Part shown: piece after piece, positions 1-64,000 of the stretch
How the letters are laid out: every line of letters begins with the position of its first letter
Numbering within the stretch: position 1 is the stretch's first letter
Source: Beroe forskalii
Lineage: Eukaryota; Ctenophora; Nuda; Beroida; Beroidae
Direction: 5' to 3'
DNA length: 64,000 nt
Assembly (NCBI GenBank): GCA_011033025.1
Contig: WFMF01000290.1
Location: forward strand, 161,153-225,152
Translations under genes and position numbers: made by a program
Notes under the pieces: model-generated
Told to the model about the DNA's origin: nothing
Database searches by the model: none
The model's input: the letters and a program-made list of their open reading frames with translations, nothing else

Positions 1-479
1 TCCTACACCAATGCAGTGTACTCTGTGAATTCCGCTACATTCTTGGGTGTACTTAATCGGGTTTACACTTTCGCATAATCGCAAATTTGAAAACATTCCC
101 CATGAAGTATGGGATTACAGTTCCTACCGACTCATTCACTCATCGGCTTAGTGCCCAGGTAATATACACCAAGCTTCTAGCTGCTTCTGCTCTTCCGACT
201 TTCTGAGCTATGATAGCTCCGGTTTTCCGGTATTTTCCAACATTCCAAATTAGGGGTTTCTGGAAGGTGAAGTTATCAACCGTGTAAACTGTTTGATAAA
301 AAAATCTTTCGCCAATCAGGAATTATTCTTGTGGAACATTCGACAAATGAAGGAATGAATGAAGATTAATTACAGTGTTCATAAAGATTTACCTTGATTT
401 GTAATCTTTCAACCTTATTTCCTTTTCTTAGATTCGGCTGCGATTTTTGGAATTTCCCTGACTCTTGCCCCTCTCTCAG
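1..479. other. Intron of the PDZ gene, no feature seen
   Basis: The upstream half of PDZ A is not evident in either strand. A CAG/GTAATA at about 157 could be a donor, but the bases before it do not read as PDZ sequence. Confidence 0.5.
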
Positions 480-1804
480 GTGTGGAGAAATGAGTGAAGG
501 AGACAGACTGATCTCTGTGAACGGGAGGCCAGTGGGGGCGGCATTCAACCAGAAAGATGTGAGATATTAAAATTTTGAAGCTATCCCATTGTAAAAATGG
601 ACTATACAATAAATGTCTTACAGAGTTACATGTTCATATAATAATAAAAAGATTGTTCAATTCCTACAACAATCTTGTTAATAAGTTCAAAGCGAGCAAT
701 ATACACTGAGTTTTTTTTAATGAGAAACCATCCATAAAATAGTTAGCCTATAAGATTAAAGGAAACTTAGCCTAGGATTTTCGGAAATTTAAGAAACTTA
801 GCCCAGAATTTCGGAAAACTGATGCCTAATCTTAAGTCACCCCCGCCCAGGCCCACTCCACTGATGCCCGCTCTAAAACCACTTTCACACAGGGCCACTT
901 TAAGTCCAACCCACTGATGCCCATTGCCCACTTTAAACCCTCCCCCGCCCAGGACCACTCTAAGTCCACCCACTGATGCCCACTCTAAACCCACATCCCA
1001 CCCAAGCCCACTCCTATCTCACCCCCACGGATACCAAATTTTAACCCACACCCGCCAAGGCCCACTCCTAACCCACCCTTACGGATACCCAATCTAAACC
1101 CACCCAGGCCCACTCTAAGTCCATCCCACTGATACCCACTCTTTGAAGCACACAACATAACCATGGATAGGCACTGCATATCTTATAACTTACACTAGCT
1201 GTAACTTACTTTGCTTGCGTTCTGACCAATTATCTACTCAAAGCCGCATAATAGATCCCGGGATTGGGACATTTGCTAGACTACCCAAGTCTCATCTTAA
1301 CAGACTGACAGTTTATGTCAATGTCAATGTTTATAATTGCTTATATATATTTTGGAAGTAAGCCTCGAGGGCGATTGTATCCTAAAACAACACACACCAG
1401 GCATTTACCTGCCTGTAATCGTGCCATCACGTGTGAAGGTCACATCATAACATTGACATGGTCGTAACATCAAGTTACATGACTCGTTTACTTGTTTAGC
1501 ACACATGCTTGACTATATGAGTTCGAAAATGTGCGGCCGAGAAGTGCTGCATTTTTTCGAATGATCTCCCTGTTCTTGCTTTGGGAGTTATAACTGGACA
1601 CAAGATGCTAACATGGCTTGAAATAATAAATTCATAATCTAACTCCACAAATTGACTTAGAATTATGAATTACTGAAGCTATTTCAGGTGATACAGTTGC
1701 TGAAGCGGGAGGAGGAGGTGACACTGGCTCTCGCTCACGTTGCTTTCGACGGCAAGGGGTGCCCGGAAACCACATACGACAGGGAAACACCCAACCAGTC
1801 ACCG
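480..1804 (+). CDS. Exons 1-2: C-terminal half of PDZ domain A
   Basis: Exon 480-558 follows a pyrimidine-rich CTCTCTCAG and ends before GTGAG. It reads CGEMSEGDRLISVNGRPVGA, the typical PDZ strand with GDRLISVNG. Exon 1688-1804 continues in phase 0 with VIQLLKREEEVTLALAHV, the second helix and last strand of the fold, then an acidic/polar linker ending in NQSP before GTACG. The first half of the domain, with the carboxylate-binding loop, must lie upstream of the window or in an exon I could not find in the first 479 bases. Confidence 0.8.
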
Positions 1805-4800
1805 GTACGACATTTGACGTTGTGAAGGTGTTGTCATTTTGAAATGTTCTTCTAGATGCTTCTACTCATAAACCACGCTTTGTTTTGGGATAAAGAGGTA
1901 TTATGTCTGTATGTCTGTAGCTCTAGGGCGCAAAGACCTCCATGCACGGAGATTTGGGAAATGATTGCGTGGTGGACTGTGCAATGTTAGTTAGGTTATA
2001 CGCTTATACGCGTGTTCACTGCAGAAAACAAGGCTGAACCTAGTACCTTACATCCATAATATGTTCATGAGGCACTAACATATTACATCAAGAGGCGTAT
2101 ACTGTAGTCTATGTTGTGAAATACTTGGTTATAGTATACGCCGTGTGTACACAGAATAAACAATACACTGGATAGTGGATATATCAGGAAAATACACTCA
2201 CATCCCTGAGTGTGTACTGTGTTTGAGTTTGGAGTAGATCTTATCTGTCACATGTCACTGAGACCTGTCTTTGAGTTTAGATCTTATCTTGTGGACTAGC
2301 ACGCACTCATTCCTGCTGTATGATATAGCTTGTTCTGGGAATGCAGCTCACTGGTTGGTGTCTTTTGTCTCGGCAGCAGAGTCTTTGGTCTCAGGCGAAG
2401 TTAATAAGTACACGCTGGCCTCATGCAACAACGTCAGCTGCCTTTGAGGGCGTGGAGAAGGGATTGTTATCACATGATAACGTTGTGTTAACATATTGTT
2501 CACAGTCATTTTATGTTGACATGGTTAACAACCCAATTAAACTACTCCGCAGCTCCTAATTTCCAAGGGGTAGAAATATGCGGGGTCTCGGTGGGGATGT
2601 CAAAACATGCACGCAGGGGGCTGCCTAAAAATAAGCTATTAATCAGTGCCTTTCTGACAGTGGATCCGATCCTCAAAGCTTTTGTTAGACTAAAGACGAA
2701 GTAGAAGATAATTTTGCAAATTACCATGTCACTATTCCATTGACCTGGACTGAAGTCCTGTCATACTCCATAGTCCATACAAGTAGAGTGTATATTGTGT
2801 CTGTATACATACCTTGGACATCATTTACCCATTATCTACGGAGATACCATTAATAAGCCTGCGAGTATTATTATTGGATATTATTACTATAGTACTGGTA
2901 ACATGGAGTCATATCATTACCTTCTTATCAGTTATCTAATATCTTGCATTCACACAAGGGACAACTGAGTGCACATGGTGATTTAATGTAATCGAGAGCT
3001 GGATCCTGAAGCCTTGGAGGAAGACAGTGGACCATACACACATTATTGGTGATATGATTACTGATACAAGTCATGGTTGCCATGGTAACCCTCTATAATG
3101 CTCCGTCTCCTGGTAAGCCCTAATTCCAGCTTCGTATTTCGTGTGTTAATCCAATGGGTGGATGCCATGACGTCATTATCATGGCTTACAATGGTGAGTT
3201 GAGGAGGTAGAGTCGCCCATATAACGTGGGTTTAATCTCTTCCAACCCAGGTACGCATCATTATAATGGCATTTTGTTCAATCACTGATTCTACCTGGTG
3301 ATTGGAGTGGACCCAGTGGTGATTAAAGTGGATCACATAGCTTTGTATTCAGGTCTGATTAAAGCGAGCCTTGTTCAGGAGCTGCTACGACCACTCACGC
3401 TCTCAGCTGGCAAGATACGAGCACATAACCACTGGTCACATTCCCCCTTGAAACAAAACATTGAAACATCTTCCAGTACAACATTCCTTCTGAATGACGG
3501 GGTGGCACTTGGGGCACTCCCAAACATTGAGCTCCAACATATAACTACTCAAAAAGTAATTACTAAGTTGCAAGAACCGTGGCTGAACCAGTGCCGAAAA
3601 TGGCGTCGTAGTATTTGTCGGAATCCCCACTAATATAAGAATGGTCAGCGAACTGTTTTCTGAAGAATGCCACATGTCATTTTCAGTGTCGCATTATCTC
3701 CTTACAGCTTTAAATTTGAGACCGAGGAACCCTCTGACATTAGGGACATTATTATAAAGACCCTACATCACCGCATTACCGTATTACATTCAAAAGGACA
3801 TGCTCCAGTTTAAGGAATTACTGCAGACTGGTGCTTTATCAAGGTTCTGGTTGCTGCTCTTCCATTCACCATGATTCAAGAACGCATATACTCCTACGCT
3901 CGTGGGGGAGCTTTTGTTTCTCTTTTGAGAACGAGAGAAGCACACAGCGTTGCCTTTCTTTGCGAACTCTTTGTTGGAAACAAGCTCATTGTGTTAGCTC
4001 ATTGTTCAGTCAAGTACTTAAGTACCCTCTCAGCCCTATATTCTATAACCTCATGTGGTCTAACGGTGTAGTAACATAATAATAACACTCTCATCAAAAT
4101 TCCTCTCTTACACATGGGGTCATGAAGGGGTTCATTGCACAGTATGCAATTTCCTACTTTGAGCATTTGAATAAAAAAATAATATAAGGATACCTACAAA
4201 GCTATAAAATGTTGCTTCCAAGCACCATTTCCGATATTCGAGTAAAAATGCGAACTTGTAACCCGCAACTGTTTGAACTTTCTAAGTTCGTTTCCAAACT
4301 TTGACGCTGCTAAAATTCCTGATTTGACGAGGACAGAGTGAGATTGTTGAAGTGCCATCTGTTCCAGCACACCTGCCATGTTATGCAGATAACATGATTA
4401 GCATCATAAAAACATAACCCTGCATTTACTCACCAACTCATCACACGAATCTAACGATGTTACGATGTTACTCAAGCGTGATGAATTGCCGACTCATTCA
4501 TTTCATTAAATAATCATCTTGATTTAATGGAATTAATCATAAATACTATCTGAGTCAATTCGATGAGAATTGCTCAGTGACTACAGGTGAAATAATTCAC
4601 AAATTACAACCACAATCTACAGCATCAATCCATCCAGGTAACGATAGAAGTGAAAATTCCTGAAAAATGCGCGCAAAGGTTGCCCATGTTTCTAGAACTT
4701 ACATTCACATTACAAACATTACACGCACAAATAACAGAAGCGGTAGGGCTCCGTACAGGATTCGCTCTGTACCTTTTTGTATTGAGGTTGCTATGTACAT

Positions 4801-7800
4801 GCCTTTTGATGTAATACACTTGGGATCCACAGGACATTTCACGCGCGTATACACGACCAACAATTACATTTCGTGAGCATGTAACATATTGCAGGTTACA
4901 CCGAAATAAACACATCCATTACATCATGTAGTGAATTCACTGGTAGTAGAGTAGTAGCTGTACATGTGATTGAATTGTGGGTCTTGTGTAGTAATCAAGA
5001 TATTGCACTCAGTACCGCGCAGTATGAGGCAGCAGTTGAGAATGACGTCATTATCATGGTTTACAACGGTGAGTTGATGACGAAGAAGTGATTGGCAGTT
5101 CAGGACCTTGCAGTGATTGCAGGACCTTGTGTTGTCCGCTCAGGGGGTCTAATAATTTGGACTTTTCACAGCACATCTAATGAAATAATGCCGGGTAGCG
5201 AGTACTACTCGGCGAGTAGTATTGTGGTAGAGAGAAGGTATGAGATTGGAGATCGTCATAGTGTTCTACGATAAGATATCACGGATATCTAATGCAGGAA
5301 CATAAAAAGTGGAAAACAGGCAATCTGAGCGTAACAAAATATCTCTTTAGGTACTTACTCCTTCACTAGGATTTAAAAGTTATTACAACGTTGCCAGGCG
5401 CTAGAAAGCTCGTACAAGCTAACACTGGATTTGATCTGATCTCTGTTTTCAGGCCTTGGAAAGCTCGTAAAAGTTAGCACTGGATTTGATCTGATCTCTG
5501 TTTTCAGGCACTAGAAAGCTCGTACAAGTTAGCACTGGATTTGATCTGATCTTTGTTTTCAGGCCTTAGAAAGCTCGTACAAGTTAGCACTGGATCTGAT
5601 CTGATCTGTTTTCAGGCCTTAGAAAGCTCGTACAAGCTAGCACTGGATCTGATCTGATCTTTGTTTTCAGGCCCTAGAAAGCTCCGTACAAGCTAGCACT
5701 GGATCTGTCCATGAGCTCTGCTGGCACGACCCTGTCTAATGGTAGCAGTGAAAGGGACAGGAGTTCTCTGGACAGGAGCCAAGATAGCGCCTTCTTCAGG
5801 AACAAGTGAGTACTGGAATTATTTTGCTAGCCTGAACTCAAACACTGGATAAGATATTCAATGTGATGTTGGGATCTTGAACAGTTCAGGTCAATTTATG
5901 ACCGATTTCTCCCGGTGCGAGTGATTGCAGCGTTCGATGTCTATCTTACCATGACAATTCTTAAATACACAGTTTCTCCGCAGCAGCCAACCAATGGCAA
6001 AATATGCTGCAATTCGCAGAATTTGACTCATCAATTTTTGTGGGATTCGTAAATTCACTCCATAGGTACTTTTGATTGCTATTTTTTCTGGAACCTTGGC
6101 ATTTAATATTATTTAAAGTAAGAACTCAAAAGAAATTTAGATAATTTCCCAAGCAAAGTAAACTTCCTTGGTCGCCCGAGATTTTCGTTTTCATTGTGAC
6201 GGATTCAAAATCCAGATAAATTCAATCTGGAATGATGGGTAATGACAGTTCACACTTCTTTCATCTTCCATGATACGGTGATTTTATCAACCTAGAGTAG
6301 GTACACAATTTTAAAATAAAAATTACTTTGTTTACTTTAAACAGAATCAAGATTCTGGACGAAGTTTGAAATATAAGCTGTGAAATTCCACCGGTTTTGG
6401 TTTTAACAGCGCAGCTTAGTGTGTAGTGCTCAGTAAGGCCTCTGTGATGAGTGATCTTTGAAAGTTTGACATGACAAATTAAATTCACAACAAGGCTGGA
6501 AGATTGATCCAGGGTGATACTTTTCATTGTCGCTTTTAGCTTTTTAGAGTGATTTTAGAGTTTAACAGCCGCGTTGAAAATTTCATTTTGCCTAATACTG
6601 TTATGAAATGGAAAACATTTCTTGATAATTCAGGTGATATTCCCAAAATTCGAAATTTATGTCGGAAAAAGTTATACAAATTTTGGCATTCGATCAAATA
6701 AAAAGTTATTTCTTTCCAACTTTAGAGAATACACGGCCGTCTTTCACTAATAAGCGCCGTCGATCTGTTCAATCTATTCAAGCTCTTGAATTGATGATTC
6801 TATTCCACCATACTCATCCCAGATTTCCAGGTTCAGCCAACCTTCTGTTCGTTTCATCATATTCCGTTATTAATCTTATATTTAAGAAGAAAAAGCGTGC
6901 ACGTACGCATCCCACATCACTTGATTCCGTTTACCATGTGAAGTAAAACGTTATAGACTGCCGCCACGCCCACTTTGTAATGTTAAAAGCGCAGAATTAT
7001 TGATAATCTTTCAGTGAAGTTACACTCGCTCTCCGTCTAAGGCTCCATGATCATGCATGTTTGAAAGTAAAAAGAAAGCTTAATTGTCTCTGACAAGCAA
7101 TCGCAAAGTGATATTTGTTGGAGTAATCGTACGCGCTAAATGTATTGCTTATTAATTGATTATTTGAAAGTCTCGTGACATGCGAAATAATGAACTGCCA
7201 ATAATTTGATAATGAAATACCCATGATGTTGTGGAAAGAATGTTATTGATTTCATACAAATAAGCGGCAAATGCGCTGAAAATGCTTTGATTTATCGGAA
7301 AAATTTGAATTGCACCTTTGATTTTTTGAAGCAAAGGCGTTTCATTTTAAACCTTTGTATTTTGCAGGAAGAAACTAAAAAAGGAAAAATTGTAAAATAT
7401 CAATTCAAGAATTTGAGTTAAAACATCTAGTTTTATCTTAAAATCAACACGGTTACTGCTTCCTTGTTAATAAGATCATGTTTTAAAATTAATTTCTCTA
7501 TGAAAATCTGAAATGAACATCGTCTGTTCTCCTGGAATTTCTTGTGCTTCAGATGGCCCAAAATCCCATAAACATCATAAATATCATATAGGTTACCACA
7601 CGGGCACACGGCGTAATTAATAAATTAAATACCAGTTGATTTTATCAAGAAAAAGAGTAATTGATATGGGTGTTATCTTGTTGCGAATATCAATCAGGAA
7701 CCACTTGTCTCCCTCTATGGCACCTCCTTTGAAATGAACAGGTTCTCAATAACATGGCGGCGTCTTTGTTCATTTGACACTTCTACTTCCAAATGCTTCA

Positions 7801-10800
7801 CATGATTAGCAATTAGTTTGTGGCATTGGTCCTTGGTAATTGGAATATTGGTGACAACACAATCTAATTAAAATGGTTTTCACACGTTATAAATTGTACA
7901 GATGCCCATTGAATTTCGTATATCTCAACACAAACCCATATCAGTTAGGTACTGTACTGCTGTTCTGCGTTTTGCTGACTGAGCAGTCTGTGATATCATA
8001 TTATTGCTGGCAGTGCAGTCTGTGGTATCACAGAAGTATGGACTTGCTTTCCAAACACACAATGTTAACTGCTCGCCCTCATGATAGTTTCACTGAGAAC
8101 ATCTGTTTCAACGTCATCAGACCGTGATTTTTCATTTCTGGTGTGGTTCGGCAGCTGGTGAAACGAGGCTCCGAACTCTCTAAACACGTACAGTGGGTGG
8201 TGGAAATTGGTATACTGTATACTGTACTGTATAGTGTAAAGTCTAAAGTGTATATATTGTACTGTATAGTGTATAGTGTATTCTTCATAATGTTCACTTG
8301 ATACTGTAAAATGTACACTTTTCACTGTATAGTGTATACTCTGTATACTGTGTATACTGTGCTTTGTACACTGTATACTGTTCACTATATTATACTGTAC
8401 ACGATATACGTACACTGTATACTGTACTCGGTATATCGTGCAGTGTACACTGTACACTGTATACTGTACACTGTTAACGTATACTGTGCACTGTACACTG
8501 TATACTGTACACTGTTAACGCATACTGTACACGGTTTACTGTACACTGTGCACTGTATAGTATATAGTGTAAAGCGTTTACTATACGCTATACACTGTAC
8601 ACCTAAACACCGCACATTTCAGTGGTTTGAGCGCTACAGGGTGCGACACACTGCCTCGCCACTATACACAATACACTGTACACTTACACACCACAACTTT
8701 CAGTGGTTTGAGCGCTACAGGGTGCGACACACTGCCTCGCGGGACTCTACAAGCCGACGTACGGACACACACGCGGATTGGCGACCAAGGTAGAAAGATG
8801 TGTGGAAGAGTCCCTTCCTTTGGTTCGTCAATTTTATTATGTTGCATGTGCTACCCTTGATTTACTCGCTGTGGGGAAATTTTTACTGTAGTCGATTTTC
8901 AGTGTTTTACTGTGGAAATTGTAGGTTCTTGTGTCTTATATGATGCAGATTCCCTGATTGTTGTTTTCATCTAGCATTTCTTGAACGAATTCTCCGGTGC
9001 ACTAATGTAATCAGGTACACGTGTATAAATTCCTGTGTCCCTGATTATTTATCAGATATATTCTGTTACAAATTGCATAATATATCAATCACATGGAAGT
9101 AAGTTGATTATTATTACATAATATAACGTGCCCTATTGGGTGTGTTACATTTTGCTGTGACCTTCAGATTTTTCTTTTCTCTATGTCAGCCAAAGCAGAC
9201 TCATGATGCTAATATGAAATGCATAGACACGCGCCTATCCGGTCCAGTTTGGGATACTTCCCTACGGGGCATAAGCCCGAGGGAATAGGGATGCATCCAG
9301 TTTTGGCCCGAGGCCACGGGGTGACCCAATCATGTACTTATTTCGTATGAACTTATGTCGTTTGGATAGGCCCGTTTTATACGAATCTACACTCTATTTC
9401 TATACACTCAGTTTTTTTTATAAGAAACTTATTGAAATCCTAGGCTACAAGTTTCTTATTTTTTCACGATTTTGAGCCTAAAAGTTTCTTAATCGGTTTC
9501 TTAATTCTACATACCGACATACCGTACGAAAAATGTCTACGAAATTTCCAACATAGGAACCTACTGTGTAGACTGTAGTTGAGGATTAGAATCGAACCTT
9601 CTGATATTTTCAGTTAAATTATACACTTTTAAGCATGTACCTATCTTAAAAGATTTGTGCAGCTGTATACAATAATGTTCAGGGATCTTCATCAAATTTT
9701 CTTCCAAAAAAGTTTGAAATTTTGAAATTTAGATAATATCTAAATCATATAATGCTTGGAACTTTTGGAAATAGATATGGAACTGTAATAGTGTCCTGTC
9801 GCAACAACAATTTCTAAATTTCTGTTTTGTGCTTTAGAATCTGGCATGTTACTTTAAACCGAAAAATCATGGAAGATTCATTTTCTAAATTTCTATTCTA
9901 TATTATGATCAATTATCACATATCCAGTGTAATACTGTAATAGAAGTTCAATAGAAGTACTAGATTAGTTTCGGAATGTTCACAATCAAAATGGGAGTCT
10001 GGGGCGCAGCCTCCAGAAGCCAGACTTTTCATGTTAAAAGAATTTCAGTTGCAGTAAGATTTTATACACAAGTTTCAAAATTCTAGGCTAGAAGTTTCTT
10101 AATTTCTTAATTGTAAATCAGTGAAGTTTCTTAATTTTTCCGAAATTCTAGGCTAAGTTTCTTAAATTTTCGGAAATTCTAGGCTAAGTTTCTTATAGAC
10201 AGTTTCTTATAAAAAAAACTGAGTGTAATAGAATAATGTGGAGAGAATCTCTACGTTATAATAGCTTGCTTACCTGTAAAAACATTACAGTAAAATAGCT
10301 GATTTACTATATTATATGCGTATTAAATGCTACTCTGTACACTCTATTCAATCAGCTACGTGTGCTGCTATACACATTAAGTGAAGAGGCTATGAAGCGT
10401 TATCATGAGTGATCATTGATTACGTAAAACCATTTCCAGATCCATTACAAACATACTAACATTTTACATTAACTGTTGAGTGTTGACTGGGATACGAAGT
10501 CACTATTCTATTAATTTGGCAAATTCGATTTTCTGTTTCTTTGAGGTCAACCTAGCTTATTCACGAGATCATTACATATTTCATTGGTTCTAGCTGAAAT
10601 GAGAGAAATCTTTATTCAAATAACGGTTCAAAACGCAAAATGGTAGAGTTACTTCAATTTCTTGATTCTTCAAAATATCCACATCAACTCTATTTATTTT
10701 GGGTAAACAATCATTTCCCCAGGGTCGGTAGGTGACAGTGTGTCTACCACGAGTTCCTCCCACGAGATAGGGACCCGGTCCACTTCCTCCGGTTCCGGCT

Positions 10801-13800
10801 CCTACCCTCTCAGACCCACTCAGAGTGGCGCCCTGTCACCTGCTGGTGGCGCCATGTCACCTGGCGCCGCTATGTCGCCGGGTGGCGCCACCATGTCTGG
10901 AGCTAGGAAAGGTGGCAAGGGGAGGGCGTCTCCAGGACGGAGGGGCTATCAGCAGGACGATAGCAACCGGTTAGTGCTTGTCGAACATGTTCAGGTCACC
11001 GCTCCATCCTTCACTCTCAGCTGACGACGATAATCACATGATTTTCGAAAGCTTATGAGTACAATTCTTTCGTATCAGTTTAAACTTCAATCCCTTGAGA
11101 TGTACATCGTAGTGCTGTGAGACTTCATCCCACAAACCAGTATTACCTAACATGTATGGATTGTGTGTACACGACTCATGAGTTCTAGCGACCGCTGCTT
11201 GTGCAGTGACCTGTCGCATTAACTTTATAGTGTACGTAGATTATTATTTATTAAGCTGTCACGCCCTTAGTATACAGGTAGTATAATGGTCCTTATTATT
11301 GAATTACCTTAGGAGGTCTATTAATAAAGGTTGTAATTTGGGGATTTTTCGAAAAAATCCCCATATTTTCAACCTACCAAAATTTTGCCCGCCACAATTT
11401 TACTCCCCGATTTAATTCAACCCGCTTTCGAAATTTCTTGCACTATCTGTACTAAAACAGTACAATTTCGTTTCAGAGATGAGTTTTCAGATAGTTACAG
11501 ATAATTTAGTCAAAGTCAAATGGTTAAAACAAAAATTCAAAAATTTAGAACAGTAATTAATGAAGCAGAGGCTCAGGAAGACGATCAAGAATTCGATTTG
11601 TAATATTAGAATTAATTTATTTTTTCCATAGTTTTCCGCAAAAAATCTTTCATTTGTCAGCAAAAAGTTAGAAAAATCACCCAATTTTATTTGTTGGGTG
11701 AAATTTGGGGATTTTTGAAAAAAATACCCATATTTTCAACCTACCAAAATTTCAAACACCGCAATTTCGACCCATATAAATAGACCTCCTAAGGTATTTA
11801 CTGTCATTGGAGTTATTAGAAGCTCTGAAATTACAATACCAAAGTACCAACCAATACGACATACCACTGTTGCTACTCTCAGTGGTTATAACCACTACAA
11901 CACCCCTCCACTTATCCTGTCACGTTGCAATCCTTCCAACTAGTGCCCCGGTTAATGGTTTGGGACAAACATCGCAAAAACCTTAAAACGTGATCCGATT
12001 CCAGTGGTATCCAATAACTCAGAAACTGCCCTGAAAGACGCGCTCCTAACTATACCACACGAACTTTTCCATTAAAATCGACATTTGATCTTCTGAAAGC
12101 TGTAATTATTATTTTATATTTTTCATACTTTCAGATCCAAGTCGCTGCATTCGCCGAGTACAAAGAATTCCCATACTTCTTCCCTCAGCAGCCACAGGTA
12201 ACGTGGAAGTAGTGTGAAAGTGTAAAGTGGGCAGTGACCTATTTAATTGAGAAATATTGGGGACATAATGTGTCCCATTTTGTGACCCAATAAGATAACG
12301 AAAAGTTCATTTGATAATTACATTTTACAGTAGGAACATGAAAATGGGAACGGTTGGAATAATTACCTTTTTCGTAAACTCGCCGCGCATCGGAGCGTTG
12401 AATTATTGGTCGGACTTTGTTCAAAGAGTCCTAACTTCAATGGAAGTATAATTTATCTCTAATTTCACCGTCTACTAAAAGTGTTACTGAAGTACTGATA
12501 ATACTTCTATTAACCATTGGTCGCATAAATTATAATGATCCATTGGTATATTCAGTATTTCAAAGTAATTCTGGCGTATATTTTGTTGCATTATTTAATC
12601 TTATAACCCCTTAAATTAACACATAAACATGTTGAAGCATTATACTGCGTCCATACGACTTTGTTTGAGGTTTATTCAAATATTCCCCAGCGAAACCATA
12701 TTCCTGAGGGTGCGTTCAAATGGGAAAGATTGGTACAGAAGTAAACAATATTATAATTTTCATTTTATATGTCTCAATAGGTGTGAAAATCAAAAAAATT
12801 ATACCTTTTAACGTCTGGTTTTAGAGTAAATTCTACATGAATGAATGAATGAATGAATGGGAAATATCCGTTGCAGCATTACAATTTTAAAATTTATCAG
12901 ATGCAATATTCAGACTTTAAAGGGTTGGCAGCCTCAAGGCTCAAAATCTCCTAAGATTTATGAGGTTTTAAGTTCAAGAAAATCTAAATGACATCATGAC
13001 TTCGAAAATACTGCTCGGTGAACAGGGACTTCTTCATAGAGTCCATAGACAGTCTACCCCACTCAGTGAATAACCCACTCTATTCCCCTCAGTTCGGTGA
13101 ACAAGGATTTCTACAGAGAGTCCATGGACAGTCTACCCCACTCAGTGAATAACCCACTCTATTCCCCCTCAGTTCGGTGAACAAGGACTTCTACAGAGAG
13201 TCCATGGACAGTCTACCCCACTCAGTGAATAACCCACTCTATTCCCCCTCAGTTCGGTGAACAAGGACTTCTACAGAGAGTCCATGGACAGTCTACCCCA
13301 CTCAGTGAATAACCCACTCTATTCCCCTCAGTTCAGTGAACAAGGACTTCTACAGAGAGTCCATGGACAGTCTACCCCACTCAGTGAATAACCCACTCTA
13401 TCCCCCTCAGTTCGGTGAACAAGGACTTCTACAGAGAGTCCATGGACAGTCTACCCCACTCAGTGAATAACCCACTCTATTCCCCTCAGTTCGGTGAACA
13501 AGGACTTCTACAGAGAGTCCATAGACAGTCTACCCCACTCAGTGAATAACCCACTCTATTCCCCTCAGTTCGGTGAACAAGGACTTCTACAGAGAGTCCA
13601 TGGACAGTCTACTCCACTCAGTGAATAACCCACTCTATTCCCCTCAGTTCGGTGAACAAGGATTTCTACAGAGAGTCCATGGACAGTCTACCCCACTCAG
13701 TACAGAGCATGGGCTCCACGGAGTTCATCGTCCTGCCTAACAACGGGAGTGGCATTGGTATCGGGATATCGGGGAAAAGAGGCGTGATCATACGGAATAT

Positions 13801-16800
13801 TCTGCAGGGATCCATTGCTGACAAAGTTAGTGTTGCTGGAATGTGGTCAAATGTATCACAATGTTTGATACGGTATAATATACCAATCTTTCAAGTTAAG
13901 ATCCGGGTACGGTCATGATATATCGTGTAGGTTTAAGACATGGAGTAGTGACGAAATTGCCAAACATTAATTAACATGGTATCGTTACAGATGGAAGGAC
14001 GTGATTTTAGGCCGCTAAGTTTGCAATGATATCAAGTGTATTTTGATATGTCATTACTCAGAGCTGAGATTTGAACCAATGCGTTGAATCCTGCAGAACT
14101 AAACCATGTATAGTTTGTGTTTATCTGTCTATCGTATGTCTCAGACAAAAGAAATACCCTATTTAGGTTACAGGTCACAGGAAACATCAATGATTTGTTT
14201 TGGGCAGACCTACTCGAAATTAGATCACAACATGATGTATCAGAACCAAGGCATTTTCTTCATGGATAGTTAACCAAGTTACAATGAAAACGAGCTGCGT
14301 CTGGTGGTATTAGTGACTAATAGCACGAGTCAATGGCTAGTGCCACTGACTAAAAAGACCTGGCCATTGGCCATCGCATCAGCTCGGACTGAACAGTGAA
14401 CCGCCTCTTGTATTTCTCCCCAGCCACCTCTAAGGCCCGAATTTGATAAAAGCATCGGGTTTTCCGTACGCGAAAGTCTGGCAAAAGTGAGCTCAAGTAT
14501 CTCTACCTGTGGAAGAGTTCATGATTCCGCGGAAGTGGATACAAAGTGGATACAATGGGACAAATTTGGGACAAATCTGGGACATCGGTTTTCTGGCTAT
14601 ATTTACGTTGTTTTGTGACTTTCAACGGTTCCAAATGGTTTGTAGGATAGTTCCAAAGTATGCCCATCGAATTTTGAGCCGGAATGGCCATTCTGGTCCC
14701 CAATATGGCCGAAAAGGCCCAAATTTCAAATTGCTCCAATCGGTCTGGAAACGCTTCAAATCGATTTATTGCCATTCTGAGGGGCATTTGACAAAGTTTT
14801 ACGGCCAGAAATTGTCTCTAAGTGTCCCAAAAACGCTTTCCAAAACGTGGATACAGCCTGGGACAAAAGTGGATACAGATGGGACAAATCTGGGACATCG
14901 GTTTTCTGGCTATATTTACGTTGTTTTGTGACTTTCAACGGTTCCAAATGGTTTGTAGGATAGTTCCAAAGTATGCCCATCGAATTTTGAGCCGGAATGG
15001 CCATTCTGGTCCCCAATATGGCCGAAAAGGCCCAAAAAAGGCCCAAATTTCAAATTGCTCCAATCGGTCTGGAAACGCTTCAAATCGATTTATTGCCATT
15101 CTGAGAGGCATTTGACAGAGTTTTACGGCCAGAAATTGTCTCTAAGTGTCCCGAAAACGCTTTCCAAAACGTGGGACAAAAGTGGATACAGATGGGACAA
15201 ATCTGGGACATCGGTTTTCTGGCTATATTTACGTTGTTTTGTGACTTTCAACGGTTCCAAATGGTTTGTAGGATAGTTCCAAAGTATGCCCATCGAATTT
15301 TGAGCCAGAATGGCCAAAAAGGCCCAAAAAAGGCCCAAATTTCAAATTGCTCCAATCGGTCTGGAAACGCTTCAAATCGATTTATTACCATTCTGAGAGG
15401 CATTTGACAAAGTTTTACGGCCAGAAATTGTCTCTAAGTGTCCCGAAAACGCTTTCCAAAACGTGGATACAGCCTGGGACAAAAGTGGATACAGATGGGA
15501 CAAATCTGGGACATCGGTTTTCTGGCTACATTTACGTTGCATTCTGGCCACATTTGGGCCCAGAATTGCCATTTTGGCTCAAAATTCGATGGGCATACTT
15601 TGGAACTATCCTACAAACCATTTGGAACCGTTGAAAGTCACAAAACAACGTAAATATAGCCAGAAAACCGATGTCCCAGATTTGTCCCATCTGTATCCAC
15701 TTTTGTCCCAGGCTGTATCCACGTTTTGGAAAGCGTTTTTGGGACACTAAGAGACAATTTCTGGCCGTAAAACTTTGTCAAATGCCTCTCAGAATGGTAA
15801 TAAATCGATTTGAAGCGTTTCCAGACCGATTGGAGCAATTTGAAATTTGGGCCTTTTGGGCCTTTTCGGCCATATTGGGGACCAGAATGGCCATTCCGGC
15901 TCAAAATTCGATGGGCATACTTTGGAACTATCCTACAAACCATTTGGAACCATTTGGTAAAAACGTGTAGCTGGTAGAGACTTATAAATTTTATCTACTC
16001 AAGAAGGTTTTCGACCGAACTTGTTCTACAATGGGACAAAACGACGGCGCACGCATAAATCGACTTTTTGCCGCGCCGCGCATTGTCCCAAATCTGCATC
16101 CACTGTGGAAAGCGCGGCTACAATAACAAAGTAAAAAGTCTATTTTTCGGCAGTCACTTGCACGCGCGTTGCGCGCGCGCTCTTTATTATATTCCAACCA
16201 CGCTGGGTTATTGTGTAACTGTTGTGAAGCCACCGTACCCATGCACAAATATCCTCACTTTGAACCTTCTCTTGTCAAAGTTGCCGTCGTCCGGGTAGAA
16301 ATCCGGGATGTATAACCAAACTTACTCGCAAAAACAGGCTTAGTAGATGTATGATACAGCTTAATAGTGGACTTAATAGTGGACTCCAAATCATGGGCTA
16401 GCAAGCCACCGCGCCAGTTTGCGAGCCTGAACTGTGCGAGGGCCAAAGACCCTAGCGCAAATCCGAAATTTGATGGCCGAATGCTCAAGCGCGAGCCCAA
16501 GGACCCTGAGGGTCTGAGGACGGCGATCATAACGTTGAAAGTTTTTGCATCTTCGCTTGCCAGCCTGCAACTATATGAATTCACGTTTGACCCTATTTCA
16601 CGTTGAAAGTTTCTTTCCATCGCCAGAATTTACCAAAATTGACACACCACATGTTTCAAGGTCAATAACGTATTTTAAAGGTCAATTACAAAACCAACTG
16701 CAAGAAATCTACAATTCAAAGATGTCATAATTTGCGAGCTTAAAATCTTAAAGTCTTAAACCGAAAGCAGTTCAAGTGTCAAAGTACTTAGAAAGTCAAC

Positions 16801-19800
16801 TCGGGCAGACTCAGACCAGTCAACCGATCAGATAACACCTCCATAGAAATCATGCTTACTGAAGAATAAATGTTTACTGAAGTGTAGATGCTTACTGAAG
16901 AATAGATGCTTACTGAAGAATAGATGCTTACTGAAGAATAGAAGTGCCATAGTCCACACTACAAGCATTACTACACTGAAGACGATCAGCACATGCTACT
17001 TGAAAGCTGCAGTTATCATTTTAAAATTTTCGACTTACTCCCTGAGTACTGACTACTGTATGTCTGTTTGCGGCGTATTATTCCCGCGATTGGTCAGTTT
17101 ATTCTTGTAAAATGTTCTTATCCTTGTCATACTTTAATCTCTTCTTCTTTTCCTCCCTGGGTTGATAATAGTCGCCATACTTTTTGCTGTTTTTCTTTGT
17201 TAGCTTTTTCTTTCTTTTTTCGTTTATCATATTTTTCCTATTTGCCTTTTTGATGACTATGTCACCATCTTTGTTCTTCTTCTTAGCTTTTTTACTCTTT
17301 TTGCCCGTATGAAATCCTTTCTTACCCCTTTTCTTGCCACAAGCATACATTGACACCAGTCCCTCCACTCTAAAAATACCCTGACTCATGAACAAACATT
17401 CCTCTCGCATAGCAATCTCAGTACGGTTCAGGTCGTCCGGGTATTCCATGTCAAATTCACGGTGGTAATCGTATATCGACCTATAGTCTGGTCGTGGTAA
17501 CCCTGAAATAAACTCTTCTCATTACATTGAGTAAAATTACAACTTTTATAATCTAATAATTCAATTGAGTAATGTTATAAATTTTATAATCTATGGTATT
17601 AAGAGAGTTTGAAATTCAAACAAATGAGAACTACATTGCGCCTGAAAAAGATTGCCTATCATACATTGCATATTTTGTCATGGTGCTTACTTTGGTGTAC
17701 AGGGCGCGTTATGTTAAGCTATGTTCCGCTCACCTTCCACTTTGAGCAGAGACTCCACGTATGCCTTAATAGTCTCCGATGAAAAATCATCATCTGCATC
17801 GTACTCTTCTAACTCAGCTAACACTGCGGCTGTGCTAGCGCTTTCAATGGCATCTTCACTGTAAACGTAGCTCAAGTATAACTCAAATGCAGTTCTGTTC
17901 TGCATCAACTCTGATTTAAAGAGTGATTTCTTGGCAGTTATCATTGCGGAATAGTTTTCCTTGTCAGGCAAGCAATGAGCCATAGCCTCCAAATCTTTGC
18001 CTTTCACCTTCATTCTCTCTTCTGCGTACGCCTGTTGTTCAAATGAACGAACTGAATTCACTCCGTCATCTATGTTTTTGTGCATGTTAATGCGCGTTTG
18101 ATATACTGCTTTAAAAAAGCGGTAAACCTCGCAAACGGCACAGTTCGCTTCCAACAAATACGCGTAGCTTTTGTAGTAATCTGGGAAAAATCTCAATACC
18201 TCATCATGGAACGGAACTGCTTCTTCGTCTGGCGATATGGTATCACGCTGGAAATCTGAATGGTACTGAAAGAGCAAATTTTCTAAATGAAGGGCCGAAA
18301 CTAGGCCCAGGTTCATGGCGTAAAACATTTGACTGGTGTCATAAGTTCTCAACATTTCGTAGACCAACATGCTGCACTGTTTCTGCGCCATTATCGCACT
18401 ATCGTACTCTTCAATGACGGGAAGAAGCCCACAGCCCCTCTCCGAGGCATTGAAGTCTAGCAGGTATAAGACCTCCTTGCTCATGCCTTCCAGCTCCCTG
18501 ATAGCATACTGGACGCGATAGTGCTCCTCACACGAGATAACTGGAACTTGGAGACTTGCCAACCACCAGTGAGCGTGCTTGACGGGCATTTCCTCGAAGG
18601 ATATCCCGATATAGGGGATATTGTACCACATGAAGTCCGTTGAGCCGTACGCCTCAAGCAGTTCCCACACTCCTGTTATGTGGGAGATTGCAAGGTTTAG
18701 GACGTTTTCCTCAGGGTCTGGTGAAAACTCTCCCTTGCAGTCTGATATGCGATCCGGTATAAGTTTCCTTATCTTATTGAGGGCTTTCTCCAGGTTAAAG
18801 CTTTTGAGGGCAGTTATGCAGTTGCACTTATTTGAGACTTCGCATGTAACTCTTTCAACCTTATCAAGCACCATATCTCTGACAACATCAATTGCCAGGA
18901 CAGCTATTGGTTTTCCTTCCCCTACAATGTTTTTGACTTTCCTAATTTTATATAGGATCTCATGCACCATACTGTGATTATATTGGGCTGACAGTAGCTC
19001 CTCATCTTGGAGGTACAACTCAAGAACTTGCATGGCTCTATCAAACGTCAGCAAAACGTCTTCTGTAACCAATCTTATGTTGCATCTGTAAATATTGGCA
19101 TGTTCAAGTAAACTATATTCAAATGCTAGAAGGGCTTTAAAACCAGGCAAGCCAGGTAGGCAGGAAGTTTCTGGGTTTTCAGTCCATGTTGTGGAGATGA
19201 GACCTTGTTTGAAGGATCGAACCACGTCTATGGATGAAGCCAATTCCGACTTCCTCTCAAGCACCTTGATGCTTTCTTTTAACTTATCCTCAGATTGGTA
19301 GCCTGCATGAACAATTTGTGCCATGATCAATTGAGGCATTTCCCTTTCATGATCCTCGTTATCCATGTAATCAAAGAAGTTTTGTTTGTCAGAAGACAAT
19401 AAGTCCTCCATCTTCATCCACTCCACACAAGATCTATTGGAAGGATCGGATTTTGTAATGTTGGTTCCGGCCCTGGCTACTGTTTTTGCCAATGAATAGA
19501 ACTGGTGGGTTGTATCAATCCGCATAGAATAATCCTTTCCTGATTCCATCACTGCCGTAGCAGCATTCTTTCGGTTCATTATTTCTGGTAAAAGTGGCCC
19601 CAACTCGTGGTAGTCCTCCCCAAAAATGTGGTTCACGATGGTATCAGGAAGAGTATCCGTGTCATTGGACCACCTCCACCTAACCAGGCTGTTGTACCTA
19701 ATAGCAGTCATGATTTTGATCAACGATTCTGAATCTTCCGTTTGGAACCCTGCTCCAGTTTTCCAGCACTGGCAACAGAAGATTGCGAGTGATAAAACGT

Positions 19801-22800
19801 GAAACATAGTCAAAGTACGTGAATTACGATGTTTCTGTTATGTTTATGCGTCGTTATGATTTGTGCTATTTTAAGATCAATTTAACCATTTGTATGCATT
19901 ATGTAACAACAGTTGATATTTCTGGGAAAATAAAATCAAAATTGCAACTTCCGAGCAACATCCTGTTTCCGAAGAACGCTTTGTGAATTTGCAGGCCCGT
20001 TGGGGCTGCAGCTCACTCGGTGATCTAACTTCACCAAAACGGCATCGTAAGAAATGACGTTTCATCTGATAAAGGACTTCAGAGGAGACACAGCCAAGAG
20101 CATGATTTGGGGGTCCAGGCTTATCCGTAATGGCACTTGAGCATATCATAGATGGAAACTACAAGTGAATTGTTTCCATGCTGCAGATGGATGTGTCTTC
20201 GCCACAAACTGTCGCTGCACAAAGCTCCAACTTTATTTTAATTCTGTTAAACTGGCTGATGCCAGTCTTGTCATATCAGCTCTCTTCAGGTACATCAACC
20301 GTGCGAAACAGGCTTCCCACGGGCAAAACAGACTGATGTAGATTCCAAGAGACACTTTGCCTCGCACGGTCTCGTGTTACAAGCATACTGATAACTTATA
20401 ACACACGTTTCCCAGTGGTAAATTTTTGAATTTTGATGTTTCAGGACGGAAGGTTGCAGATTGGGGACCATATCCTCCAAGTTAACGACATCAAGTGCAG
20501 CAACATGGGGCACACTGATACGAAGGAGATTATCATCCCTGAGCTAAGGGGCTCCACTCCCAAGGTTCCTAGTTCTAGATTGTTAATTGACATTTTGCTT
20601 CCGTGTGAATATCCCTATAGATTTCAGCCGTGAACTTCCGATAGGATAGGATCTTTTCCTCTCCCTGATAACACTTGCTACCAGGGTTTTATCTCTCCCC
20701 TGATAAAACTTGCTACCGTGGTTTATCTGCAGGTGAAGCTGCTAGTGCAGCACGTATCCAAGCAACGCAAGGTGTCGCCTAGCAACGCCCCCACAACAGA
20801 CACGCCCTGCCCCAAGAAGTCGGGCCCGGGGGCCACCCTGCCCTCTCAGAAGCACGGGGACCCGGCCCCCGACCTCCTGCTGCCGGAGGCCCTGTGGTCT
20901 GACGCCCACCCCACCGCACCCATCGCTTACAGATTCGGAACTGTCATCCTCCCCGCCCCCTCCTGGATTGGGTAGGGTTTCTTCCATAATGTGCTACCCA
21001 TAATGTGTGTGCACATGGATAGATCGATAGAAATACTGTTCTTTGGGCAGATATTCTATGGAAAGTGAATTACGTGCACTAGTAAAATTTTTCGATCCCT
21101 TCATCGATCGATGGCTGTGCACAAATATGGGCGACGCTGCTGTGCAACAACGTGCAATATAAGACATGTCATTGACTTGTCATTGAAATTAATTATGCTG
21201 TTAGTGAAATAAAAATAGAAAATATACATACAAAGCCTAGTTACAGATCAGTAACGTTAAACTTAAAAACATAGGGTATACATAATTAATAATAATGTAT
21301 ATCAGATCTGTCCCCAATTTATTGTCCTCTAGTATAAGAGGCCCAAGATTTGCCTACTTAATCACGGAAAAATCCTTCAGGTGGAGCAAAGAGAAGCATT
21401 TCGTAACTCTCACTCGTCTAGCAAACGGATTTGGCTTCAGCATCATGGACTACAAGGTTTGACAACGAGCAAGAGACCTGCACTGCATAACTTGAATGAC
21501 AAACTAGCGCCAGTATTCAGCATCGTATGGATGTTTTCAACATCTTACAAAAGATTAGATATACGCCATCGCGCCGCAAATATATTGATTAAAACGCTAC
21601 ATTCTCCAGGAGCCTAACGACAAGTCAGAAGAGAGGGGCTCAGTGCTGATAATCCGGCAGATCACTCCGTTTGGGGCTGCTGACCTGGAGGGCCACTTAG
21701 TTCTGGGGGAGCGCATCATGGCAGTCAATGGGGAGGTGATCACTGACCACACCATCGAGGACATCGTCAGGATGATCAAGCCCTGCCCCGTCCTACAGCT
21801 GAAGGTGTGGTTCAGGGTTTGTTTGACTTCATTGCAGTTTTATCTATACCACTCCTATAGCATTGCTTCTGGTTTGCTGGTTTCCAATGTCTATAAACAT
21901 TAAACCCCCGGTGGATACCGAAAAATGGCTAATAAGGGTTTAACTTTCGAGGGGTTTATGGGGTTCCCCCTGTCCATACACCACCTCTAATAACACCCTC
22001 CCTTCCTCAGATGTGCCGTCCTGTGGAGAGTGCTTCCTGGAGAAGTCTGCTGAGCACTAAGATCTCTGCTATTCCCCTCGTCAGCGGGCCCCGCAAAGTA
22101 ACCCCTCAGGTGAGTGGAAGAGGTGATGCATTGTGCAGAAAGAAGGCTCGATAAGAGAGAAGAAGGCCAACGGTCTGATCTGTGATAAGACTATTGATCC
22201 TTTGGTGAAGTTTAACTTTGTTGATTCCTTCGTTTCCATTCCTCCTTTATCTCCTATTTCAGGATGCTAGCAGTACCTCTACTCTGAACGTTGCTCGAGC
22301 AGAGGACAGAGAACAGATCTCCAATCCAAACATGGAATACCCTGCAGCACGTTACCATAGCAACGCCGATAAGACCGACATGAGCCGTTACTATGGAGAG
22401 GACTATCACTACCCACCCCACATGGGAAGCTCAGGGGACACCATCAGAAGGCACCACGAGGACGAGCCATGTCAGGGGGAATCAGGTGTTGGGGGCAGCA
22501 ACCCCTCCCTCAGCTCACAGACTCAAACTAAAGCAGGGGTTGGGGGCAGCAACCCCTCCCTCAGCTCACGCAATCAGGGTGAAGCAGGGGTTGGGGGCAG
22601 TTACCCCTCTCTCAGCTCACGGACTCAGGGGGGAGCAGGGGTTGGGGGCAGCAACCCCTCCCTCAGCTCACGGAACTCCGAACATTCGGAAGGGGGCAGC
22701 TACCGTCCGTGGACTGGTCTGGGTTCGCAGGAGTCAGTTGATGGGCAGGGCAGTGCGATGACGTCACAGCACTACAGAGATGACAGTGCGATGACCTCAC

Positions 22801-25800
22801 AGAGCTACAGAGATGAGAATGTGACGACGTCACAGCACTACAGAGATGAGAATGTGATGACGTCACAGCACTACAGAGATGAGAATTTGATGACGTCACA
22901 GCATTACAGAGATGAGAGTGTGGACACAGCGGCTAGCTACAGGAGTTACGGGAGTCATGGTAACCATAGCAACCGTAGCGTGGGAAGTACGGGTAGCTAC
23001 AATGACCGTTCAGCCGAGGGGAGCGTTACTACCTCCATCAGAAGGAGATACCAGCCCTCCTACACGGGGGAGGGTAGAGCACTCTCCAGAGGGGACACTG
23101 TAGAGACCCCTCGACCTTACAGGGCCAATCCGCCTGAGTGGGGTTCTGGAGTGGAAGGAAGGAGTGGAGTGGAGGGAAGAGGGAGTGGAGTGGACGGAAG
23201 AGGGAGCGGAATGGACGGAAGGGGGAGTGGTGATATCCACCGGGCTCAGGCTCACTCCTCCGGGTACACTGACATTGCCTACCCGGGCGGGTACTACTCT
23301 AGAACTGCAAGTGGTGACATGATACGAAGCAGTGGGGAGATGATGAGAGCTAACAGTGGTGGGTTAGACAGGGCTAACAAAGTGAGTGAAGACGGTTCTG
23401 ACGGATACAGCAGAAGTGAGATGAGATCGCCCCGGCACCAGAGTGAGCGGAGAGCCACGACCCGGGCTCCTAGAGAGGATAAAGTGATGATGAGATCCCC
23501 TCAACCCCCTGCTGGGGTAAGATCCCCTCAACCCCCTGCTGGGGTAAGATCCCCTCAACCGCCTGCTGGGGTCAGATCCCCCTCAGCATCCCCTGCTGGG
23601 GTCAGATCCCCTCAGTTTAGGAGGAACTTCTACACACGACCTAGCGTTCCCTACGCTAACCAGGCAGCCAAAGGAGCAGAACCTTACTCTGCCTTCAGCA
23701 ACCCTAAAACAAGTGTGAGTAGCTGCTTTTTCATGCTGTCAGAATTAATGATCCTAGCAGTCAGCCAGTCAAGGGCGTAGCTGGACTTTTGGAGACTAAA
23801 AAATCCGGCGAGTTACATTCATAACCTGCTGAATTTTTTTGTGCTTGACTCAAAATTCTCATATCGTCTGTCCAAAAAGGGGAGGCATCCGCCTGTGTTG
23901 CCTTCTCCTGGCTACGCCCCTGCGAGAAGTTACTTACTATGATCTTAAAATGACCAAGATTTTTTTTTTCATAAAATTAGAAAAAAAAATTGTATCTGAC
24001 AGTAATTTGACATCAATCCTGATCCTTGACACCAACCACAATCCTTAACATCACTCTACACAATCCTTGACACCACTCTTTATCCTTGACATCAAACCTT
24101 AGCCCTGACACCACTCCAAAATCTTTGACACCACTCCTTATCCTTATAATCACTCTTTATCCTTGGCACCACTCCACAATTCTTGACACCACTCCCCAAT
24201 TCTTGGCATCACTCCATAATCCTTGACATCACTCTACAACCCTTGAGACCACTCATTATCCATAAAACCACTCTTTATTCTTGACATCAAACCTTATCCC
24301 TGACACCACTCCAAAATCCTTGACATCACTCTTTATCCTTGACGTCACTCTTTATCTTTGACACCACTCCAAACTCCTTGACATCAATCTTTATCCTTGA
24401 CACCACTCATCATGCTTGACACCACTCCACAATTCTTGGCACAATTCCACAGTCCTCAACACCACTCTACAATTCTTGACATCACTCCATATCCTTGACA
24501 TCACTCTACAATCCTTGACACCACTCCACAATCCTTGACATCACTCCTTAACCTTGACACCACTCCACAATCCTTGACATCACTCTTTATCCTGATTTCA
24601 AACCTTATCCCCGACACCACTCCAAAATCCTTGACACCACTACAAAATCCTTGACATCTCTCTTTATCCTCGACATCACTCCTTATCCTTGACATCACTA
24701 TTTATCCTTTACACCACTCCACAATCCTTGAAACCAAACCTTATCCCTGGCACCACTCTAAAATCCTTGACACCACTCTAAACTCCTGACATCACTTTTT
24801 ATCCTTGACATCACTCCTTATCTTGACATCACTCTTTATCCTTGACACCACTCCAAACTTCTTGGCATCAATCTATATCTTTGACACCACTCATTAAACT
24901 TGACACCACTCCACAATTCTTCACACAATTCCACAGTCCTCGACACCACTCTAAAATCCTTTGCATCACTTCTTATCCTTGACATCACTCTACAATCCTT
25001 GACGCCACTCATAATTCTTGACACCACTCCTTATCCTTGACACCTCTCCACAATTCTTGACACAATTACACAGTCCTCAACACCACTCCACAATCCTTGA
25101 CATCACTCTACAATCCTTGACACTACTCCACAATCCTTGACATCACTCTATAATCCTTGACACCACTCTTTATCTTGATTTCAAACCTTATTCCCGACAC
25201 CACTCCAAAATCCTTGACGCCAATCCAAATTCCTTGACATCTCTCTTTATCCTCGACATCACTCCTTATCCTTGACATCACTCTCTACCCTTGACACCAC
25301 TCCAAACTCCTTGACATCACTCTTTATCCTTGACATCACTCCTTATCCTTGACATCACTTTACAATACTTGACACAACTCCACAATCCTTGACATCACTC
25401 TATAATCCTTGACACCACTATTTATCCTTCACATAAAACCTTATCCCCGACACCATTCCAAAATCCTTGACACCACTCCAAACTCCTTGATATCACTCTT
25501 TATCCTCGAAATGACTCTTTGTCCTTGACATTACTCTTCATCCTTTACACCACTGCACAATCCTTGACATCACTCTTCAATCCTTGACACCACTCTTTAT
25601 CCTTGACATCACTCCTGATCCTTGACACCACTCCACAATCCTTGACATCACTCTTCAATCCTTGACACCACCCTTTATCCTTGACATCACTCCTGATCCT
25701 TGACATCACTCTACAACCCTTGACACCACTCATTATCCCTGACACCACTCCATAATCCTTGACACCAACTCAAAATCCTTGACACCACTCCAAACTCCTT

Positions 25801-28800
25801 GACATCACTCTTTATCCTTGACATCACTCCTTATCTTGACACCACTCCACAGTCCTTGATATCACTCCACAGTCCTTGAAATCACTCTACAATCTTTGAC
25901 GCCACTCATTATCCTTGTCACCACTCCACAGTCCTTGACATCACTCTACAATCCTTGACACCACTGCAAAATCCTTGACACCGCTCTAAACTCCTTGACA
26001 TCACTCTGTATCCTTGACATCAGTCTACAATCCTTGCCACCACTCCACAATCCTTGACATCACTCCTTATCCTTGACATCACTCTACAATCCTTGACACC
26101 ACTCATAATCCTTGACACCACTCCTTAGTCCTTATCCTTGACACCACTCCACAGTCCTTGACATCACTTTACAATCCTTAACATCACACACTATCCTTGA
26201 CACCACTCCACAATTCTTGACACAATTCCACAGTCTTCAACGCCACTCCACAATCCTTGACATCACTCTATAATCCTTGACACCACTATTTATCCTGATT
26301 TCAAACCTTATCCCCGACACCACTTCAAAATCCTTGAAACCACTCCAAACTCCTTGACATCTCTCTTTATCCTCGACATCACTCCTTATCCTTGACATCA
26401 CTCTTTATCCTTGACACCACTCAACAATCCTTGACATCACTTTTTATCCTTGACACCACTCCACAATCCTTGACACCACTCATTATCCTTGACACCACTC
26501 TTTATCCTTGATATCAAACATTATCCCTGAGTCTGACACCAGTAACATTGTTCAATACTCCAAATTGTAACGCATATGTGTGTAGCAAGAGACTGTTCGA
26601 TAACAGGAGGGCTCGAAAAAGCCGTGCAAAGTTGTGTTTTCGATGGAATCTGTAAGAAGTTGACGCGCGCACAAATAAATCCGCGCGTTTTTTCCGAACC
26701 CTCCTGCTTTCGGGCTTAGTGTGCACATATATGCTCAATAGCTCTACAACTATTCTCTTCCGAATAGCTTTCACACATTTTGATGGCGCGCAATCATTTC
26801 CATGTTCTCTAGAACTAGAGGTTTTTAGAGATGTAAGAAAAGGGAGTTGATGGTAAATCACAGCACTAAAGTTTACATAATAAAACTAAAAACGCCTCGC
26901 TTCGCCTCACTTTTCCTCCTACTTAGAATATTCATTTCACCGCACTGCTTATAAATTCCTAATGGACTCCATAAAATATTTAGTTGAAAGCGAATATTAA
27001 ATTCCCGCTTACATGCCGCAATCAAAAAAGGATGGAATTAAAACCCAGCTATAAGTTTTTAATTAGAAAATTATTATGAAATTTAAGCTCAAAACTCTCA
27101 AACTATTTTTTGAAGAGAGGGTGTAAACTTTGAAGACTGATTACCGAAGATATAGGTCACGTAAATATATAAGAGCATAATGCGGATCAAAAACTGTAAA
27201 TTTCTAGCGTAAGGTGTTAAATTAACCAAAATTAAGTCTAAATTAATACCAAAATTAACCAAAAATCAATACCTAAGCGAATTCATATATCGCATACTAT
27301 AAAACATTCCAGCCCTCCAGCAGCCTCCAGCTCCCCCAGCAATTATCTGTCGATTGATTAAAATCCCAGAACACCGTTGAGTACTTGGTTTTGTTGACGA
27401 CTTTGAGGGTGCCGCATTTGTCTGGAGTTTTGACATTGTCATCTGTCCGAATCACTGTTCCAGTCCTAGTTTGGACCATTTTAGTGTCGCAACTGACCTC
27501 AACCGACTCACAATGGGTATAGTTTCCAAAGCAATTTGCTTTTGTAGGAGTATTTTCCGGACAAATCCGTAGCAAGCCCTTCACTTCGCATCCTATTGAC
27601 TCATACTCATAGAATGATCCATTGTGGTAAATCTTATTAGGTAGTTTGAACTTAAGACACTCGTTTCCTCCTTTTAGTTTTATCCCCGCCTGGAAAACTT
27701 CGTAGATTGAAAATATGTCCTTTTGCATCAGAATGGGAATTTTTAAATGATATGAGTATTGAATGTTTCATCTATGTCTGTCCCAGCCCCTAACATTCTT
27801 CCTACTTTCCTAGTTTGTATATCAATGTTGGATGTCTTTGCAGCATTGTTTTTGTAGTAAACTATTATTTGACACCAAGTTATCTAGCTTTTCTTTAGGT
27901 AAGTAGGTAAAAAAAGCAGGGGATATTCTGCCTTCTCCAGCTCCTGATATTATGTCTTTGAATATCATGTCCACGTAACTTTTCCACTCAATGTATCTCC
28001 GATTGTTATTTATTGCTGCGATAGTAGCAGAAACATCACATTCTAGCTGTTCTAACTTCCCAGATATTCTTTCCTCAAGGACTTTATATATTTTGACTGG
28101 AGCTGCACCGTTATCTCCGCTTCGTCGGTCTCTTCCCCACTGGGTCAGGATTGTTCTCTGCTCCCCGTTGTCAGGTTGCTTTCGCTCTGCCCGCGTAGGT
28201 TCGAATCCTACAGTTCGCACCACTGTTCGCGAATTTCTCGGCCGAGTGGTTTTAGGCAAATTGCGGAGAGGTTTTATAGAGCGATGAAAGAAAAAGGAGT
28301 AGATGGTAAATCACAGCACTAAATTTTAAATTATAAAGCTACTTACTAAAACGCCTCGCTTCGCCTCACTTTTCCTCCTGCTTAGAATATTTATTTCTCC
28401 CACCGCACTACTTAGTACTTATAAATTCCTAATGGACTCCATAAAATATTTACCTTATTACATGAAATTAAGGTATCACTTAATTTAGGTGATCGAGTTG
28501 AATTTCACCTTAATTAAGTGCTCGTAAATTTTTACCAGCCTTATTTTAAATACACCTACCTTAATCTTTAAGTAATTTTATTTTTGACAACAATGTGACG
28601 CCATACTGGGAAAAACTACCTGAATGATTTGATGGTGTACGCTTATACTTATCCCAGCTGGATATAACGAGGTTATCCAGTCTGAACATTGAAAACGAAT
28701 CATAGTTAAAATTGTTTATTAATGAAGGGAAGGGTGTTTGCAGTTTTGCAGGTTTGAGAATACCACAGCTATAACTCCAAAAAAGCTTTCTTGACGAATT

Positions 28801-29626
28801 TTTCGTGAAATTGTGGCAATTACTCAATTACTAAAAGTCAAACCAAAATTTAACCCATAAAATGTTTCATCGAACACTTTATCATAGGAGCACAAATGTA
28901 AGGTTACATAAAATTAAGGTGATATCTATTAAGTGCTCGTTAATAATGTGTTAAACCTTATTTACTTGACAACCTTAATTTCATGTAATAAGGTAGTTAA
29001 AAGCGAATATTATTAAAATTAAATTCCCGCGTACGTATGGATAATTATAAAAGCAAATTCACCGGCTAAATTAAAATGGGCACTTATTCATAACAGGTGC
29101 GAAAAAATCTATTGATAATCCTTTAAAGATTAGTTAAGCAGTGTACAGGGCACTTTTCAGTCCTAAATCTGTCAATTAACTCGGTCTTGATCGTAGAACG
29201 AGTTGTAATTTCAAAAGTCTCTCGTGTGTCACTTAGTTTATGACTATACTTATGGGCCCTATTATACAGGAATGGCTTGCAAAGTTGGTAAATTTACAGC
29301 TTCAGTCGGAAAAATTGAAAAACCATAAAATTGCAGGATTCTGGATGCCTATAAATAAGAAGTAGATATGATAACGCGTTACAAAATATGTGAAAACAAC
29401 TGTGTCTAATAAGTAATACAAGATTACAAGTTATAGACTTATAACTTTTTCAATTTGGCCTCACTGTGACTTTACCTAACAAAACTCCCCTCAGAACTCA
29501 TCGGACAGTGGATCGGAGCTCCTCTCCATCGTAAGCACTGTTCCTGGCGTCAGCAACTCCGAACTTAACGACCTGCTCAAGAGACGCAGAGTTCAACCCG
29601 CTCAGAGACAACTCTCCAGGGTGTAA
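480..29626 (+). CDS. Multi-PDZ scaffold protein, 14 exons, 5'-partial
   Basis: Exons inferred from GT-AG sites and matching phases: 480-558, 1688-1804, 5671-5805, 8704-8789, 10723-10969, 12135-12197, 13648-13825, 20445-20564, 20733-20971, 21381-21456, 21610-21804, 22011-22109, 22263-23714, 29495-29626 (TAA). About 1070 codons are visible. They encode three PDZ domains (the first lacking its N-terminal half), Ser/Arg/Gly-rich linkers, a long low-complexity region and a C-terminal S-R-V, a class I PDZ ligand. Proteins of this build (MAGI, MPDZ/PATJ and PAR-3 classes) organise junction and polarity complexes under the membrane. No guanylate-kinase, WW or L27 domain is visible here, so the subfamily is open. 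The phases agree at every junction if one surplus C in exon 3 is discounted. An antisense gene sits in intron 7. Confidence 0.8.
702..835 (+). mobile_element. Fragment of a TA-type MITE (family of 9405-10225)
   Basis: It starts CACTGAGTTTTTTTT after TA, as the intact copy does, and repeats the motif TTAGCCTAGGATTTTCGGAA. There is no opposite terminus, so only one end survives. Confidence 0.5.
836..1150. repeat. Minisatellite, GCCCACTCTAA-type units
   Basis: Imperfect tandem units around GCCCACTCTAAACCCAC, often followed by CCACTGATGCCC. Gly-rich open frames on the minus strand here are only translations of the repeat. Confidence 0.8.
1805..5397. other. Intron 2 of the PDZ gene
   Basis: Unique AT-rich intron. 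Short open frames at 2341-2727, 3298-3675 and 3831-4079 have no splice signals or protein-like composition. Two copies of a 35-base motif (3166 and 5043) contain TGACGTCA and a GTGAGT donor-like site. Confidence 0.6.
5398..5670 (+). repeat. Five 53-55 bp copies of the exon 3 acceptor
   Basis: Copies start at 5398, 5453, 5508, 5563 and 5616; exon 3 at 5671 is the sixth. Each holds the first about 35 exon bases (CTAGAAAGCTCGTACAAG) and then GATCTGATC, TTTTCAG, a complete acceptor. All five lack the extra C found in exon 3. Confidence 0.9.
5671..5805 (+). CDS. Exon 3: Ser-rich linker, with one surplus base
   Basis: The exon follows TTTGTTTTCAG and ends before GTGAGT. In phase 0 from exon 2 it starts ALESS; after the surplus C in the run at 5684-5685 the frame needed by the next exon reads TTLSNGSSERDRSSLDRSQD. 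Without that C the exon is open from end to end (134 bases, two left over, as exon 4 needs). All five tandem copies of this exon start just upstream lack the extra C. Either the assembly has an indel or this allele is frameshifted. The Ser/Arg-rich content suggests a phosphorylated linker. Confidence 0.65.
5806..8204. other. Intron 3, no feature seen
   Basis: AT-rich, no coding signal, repeat array or RNA gene recognised. Confidence 0.55.
8205..8600. repeat. ACTGTATACTGTAC-type palindromic microsatellite
   Basis: Variants of TACTGTATACTGTACACTGT run for almost 400 bases. The unit is close to its own reverse complement (GTATAC, GTACAC), so both strands give Tyr/Thr/Val-rich open frames with no meaning. 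It lies directly upstream of exon 4 and its duplicate. Confidence 0.9.
8608..8703 (+). repeat. Truncated duplicate of the exon 4 acceptor
   Basis: TTTCAG plus 37 exon bases at 8617-8660 recur 81 bases later as the true exon 4 start at 8704. The duplicate is interrupted by CACTATACAC microsatellite sequence. Confidence 0.8.
8704..8789 (+). CDS. Exon 4: short linker exon
   Basis: It lies between AACTTTCAG and GTAGAAAG and is 86 bases long. Exon 3 leaves two bases over and exon 5 needs one; this exon takes one and leaves one, so it bridges them exactly. The frame then reads GLSATGCDTLPRGTLQADVR and ends RIGDQ. Without it, exons 3 and 5 cannot be joined in frame. A second frame, starting WFERYRVRH, is also open but fits neither neighbour. 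A truncated copy of its acceptor and first 37 bases lies 81 bases upstream. Confidence 0.55.
8790..9404. other. Intron 4, no feature seen
   Basis: No coding or repeat signal beyond AT-rich intron sequence. Confidence 0.5.
9405..10225. mobile_element. MITE, 821 bp, 25-bp perfect TIRs, TA target site
   Basis: The left end CACTCAGTTTTTTTTATAAG (9405 on) is the exact reverse complement of the right end, ...AAAAAAACTGAGTG at 10225; 25 bases match without error. TA stands on both sides (9403-9404, 10226-10227), as in Tc1/mariner-type insertions. Subterminal CTAGGCTAAGTTTCTTA repeats. No transposase frame, so non-autonomous. Confidence 0.88.
10228..10722. other. Intron 4, remainder
   Basis: AT-rich, no feature seen before the exon 5 acceptor. 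Confidence 0.5.
10723..12197 (+). CDS. Exons 5-6: Ser/Gly/Arg-rich linker between PDZ A and B
   Basis: Exon 10723-10969 (after TTTCCCCAG, before GTTAGT) encodes a low-complexity stretch with Thr/Ser clusters, then AMSPGAAMSPGGATMSG and a basic KGGKGRASPGRRG segment. Exon 12135-12197 (after CTTTCAG, before GTAACG) encodes RSKSLHSPSTKNSHTSSLSS. Phases (two bases over, then one base taken) match. The RSKSLHSPS and SPGRRG contexts resemble basic-directed or proline-directed phosphosites; that is inference. No folded domain is expected here. Confidence 0.75.
11307..11794. mobile_element. MITE-like element, 488 bp, TA target site
   Basis: The left end CCTTAGGAGGTCTATTAATA and right end TATAAATAGACCTCCTAAGG match over 16 terminal bases, with TA on both sides (11305-11306, 11795-11796). 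Inside, GGGGATTTTT...CATATTTTCAACCTACC occurs twice in the same direction (11340, 11705). No coding signal; the small minus frame 11487-11684 is not protein-like. Confidence 0.75.
12198..13013. other. Intron 6 with a short (GAAT)n run
   Basis: AT-rich intron; GAAT repeated about five times at 12838-12858. No other feature. Confidence 0.55.
13014..13647 (+). repeat. Eight 79-80 bp copies of the exon 7 start
   Basis: Units start at 13014, 13093, 13173, 13253, 13332, 13411, 13490 and 13569; exon 7 at 13648 is the ninth. Each holds CCCCTCAG (acceptor), about 53 exon bases, then CACTCAGTGAATAACCCACT, where CA/GTGAAT could act as a donor. Exon 7 diverges after CACTCAGTA and stays open. Confidence 0.92.
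13648..20564 (+). CDS. Exons 7-8: PDZ domain B
   Basis: Exon 13648-13825 encodes KDFYRESMDSLPHSVQS and then the PDZ start TEFIVLPNNGSGIGIGISGK, with GIGI in the place of the GLGF carboxylate loop, followed by GVIIRNILQGSIADK. Exon 20445-20564 continues in phase 0 with DGRLQIGDHILQVNDIKCSN and the second helix, ending GSTPK; exon 9 supplies the last strand VKLLVQHVSK. The 6.6 kb intron between them splits the domain and contains an antisense gene and a large inverted repeat array. The exon 8 donor (AAG/GTTCCT) is weak. Confidence 0.85.
13826..14500. other. Start of intron 7
   Basis: No exon needed here: exons 7 and 8 join in phase 0 within one PDZ domain. Nothing else seen. Confidence 0.5.
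14520..15957. repeat. Tandem-inverted array of a 290-350 bp unit
   Basis: The unit contains GATGGGACAAATCTGGGACA, TTTCAACGGTTCCAAATGGT, ATCGAATTTTGAGCC and CAATCGGTCTGGAAACGCTT. About three and a half copies run forward (14520-15540), then a copy runs in reverse (15575-15957), with the turn near 15550. All long frames on both strands are repeat translations. Confidence 0.88.
15958..17098. repeat. Intronic sequence with a small 23-bp tandem repeat
   Basis: At 16850-16942, ATGCTTACTGAAGAATAG-type units occur about five times. 16030-16180 is rich in GCGC/CGCG. The minus frame 16255-16620 shows no family similarity I can name. This lies downstream of the antisense gene's stop. Confidence 0.6.
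17099..19807 (-). CDS. Secreted helical protein of about 825 residues, unrecognised
   Basis: Two exons: 19807-17734 and 17502-17099 (stop). The donor reads GTGAGC and the acceptor TTTCAG; phases match (one base over, two taken). ATG at 19807 gives a signal peptide MFHVLSLAIFCCQCWKTGAG; an in-frame TTG two codons earlier is not a likely start. The body is mostly helical, acidic and rich in single Cys, with N-glycosylation sequons. The last 70 residues are Lys-dense (KKRGKK, KKSKKAKKKNK, KRKKKL). I recognise no domain. It lies antisense in an intron of the PDZ gene. The Lys-rich tail could bind heparan, nucleic acid or mineral, or be cut off; all inference. The open frame is long and uninterrupted, so a real gene is likely. 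Confidence 0.8.
19980..20060. repeat. Remnant of the GCAGGCCC-hairpin dispersed repeat
   Basis: GCAGGCCCGTTGGGGCTGCAGCTCACTCGG resembles the heads of the repeats at 39473 and 43902. Only a short piece is recognisable. Confidence 0.45.
20733..21804 (+). CDS. Exons 9-11: linker and PDZ domain C
   Basis: Exon 20733-20971 finishes PDZ B and adds a Pro-rich, GC-rich linker ending FGTVILPAPSWIG. Exon 21381-21456 opens PDZ C with KHFVTLTRLANGFGFSIMDY, where GFGF is the carboxylate-binding loop. Exon 21610-21804 has VLIIRQITPFGAADLEGHLV, then GERIMAVNGEVITDHTIED and the last strand VLQLK. Phases 0/2, 2/0 and 0/0 agree. The GFGF loop and the acidic insert EPNDKSEERGS between the second and third strands fit MAGI- or MPDZ-class domains, but the assignment is inference. 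Confidence 0.88.
22011..23714 (+). CDS. Exons 12-13: low-complexity repeat region
   Basis: Exon 22011-22109 encodes MCRPVESASWRSLLSTK and ends VTPQ. The 1452-base exon 22263-23714 encodes four in-frame repeat families: GVGGSNPSLSS about four times (22480-22670), MTSQHYRDEN about six times (22755-22925), GSGVDGRGSGMDGRG-type units (23140-23235) and RSPQPPAGV about five times (23495-23620). The last is a proline-rich SH3/WW-ligand type. The exon ends NPKTS before GTGAGT. It is likely disordered, and tandem DNA repeats make its length prone to vary. Confidence 0.85.
23715..24000. other. Start of the last intron
   Basis: No feature before the minisatellite. Confidence 0.5.
24001..26525. repeat. 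20-bp minisatellite, more than 100 units
   Basis: Units of the form ATCCTTGACACCACTCCACA vary at ACA(C/T)CA and in the CTCC/CTTT ends; at about 20 bases each, 2.5 kb holds some 120 units. Minus-strand frames (WCQGLKSDVKDC and similar) are translations of the repeat. It fills the first half of the last intron of the PDZ gene. Confidence 0.95.
26808..27010 (-). repeat. LTR-like direct repeat, uninterrupted copy
   Basis: About 200 bases, with GATGGTAAATCACAGCACTA, AACGCCTCGCTTCGCCTCAC and TAAATTCCTAATGGACTCCA, also occur in the same orientation at 28275-29036. This copy has the empty target site (ATATTTAGTTG) of the transposon in the other. Read on the minus strand it would be the 3' LTR of a small retroelement-like unit. 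Confidence 0.65.
27297..28190 (-). pseudogene. Decayed retroelement-type envelope-like frames
   Basis: Two minus-strand open frames, 28259-27822 and 27728-27297, are separated by about 90 bases whose reading also looks coding, but in a third frame, so frameshifts break one former gene. The upstream part has a helical segment. The downstream part has an aromatic hydrophobic motif, several paired Cys and N-glycosylation sequons (N-Y-T, N-K-T, N-Q-S). The layout recalls envelope glycoproteins of invertebrate errantivirus-type elements; family assignment is inference. No gag or pol frame is present. The unit lies between two LTR-like repeats. Confidence 0.4.
28195..28257 (+). other. tRNA-like 3' end and D-arm motif (possible primer-binding site)
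   Basis: 28195-28211 is a perfect T-arm, GTAGG TTCGAAT CCTAC, followed by AGTTCGC, A and CCA (28212-28222). Six bases on, GCGAATT (28229-28235) can pair with AGTTCGC, and GCCGAGTGGTTTTAGGC looks like a tRNA-Ser/Leu D-arm. The order is 3' part before 5' part. On the minus strand TGGTGCGAACTGTAGGATTC is the expected form of a retroelement primer-binding site beside an LTR. Confidence 0.5.
28275..29036 (-). repeat. LTR-like direct repeat, split by a MITE
   Basis: Same sequence as 26808-27010 but interrupted at 28453-28993. After removing the insert it matches through AAAAGCGAATATT and TTAAATTCCCGC. Read on the minus strand it would be the 5' LTR, directly before the tRNA-complementary site. Confidence 0.65.
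28453..28993. mobile_element. MITE, 541 bp, 22-bp perfect TIRs, TA duplication
   Basis: The left end CCTTATTACATGAAATTAAG is the reverse complement of the right end CTTAATTTCATGTAATAAGG. TA flanks both sides (28451-28452, 28994-28995). The related repeat at 26970-26985 shows the site before insertion with a single TA. No transposase; the minus frame 28561-28827 is not recognised. Confidence 0.92.
29495..29626 (+). CDS. Exon 14: C-terminus with class I PDZ ligand
   Basis: The exon follows CCCCTCAG, is in phase 0 from exon 13, and encodes NSSDSGSELLSIVSTVPGVS, then a basic KRRRVQPAQRQLSRV and TAA. The last residues S-R-V fit the class I PDZ ligand S/T-x-V, so the scaffold could bind its own PDZ domains or those of a partner. 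Three 76-base copies of the last coding bases, stop codon included, follow directly. Confidence 0.8.
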   Translation, partial: NSSDSGSELLSIVSTVPGVSNSELNDLLKRRRVQPAQRQLSRV

Positions 29627-29905
29627 GACAACAGTAACTCCGAACTCAATGCTCAAGAGACGCAGAGTTCAACCCGCTCAGAGACAACTCTCCAGGGTGT
29701 AAGACAACAGTAACTCCGAACTCAATGCTCAAGAGACGCAGAGTTCACCCTGCTCAAAGACAACTCTCCAGGGTATGAGACAACAGTAACTCCGAACTCA
29801 ATGCAGAAGAGACGCAGAGTTCAACCCGCTCAGAGACAACTCTCCAGGGTGTAAGACAACAGTAACTCCGAAATCAATGCTGAAGAGATGCAGAGTTCAC
29901 CCTGC
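29627..29905 (+). repeat. 76-bp copies of the last exon's end and stop
   Basis: CTCAAGAGACGCAGAGTTCA...CTCCAGGGTGTAAGACAACAG recurs with a period of 76 bases (stop-equivalent positions 29621, 29697, 29773, 29849). The copies follow the true stop and so would lie in the 3' UTR. Confidence 0.88.
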
Positions 29906-30800
29906 TCAGAAACCAATTCATCAATAGCCATCGATTTAGAATAGTTTGTTATTTGGATTAAAGGCACTTACTGTGTTAGACCAATTGTGGACTAAAGTAA
30001 GTCGTAGTACAGAGCCAGTTAAAAATTTGTACATATAAATAACATAATCACAATTGTTAACATTAAGTGGAATAAAATTTGGAATTTATCGAACTCAACT
30101 TGGAAGAATGTTTATGTAAATTCTTTTGTATGCTGAATTAAAATGCAATACTTTTGAGTCCTTGGGTGATGATTTAAAGTTGATTTATTTGATTCTTAAG
30201 ATTTACCAATTTGTATCATAAACTGTAAGATAATCTTGATTTACTAGTTTTTATAGATATTACTATTAGTATTACTATTGCAAATCCTAGTGTTAATTCT
30301 TTTAGATTTTATTAAAAGAGATAGAATTTCCTTGAAGACTCTAAATATCGTTTTCACGACTCGCGGATAAATATGTCTCTTATAGACGTACAATGTACAT
30401 GACGAGGATTGTATTGATTTAAGTCTTGCAATCATTGCATGAATTTTTGAATGAATATTGAATTTGTTTAGTACAGAATACGCCATGTCGCCGCGTGTCT
30501 CAGTGTGAACATCAATATCAGAGAGTCGGGACCGGCGTAGTATATTTATGCAAATTTAACTTTTTACGTATAACTAAGAAGGTTAAATCACTATCAGAAC
30601 TCAGAACTCATCAATAATTGATAATTTAGAAATTCAGAAATGAAATTCAAGTAATGCATGCGAGATCCAGATCTTACTTATGATAATCAATATAAATGTG
30701 TAGTGACCATACGCATTTTGTGGTGTTGATATTGTTTGTATTATGATTTTTCTCACATTCAAATTTCAACTCTGTGTATTCCTCAATTCTGGTCCTTACA
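29906..30800. other. 3' flank of the PDZ gene, no gene seen
   Basis: AT-rich; AATAAAATTTGG at 30071 and similar could serve as poly(A) signals. No other feature. Confidence 0.45.
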
Positions 30801-30807
30801 GGGGGGG

Positions 30808-30910
30808 GTGTCGAACTCATATGTGCGCGGCTTTTCCATGCGCAGCGTAATTGTGCGCGGCTCACGATTACGCCGCGCATGGAAAAGCCGCGCACATATG
30901 AGTTCGACAC
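30808..30910. repeat. Inverted repeat, 36-bp perfect arms
   Basis: Arms 30808-30843 and 30875-30910 (GTGTCGAACTCATATGTGCG and its complement) around a 31-base spacer that itself contains TGTGCGCGGC. A related GTCGAACTCC piece lies at 41022-41050. Confidence 0.9.
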
Positions 30911-30989
30911 GCCCCCGTTATCCTTTTTTGCTAAGTATTTAGCTTTAAGCATAAAACCAATAAACCAATTTACTTTTTGGACTGCACCT

Positions 30990-32180
30990 ACAGGCTTTTG
31001 GGCTGCACATGCACTGTACAGGCTTTTCTCATGTATACACTTTCAGGCTTTTCGGGCTGCATGTTCAGGCTTTTTAGGCTGCATGTGCATACTTTTCAGG
31101 CTGCATATGTAGGCTTTTGAGCTGCACATGCAGATATTGAGGCTGTACGTGCAGGCTTTTCATGCTGCACGTAGAGGCTATCAGGGCTTTTTGGATAAAA
31201 CATGCTGGCTTTTTGGGCTTCAAATGCAAGATTTTTGGCTACACATTGATTTTTGGGCTACACATATCCAGGCTTTTAGAGCAGCTGTACGTGCAAGCGT
31301 TTTAGACTGCACTTGCAGGCTTTTTGGGCTACACATGCTGGCATTTTTGGCTACACATGCGGGCTTTTTGGATTGCACGTGCGGGCTTTTAGGACTGCAC
31401 GTGCAGGTTTTTTGGACTGCACGTGCAGGCTTTAGGGACTGAACGTGAAAGTTTTTTTGGACTGCACCTGCAGCCCCTTCGGGCTTTACATGTAAGCTTT
31501 TTGCGCTGCGCGTGTAGGCTTTTAGGGCTGCACGTGCAAGCTTTTTGGACTGCACGTGCAAGCTTTTTGGGCTGCAAGTGCAAGCTATTTGGGCTGCACG
31601 TGCAAGATTTTTGGGCTGCACGTGCAAGATTTTTGGGCTGCACAGGCAGGTTTTTTGGACTCCACCTATATGCCTGTTGGACTGCATGTGCATACTTTTA
31701 GGACCGAACGTGCAAGCTTTCTGGACTGCACCTGCAGGCTTTTTGGGCTATACATGTAAGCTTTTTGCGCTGCACGTGGAGGCTTTTAGGGCTGCACGTA
31801 CGGACTTTTTGGGCTGCACGTGCAGGATTTTTGGGCTGCACGTGCATGGTTTTTCGGCTACACGTGCAGGATTTTTGGGCTGCACGTGCGGGATTTTTGT
31901 ACTGTACGTGCGGGCTTTTTAGACTGCAAGTGCGGGCTTTTTTCAACTGCACGTGCACACTTTTAGGTCTGCACGTGCTGACTTTTTGGGCTACACTGCG
32001 AGGCTTTTAGTCTGCACGTGCAAGGTTTTTGGGATGCACGTGGAGCCTTTTAGGGCTGCACGTGCAGGCTTTTTAGGATACACGTGGAGCCTTTTAGGGC
32101 TGCACGCGCAGGCTTTTTAGGATGCACGTGGATTCTTTTTGGGCTGCACGCGCAGGCTTTTTGCAATGCACGTGTTTGAT
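30990..32180. repeat. Minisatellite of 23-28 bp units carrying CACGTG
   Basis: Units read GGCTTTTTGGGCTGCACGTG with variants; most contain the palindrome GCACGTGC. About 40 units. Long Cys/Leu/Gly frames on both strands are translations of the unit. Confidence 0.93.
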
Positions 32181-32248
32181 GGATTTCTCCCATCCCTGCG
32201 CGCAACACTCGGAGGTTTGGAGGGTCGTGTTGCTTGGAAAACGTTGAG

Positions 32249-32727
32249 TGCGCGGCGGAGGGTAAGGTAACATCCTACAATGCTCGTGTAGGCTCATTGG
32301 GCTGCATGTGCAACCTTTATGGGTTGCACGTGTAGGCTTTTTCGGCTGCACTTGCAGTTGCAGGCTTTTTTGTCGGCTGTTGAGTCAACAGCCGACAAAA
32401 AAGCCTGCAACTGCAAGTGCAGCCGAAAAAGCCTACACGTGCAACCCATAAAGGTTGCACATGCAGCCCAATGAGCCTACACGTTGTCAGGCGTCGCCTG
32501 ACCCCCTCGCGCGCGCGAAGCGCGCGCGCCACGACTCGCAGAGTCGTGGCCCATTATTTAAAATTTATTTTAAATAAATTTTAAATTTTAAATAATGGGT
32601 CTGACAACGTCAGACAACCTACACGAGCATTGTAGGATGTTACCTTACCCTCCGCCGCGCACTCCGTGCGCGAAGCCAGCGCGGCGCTGAGAGTCTGTCA
32701 ACAGTTGACAGACTCTCAGCGCCGCGC
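32249..32727. repeat. Nest of palindromes
   Basis: An outer pair (32249-32292 with 32618-32662, GTGCGCGGCGGAGGGTAAGG) encloses a 200-base near-perfect palindrome centred at 32384, GTCAGGCG/CGCCTGAC, CGCGCGCGAAGCGCGCGCG, CCACGACTC/GAGTCGTGG and an AT palindrome (32551-32600). Just outside is AGCGCGGCGCTGAGAGTCTG with its complement (32677-32727). Confidence 0.9.
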
Positions 32728-32836
32728 TGGCTTCGCGCGCCCAACGTTCCACATTTGGACGGTCACATTTGCGGCATCCAGTCAGAAGAAATAGCATGGG
32801 CGGGGCAACTTTTGTCCATAGGTTTTTCAGTGTCCC

Positions 32837-32905
32837 ATATAAACGGGAGCCTTCATTATCTATGACAATGACGTCACTCAGAAAAATATAATTAAGCGCA
32901 CCTAG
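32837..32905. repeat. Dispersed module with TGACGTCACTCAG
   Basis: CATATAAACGGGAGCCTTCA...AATGACGTCACTCAGAAAAA...TTAAGCGCACCTAGC also occurs at about 37118-37190 and, in part, at 37440-37510 and 37080-37115. Confidence 0.8.
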
Positions 32906-32929
32906 CTATGGTGTCCGAGAGTGGACACA

Positions 32930-33195
32930 AAAAAAATAAGTCGAAAAAAATAAGTTGAAAAAAATAAATCGAAAAAAATAAGTCGAAAAAAATAACTTGA
33001 AAAAATAATTAATCGAAAAAAATAACTTGAAAAAAATAACTCGAAAAAAATAACTCGAAAAAAATAACTCGAAAAAAATAACTCGAAAAAAATAAGTTGA
33101 AAAAAATGAATCAAAAAAAATAACTTGAAAAAAATAACTCGAAAAAAATTAATCGAAAAAAATAAATCGAAAAAAATAACTCTAAAAAAATAAAT
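32930..33195. repeat. GAAAAAAATAACTC array
   Basis: About 20 units of 12-14 bases, TCGAAAAAAATAAG and variants. The reverse complement forms a second array at 34255-34715 and a short one at 36860-36930. Confidence 0.93.
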
Positions 33196-33239
33196 TCTCA
33201 GTTCACAGTTCAATATAGGAGACTCGCTTGCTAAACACA

Positions 33240-34230
33240 TATATCCTTTTAGGATGTTACCCTACCCTCGCGCGCAGTGTTGATCCCCTAAGTCTAACCA
33301 GGGGTTCCCCTGCCGCGCCGCACACTCCGTGCGCGTAACCAGGGTCCTGGTTAGGGCAACGCGCGGTGCAACGTTCCACATTTGGACGCGGTCACTATGC
33401 GCTGCGCTCTCGCCATCCAGTCAGAAGAAATAAACGTCCAACGACCCAACGTCCGTCGACATAAATCCCTGCTCGCATTGCACGGCGCGCTTCCCCATAG
33501 GAAAGCGCTTCTTTTACATTGGTACCAATGGTGATTGCCGAAATGGAACCAATGGTGCACGTCTTATCTCCATTGGTACCATTGGCGATCACCATTGGTA
33601 CCATTGGCGATGGCCATTGGATGCCAATGGTACCATTTAAACTGAGGTGTCGCCACCTCTGAGATCGGTGTCTGAAATTTCCACAAAACCACAATTTGTA
33701 CGCGTGTGATACTGATTTAATAGTATATTCACCTACGTACATGGCGCCGCGCGATCGGAAATTTCAGAAGAATTCTCGTTTCTCAAGGTGGCGACACCTG
33801 CCAAATGGAGCCAATGGCGCCATTAAGAAGCGATACTAAAGTCAAGATCACCATTAGAGGGTAGAAGCACCAATGGCAACGATGGTGCCATTGGCGACCG
33901 TGACAATGATGCCATTGGTGCCAATGGCACCAATGTTGCCCTAACCAGGACCCTGGTTACGCGCACGGAGTGCGCGGCGCGGCGCGACGCCCCTGGTTAG
34001 GGGAAGCACCAATGGAGATAGGGTGCACCATTGGTGCCATTTCAGCAATCACCATTGTCGACGGACGTTGCCCGTCTATTTCCTCTGACAGGAGGACGTC
34101 CAAATGTGGAACGTTGCGCCGCGCGTGCGAGGGTAGGGTAACATCCTACGATCACCATTGGTACCAATGGAGATCCATTGGTGCCATTTAGTGGCACCAA
34201 TGGCGCCATTGGTGATATGTGCTACTCTGT
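33240..34230. repeat. Composite inverted region with CCATTGGTACCAATGG units
   Basis: Modules at 33245-33420 (GGATGTTACCCTACCCTCGC, CCAGGGTCCTGGTTAGGGCA, AACGTTCCACATTTGGACG) recur in reverse at 33930-34150, in partly changed order. Between them many CCATTGGYRCCAATGG palindromes stand close together. Confidence 0.85.
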
Positions 34231-34254
34231 ATGACACTTTTGCCTTTATTTTTT

Positions 34255-34715
34255 CCGATTTATTTTATTTGAGTTATTTTTTAGAGTTATTTTTTCGACT
34301 TATTTTTTCGATTTATTTTTTTCGATTTATTTTTTCGACTAATTTTTTTCAACTTATTTTTTTCGACTTATTTTTTTCGACTTATTTTTTTCGACTTATT
34401 TTTTTCGATTTATTTTCTTCGATTTATTTTTTTCGATTTATTTTTTTTCAAGTTATTTTTTTCGATTTATTTTTTTCAACTTATTTTTTTCGAGTTATTT
34501 TTTTCGAGTTATTTTTTTCGACTTATTTTTTTCGAGTTATTTTTTTCAAGTTATTTTTTTCGATTTATTTTTTTCGACTTATTTTTTCGACTTATTTTTT
34601 TCGAGTTATTTTTTTCGAATTATTTTTTTCGACTTATTTTTTTCGAGTTATTTTTTTCGAGTTATTTTTTTCGACTGATTTTTTTCAACTTGTTTTTTCG
34701 ACTAGTTTTTTTCTC
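34255..34715. repeat. TTATTTTTTTCGA array
   Basis: About 35 units of 12-14 bases, reverse complement of the array at 32930-33195. The long Phe-rich frame here is a translation of the repeat. Confidence 0.93.
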
Positions 34716-34950
34716 GATAATAATGGGTCGGGCAATGTCAGAACAAGGAAAACGAAAAATTTAAGGAAAACGAAAAATTTTATTTTACTCAAACACATTA
34801 CAGAAATTTATATAAATATATCATGAATTTCCTTCTTCATATCAAAAATATAGTTGGTTAACTATTCAATAGGTACTTGATTTCTTGATTGCATATCATG
34901 TTACTTATGTGAAAATTAATTTATAAATTCAATATCACCTTTAGATAGTT
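34716..34950. other. AT-rich spacer
   Basis: No feature seen. Confidence 0.4.
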
Positions 34951-34958
34951 TGACATTT

Positions 34959-35076
34959 GGCAGATGTTGACTTTGCAATCGGCGCCGATCAGCTGATCAG
35001 CAAATTCGATCAGCGCCGATCGGCGGTGGATTACGATCAGCGCTGATCGGCGCCGATTGCAAAGTCAACATCTGCC
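34959..35076. mobile_element. 118-bp hAT-like MITE with 8-bp target duplication
   Basis: Perfect 35-base TIRs, GGCAGATGTTGACTTTGCAA and complement, around a short spacer with more GATCAGCGCCGATC palindromes. TGACATTT stands directly on both sides (34951-34958, 35077-35084), the 8-bp duplication typical of hAT insertion. Confidence 0.88.
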
Positions 35077-35084
35077 TGACATTT

Positions 35085-36380
35085 TAAGTTATGGTTATTA
35101 CCTATATATGATTTTGTTCAGCCTGCATTTGTTATATTATAGGGAACATACTGAAGTTGGTATAGCTCTGCCCTATATATACACACCTTAGAACTCTGCT
35201 CGATCATGCCCTTCTAAAACAAAATATATCTTCTAATTCATAGGGTTCTCTTGATAATAATACGAATACTTATGTAAATAATTATATTTGAAGGAATTCG
35301 TTGCATACCTTATAACCATAACTTATGATACTTTAGTAAATAATTAATGGTTTTACTCTCTTTTGGCAATAAGAAATTATTGTAGAATGGTATTACGTTC
35401 AGTTCTGGATGAACCGTCGAGGTCATCATTACTCATTCACACAGTCGACCAGTACTAATTAAATTTACTGTACTAGGCAAAATTGGGGGGACAGAGGGAA
35501 AAATTCACTTACATACATTGCCAATCATAGTGTTGAGTATGGAGAGTACGGGTAATTTCTTACCTTCTGTACCCACCAGCGCACCAACTGATTGGTTAGG
35601 TGGGCCAGTAAACATAATTTACAAGGACAAGAGGCGTATCTGCGATTCAGTGGTCGTATTTTAGTATGCAGATGACTAAATACATATTGAATTGTTGAAG
35701 TCCCTAATGGGCTCACCCAGAACCAGTGCTATTTTTGATTGGTTTTTCTCTTTTTTACATTTCCAGCAGCAAACATGGTAATATTGTAAAAATATCGAAA
35801 GTTTTATAAAAATACCTAGAGATAAGTCAAAACCACACACACTGCATATCTTGGATATGCCTATCACAGAACATTTAGTTCAAAAAGTCGCCATGCACAA
35901 ACACACACACATAAGTAGATAAATACTGATGCTTACCTATAACAATATTGTTACAACAGTGTTTTCATTAGAAAAATTGATATGGAGTAACATTATGAAA
36001 CTGTTTGTACTGAAAAGCGCTAAAGCCATGATTGTTGCTTGATGCAATGTCCCATGGCCATAGCAGCTCTTCGAAGTTTTGCAAAGAGAAGTTTGCCTGC
36101 TATCAATGGTGCTTATTATTATTATTATTATTATTAAGGTAATAAGAAGAATTTCATACTTTACTAATGTGGTGAAAATCAAAATTCATAGGATACCACT
36201 CAAGGTCACAGTGATCATTTTGCACAGTTTGGAGAGATTTTTTCAAATTTTCTTTAACTGACTTAATTTCGATATCATCAATAGATTTGTCACTCATAAA
36301 AGTTTTTAGCATTTTATTCCAGAGTGGAGTTGCAGTGGAGTTGCACAAGAGGCCTAGGCCCTAAGTTTATGGTGTTTCTG
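35085..36380. other. AT-rich region, no gene seen
   Basis: A (TTA)n run at 36115-36136. No splice-supported exon or RNA gene recognised. Confidence 0.5.
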
Positions 36381-36399
36381 AGTGATGTTTTTCTTAACA

Positions 36400-37790
36400 A
36401 GCCCTATTCTGCGCCGCGTGCATGTGTCAGTGTGCACTGCACCAGTGCGCCGTCGTTTGTTCTTTTCTCGGCCGATGACAGACTCGTGAGAATCAGCGCC
36501 GCACTGGCGTCAGCGGCTTACTCAAACAAGATAACCCTCTTCTGCGCGCGGTGCACGCCGATCGGCGTTATATTAGCACCTGGTTTGGTGAAGTCAGCGG
36601 GTCATACAACGTACGACTTGTCTGACGTTGACAGACCCTCTCGAGAATCAGCGTCAGCGGGCCATACAACGTACGGCAACGTACGACAATCTTTCCGAAG
36701 CCCGCATAGGTGTTCGTACGCGCGCAGCGCTTTCCTACGGGGAAGCGCCCCGCGCAAATGCGAACAGGGATATACGTGTTTAGCAAGCGAGTCTCCCATT
36801 TCCTAAGCCCGCATAGGTGTGTGTGGCAAGTCTTCCATACTGAACTGTGAACTGTGAATTAATTTTTTTCTTATTATTTATTTCGAGTTATTTTTTTCGA
36901 GTTATTTTTTTCGACTTATTTTTTTTCTGTCCACTCTCGGACACCATACCTAGCGCTTTAAGGACTAGGGTTAGGGTCAGGATTAGGGTCAAGATTTGTT
37001 AGGGTTAGGATTAAGGTTAGGGTATTGGTTAGGGTTATGGTTAGGTTTAGGATACAGAAAAATTGACGTTTAGATCTGTGACGTCACTCAGAGCCGTTTA
37101 TATGGGAGAGATACCCATATAAACGGGAGCCTTCATTATCTATGACAATGACGTCACTCAGAAAAATATAATTAAGCGCACCTAGCGCTTTAAGGACAAG
37201 GGTTAGGGTCAGGATTAGGGTCAAGAATTGTTAGGGTTAGGGTTAGGATTAAGGTTAGGGTTTTGGTTGTCTGACGTTGACAGACCCTTTCGAGAATCAG
37301 CGCCGCGCGCTGGCGTCAGCGGGCCATACAACGTACGGCAAGGTTTTGGTTAGGGTCATGGTTAGGTTTAGGATACAGAAAAATTGACGTTTAGATCTGT
37401 GACGTCACTCAGAGCCGTTTATATGGGAGAGATACCTAACTCTGGGCTCTTCATTATCTATGATAATAACGTCACTCAGAAAAATACATTTAAGCGCACC
37501 TAGCGCTTTAAGTTTAAGGGTTAGGGTCAGGATTTGTTAGGGTTGCTTTCCTCTAACCAGGGGCGTGCGCGAAACCAGGGCGATGGTTAGGGCAAGGGTT
37601 GCTAAACACGTATAAGTATAACTATATCCCTGTCTGCGTTGCGCGCGTACACACACCTATGCGGGCTTAGAAATTGTTATTCCTAAGCCCGCATAGGTGT
37701 GCGTACGCGCGCCGCGCAACGCAGACAGGGATATACGTGTTTAGCAAGAATTGTTAGGGTTAGGATTAAGGTTAGGGTTTTAGTAAGGGC
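36400..37790. repeat. Mosaic of GC-rich modules and degenerate TTAGGG
   Basis: Modules recur: GAGAATCAGCGCCGC...GGCGTCAGCGG (36490, 36650, 37295), GCCATACAACGTACGG, CCTAAGCCCGCATAGGTGTG (36690, 36805, 37682) and GTGACGTCACTCAG. GGTTAGGGT/GGATTAGGGT strings lie at 36965-37050, 37200-37265, 37515-37550 and 37755-37785. Confidence 0.8.
37600..37748. repeat. Inverted repeat, about 67-bp arms
   Basis: GCTAAACACGTATA...CCCTGTCTGCGTTGCGCGCG...CCTATGCGGGCTTAG and its complement meet around AAATTGTTATTC near 37676. Confidence 0.88.
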
Positions 37791-37992
37791 CATATTTAGG
37801 TTTAAGATACAGAAAAATTGACGTTTTAGATCTGTGACGTCCCTCAGCCAGAGTTATACTTATATGGGACACATACCCGGCTGACCCAGTCGGTTGCCCT
37901 AACATGAACCAGGGCCCTGGTTTCGCACACATGAGCGTGCGCGGCAAGCGTCGTTTCGGCATAACGAAGCTTGCCGCGCTCTTAGTCTTACC

Positions 37993-38039
37993 AATACCAG
38001 GGGCGTCGCGAAACGACGTTTCGCGACGCCCCTGGTATT
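37993..38039. repeat. 47-bp perfect hairpin
   Basis: AATACCAGGGGCGTCGCGAAAC and its complement around a 3-base centre. Confidence 0.92.
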
Positions 38040-38054
38040 AAAGGGGAACCCAGT

Positions 38055-38355
38055 CAGAAGGACAGTTTAGGGCACTCAGGGCACAGGGCACTACGTGAGG
38101 GCACTTAGGGCACTACGTTAGGGCACTCAAGGGCACTAAGTCAGGGCACTCTACGTAAGGGCACTAAGCATACGTCAGGGGCACTCAAGGGGCACTACAT
38201 CAGGGCACTGGGGCACTACTTCAGGGCACTTGGCACTACGTCAGGGCACTGGGGCACTACGTCAGGGCACTGGGGCACTACGTCAGGGCACTGGGGCACT
38301 ACGTCAGGGCACTGGGGCACTCCGTTGGGGCACCGGGGAACTCCGTTAGGGCAGC
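38055..38355. repeat. GGGCACTACGTCAGGGCACT minisatellite
   Basis: Roughly 14 units of 18-24 bases. The same unit in reverse (AGTGCCCTGACGTAGTGCCC) forms an array at 40870-40995 and a fragment at 39400-39432. Confidence 0.92.
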
Positions 38356-39472
38356 AGGGCGTTAGGTCACCTGTTTAGGTCACCAGTTTACAATGTATAT
38401 TTACCGTTAACTTTAAGTTTAATATTAATTAACCCTGCTTATTTACCTCATTAATTTGACCCGGTTTACTTGCTCCTTTTACTGTATTTAATGAATGTAC
38501 ATGGGTACAATAATGAACACCTTGAAATCAGCACAATATTGTAAATGTAATTACTGTACATTTGAAAACCGTTATATGATCATAGACAATGCATGTCACG
38601 TGTCAGGTATGGAATGTGGTTGCTATGCATTTTTGAGAGTACATTTAACTATAGCAATGTACAGGGTGTTTCATATTAAGTGTGACTATTTTGAAACTGT
38701 ACTGAAAATTCAACAAAAGACTTGGCACTTTATCATCTTCTTTTATGCCAATATATTGGAATTGTCATTTTCCAGATGATTGCAATTATTTATTTTTTCA
38801 CAAATTGACCTTTTGTAGGGCACAGTTTCAGTGTTTCAAATTTGAGTGCATTTTTGTCTCCTATATATACCTACACTAGTGTCACTACTGATTCTGACTC
38901 TCAATTTCTGGTCACGTGGTTATGTAGTCTAAAAAAAACCTTTTGATCAAGTGATTACCTTTTGATCAAGTGATTATCTTTTGATCAAGTGATTTAGATC
39001 ATATGTCCCTTATTTTCGATTTCTTGTATAAACTTGATCACATTATTCATGTGATCAAGTCTATACAAGGAATCGAAACAGGGGCTCCGTACAGGACATA
39101 GCTATTGCAACGAATGTGATTATACAGCCAAGATTTAGATTGATTCCACTGTCTGGTGAGCTGTGCTTGATGGTTGGTTCTTCCGGTTTGTCTCTCACAT
39201 AAAGACTAGCTTATATAACATCAAATTGGAAATGTAATAATACTGTGTGAGCATCAATTTTCAAACGCAAGGAAACATTTTCATTAGACACAGGGTATAA
39301 GTCCAACTTTTGTCGTGGTGCTAATGTGTGTCTAACCATGGTGAACTCATTGAAGTTCCGTGCTGTACAACATGTTACTTCTACGTCCAAAATTTAGTGC
39401 CCCGACAAAATGTTACTTGAGTGCCCTGACGTAGCGAATTTATGGAAGGCGCGAACATGTATTATTAACAAA
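38356..39472. other. AT-rich region with small GATCAAGTGATT repeats
   Basis: CTTTTGATCAAGTGATTA three times at 38939-38990, then a hairpin with AACTTGATCACATTATTCAT and its complement (39020-39077). No gene seen. Confidence 0.6.
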
Positions 39473-39990
39473 CTAGCAGGCCCGTTGGGCCTGCATACAA
39501 ACTCACTCGGCGCTGCTACGCAGCACCTGCCCCCAAACCCCGCAACTCAAATCAACTAAATTATTTTTACCGCATCAAAAATTCTAATCACACCAAAAGT
39601 TATAAAGCTCCGAAATCAAAACAGCATTAAACCGTAAAGAACGCGCGCGCGATTAATCTGCACGTGCAGAATATCTGTATCCATAGCAACGGCGCGACTA
39701 AGCCCGGCTTAGCCTTTCTTTCTCTTGATATTTCCTTGGCAAGCTCTAATTTAATGGTGTGCGCCCGCACAAACATTATTCACGTGTGAATTTACTTTAT
39801 TATTAAGATAACTGTCGTATATGTACGACGTACGTACGTGCATGAATGATGTGAAAACACAGTGAGTAGGGTGTGCACTAACATCCATGCAATAAAGCAA
39901 TAAGAATATGTTTTTGACTGGTGCTACGAGTCCTGCTGACGCCAGCCGCGAAACAGTTGGCATCATGCAGGAATATCAAAGGTAACAGGC
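39473..39990 (-). mobile_element. Helitron-like non-autonomous element
   Basis: Read on the minus strand it ends GCAGGCCCAACGGGCCTGCTAG followed by T: a hairpin then CTAG, as at Helitron 3' ends. The body shares AATCTGCACGT, CCATAGCAACGG, TCTTGATATT, TTCACGTGT with 43902-44690. The 5' end is not defined. Confidence 0.5.
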
Positions 39991-41560
39991 TGGACACAGG
40001 ACTAAAAAAGGCCCCACTGGAGCACTGGTGTTTTCAGGCAATGGAGAATCGACGAAATTTTGCAGTGGTGGTAGGTGAGGGGTTTGTGGGATCTCTATGA
40101 TCTTTATGTGCCCGTGAAGCCATAGGTATGCTGGCTGGTGTACTACATACGATACGAAGAAAACATCTGTTTCTGCTGTCTCATCATAAACTTAAAGTTA
40201 AAACATCGGGAAAAGATACGATGAATCATGAGGTTAAAGTCCTCGTCCCATCATTGCTTACAGTTACACATTGGCATGACACATGGTTACACAGACAGAC
40301 ACCACCAATGACTGCTCAAATACCCGGCCCTGACTGTCTTTAAATCAATTTAAGTATGTAGTATGTACATGCTCAATTGTCATTACAATTGGTACATTGT
40401 ATAAATCAGCACTAGATCAATTCATCAAAATGTAGGTAAATAGCAGTATAGGCAGAATGCACTCTGTATAGGCAGTATAGGCAGAATGCACTCTGTGAAC
40501 ACTGAACGATCGACCATACAAAATGTACAAAATATAAATGGAGAACGAAAGAGGCACGATGACCACTCACGGTGTACATCGCCAGTTGCAACAACTCTCA
40601 AAAATGCATTGGGCATATAAACCACATTCCATTCACGGAGCGACATCACGTGACATACATTGGCTATGATAGTGATACCTATAACGGTTTGTAAATCTAC
40701 GCAGTAAATGCAATGTGGGGAATGTGCTGATCAAAGGTGTTCATTATTGTGTCTGTGTTCTTTCGCAAAATACAGCTGGTAAACCAGCTTAAATCTGTAG
40801 GGTGAATAAACACCGTAAATAAACATATTTATGAATGAACATGTCAACTAACCGAATGCCATTGCCATTACGAAGTGCCCAAGTGCCCTAACTTAGTGCC
40901 CCAGTGCCCTTGAGTGCCCTGACGTAGTGCCCTTGAGTGCCCTAACGTAGTGCCCTAACGTAGTGCCCTAGTGCCCTTCAGTGCCCTGACGTGACAAGGT
41001 TCTTACGGTTAACTTTAAGCCGCGCACGAAGGAGTTCGACACGCCACCGTAAAGCTGAAATAACCAGCTATTAATCCACGAATAAAATTAAATATTCGAT
41101 CTTAACACAATCGAAAGAAAGGATTCAAGTGAATTTCAGCTGTGAGGTTCACTGATTCAGTTATTTGATTAACAATAACAAGCAGACTGTTGCCGTTGGG
41201 GCACTGCTCTGATAAATAACATGACAACTTGCTATATCTGTTATGAACACAATACATGCAATAGCCAGTCGCCCAGTCAGGCTGCTCTCAAATATTATAT
41301 TACGTCTTCAAAGGGCAGTTTTTTGCTGTTGTCAGCAAAAATTGAGATTAAATTTAAAACCTCATAAATTCCTTCTATAAATTCTATATTTTCCACGTTC
41401 CAACTTACTTTAAAATGCTTAAAGTTAATTAAAAAAATGCATGACTGAGGGGAGGGAGAAGGGATGAGGTATTTAAATTGCTGACGCAATTTAAATTAAA
41501 ATATTACAATATTTACAGCGGTTAATTTTTATCATGCGTGTGTCTGACTCTGTCCTACTC
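39991..41560. repeat. Spacer with reverse GTGCCCTGACGTA array
   Basis: The array lies at 40870-40995. The remainder is unique AT-rich sequence; frames at 40128 and 40412-40649 are not protein-like. Confidence 0.65.
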
Positions 41561-42574
41561 TCACTGTCCCGGCTCCCCATGTTCCATCTCATGGAGCCCT
41601 GCCCGCGTGATCCCGTCCACAGTGAGGAGGCTGGGCAGCGCCTGGAACAGCAGGTGTCTGTACTCGGGCACACTCCACACCAGCGGATTGTTCTTCAGGA
41701 CCACCTGAAATACATTTGGTTGTTAATTTCACTCAGCCAGTATTTGTCATTTTGAGCGTAAATGTCTTTTCAATTATTCATTTTTGGAGATTATTTCAAT
41801 TTGGGTGTATTTCAATATGTATGTTACGTGTTATTCTATTATCATAATATCTTCCTTTTTTTCATAATCTCGATTCAAATAGTACATTGTATCAGGTCGG
41901 ACATTTTAGTTGCAATATGACCCACTACTGTTTAATTTCTGTTAAATTCCCACCTCTTCCAGAGTGGTGTACCGGGTGATACCTTCCACACTCGATATCT
42001 TGTTCCCTGCCAAGTTCAGGACCCGCAGTCTGGGGCACCTTGGCAGCGCGCCAAAGGAATCGAATATGTTGAGGGATAAGTTTAGCACCTCCACGCAGGG
42101 GAAGGAGTACTCAGTGAGGTCGGAGAGTCTGTTGTCTGACAAGATGAGTTGCTCGCACCGGATCAGCTTCTTCAGATGCTTCCCCAGCATGAGGCTCTGG
42201 AAGCGGCCCCCTAACTCCTGGTAGGACAGGTTAATCCGGGTAACCTGCTCCCAGTCCTCCACCTGACCCTTGAGTGCGCCCACTGCCCGCACCTCCCGCG
42301 CAGCCGCGCTGCGCTCCTGCGCGCTGCTGAACTGGTAGATGTGCGGCTGGTAGTTGGCACTTTGCTCCGGTACCCGCGCAAACTCCGCGTCCTTGCGCGA
42401 GGGCGTGGCCCGGACCCGCGGGCCCCGCATGGCGGAACCTGGGATGTCCATGTTCTTGAGATCGCTCCAGTTGACGTGGCGGTACTGGTAGGAAGGGAGG
42501 CGGGAGAAGTCGACGGTGGGACGCCGACTTGAGGAGTGCTGGGTGAGCTTCACTTGAGGCTTCACTGCAGACAT
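41561..42574 (-). CDS. Leucine-rich repeat protein, about 254 residues
   Basis: Two exons: 42574-41954 (ATG) and 41704-41561 (TGA), phase 0 at the junction, acceptor TATTTCAG. The first 110 residues are polar and basic with no known fold. Then come LRRs: CEQLILSDNRLSDLTEYS, VEVLNLSLNIFDSFGAL, LRVLNLAGNKISSVEGI and, across the intron, LEEVVLKNNPLVWSVPEYRH, then LLFQALPSLLTVDG. This last motif is the cap of SDS22/U2A'-type LRR proteins, many of which are cytoplasmic or ciliary. The final codons read GGACAGTGA; CA/GTGAGA there is also a good donor, so the protein might continue. Cytoplasmic, no signal peptide. Confidence 0.75.
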
Positions 42575-43225
42575 GGCGTGTAGCTACATTGACATTGGTA
42601 TCCTAGGGGCAGTGGGGATGTTACACTTTTTAAAATGTAAAATGGAGAAGTTTAAATCGTCCATGGGATTGGGAGATCATGGAAGGAAATTCATGACATA
42701 CTTATCTTGATGATATTTTAAAATTTTACCTGAGTAGACTGAGATCATGATACAACAATTCTGAATTCAACATTGCTCAACTATCCATGAATCATGGAAA
42801 ACAAAACTAAACGGAAATGTGAAGCAATGAAAAGCGAAAATGTCAAATTAAATAAATTAATCCATTTGTTGTATAAGACAAAATCGAAAATATCCAATGC
42901 ACTATGTTAAATCTTTCACTATGTTCAATGTTCATTATGAAAGAAAAGCAGAGCAATAAATACGAGAAAATACTAAAATATAATATCAATGTTAACACGT
43001 TGACTTATCTTATTCCGGATACAAAAAAGGCGAAATAACGTAAAAATACCAGCAGTCTTCGTCAAGTTTGGTTCTATTTGGGCAATATCATCCAACATAC
43101 AGCACCCATCTCATAATTTCACAATCAAGAGCCCCTACGATTGCGAAGTCTTGAGAGGGTCCCGTGAGACCAAGACGCCACTGTTGAGACCTGCCCTTCA
43201 GTTTAACAGGAAAAAATATAACAGT
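42575..43225. other. Upstream region of the LRR gene
   Basis: AT-rich. The promoter should lie here, but I see no clear TATA or initiator. Confidence 0.4.
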
Positions 43226-43413
43226 GCGGGGACATTAGGGGCACAGTCAAGGATCTTGGGTCTTGTGAGAGGGGATATTAGATTATTAGGGTGCTAAGTC
43301 ACCGAACTTGGGTCTTGTGAGAGGGGGAATTAGGATGCTAAGTCACCGAACTTGGGTCTTGTCAGTGGAGGCCGGAGGGCATTAAGGTGCTAAGTCACCG
43401 AACTTGGGTCTTG
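43226..43413 (-). repeat. Copies of the last-exon end of the mL45-like gene
   Basis: On the minus strand CAAGACCCAAGTTCGGTGAC, TTAGCACC and TAA recur about four times at 40-50 bp steps; the first copy holds the putative stop codon at 43382-43384. Confidence 0.75.
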
Positions 43414-46400
43414 TTTTCTGCAGTGATTCCTCGTCCAGTTTGTGACGTTTGAAGTATTCGATATCCCCTTCACACACCTGCCAAAGCATTATTAGAGCAA
43501 TTAAAACGTAACAAAGCATTATTAAAGCAATTTTAACCTTACAAAGTATTATTAGAGCAATTCAAACTCGATACCCACGCACAATACGCTACAATACATT
43601 GTACAATTTACAAGCATTGTACATGGAGTACTATACGTGAAGGATACCGTGATAATTAGCCCGGTATGCCCATCGTCCCAGTGACAGAACCCTAGTGACA
43701 GGCTAGTGACAGACCCCTAGTGAACGGGAGAGCATCATTCCGCTGCCAGGTCACACGGACCATGACCATGTCGCACAGATGACAGAACACTCAACACTCT
43801 GCATGTGCAGTGCATGCACTTGTGCATCAATACAAAGTATTGCACTCGGCTACTCCTCGAGAGCAATAGTTTCAGCCCTGATCTACAATATTATTTACTC
43901 TCTAGCAGGCCCGTTGGGCCTGCAAACACACAGCTCACTCAGAGCCGCACCTCGATCGCAACACTACAATTCAAATTGATCGGATACTTATTACCAATCA
44001 GATCAAAAGTTATGAGCAACGAAATTAAATATTCAATTTTATGAAGAAGCGGGGTGGAAAATAGAACTTCGTCGTGCTAAAACCATGCAACGATTGTTCC
44101 GTTTTGATTGCAAGATGATGTTTAATGTACAAATGATTCTCAAACTGACATTGGAAAATTTTGTTTTGTTTAATTGATCCAGGCCAAAAACTGTCATCGA
44201 AACCTGCTACATCTATATTCGATCCGATTTAATTGTACACTTTTGTAAATCTTAAATTGCTCTTATCAGAAAATTTGTAAACTACAGTTACTTCTGTTAT
44301 CAGCATTGATTATCAACCGAACTCTGCCAAAGTTTTTATGAAAACAATCCATCTGGAATATCCTCCAGGTTATTCAGGTCATGTCCATTCTCCATTATCA
44401 TCTTGAGTTCTCGAATTGGAAGTAAATTAAATGTCTAATTTTCAATTAATACAGCACAGCATTTAAAAGTAGTAGCGCAATAGAGAGGACTCTCAAAGAA
44501 CTGATTATAATCTGCACGTACACAAAAATTGGTTTCCATAGCAACGGAACCAATTTTACATCTAAGCCTTCGTTTCTCTTGATATTCACTTGGTAAGCCC
44601 AAATTCCATTGTGTGCGGAAGCACAAAAAACATTGTTCACGTGTCAATTCATTTATATACTCAATGAGATGAAGCAGATCATATTGTGATGATGTAGTGG
44701 GAGGAGGTGGAAAGAACTTATTTATCACCTCGTCTGGGTTTGTGTTGAGAAACACACTTTGTACATGGGCCACGCCTGACACAATCACTTGACAATAGCT
44801 GACAAACAAAACTCAACTTCTTGTCTACGGACCTATTCATAAAAACTTTTAGGGTAAATATAAAGTAAATAATTAGAAAGTGTCCCGGACCCATGTCAGA
44901 ATTTAATGAATAACATTGGAAGTAGTAACAATAGCAAGGGAAATTAAGTTTCCAGTTCAAGGCTATTTGTTAGTAGAGCTCACACCACGGTTATTGATGA
45001 AACCTATTACTAAGTAATTCGAAAAGGGAGCATTTGAAGCACTTTTTACATAGCTCTCCTGGTTAAACGGCTGACTTAGATGTTAAGATTTCCTTTGTTC
45101 TTACTTCAGCTAATGTTTATAAGTTAGAAGTTTGAGAAATAATTGTCTTTGACCTATTCTCTATTAGTCTATTGTGTTTCGATCCAGAAATTATTGTCTT
45201 TGACCCATTCTCTATTGTGTTTCGATCCAGACAAAAATCCTCCTGATGAAAAATCGAGTTAGCCCAGCGAATAACGATCCATGGGATTTTCCGGAAGCTT
45301 TTTAAATTTGCTAACTCCTTTGTGGAAAAATCGTTGAGCTATCTCCTCTCCTTCTTGGTGAAATATGCGCTCGTAAATGACCTATTTTCGCTAAAAATTT
45401 AAGCAAATTTCACAAAGTTGCTCACGCCATAATGACGTTATAATGACGTCACCGGAACTTCTCTCTTATCCTATTACCTACTCCTAATTCCTATCAGCCT
45501 ATCTTAGATGAACAAAACCTGCCTTCGATCAATCGATCATGTCCCTACTATTTGATAATCTTGAGATCTTGGTGTTTTAAATTGGACCCCAATAGTTATA
45601 TAAGCAACGAAATCAAGACAGCTGGAACAGAAATAAACGCACGCACAATTTTTTTAATCTGCACGTTCACATTTCCCTCTGCGCGCGATTTGCCATGGGG
45701 TGTGACGTACAAAGAAAAAACACAGAATGTGACTTTATAAGTAACACTAGATCGAGGCCCTTTGGGCCTGCAAACTAATTAGATGGGGTGATCAAACAAA
45801 AGGAACTTATAACCGAATGCGATTGTGAGAGAAACCGAATGTGATTTCATCGCTTTTCGAAAAACGATGATTTTCTTTTATTTGTTATTATAGAGCTATA
45901 AGTCTTCTATGCTGAAAGTTTCATCTAATTTGCTCAATTTTATCATGAGCTAGCAGTAAGGGTTTATCATCCGGATCGTATGAATTAATCAGTGCAATTA
46001 ACAATGAGACCGAAGGCCGAACAGTTGTTAATTGACACGATTAATGCATTAACTTTGGGCAATAGACACTATCCAACCATCCTCTGAAAAACCATCAACA
46101 AAATCTTGTGGTTTTTATCTATCGACCGAATTTAATGCATTAATTTATTGACAATTTGGCCTGCGGCGTCATCTTTAATTGCACTTATTTTTCTCTCCGT
46201 TGCCCTTCATATCTGGTCGCCATAATTTTTCAAGAGACTCTATTTACAGTTATTTTTCCTCCCCAACCGACTTTTTCAAATAAGCGAAATAATAAATCAC
46301 TCATTAGGCGGTTATAAGTGCAATTAGTGCAGCTAAAACAAATCGAAACGCTAATTTATTAAGTCTCTCATTAAGAATCAAACTGTGCCCTGGCAATTTT

Positions 46401-49400
46401 TCTTCATTTTTTATCATCTTTTTGATTAATTACTAAATGGGTCAAGAATTGTATATTGAAAAAAACACTTCGATCCAAGCTCCAGAAAACATGCCTTAAT
46501 ATCTTGATTCTTCAAGTCGCCTTAATATCAACGGCCTTAATTTTCTGTCGCCTACATTTCTGTTACTCAGGTAATAAAATTGCTTCTATAATTAGTAATT
46601 ACAGATAACATTCAATTAAACATTACCATAAGTGTCCTGGTAAAATATTCTTCATAAACTCGGTTAAGGGTTCTAATCGATCGTTTAATCCCCGACCTTC
46701 GGTCGGGGATTCGACTGCAATTATTATCTTTGGCTACCGCCCTGAATTATAATTTAGCAATTATGCCCCACAACCCCAATGATAAAGACTTCACCTTTCA
46801 GCTGGTTTATGCATAGTATTCAAAATATCTGAAGGCACCAGTGGACCGTTCGTAATAAATTATAACGCCCTGAAGAGCCAAAATCTTCATTTATTACGCA
46901 CTGTATTACTATTTCATAGAAATTCTTCCTCGCCTCTGGCCTTTTTAAACATACAAGAAGGCATTGAGGAGGATTGGCAATGGACAACTTCTGAAAGTGC
47001 CCGGAAAATATGTACATACTATACCTCTACTGTGGTTACCATGCTGACAACCAATCAGAGAACAGTATTCGCGTTGCACGCGCCACGGCCGATGTCCTTC
47101 TGTCCATGCCCATTTTCATGATTCTTACCCTTCCAAGCAGACAGAATTCAGGCATTGTGGCGACTAGAGAGAAGTGAATGTCTGATGTTCTGATACGGCG
47201 GCTATCATAACATCATTAATTCAATCTGTAGCTATCAGAACTTCCTTACTTACATTTTAGAAACAAAAGTAGGAAATGAGACATGATAGTAATCAAGGCA
47301 ATTTTGCAGAATTATGGGACTTCCTACTGAAGGAGAATCGTCAAAATTCTGTTCGAAGAAACATGTTGAACCAATTCCAATAAAAAGTATAAATCGTTGA
47401 ATTATGAGGTCTGATCAATGATCATCTCGGAGTCGGAGTAAAAATCAATTTTCACTAACCGTTTATTATATCAGAAATGAATTTGAAAGAAGCAGCGTAT
47501 TCAGAAGTAGGAAAATGTGTGCGCAGGAGATTAAAAACTGCAAACTCAACAATAAAATCTCAGATCATTACATACACACCTACGAAACATTCACGGCGTT
47601 CGTGATCCGATGATCACTTGTGAAACACTGAAACCTACACGCCTCCACAAAGTTATGCAAGGAAATTAAAGGAGCTGTTATTTATTAATCTTTTCTTTCT
47701 GGAATACCTAACGGAGAGAGAAATTAAGCGCCTGCATGCGGCAGGCGCAATTCTTGTTTAAAGTACAGCAGAACAGTGCGTGATATAATTTCTCGCACAC
47801 GGTTGAGCCAGTGGCGCCTTCATATCATAATTAAAAACATTTCCTTGTGTTTGAAAATTTCTTCATTTTAACGAGTAAGGTTGGTGCACAATTCACTCAT
47901 AACTCTGCGATAAAAACATCGGCCTTTGGCCTCGGTGTTGAATGTGATCATTGCATTATGCGCCTTCCAGGCATGTTTATGCAATGCATTCAAAAACCCT
48001 ATAGGCACCAGGGTACCGTTCGCAATAAATTATTACGCACTGTAGTGCCAAAATCCGGACTTATTACGACGTGAACTCACGTGCTGAGATACAGCAACTG
48101 GCGTCAATTTCGCGTACATTCATTGTATTTGAACTTGTTTAAATGTAATCAAGTCGAGAATCGCACATAAATATCAATTTCTTTAAACCCCCTAATTTCT
48201 ACAAAACTTCTTCGTGAACTCACGTGCTTCACTAGTCAATCGTATAATTCCCATAACTTTTCACTGCCAGACATGAATAAACGATTATCAGTTCACCAGC
48301 GTATCATAAAATAGGACTAAAATTAAAATTTTCGTCAAAAACGTAATTTTAACCATTCGTGATTCAATTTTTAGCGGCTTCCCATGACGACAAATTCAGA
48401 CAGATCACCCTGAAATTCTTTTCAAAACTAAATTTCGAGATACCAAGTGCCAAAATATCGAACAAAAACATTGAAATCTATTGAAAACCCCTCGATTTGC
48501 AGATTTTCAAAGTTGCCTGTAGCACAAATAGCGTTATATCTCAAAATACGTTATTTTAGTGGTTTCACACGATTTTGATGACGTCATCATAGCACCAAAA
48601 TAGGCTCAAATCAAATTTTCATATAGCCTATTACACATGTCCGCCTTTGTACAACATACTTATTAGGCCGGTCTCATTTCATGAAATTATGTCGTAGTTC
48701 TTGACATCTCGCTAAAATTTCGAAATTGATTTTTCACCGATTTTGTGAGAAAAAAGCGATTGAAAGCCTATTTTCGCTTAAGTATAAGTCATCATCAGAG
48801 CCTCTATTATAAGTCTTATAATAGAGGCTCTGATGATGTCTTATCCTTAAGCGAAAATAGGCTTTCAAGCGCTTTTTTCTCATAAGCTTATAGTTATAGC
48901 CTATTGTACACTCCCATCTTAGATCAACAAAACCTCGATCATGTCTCTACATGTACTTTTTGTGGATCTTGATATCTAGGCGTTTTGAATTGAGTCCCAA
49001 ATCATCCTCCTATTATCATGCTTATTACCAAATTCTCTAATTACTTAATTACTACCTCCGGCCAGTTACGTCTCTCTAGCGTGCGATTTAAGTATACGCG
49101 TTTAAATAAGAACGGTTATCTTAGACCTTTAATTTTACGTCGAATCGTTCTAGAAAGGTCCCAGCTCTCTATTTCTTTTACCTTTTCTTTTATGCAGGGG
49201 GTTACCGCCCTGGGCTTGGTGGGAATAGTGTGTATCGACCGAAGTTAACGCATGATGATGAATCGTGTCAATTAACGACTTTCGGCCTCAATTGCTAATT
49301 GCACTGATTAATTGTATACACTGCGGACGATACAAGCAGGAACTAGCCGAATCCAGGCTAAACAAGCGGAACAAGCGAATTAACCCGAATCAACCCGAAT

Positions 49401-52400
49401 AAACCCGGATTACGGTTAGGACTAGGGTGTGGGTTGATTCGGGTTGATTCGCTTGTTATTGTTGATTCGCTCGTTTCAGGATAATTCACATGTTCCGCTT
49501 GTTTCGGCGTGATTTAACCAGTTCTTACTTCCTCTTTTGTAGTACTAACGCGATGAAATAAACCCTTCATTTATTCCCAGATATCTATTGAATCTGAACG
49601 TGTATCTTAGAAGGATGACAACAGCTCGGACTGAAGGTAATCCACTTGATATCTTTGTACGGAAAGTAGCTGGGTCAATTGAATACAATTCGAGGGATTG
49701 CAGTGAATGTCATGATATTGCTTCCGGATCACTCGTAGCGATACAGGTATGGTGCACAGTATCATTTGTTCTCGGAGTGACTGGTAATTGTTTCCTACTA
49801 CAAGCTATAATTCGTCATCAAGCCTTGAAAATGGACGAAATGTCTGTTTGGATAATAGAAAACCTGGCTGTATACGACATTCTCAACTGTTTCCTGGTGA
49901 TCCTACCAACAACCATCGTTTACTACAACTACCCATCCTGGTTGCTGGGCGTGGAATTCTGTATCGGCCAAGCGACATTTCTGTATTTTTTCATGGCTGG
50001 GAACATCATGTCAATTGTATTGCTGTCCCTCAATAAGATGTACCGGTGCCTGTACCCCCTGCACACCCTGTCTCCCTCCCTAAAACAGAAGGCTATTGTT
50101 TGCCTCGGAACCGTGGGTTGGAGTCTCCTGACAGTAGTGTATCAAGTCTTCACACTCCTCAGCTGGGACTGGAATGTCGAGTACTACCCTGTTGTAGGAG
50201 CGTGCGATGTGGCGGCCCCCGCCGGGGACAACCCCAACCGACAACTCACTATTATCGCTTGCGATGTTATTTTTGTTGGGTTGCCAATTTTCATACTGAT
50301 TATCAGTAACGTTGTTTTGATTGGAATAGCTGTCAAGAAATCCAACAGTGGTGTCAAGAAGAAGAACATCGTGATCGTGGTCCTCGTCACAGGATTCTTC
50401 CTGTTATCAACCTTGCTGTTCTTCGTGGAACAGTGCTATATGAATGGCAGCAGCGAGCGTTTCGTGGCAGCTGCTACGTGTTTGGGATTTTTAATGAACT
50501 GGATAAACCCCTTCATATACCTGGCAACGAACAAAGTGTACCGCAATCACTCTACACTCTGGGTTACTGAAAGACGTAGTAGTATGAAGATGCAACTGTC
50601 CAAGGCTTGGAGTGGTTTGAGTGCAATACAGAGGGCAAATAGTTTGGAAAGGTCTGACAGGAGCGTGCAACAAGGAGTCACTGGACAGTGAACATAGAGA
50701 ATGATTTGAATATATTTCGGAATTTGAATTTTTACTACCAAACGGACATTCAGCATTGACAATTGGTTGAGTGTTTAACCAAATTTTTGCTTCGAAGTTT
50801 GAATAAAATAAGCAAAATATTGTGTGACTGTGAAAACGTGTCAAATGAGTCGAATAAAACTGTTCTGTCGTTTCAACTCTTCTCGGAAGTTTTGATTTTG
50901 CAACCCATTCAAGTAAATGACTATTTCAGGCTACTGTACTCACCCTTTTACCATCGAACAGTTATCTTTGGCAGACTAAGAGATAAAGCCACTTCTTTGT
51001 GTAAATTGAGGCTTTAGCGACCAAAATTAAAAGTGAAATTCTGCGCTCGACGACCCACAAGAGGTATTCTGTCACTGGGCCCATCGTACGAAACTTAACA
51101 GGAATTCATCAGATGATAAGTATAATGAAAATGCTCCTCAGTCCACAAACCTTGTCAATAATTCTGAAATTGGAGAGTATATCGTTGATATCCCTCTCGA
51201 AGACAACGTAGTGTATCATGTCTTGAGGACCGAACTTTGGCTCCTCCCCCTCATCGTCGAAGTGCAGACATTCCACCTTAACGTTTATCTTCACTAGAAC
51301 CTGCAGAGTAATGGGTATTACGAGGCTGATATTGAACTTGCACAGGGGTTGTAGCGGGTATAACGAGGGTTGATATAGAACCTGCAGAGGGGTTGTAGCG
51401 GGTATAACGAGGGTTGATATAGAACCTGCACAGGGGTTGTAGCGGGTATAACGAGGGTTGATATAGAACCTGCACAGGGGTTGTAGTGGGTATAACGAGG
51501 GCTGATATAGAACCTGCACAGGGGTTGTAGTGGGTATAACGAGGGTTGATATAGAACCTGCAGAGGGGTTGTAGTGGGTATAACGAGGGCTGATATAGAA
51601 CCTGCAGAGGGGTTGTAATGGGTATTACGTGAGTTGATATAGAACCTGCACAGGGGTTGTAGTGGGTAATACAGTGGGCGCAGTTAACAGTGCGCGCAGT
51701 TTATACGTTTAAAGGGCGCGCAGTTTAATTTTCAAAGAATTTCTGTCGAAATCTACACATTCTTATAAGTGGATGCGTGTGCACCCATAACATATGGGTA
51801 ACACTCCTAGACGTTACCTGCACAAACTTCTGCTCGCCAATAGGTAGCTCCATGTGAGACAGCACCTTGGGATTCTCGTTGATTGCCAAGGAACCTCACA
51901 TCGAACCAGGAGCTGATGACCCCCCGCTCCTCCTTGGAACACGTCTCCCGGATCTCCAGGACCCTCTTCTCTGCCATGTGATCCAGCAGAACGTTCCACC
52001 GCTGCTCTCTGATCAGCTCGAAGTGCTTCAAGTACACCTGGCGGGAGAGGGGATCACTTGGTGGGATGGTACTACATTGGTAGTCAGTCTGGCTCGTGAT
52101 CGAATGATCCCGGGTTCGATTCCATGTCATTCCCACAGCGCTAAGGGTGAGCTAAGGGGCATAGTCATGGGAGGGGAGGGATGACCGGATGACATGGGGT
52201 GAGAGAGGAGGCGTGAGACTGGATGTGAGAATCTAGGGAGGTGGTGGAAGGTGCAACATCATTTCCAATTTATGGTCGTTGAGGCTGTGACATTATCACG
52301 TGACCTATTCACGTGATAGCAGCCCCGCAGGTGGCAGGTAACGTGGTATCTACGAAGCGAAAGAAAAGTGTTTTGAGATTGTGTCTTGTAATATTATCGA

Positions 52401-55400
52401 GTGTAACAACTTTATTTCCTCACCATGGGTTAAAACTAATGATGATTCAGGGAACGAATTCAGGAAATATCAAGTAGGAAATCTCACTTTTCAGTTTGGT
52501 TAAGATCATTGGTGTAGGATTGATGAATTAACGTAAATCAAATCATAGATAATTCATTAAAATAGTACCTGACGTTATCTTGACAATTTAAGAATCTCAG
52601 TTAGATAGCTTAGAGATTACTTTTGTCGAATTTTGTGCGAATATTCATCCTATGATACTGCTCTGGTGTATCTTCCTTCTCTCCAGAGTAAGTGTTTATC
52701 ACATATTTCTATAACAAGGCAAGAATTAGATAGGGGACACTAAACCAAGTACTAACTGAACGGGTTGAAAACTTTGATTCCCCTGACCTCTTAAGCTCTT
52801 AGCACCATCTGTTCAAGCATAAACTTAGATTCAAATTCAAAACCTTGGCAAAATCTGATCTGGATGACACTTTGCTTACTTGACCTTTGGTTCACTTCCG
52901 AGCGTTGTAAGACTTGCCCAAAAGAAAAATGTAAATAATGGAATAAGACTTCTGGCTCAAGTCCCCGCCATTTGATATTCATATCACCATAGCAACTTCA
53001 GAATCAAAGTTTTAGCATTTAAATTCAAAGATTTCTCGCATCGGAACTCAGTAGTTACTCACTATTGTGCTTTTTGCAGGTCCAGGAGACACGTGAATAT
53101 AGATTTGTAGAACTGAAGATCGCGTATAACAGAGTGAGATGCCCCCACTGTGACATGAAAGCTAAAAACATTACGGTTTACGACGCAGGGAATAACACGG
53201 TAGCCTTCCTTCATGAAATGAACTTTACCAGAGATTCAAAAACCTTTCTTCTTGCTAAGGAAACAAACACTGAATTCTGGTGGCAAGTATGGAAGAAGGA
53301 AAAAAACTTCCCAGGTTACAAATTAACAATTGAAATATGTGTCATTTCCAATAACGAAATTAGGACAGACGTGTTCCAAATGAACAGGACGCATGAATAT
53401 TTTGCCAAAGATTGCTTCGATTTTTCAATGTATCGAAACAATCGATACAATACAAATCGATACAATAACAACCGATACAATAACAATCCCTGTGCAGAGG
53501 ATTTCCGAGTTTGTATGCATAATTCTGCATTGGTAGAACTGAATAACGCGTACCAAAGAGTGAGAGGCCCCCAGTGGGACACGAAAGCAAAAAACAAAAC
53601 GGTTCACAACGCAGCGAATAACACGTTGGCCTCCCTCGATGGAACGAACTTTACCAGACACACAAACACATCATATTCTAAACCTCTACTCGCATTTACT
53701 GTGAATACAACGACTGAAGTAAAATTGAGGATGCAAGTATGGAAAGAGAGAAACTACCTCCAAGGTTATGAATTAATAAAGGAAGTTGAGATAGGTGCCA
53801 TTTCCAAATGGGAAATTGAATACCAAATGGAATGGGCACTTGCACACGAGGCCGGATATCAAGATTTCATGATGCAACTGCCATATTATCGATACAATTA
53901 CTGTGCAGTAGATTTCCAAACTTGTGCAAAGTGTCCCGAGCACCGCTACCCTGCCGGCGTATGCAATGTGACTTGTATAGCAGAAGAAGGGAGGTTCAGC
54001 TGCAGTGTAGACGGAGTTAAGATCTGTTCTGCAAACAGGCAAGGGGAACACTGCGACACGTGTGCCGCTGGGTACTTTGGAAAGGACTGCACGATCAGAT
54101 GTATAGAAACAGAGGATTCCGATTACACTTGCAACGAGACAGGAGAAAAGCAGTGTCGTAATGGCGAACCGTATAGCGATGATGGGTGTAGGAGTGCAGG
54201 AGTGAATGGGGCAGGAGTAGGGACTCTGGTAGTTCTCTTCGCTGCAGTGAGCGTCGCTGCTGCTGTCTTTGTATACTTGAGAAGGAGGCGGGAGAGACAG
54301 AAGGAGGAGAGGGCCACTAGAGCGGCAGAGGCAAGGAGAACTAAACAAAGAAGAGGGCCGAAGAAGACAGGACACCAAAACAGAAACCGTCCCAGGGTCA
54401 AACACGACACATCTGCAGCTCCTGGCGCTAGGCAAGCGCCGTCTGCTTACGATCGGTTACGCCCCTCGGGCGCTGTGCCGGCTGGGGACAACGCGTATTC
54501 GTATGTTCGGTTTGCAGAACCACCACGTGGTATAAACAACTCAAAAGTGAAGTGCAAAACCGAACAATCAAAAAGGAGTCGCATTGAAATGGAGCAAGTT
54601 TACTCTGACAAACTCGTGATCGAATACGATAAAAATGAAGATGAAAAGAAATTGAAGAGTTATGAAGAATCACTAGAAATTAAGTACGTTAAACTTGATA
54701 TGCACAAGTATAAACTGCACAACTTATACTGTAAGATGATCCCTGTGACTCAAGTTGAGATATCTGACGAGACTTACGCCACGCTGTCTCGAGGGACAGG
54801 ATTGTCAGTGGAACAGGGAGTAGAGTTATGTCAGTCAGAGGAAAGATCTGGTGAAATAGTAGAAGATACGTACTCTCATTTGGGAGCACGCACCCTACTC
54901 AAAGCAAAGAGTCCGAGCCCTTCACATCGTTCAAGTGGGGTAGAAGAAGAGAATAGCTCTAAGTACACCGTGATCCCAAGCGATAAGAAGGAGGATGATA
55001 CCAGACAGGGGGATCACGAAATGGCAGAACAGATACGAGCTAATCTTGATCAAGATCACGAAAAGGCAGAACAGATACACGCTAATCTTGATCAAGATCA
55101 CGAAAAGGCAGAACAGATATACGCTAATCTTGATCAGGGTCACGAAAAGGCAGAACAGATATACGCCAATCTTGATCAGGGTCACGAAAAGGCAGAACAG
55201 GCGAACGCTAATCTTGATCAGGGTCACGAAAAGGCAGAACAGATATACGCTAATCTTGATCAAGATCACGAAAAGGCAGAACAGATATACGCCAATCTTG
55301 ATCAAGATCACGAAATGGCAGAAGAGATACACGCTAATCTTTATGATCAAGATAACAGTGAAGAACCAGAACAAATTCACATTAATTTCGATCAAGAAAA

Positions 55401-57864
55401 TGACGAAGATGAGACTTATGCTACAGTTGAATTGAAGAGTACAACAGGTGATGGGAAAAAGCCGCAAGTAAAATTTCTGGAATCTGACCCGCCAGAAGAT
55501 CAAAAGAGGGGACTGTACACAGTAGTGAAGATCTTAGAACCTAGAAGTCCCTAAAAGTACCGGGTAAAAGATGGGAGATACGCGGAAATGGAGCAAGACG
55601 ATTAATAAGACTGGTATTCGCTTGGTGCTTTTCTGAGAAGGACCTAAATCAACAACAGTACACTGAACTTTAAACTGTTATTTTTTGGTTATGAGTGTTT
55701 TAAATTCGGGGAACGTCTTTTTGTTTGTTTAATAGTTATCCAACATACCTATATTAATTTCGATTTCCTCATAATGCATATTACATTCAATTCAAAACTT
55801 GGCCGTATTATCACATTCGTCGCAATAGCAATGGTCAGTACTGAGCCCTCAGTTCGACTCCTTGTGCAACATGTCGCACAGCAAGGATCTCAGCCATAAG
55901 TACCAGAACGGAAGTTAAACCTAATATCGCGCATTAGTAATCCGCCGGCTACGTCATCTTTTGTAGCGCGCAGCAGTGCTTGGTGACGTCACAGGCCAGC
56001 GGATAACTAATGATAATACACGAAGCTAAGACTTGTGCCGGGTTGGGTACTCACTTCTTGGAGGTGAGCTGCAAGTGACTTGTTCCTCAGGAACCTATCT
56101 GACACTCCATGGTCGAACCCCTTGTTCTTCAAACTACGGATCTTCGTGGTGCCAGCACTTTTACCCTGGGGTAGGTCAATGTAGGTTACAAGTGCGCAGA
56201 CACCTCATTTATTAGCATTTATCAAAAAGTAAGGAGTTAATGGAGGGAGTGTCAGTGTCCGATTTGTCCTACCTATGTCTACGTCCTCGTCCATTTTTAG
56301 TTTTTTGATTTCCGGACAAAGCGGACCATGACACCCCCTCCCGTTATAATTTAAAAGGTTTTATTTGAGGCAATAAGCTCTTTGAAGATAGTTAATAGTA
56401 CGTACTACGTTTTTGAATTGCGAATGTTATATGTGAACTGTAAATGTATGAATATAATATAAATCAATGTTTAAGTTTTTCTTTCGCCCATAAAAAAGGC
56501 AAGCCCTTGCGAGGGTTTTCAATCCAGGATTTTAAATCTTTTTAATAAGATGTTAATAAGATGTTTTTAATAAGATGTTATAAAAATATGGGATCTCGTA
56601 CTCTCATATTTCGAAAGTCTACTCGGCTGATAATATTCTGGTATACCTTTACAAGTGACTGATGAGCCACATGCAACTTATGAGCAGTCAGTCGGTAGAA
56701 TGTAACCCAGAGGGTCCTATACCTGCATGAAGTATATCCTGAAGAACTCGGAGATGCCGGTCCTGATACCCTCGTTCTTAAGCAGGTAAGGAATGTCAAG
56801 GGGGGTCTTGAGAGAGAGTTTGTTGAGGACCATGCCCGTGGTGGTCCGGGTGTTGCCCCCGGGGAACTTACTCTCAGAGTACTCCGACATAGCCTTCTCC
56901 TGGGGGGAGGGGAGAAACACAATGTGGGGAATTCATCATCCTCTGCAAGAGGCTGAAGGTGCAACAATACAGCAATGAAAGTGGTTCAGGGATGAATTGA
57001 ACTATAAAAAACTATCTGTCAATTCTGCAAAAATGGTTATATATTTTTGCAAACAATAACACTACAATCACTCAAACCTCTCGGATGTAGTTGAATGGGT
57101 CTAGTCCCATCAAACTGAGGGGGTACTGTTTGATTTGGCGGACGCTCATGGCCTGGTCGATAGCTCCCTGGAGTCGGTCCGGCAACTCGGCCAGATAACG
57201 CTCCTGAAGCCCATCAATGAACTCCTGCACCTTTGGTACAAAGGAGAGATCTCTGAATTAACCCATAAAGCCATAAGGTCCTGTTCATAGTACCGCAAGT
57301 AAATAATCCACATCAGCACATTGTAGTAATATGAACTGCTCATGAAGAAGAGAGAAGTCCGTAAATGGGTTGGAATGTGCTATGACAGGGGCAGTTTGTA
57401 CTTTGTACCCTACACATTGCACAACACACAAAGTTAAGCCACACAAACTGCAGTTTGAACTGTCACTCTAACTGTGAATCAAAACCATCCACATCAACAC
57501 ATTAAACCGATCTTTCACGCTTCATAAATTCCTATCGAAGTATTGAGAGGTAAAGTGCAACCCATTATAGAAATCTCTGACGTTTTCCATCGATGTCTAT
57601 GGCACATAGACCCTTGCCAGATCGGGCAACATGTATTTTTTTGCATGTCTTAACCAGATACATCCCTCGAGAAGTATCCAAAATCAAACCCCACAGGCGC
57701 GGGTCCACTGAACTCCCTACCTATCTCATCACTAACCTTAGGCTGTTTGAGGGTCCTGAGGACAGTCTCCTCGTCGTATCGCAGCGGACTCGTCTCCAGG
57801 CTCAGGTACTTCGCTTCCCGCTCCTCAACTCCAGCGTACAGCTTATCTACCAGGTCTCTGTGAG
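43382..57864 (-). CDS. mL45/Tim44-like domain protein, 5'-partial
   Basis: Exons read on the minus strand: 57864-57737, 57224-57078, 56899-56723, 52037-51818, 51300-51151 and possibly a last one 43477-43382 (TAA). All junctions are phase 0 if one surplus base near 51890 is discounted. Coding reaches about 300 residues and the N-terminus is missing. The C-terminal part resembles the Tim44-like fold of mitochondrial ribosomal protein mL45 (MRPL45): a W and a VLSHMELP strand, then VLVKINVKVECLHFDDEG and DMIHYVVFERD, matching the family's EYVVFEK block. mL45 sits at the large-subunit exit tunnel and anchors mitoribosomes to the inner membrane. The upstream helical exons are less typical, so another Tim44-like protein is possible. 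Two + strand genes are nested in its introns. Confidence 0.55.
43478..43901. other. Spacer, no gene seen
   Basis: Short tandem AACRTAACAAAGCATTATTA units at 43480-43560; otherwise nothing. Confidence 0.45.
43902..44690 (-). mobile_element. Helitron-like element, second copy
   Basis: The same hairpin and CTAG at 43902-43925, and the same body motifs to about 44640. The base after CTAG on the minus strand is A, not T. The minus frame 44435-44809 overlaps the conserved body and may be a coding relic, but I recognise no domain. Confidence 0.45.
44691..45978. repeat. Further fragments of the same repeat family
   Basis: AAGCAACGAAATCAAGACAG and TTTAATCTGCACGTTCACAT at 45603-45670; a hairpin plus CTAG end at 45747-45770 (AGGCCCTTTGGGCCT). 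No gene. Confidence 0.5.
45979..49313. repeat. Region between 75-bp inverted repeats
   Basis: Left arm 45979-46055 (AATTAATCAGTGCAATTAAC, GTTAATTGACACGATTAATG) matches the complement of 49240-49313. Inside: a GACCTTCGGTC hairpin at 46689-46713, a direct repeat (46808-46900 with 47980-48070, GCACCAG..ACCGTTCG) and a 60-bp-arm hairpin at 48745-48882. No transposase frame seen. Confidence 0.6.
48745..48882. repeat. Hairpin with about 60-bp arms
   Basis: AAGCCTATTTTCGCTTAAG...CATCAGAGCCTCTATTATAAG and complement, centre near 48808, with a few mismatches near the outer ends. Confidence 0.9.
49325..49520. repeat. Inverted repeat upstream of the GPCR
   Basis: ACAAGCGAATTAACCCGAAT...ACCCG is mirrored by GGGTTGATTCGGGTTGATTC, GCTTGTT, and AAGCGGAAC by GTTCCGCTTG. 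Confidence 0.75.
49615..50691 (+). CDS. Class A-like G-protein-coupled receptor, 358 residues
   Basis: A single open exon from ATG 49615 to TGA; in-frame sequence continues upstream to a possible acceptor at 49580, so a 5' exon may exist. Seven hydrophobic spans are visible at about 40-66, 75-101, 108-138, 150-172, 203-230, 241-266 and 276-300. TM1 has GN in GVTGN, TM2 has LAVYD (LAxxD), and TM7 has NPFIY (NPxxY). TM3 begins after EFC, and ECL2 holds a second Cys (GACDV), the usual disulfide pair. DRY is replaced by NKM, and TM6 has GFFLLST instead of CWxP. A basic, Ser-rich tail follows. The ligand is unknown. The gene lies antisense in a long intron of the mL45-like gene, if that gene's last exon is right. 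Confidence 0.85.
   Translation: MTTARTEGNPLDIFVRKVAGSIEYNSRDCSECHDIASGSLVAIQVWCTVSFVLGVTGNCFLLQAIIRHQALKMDEMSVWIIENLAVYDILNCFLVILPTTIVYYNYPSWLLGVEFCIGQATFLYFFMAGNIMSIVLLSLNKMYRCLYPLHTLSPSLKQKAIVCLGTVGWSLLTVVYQVFTLLSWDWNVEYYPVVGACDVAAPAGDNPNRQLTIIACDVIFVGLPIFILIISNVVLIGIAVKKSNSGVKKKNIVIVVLVTGFFLLSTLLFFVEQCYMNGSSERFVAAATCLGFLMNWINPFIYLATNKVYRNHSTLWVTERRSSMKMQLSKAWSGLSAIQRANSLERSDRSVQQGVTGQ
50692..51150. other. 3' flank of the GPCR, no feature seen
   Basis: AATAAAATAAGC at 50802 and GAATAAAAC at 50854 are possible poly(A) signals. Confidence 0.4.
51301..51680 (-). repeat. 44-bp copies of an mL45-like exon acceptor
   Basis: On the minus strand each unit contains CTGCAGGTTCTA or CTGTGCAGGTTCTA, the same bases that form the acceptor and first codons of the exon 51300-51151, then TATCAACCCTCGTTATACCC. 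About eight units, period 44. Confidence 0.92.
52058..52250 (+). repeat. tRNA-derived SINE-like sequence
   Basis: GGGATGGTACTACATTGGTA...CCCGGGTTCGATTCC has A-box- and B-box-like parts at tRNA spacing, but the acceptor stem is poor, so it is not a functional tRNA. A non-tRNA tail (GGGTGAGCTAAGGGGCATAG) follows. It lies directly upstream, on the minus strand, of the mL45-like exon acceptor. Confidence 0.5.
52652..55554 (+). CDS. DSL-domain single-pass membrane protein with YxxL-repeat tail
   Basis: Exon 52652-52687 encodes a signal peptide MILLWCIFLLSR (donor GTAAGT); exon 53080-55554 follows in phase 0 (acceptor TTTTTGCAG), total about 836 residues. Ectodomain: two tandem modules (each with VELxxAYxRVR, then a WxVWK or MQVWK strand), similar in layout to the N-terminal C2-like domain of Notch ligands, joined by a NRYNNN repeat. 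Residues 301-336 have Cys spacing C-x3-C-x8-C-x7-C-x8-C, starting YPAGVCNVTC and ending NRQGEHC, as in DSL domains; a further Cys-rich stretch follows. TM about 391-414, then RRRRER. The tail of 420 residues holds YDRL, YVKL, YCKM, YATL, YSHL, YTVI, YATV and YTVV plus eight 14-residue repeats with YANL in four. Nested antisense in the mL45-like gene. Confidence 0.82.
55010..55345 (+). repeat. 42-bp coding minisatellite in the DSL-protein tail
   Basis: Eight 42-base units encode DHEKAEQIYANLDQ. The key codon is Tyr in four units and Arg, His, Asn or His in the others. The period is a multiple of three, so unit gain or loss keeps the frame. Confidence 0.95.
55555..56722. other. Intron of the mL45-like gene
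   Basis: A weak B-box-like AGTTCGACTCC at 55851. TAAAATCTTTTTAATAAGATG repeats at 56533-56580. No other feature. Confidence 0.5.
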
Positions 57865-57956
57865 CTGTGAGGGAAGAACTTATGGTATAAACCATCAAAT
57901 TGGTCAGGATTCAAAATTCGAAAAGCAGAATTTTCTTAGTTGGATCAAACTTATTA

Positions 57957-58584
57957 TTAGGGCGTTCGGAAATGATTGTCACTAAATGCATAAAATGACA
58001 AATATGACCAAATATGTCAAAATTTCGACATATTCGAGTACAAGGGTCTCTACCAGACTGAATTGCAAATTTTCAGTGTTAACGAAGATTTTCGAGTGGG
58101 TCATCTAGCTAGTTTTTTGATTATTTTCAGGTGCTCCGCTGTACGGCGAATTCTATATCTTCTAGGCCATGTTTTTATGTCATATTTTCTGGGCAATTGT
58201 CAGAGCAAAAGTTGCAATTGCCCTATCTGGAGCATATCCTTTTTGAGGTCAAAGCACCCCCTTAAGATTATTTCAATTCGACGAAAAACAGTTCATTAAT
58301 TGTTCCAGTAAGCACTAAGCATCCACGTGTGCTGCAACGCCCTCATTTTGATTATCTTGCACTTCCTGGGTCCGTTGATAGCGTGTTTTCTTTGACAATG
58401 AAATTTGTGGTCAGTTTCGTACAGCGGAGCAAAAAAATTAGAAATTTGAATCCGCCATAGAATGGGCTAAGAAAACTTAGTTATCAGTAAAGCCCGATTA
58501 TCTTAATCCAAAAATGTCTGAAAAAAAGTCACTCCCGGCAGCCATTTCTCCAGAAAATTGCAAGTGACAATCTTTTCCGAACGC
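57957..58584. mobile_element. MITE-like element, about 24-bp TIRs, TA site
   Basis: GGGCGTTCGGAAATGATTGT at the left and its near complement ACAATCTTTTCCGAACGCAC at the right, with TA outside both. Internal sequence is non-coding. It lies between two copies of AAATTGGTCARGATTCAAAA (57894, 58851). Confidence 0.65.
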
Positions 58585-60969
58585 ACTATTATAATCATGA
58601 TTATGAGTTGAAAAATAAAAAAAGTCGGGGGACCACAGATACCCTGATTAGAAAATCTCATAAAATACACACAAAAGTCTTAAGATAATTGGACTCATGA
58701 AGAAAAACATGACTAGCTGAATGATGAACTGGCTCGAGTGGACTTGGTACCATGCCTTGAGTCTCCGTGGCCAAAAATGATCCAAAAACTTCATTTTAGC
58801 CTTTTATAGCCAAGAATCAAGGTTTTTATGAGACTATAAACCATTAAATTGGTCAAGATTCAAAATTTCGACAGCAGAATTTCCTTTGTCCGAACCAGAA
58901 ATTTTTGCCCATTTCACAGCCTACTCGCTTCACTCACAAAACTTTTGGCTATTTTGATGTCTACTCGCAAAGCAAACAGGCCTCAAAATTGGCTCCTTTA
59001 ATAATGATTATTATTAAGCAAAAGCAAAAGCAATTATTTTGATAAACTTTCAAAATCACGAACAGTCAGTCAATTGCATGTAGACTTTTTGATTTCGAAT
59101 CCCTACTGACACTGTCCTTCGACGCAGGCGAAATTTCCGAAAGTTTTACATGTCGGACACTCACACTGTGTCTTGGGCCAATTTAATAACATAATTTGAT
59201 GACAACAGCCCACCGCAGGCGAAAATTTTGAAGGTTTTACCTCTGAGACTGTCTAGGATCATTTCAGCAACATAATTTGATCATAACAGCCCGCCGCAGG
59301 CGAAAATTTGGAACCTGTTTTACCTCTGAGACTGTCTAGGATCATTTCAGCAACATAATTCGATCATAACAGCCCACTGCAGGCGAAAATTTTAAAGTTT
59401 TATTGAATATGAATTTGATAACCATAATGTATGTTATAATTGGATTACAAGTACAATATCCCGGCGCAAGCAAAAATTTTGAAAGTCTTACATCTGAAAA
59501 TGTTTCTGTAACTATTCCTGACCAATTTAATAACATCACAACAGCCTGTCGAAGGCAAAAATTTTCAAGGTTTTTCGCATCTGAATCAGTTTTAATTGTT
59601 CCCTTTGGGAAGGTGCTTACATGGAGGGATGACGCCTCTGAAAATGCCGATTCAGATTGTGTGCATGCAGGCACGTTTTTGCACATTCCACATTGAATAA
59701 TGAATATCTTTCTAAAACAGTTTGTACATCCTTATTCTTATCACTGAAAACTGTTAGTTAGTACAGAGGTACAGGAATGATTTGAAATTTCGTTTATTAA
59801 ATTCATTTGAATGCAATTCGGGTAAAAGTGTAAAACACAGTACAGAAAATCAAATTTTTGTACTAGCTTTTCGCCAAGAATTTCCTCCGTTTTCCCCAAA
59901 AATTTCCTCCGTCTCAAAATTTCCTCCGAATCAGGTTTGCCGGTTCGCGGCTTTTCGGATGTGGGCAGGTGTGCCTTGGCTGAGATTCACGTGGATTCGC
60001 TAATTCTGTCAGAGCGATTGCACGAGAATCGCGTGGTTAAAATTAGAATTTAGATGAAATTTGAAGCTTGGAGAATTGGCAAATCCACGTGTATCCCTAA
60101 TTGGGACCAGTGGAGGCTTGATGAATGCAATCCAGTGATTCACTTCATAAATTTTAATGCCCAAGTCCCATCTCAGCTGCTTTGAAACAAGGGCAGGTTT
60201 CTCAAAGAACGATTTCAAATGGAAAAATTAGCATACAAGTAACGCCGGCTAGGGAATGATAAATGGAAATATGAGCATATGTAAATTGTAAACCAGGGCA
60301 AGGGGAATAACAAAGCATATGCAAAGCGGGGAAAGGGGTTTGAAGCCTCAATGGCACCATCATTACTCAATGCTCGGTCTGAGATTCGTTGCGTTTAGCT
60401 GTTTTATTGGAAAGGAGAAAAATTATCTTCAATTATTCCTCAAAGAGTCTATTTCATAATTATACGAATGAAGAACAGTTTTTTTCAGTAAAATTCAAAT
60501 ATTTCGCACTTTATCAGAAACAGGACGAGCAATGCAGTTATGAACATTCTTTAAGTCTTTTATTCAAATTATTCTAACAATTCATACGCCAATTAAAGAT
60601 TGTTTGTAGCTGCAATACTTGTCCTCTTTCAGATAGAGTCCTTATTTTACATTCCAACCAGTTCATTTTTTATCAGCTCATATTCAGCTCAAATCCTATG
60701 CCTTTAACTACTATCGCCACATTAATCATTTGGGCATGCTGGATGCATCCGTATCCAACTTAAATCATCGGTAATTGTTCATATTTGATTCCCACTTTAG
60801 TCAGGTGCTGGTCTAAGGCAGGTTTTTTGCCAGTCTGCATTAGGACAGCGCAGGAACAGCGCTTCACCCGCCCTAACCCGCATTAGACCGGTGATAGGCA
60901 ATCATAAGACCAGCGTTTGGCCAAAACAAGACAAGGGTCTAATAAGCCCAAAAATCTCTCCCACAGTTC
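58585..60969. repeat. Intergenic region with CGCAGGCGAAAATTT repeats
   Basis: Units of about 85-90 bases (CAGGCGAAAATTTTGAA, TTTTACCTCTGAGACTGTCT, ATCATTTCAGCAACATAATT) repeat from 59120 to about 59600. The rest is unique; the frame 59403-59696 crosses the repeats and is not supported. Confidence 0.7.
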
Positions 60970-62298
60970 ATGAAATTCTCCTATATCATCCTACTGTTAA
61001 CACTCCTTCCCGCTGTTGGGGCCAACATTGACACTCAGGATGGTATGTGGTTTGCAATGCCAAAACATAACTAAGTGCAAACTTTTAAAGGAATCAGATA
61101 TCTTTATTGGAGTGCAAAGTCCGTTTTAAAACACAACAAGAATTGCGCCTGCGCCCTGCCGGCGCATTTCTCTTCGTGCGTTGCTCCCTTAGTATGCAGG
61201 CGCATTATTTCCCTATCATATGTGCTTGATTTAACGTGAGCATGCACGGAGGCGAAGATCGGTCACGGATTTCTCCCCGTTTATAGAGATTTCTCCCCCA
61301 TGTTTGGAGATCTCTCCCCCACTCGGGCACTTTTCAGAATTAACAGTACGGATAAAGGTAGTACACACAAATTCTCCCACAATCCTCCAAAACACGATCT
61401 CTGCTAACCCTCTCATTTGCCTTTTTGTAAAAAAGAAAGGCGATTGAAGAGGGAAAAATCTTTGAATTTAGTATGATATTAAAGTAAAATTAAACCTTGA
61501 TGCATCATGCATGCAAAGAACACTCATGTTATCTTCCAACAGAAGAGCCCTGCGGACTATTATGGGAGGGTGGCTGTGGGCCCCGGTATGGGGAAGTTAA
61601 AATCAGTGACAACCCTGGCACCTCAGTAGCAGACTGCAGGGCACAGTGCAAACAAGTTACCGACTGCGAAGTGTTTTTGTTACGCATCTCTAATTCTGAA
61701 TGCTACTTCTATCGCAAAGAAGCACTAGATGTTTGTGTGAAGAATAGTGTCAATGTTGGAGAATTACAAGCATATTCAGTCAACGAGTGTATCGGAGATA
61801 CTTGTGGACTATTATGGGAGGGTGGCTGTGGCGGGGCCCGCTCTGGGGAAGCTAAAATCCGTTTCAACCCTGGCACCTCAGTAGCAGACTGCAGGGCACA
61901 GTGCAAACAAGTTACTGACTGCGAAGTCTTTTTCATACAAATCTCTGATTTTCACTGCGGCTTCTACCGCAAAGAAGCACTAGATGTTTGTGTGAGGAAT
62001 AGTGACAATGTTGGAGAATTAGAAGCATATTCAGTCAACGAGTGTATCGGAGATACTTGTGGACTATTGTGGGAGGGTGGCTGTGGGCCCCGGTATGGGG
62101 AAGTTATAATCAGTCTCAACCCTGGCACCTCAGTAGCAGACTGCAGGGCACAGTGCAAACAAGTTACTGACTGCGAAGTGTTTTTCATAGGCATCCCTGA
62201 TTTTCACTGCGGCTTCTACCGCAAAGAAGCACTAGATGTTTGTGATAAAAGCGTACATGTTGGATTATTCCTAGCATATTCAGTCAACGAGTGTGCAG
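60970..62298 (+). CDS. Secreted protein with three PAN/apple-like repeats, 3'-partial
   Basis: Exon 60970-61042 encodes a signal peptide MKFSYIILLLTLLPAVGA and leaves one base; exon 61543-62298 takes two and again leaves one before GTATGT. It encodes three repeats of about 83 residues, each CGLLWEGGCG, then NPGTSVADCRAQCKQVTDCE, a FYRKEALDVC segment and SVNEC. Eight Cys per repeat with the DCRAQC/DCxxF core fit PAN/apple modules, which bind proteins or glycans. Symmetrical phase 1 introns are typical of shuffled extracellular modules. The repeats are nearly identical in DNA, including the silent sites, so they arose recently or are homogenised. No later exon was found before the window ends. 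Confidence 0.78.
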
Positions 62299-63657
62299 GT
62301 ATGTCTTTATCTTATCACTTCAAATCTCGTTATGTAGGATTAAACAGGATTAAACAAAAATAGTCCACTAACACTTCTGTTTGGACGGAATATACATGAC
62401 ATTGAATCTGAAATGTATGGTTATAATATCATAATCTGATGATATCTTGATTGGTTATCTGGCTTGTCTGATAAAGTTATCTGATCGGACGTTTATTCTC
62501 ACAAGGATTTCGTGCCTTATACTCTGAATTATCCCCTTAAATCTTTATTTCTAGTTGCCAGAAAATACGGTCGTGTACCAAAACTTGGGTTAGAGGGCAC
62601 CCCAAATCTTTGGTCCGGTATTTTTCTGAACTTAAAGCAACAAATAACAACAAAAATAACTTATTCTATTAACTCCTTATCGTTCTAAGTTTCTGACTGA
62701 CACAGCCAGCTAGCAACCTATTTAGCGTAGCTATTAGCATATAGTAGGTAAAACTGAATTGATTTAATAATAATTATCATAAGTTTGTAAATTATTGTCA
62801 TGACCTACTCCCTCGCCATTTCTGGAGGCACATATTATTTAATTAAATTTTGAAAATATATCACTAACTCATTAAAGCTGAAACTCCAGCGAAGATAGTA
62901 CAAAGCTTTATGAAATGGGGAACAAAGTAACAAAGTATTTCAGGTAATTTTGCTACTATTTAATCCATCTACCTATTGTGTAAAATTGTGTTATAAACAA
63001 TACCAACTATCAAGGGTCTGATATCATAAAGCTAAATTTGTTTCAAAACAGAAAACAGGAAGACACAATAAGAATAAGTCACGAGTAATCCCCTCAGGAC
63101 ACGGGGTGAAATGCTGCTTTGGGAGAACTTGGGATCAGATATTTAAGCTTTCAAGGAAAATGTTGGCACGGCACAACCAAGATCTTAAAGATACTCTAGA
63201 AATCTTGATTACTCAGTGCAATGTTGATGGACAGTAGGCCAAAGGTAGTTTGAGATCAAACTTTTACCTTTTTACATGCATTGATATAGTTGTACATCGA
63301 AGGTACTACCGATTATATAACGTTTTAGGTATTGATTTTAGGTTTTGATTATGGTACATTGAACTGATTAGATTTATTATTTATTCCTGCCAGTTCCCAT
63401 GTACAAACTGAAATTTAGGTGCCTTCCCAGTTTCTTTGTTTCATGATGGAGAACTGTTAGATTTTTATCACAGATTTATTAGTTTGCAAGTTTGTAATGG
63501 GATATTTTATGCATGCATTATTTTATGCATGCATGTATAAAAGTATAAAGTAGAATAAGGATTCAAAAATTTCAATTTCCAAAAAAAGATTTTTGGATGT
63601 ATTTTGGTTTTTTAACCTTGTATTGCTTTTAAATGATTCCTGAAAGTAAACCGGGTT
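62299..63657. other. Downstream intron or spacer, no feature seen
   Basis: AT-rich. No exon with the phase needed to continue the PAN gene was found. Confidence 0.45.
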
Positions 63658-63840
63658 TTAAAACTCTATCAATTCACGAATCACGTTTGATTTCTGACTC
63701 GCTGACTCACGGAATATCTTCCCTTCGGTGAAAGTTTCGGAGGTGAAAGGTTTGTAGAACGCAGTGTGATCCACTGCATTGTGCTGCTCACACTCCTGCA
63801 CAGCTGTCATTGGCTGCTCAGAATCCACAACCAACTCTGT
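63658..63840 (-). CDS. Exon of an unrecognised gene
   Basis: On the minus strand, GTTTTCAG is followed by an open frame starting TELVVDSEQPMTAVQECEQH and ending IRELIEF and TAA, 60 codons if read to the stop. A strong donor GTGAGT at 63710-63705 would end the exon after GKIF at 63711 instead. I recognise no domain. The gene would enter from beyond the right edge, converging on the PAN gene. Confidence 0.45.
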   Translation of the reverse strand, partial: TELVVDSEQPMTAVQECEQHNAVDHTAFYKPFTSETFTEGKIFRESASQKSNVIRELIEF

Positions 63841-64000
63841 CTGAAAACAATGCTATGAGACATGTGCTATGAAGTATATTATATCAATTGCCAAATGAGA
63901 AATTGGAGCTACCTTGACATATAATTGATATCGATCACTACAATTTATTAGTAATTGGTTAAAATTTTTATTTTGGAAAAAAAAGGGGGGGGACCTTCAA

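Follow-up and report, generated by a model that had tools for sequence, protein, structure and literature searches.

The gene described here lies on the + strand of a 64,000-nucleotide stretch of the genome of the ctenophore Beroe forskalii (the window, C348:161153-225152 of a 216-Mb assembly), and it encodes a predicted protein of 836 aa that has two N-terminal modules, two DSL domains, one transmembrane (TM) helix and a 422-residue cytoplasmic tail in which YxxPhi motifs (Phi being L, I, V or M) are far more frequent than chance would allow. The gene is probably one member of a lineage-specific ctenophore family of single-pass cell-surface receptors. The explanation that we prefer, and consider reasonably probable on the sequence evidence set out below, is that these proteins are immunoreceptor-like, paired receptors built on a co-opted Notch-ligand head consisting of a C2/MNNL-like module and tandem DSL domains.

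Gene model and architecture of the window protein

The gene and its product were divided into the following features:

52652..52687, + strand: predicted exon 1, with the start codon and the signal-peptide-like MILLWCIFLLSR
52688..53079, + strand: predicted phase-0 intron of 392 bp, gtaagt ... ttttgcag
53080..55554, + strand: exon 2, 824 aa plus stop in a single open frame, acceptor ttttgcag/GTCC
53104..53499, + strand: N-terminal module 1, probably C2/MNNL-like (identity to module 2; hhalign match to the module profile of the paralogues)
53500..53913, + strand: N-terminal module 2, probably C2/MNNL-like on the same grounds, with a match to C211
53932..54054, + strand: DSL domain 1 (Pfam DSL, two stretches in 53914-54198; cysteine pattern aligns with DSL domain 2)
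54061..54189, + strand: DSL domain 2, membrane-proximal (Pfam DSL, best stretch at P0001 residues 328-362)
54214..54282, + strand: TM helix GVGTLVVLFAAVSVAAAVFVYL (hydropathy maximum 2.62, basic residues after it)
54286..55551, + strand: cytoplasmic tail of 422 residues, with 19 Tyr and 13 YxxPhi
55012..55347, + strand: eight 14-residue (42-bp) repeats with core EKAEQIYANLDQ, Tyr in four units

The signal peptide of the original prediction was recovered as a predicted short first exon, the candidate at 52652-52687 ranking top among those scanned over 2.4 kb of upstream sequence (hydrophobicity 3.05, as against 1.73 for the next) and its donor (aga/gtaagt, score 7.2) being in phase 0 with the exon 2 start at 53080. 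When 16 members of the family, the window gene included, were scanned for this layout with one script, run on genomic sequence only and without a shuffled control, a hydrophobic exon-1 candidate was found in 13/16 and an in-frame acceptor in 12/16, although one of these 12 acceptors (that of C636_126k) sits away from the matching place. The distance from donor to module was 175–613 bp in 11 of the 13 members with a candidate, the window gene among them, and 1,204 and 1,533 bp in the remaining two. The probability of 843 open codons arising by chance is ~4.5e-24, and because of this open frame we rejected the idea that the window gene is a pseudogene.

Much of the predicted architecture was confirmed. 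The two tandem modules are 41–47% identical to each other (tblastn E ~1e-15; dN/dS between them ~0.96, bootstrap 0.53–1.74), there is a single TM helix, and the tail is within a few residues of the ~420 that had been claimed. In a search of the genome, a C211 match spanned residues 172–371 of the window query (E 4.1e-22). Pfam DSL matched the 95-residue Cys-rich stretch at 53914-54198 with 39.1 bits (E 8.8e-10) and reported two stretches there, and for this reason we read two DSL domains, the cysteines of which align with each other; the DSL-type cysteine pattern was therefore correctly anticipated, but it belongs to two domains and not to one. Pfam DSL scored 25.3 bits on the window ectodomain and 28.6 bits on the window DSL in the genome scan, the latter above the 24.2 cut-off, under which the full protein fell (22.5 bits). 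Neither the window protein nor its Cys-rich stretch matched any EGF family of Pfam at cut-off, and the window protein had no match to an EMI or kinase domain.

A search of PDB with the window ectodomain returned no match, and weak PDB matches of the Cys-rich stretch to Eph receptors and laminin (E 0.27–9) were set aside. Searches of prokaryote and viral collections gave no relative. Structure predictions were poor, with a pLDDT of 36 for module 2 and the DSL domains as a single sequence and of 44 for module 2 together with module 1.

The DSL family and its relation to Notch ligands

Two features of the genome agree with its ctenophore source. In COX1, TGA is read as Trp and five of the seven AGA/AGG codons align with Arg of the best PDB chain, as in mitochondrial code 4, which excludes most bilaterians; on these codons a bivalve origin, which tandem DSL without EGF might have suggested, was rejected. 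ARAGORN, with the bacterial code, gave no tRNA gene in the 2.8-kb COX1 locus. A glutamate-receptor fragment matched best in PDB to the iGluR ML032222a (113 bits, the next molecule reaching 89), the ML prefix being that of Mnemiopsis leidyi genes. Taken by themselves, these features would make a ctenophore probable and a calcareous sponge less so.

The genome has many relatives of the window gene. The window ectodomain had 127 matches, and a genome scan for DSL domains gave at least 103, all above cut-off (a lower bound, 150 of the 189 candidates having been scored). With starts less than 1.2 kb apart counted as one locus, these matches fall into ~48 loci and are spread over 34 contigs. Most of the loci read (37 of the 48 were retrieved), C569 apart, encode a C2/MNNL-like module followed by one to five DSL domains, often with a TM helix, and four of the loci are carried by a single 31-kb contig, C998. 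The paralogues for which a search had been proposed were thus found in the same genome, and one of them, C998_23k, has a clear ITAM array. Four paralogues scanned whole matched Pfam DSL with 69.5–120.7 bits; EGF_laminin was above cut-off in three of these four and EMI in none. A tree built for 22 members from their membrane-proximal regions unites four long-tailed genes at 86/84 and leaves the window gene on a long branch without secure placement.

To relate the family to known structures we used a profile of 20 paralogous module-plus-DSL stretches, which had 14 matches in PDB. Twelve were Notch ligands (Jagged-2, Jagged-1, Serrate, Delta, DLL1 and DLL4; E 6.2e-9 to 0.0072), and the other two were unrelated (E 0.91 and 1.3). 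Five of the 12 Notch-ligand alignments (Jagged-2 twice, Jagged-1 twice, and Delta) reach from inside the module through the DSL domain, the aligned region of Jagged being what we take to be the second half of its C2/MNNL domain; the remaining seven cover the DSL domain only or nearly so. When the Jagged-2 half-domain was compared with a profile of the module it scored 11.9 bits, and 0/3,000 shuffles (2,708 scored) did as well; the score of Jagged-1 was weak (3.2 bits, with 45/3,000 shuffles as good). The window's own two modules, taken as a profile, matched the module profile of the paralogues by hhalign (probability 81.7, E 1.1e-5, 71 columns). Taken together, the profile alignment into the region before the DSL domain, the Jagged-2 score and the hhalign match make a diverged C2/MNNL domain the probable, though indirectly assigned, identity of the N-terminal module.

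The claim of a Notch-ligand-like ectodomain, and the comparison with DSL and MNNL models that had been proposed as its check, therefore came out divided. Pfam DSL was found, in the window protein and in 18/20 of the members in the profile, and the family profile aligns to Jagged and Delta partly ahead of the DSL domain; however, Pfam MNNL matched neither the window protein nor any of the 20 members (C2 was matched weakly in three), and the profile of the C2-like module alone retrieved no Notch ligand from PDB. Genome-wide, the one sub-threshold MNNL match, at C331, was rejected because it lies in a repeat-rich stretch with stops.

The window protein resembles the Delta/Serrate/Jagged ligands in having a module followed by DSL and a single TM helix, and it differs from them in its tandem DSL domains, in the lack of EGF at cut-off, in belonging to a large multigene family and in carrying YxxPhi arrays in a long tail. 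To our knowledge, known DSL ligands have short tails that lack such tyrosine arrays. We nevertheless weighed whether the members of this family are ordinary Notch ligands that have multiplied, with a head that would bind Notch and YxxPhi motifs that would be AP-2 endocytosis/sorting signals serving ligand endocytosis. The profile homology to Jagged and Delta would agree with this, as would the Notch LNR repeats present in the genome (two each on C269 and C657), the EGF_laminin matches of the paralogues and the fact that YxxPhi is also the sorting signal recognized by AP-2 mu2. We consider this reading unlikely, given the window protein's lack of EGF, the fast evolution of the C2-like module and the distribution of tail motifs described below. 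In addition, the two DSL matches on C569, which lie in short frames of 70–75 aa, may themselves be conventional, intron-split Notch ligands separate from the family (one of the two was read).

DSL domains in unusual settings have been described elsewhere. The sections of PMC8166818 considered here report EGF-less genes with DSL or tandem DSL, found only in bivalves among the lophotrochozoans studied; these share with the Beroe family the tandem DSL without EGF and a lineage-specific expansion, but belong to another phylum, and tyrosine tails go unmentioned in section 10 of that paper (the comparison is by description). According to the relevant part of PMC4810162, Capsaspora has a receptor tyrosine kinase, called "Delta-like", that contains two DSL domains. 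It shares with the window protein a DSL ectodomain and a link, in our case a proposed one, to tyrosine phosphorylation; however, that protein has its own kinase and tandem EGF, whereas ours has motifs in its tail and did not match a kinase. MNNL and DSL also occur in a choanoflagellate in the portion of PMC6040629 concerned. For ctenophores, the same part of PMC4810162 credits Pleurobrachia bachei with Delta and describes Mnemiopsis leidyi as having no diagnostic Delta domains, a statement on which the number of DSL matches in the Beroe genome bears.

Tyrosine motifs in the cytoplasmic tails

The original prediction had claimed at least eight YxxL/I/V sites and four YANL for the window tail, and exactly this was counted: 12 YxxL/I/V, eight outside the 14-residue repeat and four as YANL, plus YCKM. 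These 13 YxxPhi compare with 2.93 expected, and 0/10,000 shuffles reached that number. The 10-residue gaps of the tail separate YVKL from YCKM and the members of two YANL pairs, and three YxxLIV pairs have a spacing of 6–12 (equalled in 4/5,000 shuffles). The consensus of a strict ITAM is [DE]xxYxx[LIV]x6-8Yxx[LIV], and the window tail has no match to it; the ITAM-like spacing that had been proposed is thus present as spacing, but not as a strict motif.

A tail of this kind could also be a drifting low-complexity tandem repeat, in which YxxPhi rose with repeat expansion and has no part in signalling. The 42-bp repeat does supply 4/13 of the sites, and its Tyr position is the most variable of the 14 (R H Y Y N Y Y H across the eight units, hence Tyr missing in four), while the A, N and L that follow it are invariant in all eight. 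Furthermore, the C998_23k tail, used as a query, matches among family members only the two other C998 tails, at 35%. Against this, YxxPhi is still found at 9/14 Tyr outside the repeat (2.23 expected; 1/10,000 shuffles), and the hydrophobic preference is specific to position +3, the seven other offsets tested giving only 2 to 5 of 14. Together with the conservation within C998_23k described below, this makes drift an improbable source of the motifs.

We measured the tails of 26 TM-bearing members: the window gene, 22 frames from a cysteine-pattern filter that passed 39 frames in the loci read, and C1047, C381 and C969, which like C691 fall outside that filter. The other 17 filtered frames were left out for having no in-frame TM helix or one near the frame end (C211, C158, C355 and C291_146k; the 20-residue tail of C355 has one YKHL). 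Five of the 26 tails are YxxPhi-rich. The observed versus expected numbers of YxxLIV are 12 vs 2.7 for the window gene, 20 vs 3.6 for C998_23k and 6 vs 1.2 for C998_27k, none of which was reached in 5,000 shuffles; the enrichment is weak for C998_30k (4 vs 0.8; 21/5,000 shuffles) and C636_126k (3 vs 0.9; 183/5,000). C998_30k lies near a contig end and its frame was read without a module, and C636_126k, the module part and tail part of which are in different frames, may be damaged.

The other 21 tails together have five YxxLIV among 42 Tyr and 1,405 residues, and in 18/21 the motif is absent; if M is also accepted at +3, two of these tails gain a site, YELM and YEIM. Long and short tails do not separate cleanly, as C1047 (233 residues, two YxxLIV, as many in 1,072/5,000 shuffles) and C779_36k (183 residues, two YxxLIV) are longish and unremarkable. 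That 18 of these 21 tails lack the motif speaks against the reading as ordinary Notch ligands with YxxPhi sorting signals.

The clearest array is that of C998_23k, whose tail has eight overlapping strict ITAM matches with an 11-residue period (0/5,000 shuffles); none of the other 22 of the 23 members first measured, the window gene included, has a strict ITAM. Sorting by AP-2 would require neither the acidic residues at -3 nor this period. Tyr and I/L are retained in 8/8 YADI and 8/8 YATL-type units. The YADI cores show five extra synonymous codon types and no extra amino-acid codon types, whereas the rest of the repeat has 5 and 13, respectively (Fisher p 0.0075, the units of a tandem repeat being non-independent). 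As the differences in the YADI cores are synonymous only, they suggest that selection maintains Y-A-D-I in this gene.

Tyrosine-motif tails are also found on engulfment receptors, and the family might be of the Draper/MEGF10 type with a different head, its tail signalling by phosphotyrosine in debris clearance or adhesion and not in variable recognition. In the part of PMC8092387 concerned, Megf10 and Draper are ITAM-bearing receptors, and they and CED-1 share with the window protein a single-pass layout and ITAM or YxxL in the tail, although their ectodomains are of EMI and EGF-like domains where ours is C2-DSL. The C998_23k tail ends in an NPIY site comparable to the NPxY of Megf10 and CED-1, and the EGF_laminin matches in the paralogues would be in keeping with this relationship too. 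We think it improbable all the same: EMI was matched neither in the window protein nor in the four paralogues, the main repeated unit is DSL, and the multiplicity of the genes, the exchange between ectodomains and tails and the rapid evolution of the C2-like module are easier to reconcile with variable recognition.

Ectodomain exchange, module evolution and proposed function

One exchange between ectodomain and tail is apparent. C580 is 71–95% identical to the YxxPhi-rich C998_27k in 6/8 windows of the ectodomain (the other two being at 49 and 65%), and from its membrane-proximal region to the tail end it is 82–92% identical to the short-tailed C172_154k. C580 is one clear case of a feature of paired receptors, namely similar ectodomains on different tails, here YxxPhi-rich and short ones. 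Evolution is also faster in the C2-like module, in which dN/dS exceeds that of DSL in 27/29 pairs with usable dS; the pairs are of related paralogues and so non-independent, and among non-overlapping pairs the figure is 8/9 (p 0.02 one-sided, 0.04 two-sided). Such rates are in keeping with an outermost module whose evolution is relaxed or diversifying, short of proof of positive selection.

Families of ITAM and ITIM receptors have been described with Ig, lectin or EGF-type heads. Published ITAM-type tails on heads other than DSL include those of the engulfment receptors above (PMC8092387) and those in the part of PMC12065747 considered, which describes Botryllus fester co-receptors (FcoR) with ITIM, hemITAM or core YxxI/L/V tails and Hydractinia allorecognition candidates with ITAM/ITIM. 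The Botryllus and Hydractinia proteins are, like the window protein, invertebrate receptors with tyrosine-motif tails, but the FcoR ectodomains are of Ig and sushi domains and not DSL. No DSL receptor with an ITAM tail was recognized among the top-ranked CC-licensed PMC literature, and a word search of the main text of a survey of ctenophore immune receptors (PMC11797021) found no DSL, ITAM, Notch, Delta or tyrosine.

With a more tentative step, we suggest that ctenophores could use these genes in self/non-self or microbe recognition, as a partly clustered, recombining set of C2-DSL paired receptors, some with ITAM arrays and others short-tailed. Immunoreceptor tyrosine signalling would in them have been joined to a Notch-ligand head, in a separate event from its use with Ig, lectin and EGF heads elsewhere; this is possible, though we would not call it likely. 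A large family of paired-receptor type on a Notch-ligand head, in an animal from one of the earliest branches, would show that tyrosine-motif recognition evolves again and again from any adhesion fold that is available, and would be a concrete candidate receptor set for ctenophore immunity.

Under the immunoreceptor-like reading that we prefer, the fast-evolving C2-like module would recognize variable partners on other cells or microbes, with the DSL stack acting as a stalk or second contact. Clustering induced by ligand would then allow a Src-type kinase to phosphorylate YxxL/I in the YxxPhi-rich tails. The two-way signalling of the original prediction would require both such a partner and phosphorylation. 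SH2 domains of the GRB2 type prefer YANL-type sites, and the phosphorylated tails might recruit such adaptors at YANL and tandem-SH2 proteins at the ITAM-spaced pairs. Members without YxxPhi-rich tails could be competitors, adaptor-dependent partners or decoys, comparable to vertebrate paired receptors. The genome has 35 SH2 matches, and one frame, on C824, has two SH2 domains that are most like those of PLC-gamma and SHP-1.

Cytoplasmic tails of the paralogues

Two tyrosine contexts, one resembling SEQYEN or EEYKN and the other EHLYxD, are kept in the short tails at the frame C-termini of paralogue loci L039, L044, L045 and L019; most are not YxxPhi motifs (tyrosine with L, I, V or M at +3), and some fit YxN. 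The acidic-rich, 233-residue tail of the family member C1047 (L010:3241-4818, minus strand) carries YEDA, YEDF, YVNV and YENI, with no YxxPhi enrichment. The longest sister tail, that of C998_23k (L011:2152-5340, minus strand), ends in NPIYLVIQ, an NPxY-type site like that of Megf10 and CED-1. A further member, C636_126k (L022:3115-5392, minus strand), consists of two overlapping parts in different frames, module and first DSL versus DSL, TM and tail, a conflict that may reflect a damaged gene or an assembly error.

Other features of the window

17717-19837, minus strand: 707-residue open frame, N-terminal stretch hydrophobic
24007-26511: satellite, 20-bp unit, about 128 copies
49549-50688, plus strand: Rhodopsin-type GPCR (7tm_1, 63.1 bits), a single open frame 5' of the Notch-ligand-like gene
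61494-62360, plus strand: a single open frame holding a tandem PAN/apple array, 255-bp unit, about three copies (88% matches)

A Pfam search of the 707-residue frame returned no family above cut-off. GC skew is -0.71 at 24001-26000, overlapping the satellite. The PAN/apple array is a recent internal amplification.
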